Positions 1 to 20,807 of a stretch of DNA of 20,807 nt are shown here, piece after piece. The DNA comes from a virus, in the IMG/VR virus record IMGVR_UViG_3300032235_000564, positions 1-20,807 of that record. The stretch is one strand, 5' to 3'. The translations under genes were made by a program, and so were the position numbers. The notes beneath the pieces are model-generated. The model was not told the origin of the DNA. It saw only the letters and a list, made by a program, of their open reading frames with translations, and made no database searches. Position 1 is the first letter of the stretch. Each line of letters opens with the position of its first letter.

Positions 1-62
1 CTCCAACCCCAGCTCCAACCCCAGCTCCAACCCCAGCTCCAACCCCAGCTCCAACCCCAGCT
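1..62 (+). repeat. 12-bp tandem repeat encoding (PTPA)n
   Basis: Five perfect copies of the unit CTCCAACCCCAG fill bases 1-60, and the array probably continues to the left of the window. Directly after it comes a degenerate continuation that still encodes Pro-Thr-Pro-Ala-Pro-Ala. Because the unit is a multiple of three, copy-number change by slippage would lengthen or shorten the stalk without breaking the frame. The perfect identity at third positions suggests recent expansion or frequent turnover. Confidence 0.95.
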
Positions 63-197
63 CCAACACCTGCACCAGCATGTACTGTTGGAGCAATTTG
101 TAATGCCATCACTGATGAATGGGCATGTACAACTGATTATTATGTATATGATTCTAGCTGTAACTGTGTATTCAGCTATAGATTGCCACAATGCTAA
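3..197 (+). CDS. C-terminal fragment of a Pro/Thr/Ala-repeat protein with a Cys-rich tip
   Basis: The reading frame is open from the window edge to a TAA at 195-197, so only the last 64 residues are seen and the start lies outside. The visible part begins with a Pro-Thr-Pro-Ala repeat of about 20 residues, encoded by five identical 12-bp units. It ends in a compact domain of about 40 residues with six cysteines (ACT, IC, AC, SCNC, QC), a pattern that suggests three disulfides in an extracellular or virion-surface domain. A proline-rich stalk carrying a small Cys-stabilised head fits a tail or capsid appendage, but I do not recognise the family. It lies just upstream of a hydroxylase and a glycosyltransferase gene, so its prolines could be modified; that is inference. 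The reading frame is clear, the function is not. Confidence 0.75.
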   Translation, partial: PTPAPTPAPTPAPTPAPTPAPTPAPACTVGAICNAITDEWACTTDYYVYDSSCNCVFSYRLPQC

Positions 198-199
198 TA

Positions 200-208
200 T
201 GATATAAT
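200..208 (+). promoter_or_regulatory. Extended -10 promoter of the zinc-ribbon/oxygenase/glycosyltransferase operon
   Basis: A TGA followed by TATAAT at 203-208 matches an extended -10 element (TGnTATAAT). A start near 215 would give a leader of about 28 nt that includes an AAAGGGA Shine-Dalgarno at 228-234, eight bases before the ATG at 243. Unlike several other promoters in this window, this one leaves room for a ribosome binding site. No convincing -35 box was seen. Confidence 0.6.
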
Positions 209-242
209 TTGTTATAAAGATAATAGCAAAGGGATAATCTTA

Positions 243-479
243 ATGGAAGACCTTACACCATGGCAACAATATAAAAAAAATCTTGGAGAAACACGTCCAT
301 GGGATTTGTTAGACCCATCTGTTGAAAGAGCGTCTGATGAAAAAGCAGCTGAAAGATTTAGCATTTGTCAATCCTGCCCAGAGCTTGTAAAACTTTCAAA
401 GCAGTGTAAGAAATGTGGATGCTTTATGTTTTCTAAAACAAAATTAGAAAAGGCTACATGTCCCTTAGGAAAATGGTAA
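243..479 (+). CDS. Small Cys-rich zinc-ribbon-like protein, unknown function
   Basis: This is a 78-residue protein. The C-terminal half carries a CxxC pair (CQSCPE), then CKKCGC, then CPLGKW at the very end: six cysteines arranged like a zinc ribbon or a metal site. The N-terminal part is polar, with a PWDLL motif near residue 20. Similar small proteins ending in CP-x-GKW occur in marine and cyanophage genomes, to my recollection often near 2OG-Fe(II) oxygenase genes, but I know of no tested role. An AAAGGGA ribosome site supports the ATG at 243. Its stop overlaps the next start as TAATG, so it is probably translated together with the oxygenase that follows. It could bind zinc as an adaptor, or an iron-sulfur centre; the sequence does not decide. 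Confidence 0.85.
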   Translation: MEDLTPWQQYKKNLGETRPWDLLDPSVERASDEKAAERFSICQSCPELVKLSKQCKKCGCFMFSKTKLEKATCPLGKW

Positions 480-1075
480 TGGAAAAAAAAGAGTTAGCAC
501 CAGGAATAGTTGTTTATAAAAATGTGATTTCAGAAGACATTGATTTAGTTGATGAAATTGAATCTTCTGTTTCTAGTAAAGCAGTATCGTGGAACCCAGC
601 TTATGTTAAGTCATCTGGAGATAGTGAGCTAGATACTACAAAAAGAGATACGCTAACTATCGGGGTATCGTATTCTGAAAATCCAGAAATAGTATTGTCT
701 AATCCAACTACAGCATTTAATACATCACTGTCTAAGCTATTTTATGACAACTTTTCTATTATAGAAAATGATTACAAAAATGATTTTGGAATAGGTACTA
801 GTTGGCATGACTCGTATGGCATTTTAAAGTATGGAGTAGGACAAAAGTTTGTAAACCATATTGATGACCATCCAGATTATCACAGAAGAGTATCTTTTGT
901 ATATTACATAAATGATGATTATGATGGAGGAGAGATCAACTTTCCAAGATTTAATATTTCATATAAGCCTTCAAAAAATGAAATGATAGTATTTCCATCT
1001 ACATATGTATACAATCATTCTGTCAATGAAGTTACTAATGGAACTAGGTATGCTGTTGTTTCATGGGCAAAATAA
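479..1075 (+). CDS. 2OG-Fe(II) oxygenase, prolyl 4-hydroxylase-like
   Basis: This is a 198-residue enzyme of the 2-oxoglutarate/Fe(II)-dependent dioxygenase superfamily (P4H/PKHD type). Such enzymes hydroxylate a substrate, often protein proline, while turning 2-oxoglutarate and O2 into succinate and CO2. The iron-binding triad is intact: His127-x-Asp129 (NHIDD) and the distal His180 (YNHS). Arg190 in GTRY is placed to bind the 2OG carboxylate. The core strand motif INDDYDGGEINFP lies between them. I start it at 479, where ATG overlaps the preceding stop (TAATG) and TTAGGA lies eight bases upstream. The in-frame ATG at 458 would add seven residues and has no better ribosome site. The end overlaps the glycosyltransferase start by 13 bases, which ties the two products together. 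The substrate is unknown; the nearby proline repeat is a candidate. Confidence 0.9.
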   Translation: MEKKELAPGIVVYKNVISEDIDLVDEIESSVSSKAVSWNPAYVKSSGDSELDTTKRDTLTIGVSYSENPEIVLSNPTTAFNTSLSKLFYDNFSIIENDYKNDFGIGTSWHDSYGILKYGVGQKFVNHIDDHPDYHRRVSFVYYINDDYDGGEINFPRFNISYKPSKNEMIVFPSTYVYNHSVNEVTNGTRYAVVSWAK

Positions 1076-1962
1076 TCTTTATAAATATTGCAAGCTATCG
1101 TGATCCAGATCTAGTTAATACCGTTAGAAGCTGTTTCGAAAATGCAAATAATAAAGAAAATATCTTTTTTTCTATATTTTCTCAAGCAGAAGATTGGGAA
1201 CACCCAGACCTATTTTTTATTCCAGATAATCAAATAAGGTATCAAAAAGTTCATTGGTCAGAAAGTCTTGGTGTCTGTTGGGCAAGACTAAGATCTAGTC
1301 AGCCCATACTGGGAGATTTCTACTTACAGATAGATTCTCATTCTAGATTTGTATCAGGATGGGATGATTTAATAATTAATAATTTTTACTCTGCAAAAGA
1401 TTTTTGGGGGGACAGGATTATTCTTACAAATTACCCAGACCCATTTGAGATAGCTGAAGATGGAACAGATAATTTAATAAATTATAATGGTCTCAGAAAG
1501 ATAGAGGCAATCTGGCCAGACTCTTCAAACATATTGCAGGGAGACTCTGAGTGGCCACTTGTTGTAGATACTTTACATGGAGATGAGCAGTTCTATCTAG
1601 CAGGTGGAAACATGTTCTCTACAACAAAGCTTATTTCAGAAATACCATATGATGAAAATTTATATTTTATTGGAGAAGAGCCAACCTTGGCTATACGGGC
1701 ATATACTAGGGGAATTAGGCTAATCTCGCCAACAGTAAAATTTATGTACTCAAATTATAATAGAGAAAATTCAAAGAGACCTCTTCATTGGGAAGATAGC
1801 TCAAGATGGTGGAACCTAAACATAGAATCATTCAAAAGGATTAAGAGAGTTTTTGCTGGTGATCAGTCATTAGGTATTTACGGAATAGGGTCACCACAAT
1901 TATTTCTTCAATATCAAAAAATTATAGGCATTGATTTTTCAACTAAAGAAATTAATCCATAA
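1063..1962 (+). CDS. Glycosyltransferase of the GT60 / Skp1-GlcNAc-transferase-like family
   Basis: This 299-residue protein matches the Pfam 'Glycosyltransferase (GlcNAc)' family, CAZy GT60. The N-terminus has the signature ASYRDPDL (residues 9-16). Around residues 70-100 it has the WAR and YLQIDSHSRF block, in which Asp91-Ser-His93 replaces the usual DxD metal site. It then has GWD, an AGGN-F segment, a GEEPTLAIRAYTRG segment and a late HWED motif. The founding member is the Dictyostelium enzyme that adds GlcNAc to a hydroxyproline of Skp1 made by a P4H-type dioxygenase. Here the gene overlaps a P4H-type gene by 13 bases. It has no visible Shine-Dalgarno, so it relies on translational coupling. 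No signal peptide or membrane segment is seen, so it should act in the cytoplasm on a nucleotide-sugar donor. The donor sugar and acceptor are not shown by the sequence. Confidence 0.88.
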   Translation: MGKIIFINIASYRDPDLVNTVRSCFENANNKENIFFSIFSQAEDWEHPDLFFIPDNQIRYQKVHWSESLGVCWARLRSSQPILGDFYLQIDSHSRFVSGWDDLIINNFYSAKDFWGDRIILTNYPDPFEIAEDGTDNLINYNGLRKIEAIWPDSSNILQGDSEWPLVVDTLHGDEQFYLAGGNMFSTTKLISEIPYDENLYFIGEEPTLAIRAYTRGIRLISPTVKFMYSNYNRENSKRPLHWEDSSRWWNLNIESFKRIKRVFAGDQSLGIYGIGSPQLFLQYQKIIGIDFSTKEINP

Positions 1963-1973
1963 ATTTAATTTAT
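1959..1973. terminator. Short AT-only inverted repeat at the convergent gene junction
   Basis: The two stop codons face each other across two bases (TAA at 1960-1962, TTA at 1965-1967). They sit inside a perfect 7+1+7 inverted repeat, ATAAATT-T-AATTTAT. It has no GC pairs and would form only a weak stem, but its position between convergent genes makes a bidirectional stop or weak barrier possible. Confidence 0.3.
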
Positions 1974-2468
1974 AGATGCTACTGCTATCTTTTCAGTACT
2001 CCAGGCACTCCAGTTTTTTCCACCACTAGACATTTGGTATGCAATCTGAGCATTGATTAGTGGATTGTACAAATCTTCATTAGACTTTAGGCCATACTTC
2101 TTCCTACGATCAGGACCCATTGAGCCAGTCATATTAATCTGGAATAGTCCATAGCAGTTGCTAGACTTGTTTAGTGCCATTGGCCTATTGGTAGACTCAT
2201 AGAACACAATAGCCTTTGCCATCTTTAAACCATTACCAGAAAAGCCAGCTTGTCTAAGAATTGAGTCAAGTTCTTTCTCAGACAGCTGGGTCTTACTATC
2301 GTAATTAGCTTCCACAAGCTCATATGAGCCACGATCAAAGCTAATCGTATAATTCGTAACAATAAGGCTCTGAGTCGCTGAGAAATGATCCTCGTCGCTT
2401 TGAGACACATTTGCGGTAGTTAGACTAGCCACAAGACTTATGGTTCCCATAATTGCATATGTTTTCAT
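1965..2468 (-). CDS. Secreted lysozyme-like lytic transglycosylase
   Basis: This 167-residue protein belongs to the lysozyme/SLT superfamily. The first 20-odd residues form a signal peptide (Lys, then a hydrophobic run ending near TTANVS). A linker follows, then the domain from about residue 63. Glu91 in AIVFYESTNRP is in the catalytic position, followed by the family's YGLFQINM (106-113) and by LYNPLINAQIAYQM (133-146). The C-terminus carries the W-SAW segment typical of this fold. It would cleave the glycan strands of peptidoglycan after export. The ATG is two bases downstream of the stop of the NlpC/P60 gene and lacks a clear ribosome site, so it is probably translated by coupling. Lysis at the end of infection, or local wall opening at entry, are both possible. 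No holin gene is next to it. Confidence 0.88.
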   Translation of the reverse strand: MKTYAIMGTISLVASLTTANVSQSDEDHFSATQSLIVTNYTISFDRGSYELVEANYDSKTQLSEKELDSILRQAGFSGNGLKMAKAIVFYESTNRPMALNKSSNCYGLFQINMTGSMGPDRRKKYGLKSNEDLYNPLINAQIAYQMSSGGKNWSAWSTEKIAVASIN

Positions 2469-2470
2469 AA

Positions 2471-3088
2471 TTAATTTTCTATTACTCTGATAAAGGAAAT
2501 CTCACTTTGAGAAAACCATCCGTTTGTTAGTTCAATCTTTTCTGTTTTTGTACCTGGCTTTTTGGCATGAATTACCATACCATCACCAGCATAAATTCCA
2601 ACATGATAGTACTTCTTAGAGTTTAGGTGCTTGAAAGCAACAATGTCTCCAATTTGTGGGGTATCTACATAAAATCCAGCATTCTTAGCCTGCTTACTTG
2701 CAGAATGATCTAGCTCAACTCCAAGTCCTTCATAGAACCATCTAGTCATTCCAGAGCAGTCCCATCCAGACGTAGAAGATCCACTAAATACATACCAGGT
2801 TTTTCCTACATACTTTTCAAGTAGGTCAAGTCTTTTGCCTAGAGCTTCCTTGTTCTTCAGAAGCGACTTGTTGTATTCAGCTAGGTCTATCTTTTTTTGT
2901 AGTGCTTCAGCAGCTTCCTGCTCAAGTCTAGTTTGTGTCTTGCTTGTTTCAATGATTAAAGACATGGTCTCAATCGTTGGCTTTGTTGTATATTCAATTG
3001 TACTTAATGATTTATGGTCATCAGCCACGGTAGCTGCAGAACAGCCAAGTAATACTACTACCGCTCCTAGTATTGCAACTCTTTTCAA
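2471..3088 (-). CDS. NlpC/P60 peptidoglycan endopeptidase, predicted lipoprotein
   Basis: This is a 205-residue protein. The N-terminus is a lipoprotein-type signal with Lys-Arg, a hydrophobic stretch and LLGC at residues 13-16, so Cys16 is the likely lipidated residue. Residues 45-95 are charged and probably form a coiled coil. The NlpC/P60 domain follows from about 95 with the Cys-His-His triad in place: Cys111 (WDCSG), His162 (HVGIY) and His174 (IHA). Enzymes of this family cut peptide stems of peptidoglycan, often the D-Glu to diaminopimelate bond. The start is TTG at 3086-3088, supported by a full AGGAGG six bases upstream. It heads a two-gene - strand cassette with the transglycosylase, so together they would cut both glycan and peptide parts of the wall. 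Membrane anchoring is unusual for a phage endolysin. Confidence 0.9.
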   Translation of the reverse strand: MKRVAILGAVVVLLGCSAATVADDHKSLSTIEYTTKPTIETMSLIIETSKTQTRLEQEAAEALQKKIDLAEYNKSLLKNKEALGKRLDLLEKYVGKTWYVFSGSSTSGWDCSGMTRWFYEGLGVELDHSASKQAKNAGFYVDTPQIGDIVAFKHLNSKKYYHVGIYAGDGMVIHAKKPGTKTEKIELTNGWFSQSEISFIRVIEN

Positions 3089-3105
3089 ATTGCACCTCCT
3101 AAAGC

Positions 3106-3129
3106 AAAAAGACCTTGTTTAAGGGTCTT
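3106..3129 (-). terminator. Terminator-like hairpin in the leader of the wall-hydrolase cassette
   Basis: Read on the - strand, AAGACC (3129-3124) pairs with GGTCTT (3114-3109) around a nine-base loop. The T-run continues from the stem for five T's in all, down to 3106. The Shine-Dalgarno of the NlpC/P60 gene follows at 3100-3093. The hairpin lies between the predicted transcription start near 3132 and the gene, so it could attenuate transcription or shape access to the ribosome site. The stem is short (6 bp, three GC), so strength is uncertain. Confidence 0.5.
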
Positions 3130-3137
3130 GTCCTAAA

Positions 3138-3166
3138 ATTATACCACTTTTTAGTCATTTTGTCAT
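3138..3166 (-). promoter_or_regulatory. Leftward promoter of the wall-hydrolase cassette
   Basis: On the - strand the -35 box ATGACA (3166-3161) is separated by exactly 17 bp from TATAAT (3143-3138). TGG before the -10 gives an extended -10 as well. This is the closest match to the full sigma-70/SigA consensus in the window. The start would be near 3132, giving a leader of about 44 nt with a hairpin. Confidence 0.7.
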
Positions 3167-3174
3167 GCTATAAT
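3167..3174 (+). promoter_or_regulatory. Rightward extended -10 promoter, leaderless type
   Basis: TGC followed by TATAAT at 3169-3174 ends seven bases before the ATG at 3182, so transcription would start at or next to the start codon. There is no Shine-Dalgarno in front of this ATG. It sits back to back with the leftward promoter of the wall-hydrolase cassette, within the same 45 bp. Confidence 0.65.
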
Positions 3175-3181
3175 AAAAGTT

Positions 3182-3685
3182 ATGGCTACTGGCGAATCTC
3201 AAAACTATGACCTACCTTACCCATTATCTGCTGACCCAGTTAATGTGCATGGTGATTTGCGTCAGCTAGTTGATAAGCTAGAAACAGTTCTTCCACTAGC
3301 ATCTTATTCACAGATCAGAGTCTTGAATAGCAGTGGTCAGAGCATATCTGCAGGAGATCCAGTCTACGTTACTGGATACACGACTGCAACTACGGTTGCT
3401 AAGGCAACCTCTTCAACAACACAGCCAATTCTTGGTCTAGCTAAGACAAATATTGCCAATGGCGTAAATGGAATTGTTGTTGTTTCTGGAATTCTAGAAA
3501 ATATTAATACTTCTGGATTTACTGCTGGAGACATTCTGTATGCAGGCACCTCTGGTGGTTTGACAACTCAACAAGATGTTGGTGGTGCAGTAGGCATTGT
3601 TGCTTATGCAGCGTCTGCAGGACTAATCATTGTTGAGGCAAAAGGAAATGGAACTTGGGGGGCACTTAAAGCTGGCTTAGCTTAG
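3182..3685 (+). CDS. Virion structural protein with a fibre/decoration beta domain
   Basis: This is a 167-residue protein. The N-terminal 40 residues (YDLPYP...VHGDLRQLVDKLE) look like a short helical adaptor. From about residue 44 comes a beta-rich domain common in phage fibre and head-decoration proteins, with SISAGDPVYVTGY, then ILGLA, then a GIVVVSGIL strand and GFTAGDILYAG. It contains no catalytic motif. It is the first gene of the rightward structural block and has its own leaderless-type promoter, which suits a protein made in high amounts. Whether it sits on the head or the tail cannot be read from the sequence; the tail genes downstream favour the tail. Confidence 0.78.
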   Translation: MATGESQNYDLPYPLSADPVNVHGDLRQLVDKLETVLPLASYSQIRVLNSSGQSISAGDPVYVTGYTTATTVAKATSSTTQPILGLAKTNIANGVNGIVVVSGILENINTSGFTAGDILYAGTSGGLTTQQDVGGAVGIVAYAASAGLIIVEAKGNGTWGALKAGLA

Positions 3686-3687
3686 TG

Positions 3688-3693
3688 TATAAT
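3688..3693 (+). promoter_or_regulatory. -10 box, leaderless type
   Basis: TATAAT ends six bases before the ATG at 3700, with no ribosome site between. It lies between the stop of the previous gene (3683-3685) and this ATG. This argues for 3700 as the true start, not the in-frame GTG at 3685, which would place the promoter inside the coding region. Confidence 0.6.
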
Positions 3694-3699
3694 AAACTT

Positions 3700-4110
3700 A
3701 TGGCTACTACTAGAGGATCTGCTTCGTCTTATGACGTTGGAAATAAACCACCTATTGTTAACTGGACAGTTGTCCGTGGTGATACCGCTTCATTCAGGGT
3801 ATATGTGACTGATGATGCAAAGCAAGCATTGAATATTCCAGACTGGGATATTTCTATGAAAGTTAAGAGACCTAACTCTTCTGCAAACCTTGGAGTAATT
3901 ACAGACGATGCAACGTTGGTTATGACGCTTACTCCTGAAGCTGATCCAGATGATGCCCCAGGAGAATTTACTGTATCTCTAACAGCATCAGAGTCTCACG
4001 ATCTAGAAACTGGCGACATCTTTGATATCCAGCTATCAACAGACAATGATTTAATTGTCTGGACAGTAGCTCAGGGCAAGATGATTATCCTTGAGGATGT
4101 AACTGACTAA
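3700..4110 (+). CDS. Small Ig-like/beta-sandwich structural protein (baseplate-type)
   Basis: This is a 136-residue protein. After a polar N-terminus it has one beta-sandwich-like domain with the motifs VVRGDTASFRVYV, WDISMKVKRP, GEFTVSLTA and GDIFDIQLSTD. The pattern resembles the N-terminal Ig-like domains of phage baseplate upper proteins (BppU type), in which an 'RGDT' turn precedes a strand. That resemblance is from memory and moderate. The start was moved from GTG 3685 to ATG 3700 because a -10 box lies between the two. The next gene overlaps its stop by one base (TAATG). A structural role in the tail is likely; its exact place is unknown. Confidence 0.75.
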   Translation: MATTRGSASSYDVGNKPPIVNWTVVRGDTASFRVYVTDDAKQALNIPDWDISMKVKRPNSSANLGVITDDATLVMTLTPEADPDDAPGEFTVSLTASESHDLETGDIFDIQLSTDNDLIVWTVAQGKMIILEDVTD

Positions 4111-4334
4111 TGGCTAAATCGGTCATTATAGATGAGCAGAAGGTTAAAACCAGAAGGCTGTCATCTAAAACTTTTCCAATCTTTAATATTGTTCGTCCAA
4201 AAAGAACGGTATTAATAAATCAAACAATCCCATTTAGAATTAAATTTACAAATATAGGTATTGAAGGGCACGGTCCAAACAATGTACCAGGTATTGGTAT
4301 TCAGGTCATTGGGTATAGCAACTACATCCTATAA
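4110..4334 (+). CDS. Small conserved phage structural protein, unknown function
   Basis: This is a 74-residue basic protein with an Arg/Lys-rich first third, then RTVLINQTIPFRIKFTNIGI and a Gly-Pro-rich end (GHGPNNVPGIGIQVIG, ending SNYIL). I have the impression of similar short proteins in actinophage tail regions but cannot name a family. The ATG overlaps the preceding stop as TAATG. Only a weak GAGG lies 13 bases upstream, so translation is probably coupled to the previous gene. The beta-rich C-terminus suggests a small virion component. Confidence 0.7.
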   Translation: MAKSVIIDEQKVKTRRLSSKTFPIFNIVRPKRTVLINQTIPFRIKFTNIGIEGHGPNNVPGIGIQVIGYSNYIL

Positions 4335-4340
4335 AATGCC

Positions 4341-4348
4341 TGTATAAT
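4341..4348 (+). promoter_or_regulatory. -10 box, leaderless type
   Basis: TGTATAAT, with TATAAT at 4343-4348, ends six bases before the ATG at 4355. The intergenic gap is only 20 bp and has no Shine-Dalgarno. Confidence 0.6.
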
Positions 4349-4354
4349 TAAAGC

Positions 4355-4801
4355 ATGGCAAGAACCTCTATCCCTTATGTAAAAACACGCTTTGAGACTG
4401 GAGATCGTCCTACACAGGAAGATTACAGAGATCTTATTGATACCACATCTGGTCAGGCTACTGATCTTGGAACATCTGGCAATAACGAAACCACGATAAA
4501 CGGTATCGAAAACCCAACCGTAGTTGATAGCTTTGATGCAACGGTATGGAGAATGGTTAAGTATATTATTTCATTGTCAAAGACTTCTCAGGGAGATAAT
4601 TACTTTTATGCCACAGAGTTGACCATCTTAGTAGACGGAGAAAATGTTTCTGTTTCTGAGTATGGCACGATAGACAACGATGGGAATATGGGCACCATTA
4701 GTGTCTCTAGGGCTGGAAATACTGTAGCACTTACAGTTACCCCAGATTCAGTCATAAAGCCAGTCACAGTACGTTATGCACGTATTGGACTTAAAGCATA
4801 A
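4355..4801 (+). CDS. Virion structural protein with a fibre C-terminal-like beta domain
   Basis: This is a 148-residue protein. Residues 1-45 are polar (KTRFETGDRPTQEDYRDLID). From residue 60 on there is a beta-rich domain with DATVWRMVKYIISLSK, FYATELTILVDG, VSVSEYGTI and VALTVTP. The same domain, more diverged, forms the C-terminus of the next protein, where VKVAYG, ISKVLLTLDTSD and VAITEYGIVGTNG match strand by strand. So this gene looks like a free-standing copy of a fibre tip or trimerisation domain with its own N-terminal anchor. Comparable domains are common in marine phage fibre proteins. It may cap or share an assembly site with the following fibre. Confidence 0.78.
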   Translation: MARTSIPYVKTRFETGDRPTQEDYRDLIDTTSGQATDLGTSGNNETTINGIENPTVVDSFDATVWRMVKYIISLSKTSQGDNYFYATELTILVDGENVSVSEYGTIDNDGNMGTISVSRAGNTVALTVTPDSVIKPVTVRYARIGLKA

Positions 4802-4817
4802 TTAAGAGGAGATAAAA

Positions 4818-6617
4818 ATGGCTACAGTCGTAAAAGACTTTAAAATTAAGAGTGGGCTTATTGTCGAAGGTACCACTGGTAGGATTAATAACTTCGACAT
4901 TCTAACCAAGAAGCAGGCAGACCAGGATTTCATCATCGATCTAATCGGTGGAGAAACCCTAGTTAAGTCAGTAGGTACAAACCTATCAGTAGACGGTGCT
5001 GGAGAGCTTTCCCTTGACCTCGTAGGAATTGTAGAAGACATTGCAGGAACCAGACTCACTACAGATGGATCGACCATCAACGTAGATGTTGATGGAATTG
5101 CAGATGACCTAACTGGTTCATATGACTTTGCAACAAACTCAGATGTTACATCTGCAGTTGGACAAGAAGCCACAAACCGTGATTCGGCAATTGCAACTGC
5201 TAAGCAGGAAGCTATTGATGCAGCTGCACTAGATGCAACCTCAAAGGCAGATGCTGCTGAGGAAGCTGCCAACGACTACACGGATGGTCGTGAAACAGCT
5301 ATTACAACCGCCTACCAGTCATATGCAGACACTGCTGAGGCAGATGCAATTTCTGCTGCTGCTTCAGATGCAACTACAAAGGCTAACAATGCAGAGCAGA
5401 ACGCTAAGGACTACGCAGATGACGTTGCTGCCGATGCAGAACAGAATGCTAAGAACTATGCAGATGGTCTTGCAGTTAACTACGATGAAGCAGGATCTGC
5501 TGACCAGGCACTTGTAGATGCAAAGGCATATACAGATCAGGAAGTTGCTGCTCTTGTAGATGGTGCTCCAGCTCTTCTAGACACTCTAAATGAGCTAGCT
5601 GCAGCTATTGCTGACAACCCAAACTACGCAACTGATGTTGCTAACTTGGTTGCTGGAAAGCAGGACACACTTACTGCAGGTTCAAACATCTCTATTGTAG
5701 ATGAGACCATCTCTGTAACTGGTCTATACACTGACGATGTAGCTGAAGGATCAAACCTTTACTTCACAAACTCTCGTGCAGTTACTGCAAACGAAGGTCT
5801 ATGGGACACACTTGGTGCTGCAGATGCAGCTCAGACTGCAGCAGAGACATTCGCTACTAACGCAATCAACGCTCTAGACACTGGCGACATTGAAGAAGGT
5901 TCAAACCTATACTTCACAAACCAGCGAGCTCTTGATGCTACTTCTGCAGCTTACGATGCAGCAGGTTCAGCTTCTACTGCTGAAGCAAATGCTAACGATT
6001 ACACTGACAATGCAATCAGTGCACTAGACAGCGATGATATTGAAGAGGGTGTTACTAATCTATACTACACAGAGTCACGTGCAAAGACAGATGCTGCAGA
6101 GCTTCTAACTGGTGCAACTCTTACAAACATCACGATTACTGGTAACGGATCAGGTCTTACTATTACCGCAGAAAACGGTGTAGCAGACTCCACAACTGAC
6201 GACCTTGATGAGGGAGAGGACAACCTTTACTTCACAAATGAACGTGCAGTAGACGCTCTTCAGGGCACAGATTCAATGTTTGCTACAGTAAGCATTGATG
6301 AAGTAGCTCTTCAGATTGCTGCTACTCTATCAGCTGCAACAGCAGGTGTTCAGTCAGCTTACACCTGGAACTCAGCAGACTACAGCTCTGCAGAATTCCT
6401 AGTAAAGGTAGCATATGGAACCCACACAGAAATCTCTAAGGTTCTTTTGACCCTAGATACTTCTGACAACGTTGCAATTACTGAGTATGGAATTGTTGGA
6501 ACCAATGGCTCTGCATCTAGTATTTCTGCTAGCGTAGCTGCTGGTGTAGTTAGCCTAGATGTAACCACAGCTAACAACAACTCTACAGTTACCGTAGTTG
6601 GCACACTGCTAGCATAA
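4818..6617 (+). CDS. Tail fibre protein with YFTN-x-RA repeats
   Basis: This is a 599-residue fibre. Residues 1-40 hold the N-terminal module KDFKIKSGLIVEG that two later genes share. Residues 110-240 are very Ala/Asp rich with heptad character (repeats of NAEQNAKDYAD type) and probably form a trimeric coiled coil. A DGAPALLDTLNELAAAI-D-PNY segment at 245-275 is widespread in phage fibres and has a close match in the 702-aa fibre. Four repeats, each with an [YF][YF]T-x-RA core, start near residues 313, 364, 415 and 470, about 51 residues apart. The last 85 residues form the beta domain also seen alone in the previous gene. AGGAG lies upstream of the ATG. It should form a trimeric appendage that contacts the host surface. 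Confidence 0.88.
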   Translation: MATVVKDFKIKSGLIVEGTTGRINNFDILTKKQADQDFIIDLIGGETLVKSVGTNLSVDGAGELSLDLVGIVEDIAGTRLTTDGSTINVDVDGIADDLTGSYDFATNSDVTSAVGQEATNRDSAIATAKQEAIDAAALDATSKADAAEEAANDYTDGRETAITTAYQSYADTAEADAISAAASDATTKANNAEQNAKDYADDVAADAEQNAKNYADGLAVNYDEAGSADQALVDAKAYTDQEVAALVDGAPALLDTLNELAAAIADNPNYATDVANLVAGKQDTLTAGSNISIVDETISVTGLYTDDVAEGSNLYFTNSRAVTANEGLWDTLGAADAAQTAAETFATNAINALDTGDIEEGSNLYFTNQRALDATSAAYDAAGSASTAEANANDYTDNAISALDSDDIEEGVTNLYYTESRAKTDAAELLTGATLTNITITGNGSGLTITAENGVADSTTDDLDEGEDNLYFTNERAVDALQGTDSMFATVSIDEVALQIAATLSAATAGVQSAYTWNSADYSSAEFLVKVAYGTHTEISKVLLTLDTSDNVAITEYGIVGTNGSASSISASVAAGVVSLDVTTANNNSTVTVVGTLLA

Positions 6618-6640
6618 TTACAAATAAATAGGAGAGGTAC

Positions 6641-6979
6641 ATGGCTACAGATGATAATGACTTTAAGATTAAGAATGGTCTTAGGGTTTCATCTAATGCA
6701 ATAATTAATGGAACATTAGAAATTGCTGAGCCAACCGAAAGTGACCATGCGTCAACAAAGGCTTTTGTAAAAAAGCTTGCTTTCGGAGCTGTAGCCAGTA
6801 CCAATCCACTAGAGGTGTGGCCTGGAAGAATTTGGGTAGATTCTTCAGAGTCTAGAATGAAGATTTATAACGGATCGTCATGGATTACATTGGCAACCAT
6901 GGGAGATGTAAATACGCTTGCAGATCACATTCATAACGATGCGATTGATGGCGATGGAAGGATTAACACTATTCTTTAA
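6641..6979 (+). CDS. Short tail fibre/adaptor protein, paralogue of the next gene
   Basis: This is a 112-residue protein. It starts with the shared module DNDFKIKNGLRV. It continues with the fibre motif HASTKAFVKKLA (the H-x-x-TK-x-[YF]V signature), then GRIWVDSSESRMKIYNGSSW, and ends with DHIHNDAIDGDGRINTIL. It is clearly paralogous to the next gene over almost its whole length. The C-terminus stops where the next protein carries on for about 35 residues. AGGAGAGG precedes the ATG. It is probably a short fibre or an adaptor that uses the same docking site as its neighbours. Confidence 0.82.
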   Translation: MATDDNDFKIKNGLRVSSNAIINGTLEIAEPTESDHASTKAFVKKLAFGAVASTNPLEVWPGRIWVDSSESRMKIYNGSSWITLATMGDVNTLADHIHNDAIDGDGRINTIL

Positions 6980-6990
6980 TAGGGGAGAAG

Positions 6991-7443
6991 ATGACAATAA
7001 ATAACAAAGACTTTAAGGTTAAAAACGGAATCCAGGTAGGTGCCGATTCCGTAATTAGCGGTACCGTCACAATATCTCCTGCAACTCAAGACAATCATGC
7101 AGTAACTAAGTCTTATGTAGAAAGCATCGCCATACCAGTCGTTTCTGCAGATGTTCCCACATCACCAGAAGACGGTCAGCTCTGGCTAGATATTGTTTCT
7201 CAAAGGCTTCACATTTTTGATGGATCTTCATGGATTGCACTAGCAACAATAGAAGATGCAAACTACCTACAAGATCACATTCACGATACATCAATTGATG
7301 GAGATGGAAGAATTGTTTCTATCTTTGTTGATGGTGGATCACCAACAAGTACGTTCCAGTTCACTTATGATGCCTTAGGTCCAGATGCTACAGACTGGGC
7401 AGATACGTGGAGTGGCGGTATTGCTGTTGATAACTTTAATTAG
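6991..7443 (+). CDS. Short tail fibre/adaptor protein, longer paralogue
   Basis: This is a 150-residue protein with the same order of motifs as the preceding gene: NKDFKVKNGIQVG, HAVTKSYVESIA, GQLWLDIVSQRLHIFDGSSW, then DHIHDTSIDGDGRIVSI. It then adds about 35 residues rich in Thr, Asp and aromatics. GGGGAG lies just upstream of the ATG. Tandem duplication followed by divergence is the simplest history. The conserved W-x-D...R-x-x-[IV]-x-[ND]GSSW block is typical of phage fibre head-binding regions. Confidence 0.82.
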   Translation: MTINNKDFKVKNGIQVGADSVISGTVTISPATQDNHAVTKSYVESIAIPVVSADVPTSPEDGQLWLDIVSQRLHIFDGSSWIALATIEDANYLQDHIHDTSIDGDGRIVSIFVDGGSPTSTFQFTYDALGPDATDWADTWSGGIAVDNFN

Positions 7444-7454
7444 TAAAATAGCGG

Positions 7455-7460
7455 TATAAT
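7455..7460 (+). promoter_or_regulatory. -10 box upstream of the large fibre gene
   Basis: TATAAT at 7455-7460 is followed by a leader of about 33 nt, then TTAGGAG and the ATG at 7500. Here the leader carries a ribosome site, unlike the leaderless promoters elsewhere in the window. The leader also holds a short hairpin and a possible nine-codon reading frame. Confidence 0.5.
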
Positions 7461-7469
7461 TAAATATGT

Positions 7470-7484
7470 ATGGGCAGAACCCAT
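7470..7484 (+). other. Leader hairpin just before the fibre ribosome site
   Basis: ATGGG and CCCAT form a perfect 5-bp stem around CAGAA, ending where the Shine-Dalgarno begins. It has no T-run, so it is not a terminator. It may protect the 5' end of an abundant mRNA or adjust translation. Confidence 0.35.
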
Positions 7485-7499
7485 TAGGAGAGTAATTAA

Positions 7500-9608
7500 A
7501 TGGCAACTAGAATGCAGCAACGCAGAGGAACTGCGTCTCAGTGGATATCAGCAAACCCAGTCCTGGCAGCTGGTGAAATCGGTTTTGAAATCGACACCAA
7601 CAAGTTTAAGATGGGTGACGGAGTAAGCCAGTGGGATGACCTTGGATACTTCCTAGATGAAACAGCACTGGATGGCAACTTTGATGACTACATTCCTCTA
7701 ACGCAAAAGGGTGCTGCTAATGGTGTAGCTACTCTAGATGGCTCTGGTGCAATTCCAGTAAGCCAGCTTGGAAATCTAATTGCCGATGCCCCAGAACTGC
7801 TTAATACCCTAGAAGAAATTTCTGCAGCTCTTGGAGATGACCCTAACTTTGTTTCTAAAGTTGTTCCAATAATTAAGCAAACAACTACTCAGTGGCAGGC
7901 AGATAGCTCTATTATTCCTGCAGGTACACTTGCATTCAATACAACAACTGGTGGACTAAAGATGGGTGATGGTGCTACCACTTGGACAGATGCACCATTT
8001 CTCATGGATAGCGAATCAGTAGTCGCAGAAATTGCTACAGCAGTTGAGGGCATACTAGAAGACTCCACATTCTCTGGAACTATCAATCTCCCAGCTACAA
8101 CCAATATCGGATCTCTGACTAGCACTGAGATTGGATATCTTGCTACAGTTACTAGCAATGTGCAGGATCAGATTAGCGACATTCAAGATGCTCTTGATGC
8201 CAAGTCAAATCTTTCTAACCCAACTTTTGATGGAACTGTTGTTCTACCGACAACTACATCTATTGGCGATGTTTCTTCTACAGAAATTGGCTACCTAAAT
8301 GGAGTAACTTCTGGAATTCAGGCTCAGCTAGACGCTAAGCTTGCATCAGCAACGGCTTCGTCAACATATGCACCGCTAAGCGGTCCAACATTTAGCGGAA
8401 ATGTATCGCTACCAAGCACAACGACTATCGGAGATGTTTCATCTACTGAGCTTGGATATGTAAATGGTGTTACCTCTGCCATTCAGACACAGCTAGATGC
8501 TAAGGCACCTACAGCAGACCCAACATTCACTGGTACTGTTTCTGGTGTAACTAAGGCTCACGTAGGACTCGGAAACGTAGACAACACTGCAGATGCCGAC
8601 AAGCCAGTTTCTACTGCTACTCAGAATGCTCTAGATGCAAAGCTAAACCTATCTGGCGGTACATTAACTGGTGCTCTGACTCTATCTGGTGCACCAACAT
8701 CTGACCTACATGCAGCAACAAAGCAGTATGTTGATGGCCTAGCAGCTGGAATTAACTTCCACCAGCCAGTAGTTGCAGCAACATCAGGAAACCTTGATGG
8801 CACATACAACAATGGAACCAACGGCGTGGGTGCAACGATCACCAAGGCATCAAATGGTTCAATTGGTACAATTGATGGTGTATCCGTTTCTGTTGGTAGT
8901 AGAATCCTTCTTCGTGCACAAACAGATGCTAAGCAAAATGGTGTTTATACCGTAACTGCTGTTGGTAGCGGAAGTGCCCCATGGGTAGTGACTCGTGCAG
9001 CAGACGCAGACAACAACCCAGCAGGCGAGTTGGCAAACGGTGACTTCGTATTCGTAACAGGTGGTTCAACCAACGGTTCTAAGGGATTCATCCTAAGCAC
9101 TACAGGCACAATTACAATTGGAACAACAGAAGTTAACTACGCTCAGTTCAATGCTTCAGAGGCAATTGTTGCTGGAACTAACATCGGAAAGTCTGGAGCT
9201 ACAATTTCAGTTGTAGATGCCCCAACATTCTCTGGACTAGTTACTGCTAGCTCAGGTGTTGCGTTCTCTGACGGTACTCAGACTCTTGAAGGTGTCCCAT
9301 CACGTACAGTTATTATTCAAAGAACATCTTCTAACACACTTTCTGGTGTTGAAAGGGATGACCTTATTGAGATGTCCTCAACTTCAGCTACTACCCTAAC
9401 AATTCCAGCTGATTCGACATTCAATTTCCCAATTGGAACATCAATCGATGTGCTTCAAACCAATACTGGTCAGGTAACAATTGCTGGTGCTGGTGGTGTA
9501 ACAGTAAACGCCACCCCAGGACTTAAGCTACGTACCCAGTGGTCATCTGCTACACTATTTAAGAGAGCAGCAAACACATGGGTTGTTTATGGAGATTTGA
9601 CAGCTTAA
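7500..9608 (+). CDS. Large tail fibre / receptor-binding protein with Mtd_N-type N-terminus
   Basis: This is a 702-residue fibre. Residues 1-52 match the N-terminal domain of major tropism determinant-like proteins (RRGTASQW...NPVLAAGEIGFE.DT..FKMGDG...W). A second copy lies near 120-165 (TTTQWQADSSIIPAGTLAF...LKMGDGATTW). Three repeats of about 53 residues follow from near 190 (F-GTV-LP-TT-IGDVSSTE-GY-NGVTS-IQ-QLDAK). After them come HVGLGNVDNT and LHAATKQYVDG (about 402), an insertion domain at about 415-540, and a conserved C-terminal domain from about 606 (DLIEMSSTSATTLTIP...WVVYGDLTA). The C-terminus is not a C-type lectin, and no retroelement is nearby. TTAGGAG supports the start. Its role is probably host recognition as a trimer. 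Confidence 0.9.
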   Translation: MATRMQQRRGTASQWISANPVLAAGEIGFEIDTNKFKMGDGVSQWDDLGYFLDETALDGNFDDYIPLTQKGAANGVATLDGSGAIPVSQLGNLIADAPELLNTLEEISAALGDDPNFVSKVVPIIKQTTTQWQADSSIIPAGTLAFNTTTGGLKMGDGATTWTDAPFLMDSESVVAEIATAVEGILEDSTFSGTINLPATTNIGSLTSTEIGYLATVTSNVQDQISDIQDALDAKSNLSNPTFDGTVVLPTTTSIGDVSSTEIGYLNGVTSGIQAQLDAKLASATASSTYAPLSGPTFSGNVSLPSTTTIGDVSSTELGYVNGVTSAIQTQLDAKAPTADPTFTGTVSGVTKAHVGLGNVDNTADADKPVSTATQNALDAKLNLSGGTLTGALTLSGAPTSDLHAATKQYVDGLAAGINFHQPVVAATSGNLDGTYNNGTNGVGATITKASNGSIGTIDGVSVSVGSRILLRAQTDAKQNGVYTVTAVGSGSAPWVVTRAADADNNPAGELANGDFVFVTGGSTNGSKGFILSTTGTITIGTTEVNYAQFNASEAIVAGTNIGKSGATISVVDAPTFSGLVTASSGVAFSDGTQTLEGVPSRTVIIQRTSSNTLSGVERDDLIEMSSTSATTLTIPADSTFNFPIGTSIDVLQTNTGQVTIAGAGGVTVNATPGLKLRTQWSSATLFKRAANTWVVYGDLTA
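8069..8530 (+). repeat. Three imperfect fibre-shaft repeats of about 160 bp
   Basis: The units begin near 8069, 8227 and 8391 and encode the motif LP-TT-IG-[DS]-[VL]-[ST]-STE-[IL]-GY. The two later copies are most alike, ending GVTS-IQ-QLDAK. They are typical of repeat-built fibre shafts and are a likely site of recombination between phages. Confidence 0.75.
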
Positions 9609-9626
9609 TTTAAGGAGATTAAATAA

Positions 9627-10373
9627 ATGGCAGTAAATAAAAGAGCAGGTAAGAAGTCAGCAGCACAGAATGACTTTCTAGAGCCATTAGCACCTATTAA
9701 CGTAACCGCTACGGACGTAGGTACTAATAGGCCATTTAACGATGGTGCAGCTTCCGTATCTTTCTCTCTTCCAGCACTATCTCCAGCAGCGACCTCGTTT
9801 ACCGTTACAGCCACAGCAAATGGTCAGACTACTAGAACTGCTACTGGCTCTTCGTCTCCAATTGTTGTAGAAAATCTTGCCTCTAACGTTACTTATACAA
9901 TTAGCGTAACTGCTACAAATGCAGCTGGAACATCACCAGCATCATCTACCACTACAGTTACTGCAACCACAGTTCCTGCAACCATGTCAGCTCCAACAGC
10001 TACTGCTCAGACAAACCAGGACAAGCTTGACTGGACTGCTCCAGCAACTGGTGGTAAGGCAATTACTCTATACCGCTGGACATCTTCTGACAGCAAGACT
10101 GGTACAGTGAATTTTCCTGGTGTCACTACTAACATTACTCAGGAGGGTGGAACAGCTCAGACATACAAGATTCGTGCTGAGAATTCAAATGGTGTTGGTG
10201 TATATTCTGCTGATTCTAATAACGTAACCACACTATCTCCATTCTTCCCACCGTTCTTCCCACCGTTCTTCCCACCAAGCTTCCCATTCTTCCCAGGATT
10301 TGCACCACCGTTCTTCCCATTCTTCCCATTCTTCCCACCGTTCTTCCCAGGATTCCGTATACGATTTGTATAG
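9627..10373 (+). CDS. Virion protein with two fn3 domains and a Pro-Phe repeat tail
   Basis: This is a 248-residue protein. After a basic N-terminus (KRAGKKSAAQ) there are two fibronectin type III-like domains, at about residues 23-113 (ending TYTISVTATNAAGTS) and 116-200 (LDWTAPATGGKAITLYRW, TYKIRAENSNGVG). From residue 205 the chain becomes a run of about 40 residues made almost only of Pro and Phe (units PFFP and PFFPP with Gly/Ala/Ser breaks), then ends RIRFV. fn3 domains on phage virions are usually thought to stick to cell-surface carbohydrate. The Pro-Phe tail is hydrophobic, but its prolines make a membrane helix unlikely. AAGGAG supports the ATG. The next gene is a prolyl-hydroxylase-type enzyme, so this tail may be its substrate (inference). 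Confidence 0.85.
   Translation: MAVNKRAGKKSAAQNDFLEPLAPINVTATDVGTNRPFNDGAASVSFSLPALSPAATSFTVTATANGQTTRTATGSSSPIVVENLASNVTYTISVTATNAAGTSPASSTTTVTATTVPATMSAPTATAQTNQDKLDWTAPATGGKAITLYRWTSSDSKTGTVNFPGVTTNITQEGGTAQTYKIRAENSNGVGVYSADSNNVTTLSPFFPPFFPPFFPPSFPFFPGFAPPFFPFFPFFPPFFPGFRIRFV
10239..10350 (+). repeat. Degenerate 12-bp repeat encoding the Pro-Phe tail
   Basis: Units of the form CC[AG]TTCTTCCCA repeat about nine times, some broken by AAGC or GGATTT-type insertions. Like the (PTPA) repeat at the left edge, the period is 12 bp and keeps the frame. Confidence 0.85.
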
Positions 10374-10390
10374 TAAGTTAGTTATAGCAT

Positions 10391-10423
10391 AGATCTCGGT
10401 ACTAGGTTTAGTTACTGAGATTT
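10391..10423 (+). terminator. Hairpin after the structural block, before the oxygenase array
   Basis: ATCTCGGTA (10393-10401) pairs with TACTGAGAT (10413-10421) with one G-U pair, around an 11-base loop. Two more pairs, one of them G-U, can extend it at the base. The T-run that follows is poor, so as an intrinsic terminator it would be weak. Its place just before the promoter for the next gene fits a transcript boundary. Confidence 0.45.
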
Positions 10424-10424
10424 A

Positions 10425-10433
10425 TGTTATAAT
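10425..10433 (+). promoter_or_regulatory. Extended -10 promoter of the oxygenase array, leaderless type
   Basis: TGT followed by TATAAT (10428-10433) ends six bases before the ATG at 10440. There is no ribosome site. The promoter begins directly after the hairpin that follows the structural genes. Confidence 0.65.
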
Positions 10434-10439
10434 TTACTA

Positions 10440-11183
10440 ATGATAAATAATCCTTGGTTAACGAAAGACAGATCCGAAACAGACTCTAATAGAATGCCAG
10501 ATAGGCTTGCTAGAAACGGTATTACGGTATCTAATCCAGCACTTGGAATCAATATATACAATAATGCGATTAGCGAAAACTCTGTAATAGACATAATCAA
10601 CACTCTAGAAAGCAAGTTGGACGGTAGTGCACCACACTACTCTTGGCAAGGTGCAACAGTTACTGAGGCAGATGAAGTTTTAAGCTCTGTTAGAAATTGC
10701 GTTGACTTTAAAATGAACTCTGGCTCACTTGGCCCACTTGATGAAAGCAACAAGGACTTGTACAGAATACATGAGTCTGCGTTTAGATCTATCAAACCAT
10801 GCGTTGATGATTATGGTAGCTACTGGGGTGTCGGTGTTAATTACTATGAGGCATTTAATTTTGTCAAGTATGATGGTCCAGGAACACACTTTAAGATTCA
10901 TGCTGATCATGGTCCAGCATACGTAACTACAATATCGGTAGTTGCATATCTAAATGACGACTATGAAGGTGGAGAGCTTTATTTTCCAAGGTTCAATTTA
11001 ACAATTAAGCCAAAGGCTGGAGATGTGGTTGTATTCCCATCAACATATATCTATGAGCATGCATCTCAAGATATGATCTCTGGAAAGAAATATTGTATAG
11101 TTATTATGACAGACTACAATGATCGTGGTGGTTTGAGATACTTTAACTATAGAGATTTAGACCCAACAAAGATTACCTATTAG
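10440..11183 (+). CDS. 2OG-Fe(II) oxygenase (array copy 1)
   Basis: This is a 247-residue dioxygenase. The catalytic half starts near residue 130 with YYEAFNFVKYDGPGTHF. The iron ligands are His154-x-Asp156 (IHADHG) and His207 (YEHAS). The conserved core LNDDYEGGELYFPRF lies between them. The 2OG-binding position in SGKKY is a Lys (217) where the first oxygenase in this window has Arg; Lys is the residue used by classical prolyl 4-hydroxylases. The N-terminal 120 residues include VRNCVDFKM, shared with the next gene (YRDCVDFKF), which marks the two as a duplicated pair. It has its own leaderless-type promoter and lies 66 bases after the Pro-Phe repeat protein. It probably modifies a protein side chain; the substrate is unknown. 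Confidence 0.88.
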   Translation: MINNPWLTKDRSETDSNRMPDRLARNGITVSNPALGINIYNNAISENSVIDIINTLESKLDGSAPHYSWQGATVTEADEVLSSVRNCVDFKMNSGSLGPLDESNKDLYRIHESAFRSIKPCVDDYGSYWGVGVNYYEAFNFVKYDGPGTHFKIHADHGPAYVTTISVVAYLNDDYEGGELYFPRFNLTIKPKAGDVVVFPSTYIYEHASQDMISGKKYCIVIMTDYNDRGGLRYFNYRDLDPTKITY

Positions 11184-11192
11184 GAAGATAAG

Positions 11193-11894
11193 ATGGCTGA
11201 AGACAACATTCACGAAAGAATTCAAAACTTTTATAAGATTGACGAAATTACTTGGTCATCAGTAGAAGATCTTGGTAGCGGAATTATGGTATACCATGAC
11301 GTTCTACCAACTGAAATGGAAATCATAAGTAGACTTGAAAATGTTTTGTTAGATGAGTCAAACATGTACTCCTATCAAGAGGCTATGGTTGGCTATGGAA
11401 TGAAAATTCCAGAGTATCGTGATTGTGTAGATTTTAAGTTTAAGAAAACAGACATTGAACATGATCTTAGTGAAGAGTCTTTAAAGCTTCAGAAGCTTTG
11501 GGAAGATGTTTACTATAGACAACTACAGGCAGTAAAGCATTATTGCAAAATGTTCAATATTGGTGAGCTAAGGTATTGGGAGGCCATGAACTTTATTAAG
11601 TATGGTCCAGGTCAGCACTTCCAAGAGCACCACGATAATGGATACTCTTATAATTGTGTGCTTTCTGCAGTATCTTACCCTAACGATGATTATGAAGGTG
11701 GAGAACTATTTTTTAGAATCCAAAATCTAAATGTTAAGGCTAAAGCTGGAGATCTCTTCTTGTTCCCATCTAATTTTATGTATCCACATAGAGCTATGCC
11801 AGTAACTTCTGGAACAAAGTATTCCATCGTTACAATGCTTGATTACTCTGACAAATATCATAAACCAGAATTTTATATAGAAACAGGAAACTGA
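11193..11894 (+). CDS. 2OG-Fe(II) oxygenase (array copy 2)
   Basis: This is a 233-residue enzyme, the closest paralogue of the preceding gene. The N-terminus has a GSGIMVYHDVLP segment usual in this phage oxygenase group. The catalytic domain has YWEAMNFIKYGPGQHF, His146-x-Asp148 (EHHDNG), the core PNDDYEGGELFF and distal His199 (YPHRA). Lys209 (GTKY) is at the 2OG carboxylate position. An AGGAAG site lies just upstream of the ATG, nine bases after the previous stop, so the two are in one transcript. All metal ligands are intact, so it should be active. Target unknown. Confidence 0.88.
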   Translation: MAEDNIHERIQNFYKIDEITWSSVEDLGSGIMVYHDVLPTEMEIISRLENVLLDESNMYSYQEAMVGYGMKIPEYRDCVDFKFKKTDIEHDLSEESLKLQKLWEDVYYRQLQAVKHYCKMFNIGELRYWEAMNFIKYGPGQHFQEHHDNGYSYNCVLSAVSYPNDDYEGGELFFRIQNLNVKAKAGDLFLFPSNFMYPHRAMPVTSGTKYSIVTMLDYSDKYHKPEFYIETGN

Positions 11895-11897
11895 TAT

Positions 11898-12614
11898 ATG
11901 AAGGTAACGGCTTATCGACTTAACGATTTTGCTGGAGACATTGATCAAATTCAGATGAAACGTGACTGGATGGATCTAACATTTGATCGTCATGCATATC
12001 ACTGCTTCCCGATGTCTTTGGCAAATAGACTAGGTTGGGGTATATCGTTTCCAGAAGACATTACATTTATTTGGGATGGAATTAATGACTCTACTCCAAA
12101 CCACGTGAGAATTTTGTCTGGTGAAAAATATGTTCATGCTGATCGTGGAAATCGTACAATAAGTTTTAATACTGGTATTCATTTTCATACAGATAAAAAC
12201 CTGTCACTATTAACTATGCCAGTTCCAAACCAGTTTATTCCAGGTGCACAGTGCATAACTACAGTTATTAGCACATCGGTTCTAGAAACTGACTTTCCTA
12301 TTGCTTGGATGATTACGATCCCTAATATTGAAATCACTATTCCAGCTGGAACACCAATTGCTTCCATCTTGCCAATATCTTTGAAAGACATACAGTCTTA
12401 TGATGTTGTTGTAAAAAATGAAGTTCCTACACTCTGGCAGACTAATGAGTGGGCCGATAGAATGTCTGGCAGATCTGAGGCATCTATGGCTAGAAATTCT
12501 GTAGGAGATTGGACTCATTTTTACAGAGATGCGGTTGACCATACTGGGCAATCAGTTGGAGAACACGAATCTAAAAAACTAGTTATGAAAGTTATAAATG
12601 AGCAAAAGGGTTAA
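11898..12614 (+). CDS. DUF6065-like protein, unknown function
   Basis: This is a 238-residue protein resembling the DUF6065 family (assignment from memory). Features are KRDWMDLTFDRHAYHCFPMSLANRLGWG in the first 50 residues, then FIWDG near 60. A beta-rich part follows with IHFHTDKNLSLLTMPVPN and ITIPAGTPIASILPI (about 150-165). Its C-terminus is polar. No catalytic site is evident. His and Asp residues in the HFHTD segment could bind metal, but the spacing to a third ligand is not clear. An AGGAAA site precedes the ATG, and the next gene overlaps its end by 17 bases. The gene sits inside the oxygenase array, so a partner role in the same modification pathway is likely but unproven. Confidence 0.78.
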   Translation: MKVTAYRLNDFAGDIDQIQMKRDWMDLTFDRHAYHCFPMSLANRLGWGISFPEDITFIWDGINDSTPNHVRILSGEKYVHADRGNRTISFNTGIHFHTDKNLSLLTMPVPNQFIPGAQCITTVISTSVLETDFPIAWMITIPNIEITIPAGTPIASILPISLKDIQSYDVVVKNEVPTLWQTNEWADRMSGRSEASMARNSVGDWTHFYRDAVDHTGQSVGEHESKKLVMKVINEQKG

Positions 12615-13326
12615 GTTTGTATCTAATAGATCTTGGCTAACTGAGGATAGTATGTCCAAACCAACTCCAACTAGCAAAGCAATTCCAGTATGGTATAAAG
12701 ATGCTGATAGATATGCATTAGATCCAAACGGAGAACCATGGATTGGACCAGATGGTGGCAGGGTAGTTACCTGGAAAGCTTGTCCAGCACTATATGACAT
12801 TATGACTACTGGGTATGTCTACAGAACTCCTTGTGATATCGAATTCTCTATTGACGATTCTGGAATGCTTGTAGGAAAAGTATTAGATGATCAATACAGA
12901 GACTTTCTTCATGTTAGATCTCCCATGCCACAGTTTGAAACCCCATGGGGATATTATGAAAATCATTTTGCATGGTGGTCTGATTGGGCAGTAGAGTTAC
13001 CAGCTGGATACAGTGCATTATACTCACAGCCCTTCAATAGGTTTGATTTACCATTTTTAACTACTAGCGGAATCATTGACAATGATAAGGTTCATTTGCC
13101 AGGAACTATGCCATTTTTTGTAGCAAAGGGATTTGAGGGAATTATCCCTGCAGGAACTCCATACGCACAGATCATACCATTTAAGCGTGAAGACTGGAAG
13201 TCAGAAATAACTATAGAGAATCCTTCTGAAATATATACTAAAAATATGGCTAATAGCTTTAAATACCGCAAACCAAGTGGTGGTGTGTATCAGAGAGATG
13301 TTTGGGAAAGACGCAAGTATGACTAA
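12598..13326 (+). CDS. Second DUF6065-like protein, unknown function
   Basis: This is a 242-residue protein. After WLTEDSMSKPTPTSKAIPVW it has NGEPWIGPDGG. A long beta-rich region follows with WAVELPAGYSALYSQPFNR, then GIIDNDKVHLPGTMPFFVAKGFEG and IIPAGTPYAQIIPFKREDW. The order W...ELP..YS......N...PAGTP-A-I-P matches the preceding protein, so the two are diverged relatives and may form a heterodimer. Start choice: ATG 12598 overlaps the previous gene and lacks a strong ribosome site, while an internal ATG at 12652 has GAGG close upstream. I keep 12598 because the extra residues read as part of a conserved N-terminus. The role is unknown; it is placed within the oxygenase array. Confidence 0.76.
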   Translation: MSKRVKFVSNRSWLTEDSMSKPTPTSKAIPVWYKDADRYALDPNGEPWIGPDGGRVVTWKACPALYDIMTTGYVYRTPCDIEFSIDDSGMLVGKVLDDQYRDFLHVRSPMPQFETPWGYYENHFAWWSDWAVELPAGYSALYSQPFNRFDLPFLTTSGIIDNDKVHLPGTMPFFVAKGFEGIIPAGTPYAQIIPFKREDWKSEITIENPSEIYTKNMANSFKYRKPSGGVYQRDVWERRKYD

Positions 13327-13328
13327 CA

Positions 13329-13337
13329 TGCTATAAT
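13329..13337 (+). promoter_or_regulatory. Extended -10 promoter inside the array, leaderless type
   Basis: TGC followed by TATAAT (13332-13337) ends six bases before the ATG at 13344. The spacer has no ribosome site. It splits the oxygenase array into two transcripts. Confidence 0.65.
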
Positions 13338-13343
13338 TGATTT

Positions 13344-14027
13344 ATGGAAAATCAATATACTAATAATCACAACAGTAACCCTGTGTCAATAACACCATCT
13401 GGATTTTTTGGAAATAGCCCAGAAATGATCGGAACTCTTGAAAACTTTTTGACCGAAGAAGAGCTTCAAGCACTTAATGGCTTTATTCGTAACAATGAAA
13501 GCTGGGATGTAACTCAAACACACTATAATGAAGACGGAACTGTTATTTATGACTCTGGTTATTGGGATGGTCGTGTAGCAACTTATCCAACAATTAATAG
13601 CACTAGCCCAGAGACAGTAGAGCTAATCCAGTCAATTGTTAAAAGGCTAAAGATTGAAATCGATAAATTTTTTAGTGTTGATGCCACAGCAACCTCTCCT
13701 GCCCTTGTTAGATGGCTTCCTGGGAACTTACAGATGCCACACGCAGACAAAGAGCTTCATGATGGAGATAACGCTGGAAAGCCAAATGATTTCCCATGGT
13801 ACGATATTGCAACAATTGTGTACTTAAATGATGACTATGAAGGCGGAGAGCTCTACTTTCCAAATCAAGATATTAAGTTTAAGCCAAAGCGTGGAGCTGC
13901 ATACTTCTTCCCTGGAGATATGAACTATATTCATGGAATTACTGAAGTTACTAGTGGAATTAGATATACATGTCCATTTTTCTGGACAATTCTTTCTCAC
14001 AAAAATTCGGAGGTAGACAATGTCTAA
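13344..14027 (+). CDS. 2OG-Fe(II) oxygenase (array copy 3)
   Basis: This is a 227-residue dioxygenase. It opens with an Asn-rich tail and a FLTEEELQALNGF helix. The iron ligands are His133-x-Asp135 (PHADKE) and His197 (YIHGI). Arg207 (GIRYT) is in the 2OG-binding position. The insert between HxD and the core (DGDNAGKPNDFPWYD) matches a shorter form in the next gene (DNHGEPNAF), which marks them as a pair. The core is LNDDYEGGELYFPNQ. The Arg-type site and this insert set the pair apart from copies 1 and 2. It has its own leaderless-type promoter. Confidence 0.88.
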   Translation: MENQYTNNHNSNPVSITPSGFFGNSPEMIGTLENFLTEEELQALNGFIRNNESWDVTQTHYNEDGTVIYDSGYWDGRVATYPTINSTSPETVELIQSIVKRLKIEIDKFFSVDATATSPALVRWLPGNLQMPHADKELHDGDNAGKPNDFPWYDIATIVYLNDDYEGGELYFPNQDIKFKPKRGAAYFFPGDMNYIHGITEVTSGIRYTCPFFWTILSHKNSEVDNV

Positions 14028-14745
14028 TGTTATTAACAAAGATAGCTTTATTTACTACAAGGATGAGCCAATTGAAAATAGTATTCTTGGCATTAAAGAC
14101 AATAGGATTGTAGAGATTCCAAACTTTGTAAGCCCAGAAGATGCAAAAAATATGATCAGCTACTTTGAGGCCAAGGCTGAAATGTGGGGAGATATTGCTT
14201 TCTATGGATCATCTGGAATGGGGCTGCAGGCAAATGATCCAATGCTTGCAGACTATAACCTTTCTGGCGATTTCTTTGACAATCTTCGTGAACAGTTTAA
14301 GGCTCATGTAGAAGATGTCTTTGGCAGAGAAGTTAGGGCTAACACTTCTCATGCTCAAAAGTGGGATGTTGGAGGGTTTGCTAATCCACACTCAGATAAT
14401 TCTGATAATCATGGAGAACCTAACGCATTTGAGATTAATAAGTATGTTGCGATTTTATATTTAAATGGTAATTATGAAGGTGGAGACCTGTATTTTCCAG
14501 ATCACAATATCTCCTTCAAGCCAACTCCGTATGCCCTAATTACTTTTCCTGGTGGAGTAGAGAATATTCATGGCGTTACAGAAATTACTGCTGGCACTAG
14601 ATATACCATGGTGTCTTTCTGGGACTTTGCTGACGTAGAATATTCTGAGGAAAAAAAGTCTTGGTGGGAAGAAGAAACAAGAAAAGTTAGAGAGCAGCAG
14701 GCTAAGCAAAAAGAAGAATGGGCAAAGGGTAATAGACTTGCCTAA
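14020..14745 (+). CDS. 2OG-Fe(II) oxygenase (array copy 4)
   Basis: This is a 241-residue enzyme with iron ligands His124-x-Asp126 (PHSDNS) and His184 (NIHGV), Arg194 (GTRYT) for 2OG, and the core LNGNYEGGDLYFPDH. It ends in a highly charged C-terminal tail of about 30 residues (Glu/Lys/Gln/Arg-rich, probably helical) that the other copies lack. The start overlaps the end of the preceding gene by eight bases but has its own strong GGAGG. The tail may bind a partner or the substrate. All catalytic residues are present. Confidence 0.88.
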   Translation: MSNVINKDSFIYYKDEPIENSILGIKDNRIVEIPNFVSPEDAKNMISYFEAKAEMWGDIAFYGSSGMGLQANDPMLADYNLSGDFFDNLREQFKAHVEDVFGREVRANTSHAQKWDVGGFANPHSDNSDNHGEPNAFEINKYVAILYLNGNYEGGDLYFPDHNISFKPTPYALITFPGGVENIHGVTEITAGTRYTMVSFWDFADVEYSEEKKSWWEEETRKVREQQAKQKEEWAKGNRLA

Positions 14746-15334
14746 TATTATGAACCCTACAGTTTTTGCAGAAAAGATATTTTATTACGAGTCTGTAATA
14801 AAAGATCCACATGAGCTAGTATATGCAATTGAATCATCTGATGAATATTTATCTGACACATCATTAATTTCTAACTGGCACACATGGTCTTCAAGCGATG
14901 ATTCGTATGTTTTTGGTAAAAGAAAAGCAACAAATGAAGATAAGTTTGATGCAGCACCAGAAAAAGTAAAGCTTGTGTATTTATTGCTAAAGGATACGCT
15001 TTCTAAGTATGGAGAAGACTATGCTAAGTCTATTGGCGTAATTCTTGGCACACAAATGCCAATTAGCATAAGTAAATATTTTACAGGGACATCTATGGGG
15101 CCACACACAGATTCTTCTCCAAACCCTACAACTGAGCACATTTCTGCTGTGCTATATCTTAATGATAACTACTCTGGTGGAGAAATAGCTTTTCCAGATC
15201 ATGGGGTAGTTATTAAGCCAACTGCTGGCAGTTTGATCATGTTCCCATCGACACCACCATTTTTCCATGAATCCAGAGAAATTACTAATGGAACCAAGTA
15301 TATGTCACCAGCCTTTTGGCATTTATTGGTTTAG
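14738..15334 (+). CDS. 2OG-Fe(II) oxygenase (array copy 5)
   Basis: This is a dioxygenase of 198 residues if it starts at TTG 14738, or 194 from ATG 14750. AAAGGG lies eight bases before the TTG. The TTG form overlaps the previous gene by eight bases, as seen elsewhere in this cluster, so it is slightly preferred. Iron ligands are His123-x-Asp125 (PHTDSS) and His177 (FFHES), with Lys187 (GTKYM) in the 2OG-binding position and the core LNDNYSGGEIAFPDH. The N-terminus (FAEKIFYYESVIKDPHELV) resembles the shorter oxygenase near the left edge. It closes the array. Confidence 0.86.
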   Translation: MPNIMNPTVFAEKIFYYESVIKDPHELVYAIESSDEYLSDTSLISNWHTWSSSDDSYVFGKRKATNEDKFDAAPEKVKLVYLLLKDTLSKYGEDYAKSIGVILGTQMPISISKYFTGTSMGPHTDSSPNPTTEHISAVLYLNDNYSGGEIAFPDHGVVIKPTAGSLIMFPSTPPFFHESREITNGTKYMSPAFWHLLV

Positions 15335-15338
15335 TCTG

Positions 15339-15347
15339 TGGTAAACT
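15339..15347 (+). promoter_or_regulatory. Weak extended -10 element before the large tail gene
   Basis: TGG followed by TAAACT (15342-15347) lies 14 bases before the ATG at 15362. AGGTGG at 15350-15355 can serve as ribosome site if the transcript comes from upstream. The -10 differs from TATAAT at two places, so this is tentative. Confidence 0.35.
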
Positions 15348-15361
15348 ATAGGTGGTGAACA

Positions 15362-18300
15362 ATGTCTAATCCATCTAATCTTTATGCAGAAAAAGTGTTT
15401 TCTGAACACCCCATTGCCCTTTGGCCACTGGATGACTCTGCTGATTACGTATCTCTGATTTCAGAAAGTCAAAGAAGTCTTGTTTCATGGGATCTTGATG
15501 GCGGTATTGCTGAACTAGCAACAGACACCATTGATGAGCCATTTCCTACAAGCCATGTTTCAAAAGTCACTGCGGACACTGTTTCAGAAAAAGAGTTTGC
15601 AGTAACATGCATTAGCCCAGATATCGTATCATTTGAAAGTCTAAGCCAAGAACTATCAACTGTAACAGCATCAGCGTTTCTATATTCCAATACCCCATAT
15701 ATCTCTGGATTTGACATCGGATACGAATATTATGATAGCGTTAGTGGATCAACTATACAGAATTTAAAGTTTTTCTCTACTGAAATTTATGGAAGCTGGA
15801 TATTCATATCTGAGACATTTACTCCTGTAATTCAAAGCTCAATGCTTAGATTTGTTATCCGTGCTAGATTCTTTGAGGGAGACGATCTAGAAAACTACAG
15901 CTTTTTGGTAAATGGAATTTCGCTTGGACAGTGGTCAGAAGAGTTTAACTCATCTTCTTTGGGACAGGATGTAGTTGAACTACCTGAGAATATCTTTGGA
16001 GAGTCTGGAATTTACGGTATTCCAGCACAGTCATATGGTTTGCAGAATTTTGACGGGTACTACCTTGTGGAAAATAATACACTAAAGGCCAAGAACAGCG
16101 GATTCCCAATGGTATATGGAACTAATAATGTTACCACTATGCAGGGTCTTGGAGATAGGCCATCTTTAGTATTTCCATCCCTGGGATTCCTAAACGAATC
16201 TGGAAAGTATAAAGAGTATACTGTTGAGTTTTGGATCAGAGTTAATTCAGATGCTGTAGCAGATAAGAAGATTTTTGGTAGTATCAGGGGCGATGATGGA
16301 ATATATGTTGGTGGACCATTTATTTCATTAAAGGTAGCAGATAGCTTTATTAAGCATTTTGTTGGGGAATGGTATAGGCCAATGCTTGTTCAGATCAGAT
16401 ACTCCCCATCATCCATATCTATGATTATCAATGGCGAGCAGGTTGGAGAGGTACTTATAGATGCTGCTAACATTCAAATGACAGCTCAGGAATCTTTGAT
16501 TAGCGGTACAGCCGTTAACAATGATTGGATGGGATTTTGGTCATACGAGGATGTATCTCCAGTTGAAGTAGACGCAGTTGCAATTTATGGCTATAGAGTT
16601 CCACTTCAAGTTGCAAAAAGAAGATTTATTTATGGTCAGGGTGTTGAGTTTCCAGAAAACATAAACAACTCATATAGTGGAAGTTCTATTTTTATTGACT
16701 ATCCTTTTTCGAAGTATTCCAAAAATTATAGCTATCCTAGCATTGGTAGGTGGTCACAGGGAGCATACGACAATCTAAGAATAAACGGAAACTCTCTAGG
16801 ATTTAATCAGTATGATAACGCATCCCTAGTCTTTGACAATAAGGCTCAGGAGCAATGGCTATCAGACATAAAGCTAGCTCAGAATAGCGACAAAAACTTT
16901 ATATCCTTAAGGCCTAATTCTGGGTGGAATAATACAAATGGATATATTTACATTGACAACCTCTCTCTAGCCTCTAGTCAGCCTAAGGCTTTCTATGTAA
17001 TTTGTAGGGAAACAGGTGTTCTTTCAGAAAGACAAACCATCCTTCTGATAGAGGATAACGTGTTTAATTCTTATTTTGAGATATCTATGTCTGAAGATAG
17101 CATTGACTACATCCTCAAAGATGCAGATGGCATAACAGTTATAGATTCAAAGCAAAGATACTTTCTTGGAGAAGACTTTGTAGTTGGAATTGATATTCAA
17201 AAATTCTCTAATTTTTATGGAGAAAAGGTTGCACAGTTTTTTGGAAAGCTCTCTAATATGTCTTTGTACGTTGGAGGAAGAAAAGACTTCACTCAAACCT
17301 TTACTGGTAACGTTTACTCAGTTGGAGTATGCTCTGATAAAAACCTATCTGAGATACAATCTATTTTTAGTGAGTCAGGCTTAGCATTCTCAGATGAGTT
17401 TGTAGATGGAAACATCCTTTCTCCTGTTGCAGATGCAGAGCTATATAACACTACGGTTTATGAGTTTTTGTATGATGGTGGAACACTAGGGCAATATGCA
17501 AACAGCGTAATGCTCTCTCACATAGCAAGCTATAACTTGTCTCTGGTAGACTCCAAGATTTCTGGGTTTGGTCTGGCAGTAGGATCAAACTCTTATTGGC
17601 AAGACTATGTGCCACTGTCTACATTTGCAAAGCTCGTACCTGATGCCAAGGGAGACAACAGGCTAGACCTAGATTTCTTGCAGTTTAACATTGACTATCC
17701 AGCACCATCTATCTTTATTCAAGAGCAAACTTCTGGATCTTGGAGCTATGAAGAGCTGGCATCAGAATACTCTAACCCAATCAGCAGGTCGTACGAATCA
17801 CTAGACAATCAGCTTTTTACTGGTTTTGAAAACTACGAAGATTTAAAAAATAAAGCAGTCAATACTTATAAATACGACACGTCGTCATCTGTCGTAAAAA
17901 CGTATGTTACATTTCAGCTACTGGCAGATAGCCCAAACAAAAACTTAAGTTATTTTATTGATGAGGAGAGACCGTCTAAAGACGGAATTCTTAAGCCAGG
18001 AGACAACTGGTTGAATACAAAGTATGAGGTGGTAGACAATATGGTTATCTATCCGCCAAGCTCCGTATCTTTCGAAGACCTTGCAATAGTAACTCACATT
18101 GAGGCAAAGACTCTAAGTATTGTAGATACTCCAATAGCAATCAGAAGACTAGAGTATTGCTCACTATCACTTTCTGAAACATCCGCCACCGCTATTGGAA
18201 CAAGATTTGGAAATGATATATATCCATATAGAAAAGATGGATTCTACTTTACATATAAGCAGGATAATCCATTCACTATTTATAAGGGCAGCACCCCATA

Positions 18301-19051
18301 TCTTTATATGACAAGGAATAGCGGTATAACAATTAAGGGCCAGTATGATCCAACTGTTAATCGTGGAGTTGCCGTGCCAATCAACCAGTCAAGATCTGAC
18401 AATCACAAGGTAATCGCTATGCAAATGTCAGTTCGATTTGATCAAGACTTTTTCCCATACGCACCTACACAGATTTTTGAACTACAGAGTAAAAACTCCT
18501 ACATTAAGTTTTATATGGTTGCCACACACCCATCTGGCAAGAGGGCAAAGATTTATGCACTTAATTCCAGAGGGCAGGTAGAAAATGGTCTAGCATTCTA
18601 TCTGAACGGAAAGCTGGTAAAGGACCCAACCATAACAGTTAAGCAATGGTCAACTATTGGAATTAGGTTTGCAAATACTCAAGATTTTAATAATTATGAG
18701 GGTGCTTTGCGTATTAATGGACCATTAACGTTCAATAGCATATCTTACTATAAGTCTACAAACTTGCAAGAGGTCCAGAGCGTTGTAGAAAGACCTTGGT
18801 TTAAGGTAGAAAAGGCTGGAGCACTAACTCTAGACTGGAACTACTGGAATGCAATTCCATATCTTTGGCAGGAGGTTCTCGTTATTTCAACCACCAGCTA
18901 CTATGGCGTTGACCCATCCGACATCTACAAAGCCTACACTGGAACTAATAAGATAATCGTAGATGACTCTATAGAGACAAAGTTTGGTGACTATGCTTAT
19001 AAGGTTTATAATAACATCACATGGAAGACTAACACCTATCAAGCCGTATAG
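15362..19051 (+). CDS. Large tail protein with ConA/LamG-like lectin domains
   Basis: This is a 1229-residue protein and the largest in the window. It opens with FSEHPIALWPLDDSAD, a start I associate with actinophage minor tail proteins. A jelly-roll lectin-like (ConA/LamG) domain is visible at about 260-430 (YTVEFWIRVNSD, SFIKHFVGEWYRPMLVQIRY, SISMIINGEQVG). More beta-rich domains follow at about 440-680. A last lectin-like domain lies at about 1010-1120 (AMQMSVRFDQD, FELQSKNSYIKFYM, GLAFYLNGKLVKD, TIGIRF). No catalytic signature was seen. It should be a structural part of the tail tip or baseplate that binds surface glycans. It lies between the oxygenase array and the portal genes, and may itself be one of the modified proteins. 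Confidence 0.85.
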   Translation: MSNPSNLYAEKVFSEHPIALWPLDDSADYVSLISESQRSLVSWDLDGGIAELATDTIDEPFPTSHVSKVTADTVSEKEFAVTCISPDIVSFESLSQELSTVTASAFLYSNTPYISGFDIGYEYYDSVSGSTIQNLKFFSTEIYGSWIFISETFTPVIQSSMLRFVIRARFFEGDDLENYSFLVNGISLGQWSEEFNSSSLGQDVVELPENIFGESGIYGIPAQSYGLQNFDGYYLVENNTLKAKNSGFPMVYGTNNVTTMQGLGDRPSLVFPSLGFLNESGKYKEYTVEFWIRVNSDAVADKKIFGSIRGDDGIYVGGPFISLKVADSFIKHFVGEWYRPMLVQIRYSPSSISMIINGEQVGEVLIDAANIQMTAQESLISGTAVNNDWMGFWSYEDVSPVEVDAVAIYGYRVPLQVAKRRFIYGQGVEFPENINNSYSGSSIFIDYPFSKYSKNYSYPSIGRWSQGAYDNLRINGNSLGFNQYDNASLVFDNKAQEQWLSDIKLAQNSDKNFISLRPNSGWNNTNGYIYIDNLSLASSQPKAFYVICRETGVLSERQTILLIEDNVFNSYFEISMSEDSIDYILKDADGITVIDSKQRYFLGEDFVVGIDIQKFSNFYGEKVAQFFGKLSNMSLYVGGRKDFTQTFTGNVYSVGVCSDKNLSEIQSIFSESGLAFSDEFVDGNILSPVADAELYNTTVYEFLYDGGTLGQYANSVMLSHIASYNLSLVDSKISGFGLAVGSNSYWQDYVPLSTFAKLVPDAKGDNRLDLDFLQFNIDYPAPSIFIQEQTSGSWSYEELASEYSNPISRSYESLDNQLFTGFENYEDLKNKAVNTYKYDTSSSVVKTYVTFQLLADSPNKNLSYFIDEERPSKDGILKPGDNWLNTKYEVVDNMVIYPPSSVSFEDLAIVTHIEAKTLSIVDTPIAIRRLEYCSLSLSETSATAIGTRFGNDIYPYRKDGFYFTYKQDNPFTIYKGSTPYLYMTRNSGITIKGQYDPTVNRGVAVPINQSRSDNHKVIAMQMSVRFDQDFFPYAPTQIFELQSKNSYIKFYMVATHPSGKRAKIYALNSRGQVENGLAFYLNGKLVKDPTITVKQWSTIGIRFANTQDFNNYEGALRINGPLTFNSISYYKSTNLQEVQSVVERPWFKVEKAGALTLDWNYWNAIPYLWQEVLVISTTSYYGVDPSDIYKAYTGTNKIIVDDSIETKFGDYAYKVYNNITWKTNTYQAV

Positions 19052-19053
19052 TA

Positions 19054-19062
19054 TGGTATACT
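19054..19062 (+). promoter_or_regulatory. Extended -10 promoter before the portal pair, leaderless type
   Basis: TGG followed by TATACT (19057-19062) ends seven bases before the ATG at 19070. This spacing favours ATG 19070 over the in-frame TTG at 19064. Confidence 0.6.
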
Positions 19063-19069
19063 ATTGGTT

Positions 19070-19438
19070 ATGAATAAGGAAAATCTCAATCAAATTGGTA
19101 ATTCAAAGGTAACAGTCCTAGATAAAAACTATGATTGGGGTATCTATGTTTGGCAGAGAGAAAACGGTAAATGGTTTACGGATGGTCAGGGAAACATCCT
19201 AAACATTCCGTCCCATAGGGGTGACGAAATACAGCTGCACAAGCTTCGCCAAGCTGCAGCACACCACGGTGAGCCTAACGGTAAGCCAATCTTCTTTCCA
19301 GGAATGGGAAGGGTAACAGATGAAGAATATTCAGAACAAGTAGATAGAATGAAGCAAGGTCTAATCCCAAACCTTAATGACCTTGGTGCAGTCAAAGCAG
19401 CCCAAGATACACTAAGGCTATATGGAGATGAAGGCTAA
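19070..19438 (+). CDS. Conserved phage protein next to portal, unknown function
   Basis: This is a 122-residue protein from ATG 19070. It has a YDWGIYVWQRENGKWFTDGQGN segment (residues 20-41), then NIPSHRGDEIQLHKLRQAAAHHG. The last third holds RVTDEEYSEQVDRMKQGLIP. Proteins with this order of motifs are familiar to me from actinophage genomes, where their role is unknown. No enzyme motif is seen. It may be a small virion or assembly factor, since its stop overlaps the portal start (TAATG) and the two are made from one leaderless-type transcript. The in-frame TTG at 19064 is rejected as start because of the -10 spacing. Confidence 0.82.
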   Translation: MNKENLNQIGNSKVTVLDKNYDWGIYVWQRENGKWFTDGQGNILNIPSHRGDEIQLHKLRQAAAHHGEPNGKPIFFPGMGRVTDEEYSEQVDRMKQGLIPNLNDLGAVKAAQDTLRLYGDEG

Positions 19439-20807
19439 TGTCAGAAGAACTTTACATTAGAGATATTGGTTTGCCAGATTTTGGAAACCAGGATGATATC
19501 TTTAAGGCACAAGACCCATTCAACAAAGAGTGGGATCAGTTAAAAAATCTAGATGGCCTAGAGAAAAACTTTAAGCGTCGCTCTGAGAGAATTGCAAAAG
19601 CTTATGAAACTCAGATTCCAAAGGATCTAGATGTAAACAGCCCACTGTATCTTGACAGTGCATACTCAGTTAGCCGTGGTATTGACGGTGCCAGATCTAA
19701 AGAGATTAATCCAGGAACCGTATATCGCAATGGTTATGGTATGTTTGATGTCATCACTCCACCATGGAACCTTTATGAGTTGGCTAACTTCTACGACACT
19801 TCGTTTGCTAACCACGCAGCAATTGATGCTAAGGTAGAGAACATTGTTGGACTTGGCTATGATTTCCATGTTTCTGATCGCACAATGATGGCTATTGAGG
19901 CTAATGATAACGACTCAGCACGTGACAAAGCCCGTCGTCGTATTGAGCGTATGAAGATTGAGCTTCGTGACTGGATTGAAAACCTTAATGACGAAGAGTC
20001 TTTTACAAATGTAATGATGAAGGTTCTGACTGATTACGAGGCAACTGGAAACGGATATCTAGAAATTGGTAGAACCACTCTAGGTCAGATTGGATATGTT
20101 GGACACATTCCATCTACGACTATGCGTGTTCGCAGACTAAAGGATGGCTACGTTCAGATTATTGGTCACAAGGTTGTTTACTTCCGAAACTTCGGGGCAA
20201 AGAATGTAAACCCAATTACTGGTGACCCACGTCCAAATGAGATTATTCACTTCAAGCAATACTCTCCACTAAACACTTACTACGGTATTCCAGACATCAT
20301 GTCTGCCGTATCTTCTCTACACGGAGACCAGCTAGCATCACAGTACAACATTGACTACTTTAGTAACAAGGCTGTGCCACGTTATGTTGTAACTCTTAAG
20401 GGTGCAAAGCTATCTTCTGAGGCTGAAGACAAGCTATTCAGATTCCTTCAGACAAACTTGAAGGGGCAGTCACATAGAACCCTATACATTCCATTGCCAG
20501 GAGACTCTGACACCAACAAGGTAGAGTTTGAAATGAAGCCTATTGAGAATGGTGTCCAAGAGGCATCATTCAATGAATATAGACTTCGTAACCGTGATGA
20601 CATTCTAATTGCACACCAGGTTCCACTATCTAAGATTGGTGGATCTGATGCTTCTAATATTGCTGCTGCACTTGCTCAAGACCGTACATTTAAAGAGCAG
20701 GTGGCCAGACCAATGCAAAGAAACATTGAAAAGCTTATCGGAAGAATTATTAGAGAAAAGACAGACATTCTTGAACTAAAGTTTAACGAGCTAACTCTTA
20801 CAGATGA
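19438..20807 (+). CDS. Portal protein, PBSX-type, 3' end cut by the window
   Basis: The reading frame is open from ATG 19438 to the window edge: 456 codons without a stop. It matches the phage portal family of the PBSX/HK97 kind. It has YGMFDVITPPWNLYELANFY (about 100-119), NHAAIDAKVENIVGLGYDF, LTDYEATGNGYLEIGR (about 201-216), then FKQYSPLNTYYGIPDIMSAV (about 280-299). It ends with RDDILIAHQVPLSKIGG and a final ARPMQRNIEKLIGRII. The portal forms the dodecameric ring at one vertex of the head through which DNA enters and leaves, and it joins head to tail. The start overlaps the preceding stop (TAATG) with GAAGG close upstream. Family portals are often 450-550 residues, so only a small part is missing. 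No terminase gene precedes it in this window. Confidence 0.92.
   Translation, partial: MSEELYIRDIGLPDFGNQDDIFKAQDPFNKEWDQLKNLDGLEKNFKRRSERIAKAYETQIPKDLDVNSPLYLDSAYSVSRGIDGARSKEINPGTVYRNGYGMFDVITPPWNLYELANFYDTSFANHAAIDAKVENIVGLGYDFHVSDRTMMAIEANDNDSARDKARRRIERMKIELRDWIENLNDEESFTNVMMKVLTDYEATGNGYLEIGRTTLGQIGYVGHIPSTTMRVRRLKDGYVQIIGHKVVYFRNFGAKNVNPITGDPRPNEIIHFKQYSPLNTYYGIPDIMSAVSSLHGDQLASQYNIDYFSNKAVPRYVVTLKGAKLSSEAEDKLFRFLQTNLKGQSHRTLYIPLPGDSDTNKVEFEMKPIENGVQEASFNEYRLRNRDDILIAHQVPLSKIGGSDASNIAAALAQDRTFKEQVARPMQRNIEKLIGRIIREKTDILELKFNELTLTD

Follow-up and report, generated by a model that had tools for sequence, protein, structure and literature searches.

Many related phages carry a small set of genes that probably hydroxylates the prolines of a Thr-Pro tail stalk and coats that stalk with sugars. 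The window analysed here (the whole 20.8-kb stretch, an IMG/VR fragment) opens with one such set: the C-terminal part of a (PTPA)n protein, a zinc ribbon, a prolyl-4-hydroxylase-type oxygenase (P4H), and a glycosyltransferase of family GT60. We hypothesize, with a probability of roughly 55% and on the strength of sequence comparisons, that these genes form a cassette by which a tailed phage modifies its tail stalk: the P4H would hydroxylate repeat prolines, and the GT60 would glycosylate most likely threonines. The stalk protein of a phage with an actinobacterial-type portal would carry the (PTPA)n repeat, and the P4H would hydroxylate prolines within it; the GT60 would then add a HexNAc in alpha linkage (GlcNAc, donated by UDP-GlcNAc, being the most likely), with threonines of the same PTPA repeat as the most likely acceptors (compare the mucin-type and Trypanosoma cruzi GT60 enzymes). 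The product would be a stiff, sugar-coated stalk, and the benefit of such decoration may lie in stiffness or in protease or receptor shielding. The initial annotation had proposed a two-step reaction, proline hydroxylation followed by glycosylation of the hydroxyproline (Hyp); its modification cassette for a phage virion stalk is retained here, while the view that the GT60 must act on Hyp finds no support in that form, as the family is not Hyp-specific and most stalk-linked phage GT60s occur without a P4H.

Genes of the window and their predicted products

The window phage is probably of an actinobacterial host type, because its portal is 48.8% identical to that of Streptomyces phage LukeCage. 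All four genes that had been described in positions 1-1962 are recovered there by gene calls and Pfam/PHROG matches (Table 1), and the 13-base overlap reported between the P4H and GT60 genes lies at 1063-1075.

Table 1. Positions of the stalk, cassette and additional P4H genes in the window, with supporting matches.
Feature	Position	Strand	Support
C-terminal 64 aa of Pro-Thr-Pro-Ala repeat tail-stalk protein, ending in a Cys-rich knob; N-terminus past contig edge	3..197	+	12-bp perfect repeat; homology to L359 and L338 stalks
Small Cys4 zinc-ribbon protein, constant cassette member	243..479	+	phrog_13558 4e-16; DUF6171-like
P4H-type 2OG-Fe(II) oxygenase; internal start near 479 possible	458..1075	+	PF13640 4.5e-17
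GT60 (GlcNAc-transferase family) glycosyltransferase; 13-base overlap with P4H gene	1063..1962	+	PF11397 1e-40
FN3 tail protein with Phe-Phe-Pro-Pro-rich C-terminal tail	9627..10373	+	fn3 4e-7; phrog_31 central tail fibre J 1e-4
Second P4H-type oxygenase, directly 3' of FFPP protein gene	10440..11183	+	PF13640 6.7e-12
Third P4H-type oxygenase	11193..11894	+	PF13640 9.5e-14
Fourth P4H-type oxygenase	13344..14027	+	PF13640 2.6e-8
Fifth P4H-type oxygenase	14020..14745	+	PF13640 2.2e-7
Sixth P4H-type oxygenase	14738..15334	+	PF13640 1.1e-11

The stalk of the window is truncated, since its 12-bp array (5.6 perfect copies) runs off the contig end. The (PTPA)n reading frame is secured by the last 40 residues, which are 70% identical over 40 aa (E 1e-18) to the C-terminus of the PASTA-type stalk that a different phage, L359, has at this locus; that stalk has a Gly/Ser/Asp linker in place of PTPA, and both P4H and GT60 are absent from its locus. 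A full-length homologue in sister phage L338 (11403-12155) combines a PASTA domain (9.8e-8) with (TP)n tracts, and the stalk of another relative, L371, matches a minor tail protein family (phrog_8780, 3.7e-16); the full structure of the window's cut stalk can be deduced, provisionally, from such relatives. The upstream protein, whose standing as a virion or phage product had been left to be checked, is encoded by the phage within its tail module, and sister phages have complete homologues of it. At almost every locus with a P4H orthologue, the zinc-ribbon gene separates stalk and P4H, lying about 240 bases 5' of the latter, and its DUF6171-like match (1.8e-5) is slightly below the family cut-off.

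The P4H has the intact ligands attributed to it: the iron triad HxD...H and the basic 2OG residue are present (H134, D136, H187, R197), the triad is invariant in 13 homologues, and residue 197 is Arg or Lys in all of them. A profile of bacterial P4H is matched at 3e-14. In an AF2 model (pLDDT 87), the top 50 PDB fold matches are prolyl hydroxylases only, the best being the Dictyostelium PHD of the Skp1 pathway (6t8m, 7e-12), followed by P. putida and algal P4Hs; an algal P4H with a (Ser-Pro)5 peptide (3gze) is among the top matches, and the matches also include the EF-Tu-acting bacterial entries 4iw3 and 5v7y and the collagen prolyl hydroxylase of chlorovirus PBCV-1 (5c5t). The predicted fold of the window P4H is of the prolyl-hydroxylase type, not of the DNA-base or AlkB type.

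The GT60 assignment is likewise sound as to family (140.6 bits against PF11397, where the cut-off is 21; phrog_24687, 4e-35) and motifs (the ASYRD and QIDSH signatures noted initially, and a DSH metal motif at 91-93), although the enzyme departs somewhat from the canonical form. Among 99 phage GT60s, 93 retain a C-terminal His that is probably the third metal ligand, whereas the window has Ser230 and its relative L371 a Thr at this position; the window GT60 could therefore be altered or weak. Loss of this His was considered as a mark of Hyp-specific GT60s and dropped, as P4H-linked GT60s show His, Ser, Thr or Ala there. In the AF2 model of the GT60 (pLDDT 89, pTM 0.90), the first 48 PDB matches are all mucin-type pp-GalNAc-transferases. 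The two structure models were built on shallow alignments, of 30 and 13 rows. The catalytic activity of the cassette enzymes, the sugar transferred and the residue modified are inferred.

Linkage of P4H and GT60 to repeat-bearing tail proteins

At least 156 IMG/VR stretches carry an orthologue of the P4H (identity 55-78%), and in the genome_contigs database no orthologue was confirmed. The best 80, which were read, form 36 clusters at 95% identity, comprising 33 with an upstream ORF of at least 100 aa and three with too little upstream DNA. Among these best 80, the upstream ORF is a Pro-repeat protein in all 33 assessable clusters: 32 contain 23-129 Thr-Pro, and one is a fragment with Phe-Phe-Pro repeats. 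In the window, as usually in the relatives, the gene after the P4H starts 12 bases ahead of the end of the P4H, and this offset is shared by most orthologue clusters. What occupies that slot varies: a GT60, a 190-aa 2OG-oxygenase-like protein (phrog_2954, with no Pfam match and so labelled from its sequence alone), an NAD epimerase, a GT61 with a cupin part, or a radical SAM protein. A GT60 lies at most 2.1 kb downstream of the P4H in 9 of the 36 clusters, and overlapping P4H-GT60 pairs are also found in L339 and L341. The co-occurrence in other phages that had been suggested as a check is thus found for stalk and P4H in every assessable cluster, and for the GT60 in a quarter of clusters. In bacteria, single polypeptides carry as many as four GT60 domains in tandem, fused to P4H domains (for example L478, L512 and L472); together with the recurrent adjacency in phages, these fusions suggest that P4H and GT60 are functionally linked.

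Using the neighbouring NlpC gene as an anchor, we obtained 26 relatives for comparison at the same locus. A P4H accompanies all five Thr/Pro-repeat stalk types (window, L354/L355, L356, L371 and L366) and none of the 11 other types (p 2e-4, for related phages and a small sample). Thr-rich, Pro-poor stalks (L370, and L362, seen in part) have a GT60 and no P4H, and stalks with FFPFFP, SFPSFP or Gly/Ser linkers have neither. The cassette is absent from L349-L353, where NlpC is 97% identical to that of the window, and stalk and P4H are present in L354, where it is 82% identical; the closeness of the flanking NlpC between the window and the P4H-less L349-L353 indicates that repeat and enzyme come and go together. 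Slot contents vary here too: in L354 (G126), with a portal 98% identical to that of the window, the 190-aa protein takes the GT60's place after stalk and P4H, and L371 has, alongside its Thr-Pro stalk, a zinc ribbon, a P4H, the 190-aa protein, a gene with a weak nucleotide-sugar-transferase match, a methyltransferase, an epimerase, and a GT60 sharing 55% identity with that of the window. The sequences themselves show the genes with their ligands and predicted folds, and a conserved linkage to Pro/Thr-repeat tail proteins. Because a Pro-repeat stalk adjoins the P4H wherever this could be assessed, and sister stalks lacking Thr/Pro repeats lack both enzymes, the tail stalk is very probably the target of P4H and GT60.

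A second association is found in the same genome, where the FN3 protein with the FFPP tail is followed by five more P4H genes. At least two nearby P4H genes accompany 8 of 8 FFPP tails (window included) versus 0 of 10 other tails (p 2e-5, a count in which near-copies were only partly removed and the two-gene cut was chosen after seeing the data). The FFPP FN3 tail protein is a likely second P4H substrate. These five genes, at 10.4-15.3 kb, had gone unmentioned in the initial annotation.

Viewed from the GT60 side, a single-sequence scan of viral contigs found no relatives, and an alignment query of IMG/VR then returned more than 500, the best 80 loci of which were analysed (the locus scans, of the best 80 loci each, are pattern-based). 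Among these best 80, a P4H occurs within 10 kb at two loci and a TP-repeat ORF at 36 (31 within 6 kb), versus none of 30 random 16-mer loci and none of 80 portal-anchored loci of the window's relatives. A conclusion that P4H and GT60 are unlinked, drawn from the 78 loci without a P4H, was dropped in view of the P4H-anchored clusters with a GT60 downstream. In 32 long GT60-bearing phage contigs, PF13640 (any P4H domain) was detected in only two and (TP)4 tracts in 17; 143 of 176 (TP)4 matches fall inside the GT60 locus (within about 10 kb), against 28.6 expected from length, and most share the strand of the GT60 (the reversed pattern occurs in 2 contigs, against 17). Conversely, PF11397 was found in 10 of 50 contigs picked for a (TP)8 tract versus 0 of 30 random contigs (Fisher p 0.011; lengths differ between the sets). 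As matches overlap and some contigs are near-copies, these GT60/(TP) figures give a direction, not exact significance; throughout, related phages and loci are non-independent samples, and the local samples are small. Cultured phages with both a GT60 and Thr-Pro tracts include Xanthomonas phage XacN1 and Stenotrophomonas phage RAS14.

Acceptor residue and competing explanations

A P4H is missing from the majority of phage loci in which a GT60 neighbours a Thr-Pro or Thr-rich stalk. The closest GT60 relative among the matches listed, L454 (57% identical), is preceded by genes for a (TP)n protein, a 140-aa product and a zinc ribbon, in that order, and no P4H was found in its 0.8-Mb genome bin, which may be incomplete; the GT60s of L370 and L362, which group with that of the window (99 support in a quick tree), stand beside Thr-rich, Pro-poor stalks, again without a P4H. 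Because of these cases, the rarity of P4H in long GT60 contigs, a predicted fold like that of Ser/Thr mucin-type transferases, and the action of the T. cruzi GT60 on Thr (PMC8724618, PMC3769586), we favour Thr over Hyp as acceptor by about two to one; proline hydroxylation would then be a separate modification. That the P4H instead makes Hyp in the PTPA repeat for the GT60 to glycosylate, as PhyA and Gnt1 do on Skp1, is possible but doubtful; in P4H-bearing phages the sugar could go to Hyp, and the GT60 of this particular pair may depend on prior hydroxylation. The overlap of the P4H with the next gene at an offset common to most clusters, the overlapping P4H-GT60 pairs, the clusters with a GT60 downstream, the bacterial fusions and the nearness of the P4H fold to the Dictyostelium hydroxylase all speak for it, as does the gathering of P4H-linked GT60s in a single clade (18 of 25 rows, with 4 changes versus 16.9 when shuffled, in a quick tree). 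In plant arabinogalactan proteins (AGPs; PMC5266747), an alternation of Ala-Pro and Thr-Pro is the classic module for Hyp glycosylation. It fits poorly with the P4H-less L454, L362 and L370, with sister phage G126, where another oxygenase fills the GT60 slot, and with the rule in other phages that GT60s stand beside TP repeats without a P4H.

Two further readings would detach the enzymes from the stalk altogether. In other phages, DNA or host glycans are modified by oxygenases and glycosyltransferases, a repair role has been read into the P4H-like genes of cyanophages (PMC2984593), and bacterial P4Hs can act on EF-Tu, so that phage DNA, a host surface glycan or a host protein might be the target and the position in the tail region a matter of chance; the close tie between these enzymes and the kind of repeat in the adjacent tail protein at two separate genome places, and predicted folds of a prolyl hydroxylase and a polypeptide GalNAc-transferase, make this improbable, and DNA hypermodification was set aside, as folds and linkage point to protein. 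Slightly less probable still is that repeats and enzymes merely travel together in exchanged blocks of tail genes with no enzyme-substrate relation, as the modular cassette and its changing slot might suggest, for the choice of enzyme tracks the repeat (Thr-rich with GT60 only, Thr-Pro with P4H, FFPP with P4H clusters, Gly/Ser with neither) and does so across stalk proteins of differing domain make-up.

Relation to known systems

The enzymes belong to known families, and the system would work like mucin or Hyp-rich glycoprotein modification, placed on a phage tail. The main known examples of such protein decoration lie elsewhere, in mucins, in plant cell-wall proteins and in the Skp1 pathway of slime moulds. 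In Dictyostelium, the prolyl 4-hydroxylase PhyA and then Gnt1 (GT60) act on Skp1 (PMC3515798, PMC8724618): the two enzyme families are the same, and the Dictyostelium PHD is the best PDB match of the phage P4H model, but the target there is a single Pro of a cytosolic ubiquitin-ligase subunit rather than a Pro/Thr-repeat tail protein, and the phage GT60 often occurs without a P4H. GT60 members of T. cruzi add GlcNAc to Thr (PMC8724618, PMC3769586), and this mucin alpha-GlcNAc transferase and the animal pp-GalNAc-transferases (GT27) resemble the phage enzyme in GT60 assignment, predicted fold and Thr/Pro-rich acceptor region; they are, however, Golgi enzymes without a hydroxylase partner, and the GT27 lectin domain is absent from the phage GT60. 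Plant and algal AGPs and extensins share Ala-Pro/Thr-Pro repeat modules and a P4H (3gze being among the top matches), although other glycosyltransferase families serve there; some phage cassettes carry GT61 and GDP-mannose-epimerase-like genes. The Hyp sugars of plants are galactose or arabinose, attached by families other than GT60.

Among viruses, chlorovirus PBCV-1 encodes a P4H of the same fold, but it is a eukaryotic algal virus with a collagen-like substrate, and we know of no GT60 linked to its P4H. Phage-encoded virion glycosylation has been described in mycobacteriophages Che8, Corndog and Myrna (Freeman et al. 2023, as cited in PMC12363180 and PMC12619734), where phage glycosyltransferases decorate capsid and tail-tube proteins; the sites there are the C-termini of the subunits, and the citing papers, in their accounts of that work, mention no hydroxylase or repeat stalk. 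The initial annotation, which knew of no described phage system of this kind, agrees with our literature search, which covered few subscription journals and found no paper on proline hydroxylation of a phage tail or other virion protein, or on a phage P4H, Hyp or GT60 system.

For cyanophages, in which P4H-like genes are common and have been suggested to encode repair enzymes (PMC2984593), the linkage described here offers a candidate substrate for phage P4H-like proteins, namely Pro-repeat tail proteins. It is also possible, though doubtful, that phage tail stalks bear Hyp-linked glycans like those made by PhyA and Gnt1, within a large interchangeable set of decorating enzymes (P4H, GT60, GT61, epimerases and further oxygenases) that yields mucin- or AGP-like rods. 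More generally, the findings suggest mucin-like and AGP-like glycoprotein rods on phages, which would bear on adsorption, on shielding, and on the evolution of GT60 and P4H enzymes.

Occupants of the slot downstream of P4H in phage cassettes

The gene following the prolyl-4-hydroxylase-type oxygenase (P4H), which is GT60 in the window, is a different enzyme at three related loci (L425, L448 and L169; see table). One subgroup of cassettes carries a radical SAM/SPASM gene placed between P4H and GT60. Among cultured phages, the jumbo phages XacN1 (L002) and RAS14 (L003) both encode a GT60 together with several Thr-Pro tracts; in XacN1 the GT60 gene is followed by a carbamoyl transferase gene.

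Coordinates of features in the window and in related loci (L numbers)
Feature	Locus	Position	Strand
GT61 with cupin part, after P4H	L425	9301-10917	
GDP-mannose-type epimerase, after P4H	L448	8606-9646	
GT11-like sequence (by eye), after P4H	L169	6606-9332	
Radical SAM/SPASM gene, flanked by P4H and GT60	L391	5440-6384	
Radical SAM/SPASM gene, flanked by P4H and GT60	L440	6581-7516	
FN3 tail protein with FFPP tail, then P4H gene cluster	Window	9627-15334	
Two short genes, between cassette and tail genes	Window	1965-3088	(-)

Tail-protein neighbourhoods in the window

Downstream of the window's FN3 tail protein, which ends in a Phe-Phe-Pro-Pro-rich (FFPP) tail, lie five P4H-type genes together with one DUF6065 gene and one phrog_7084 gene; comparison among relatives indicates that the P4H cluster and the FFPP tail are gained jointly and lost jointly. 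In the FN3 tail protein homologues at L266, L267, L280 and L283, a C-terminal tail that by eye looks Hint/intein-type replaces FFPP.

The opposite-strand genes beside the cassette are possibly a lysis or entry pair. One is NlpC/P60-like and matches the phrog_329 minor tail protein (2.7e-23). By eye, the other resembles a lytic transglycosylase.

GT60 and P4H in bacterial genomes

In SAR86 and other gammaproteobacterial genomes (L479, L483, L486, L489, L515, L533), a P4H gene is divergent from an adjoining GT60 gene. In alphaproteobacterial and Rickettsiales bins (L471, L472, L478, L487, L492, L512), and likewise at L463, L501 and L513, a single large ORF encodes a P4H domain along with between one and four GT60 domains; such ORFs represent a natural fusion of both predicted activities.
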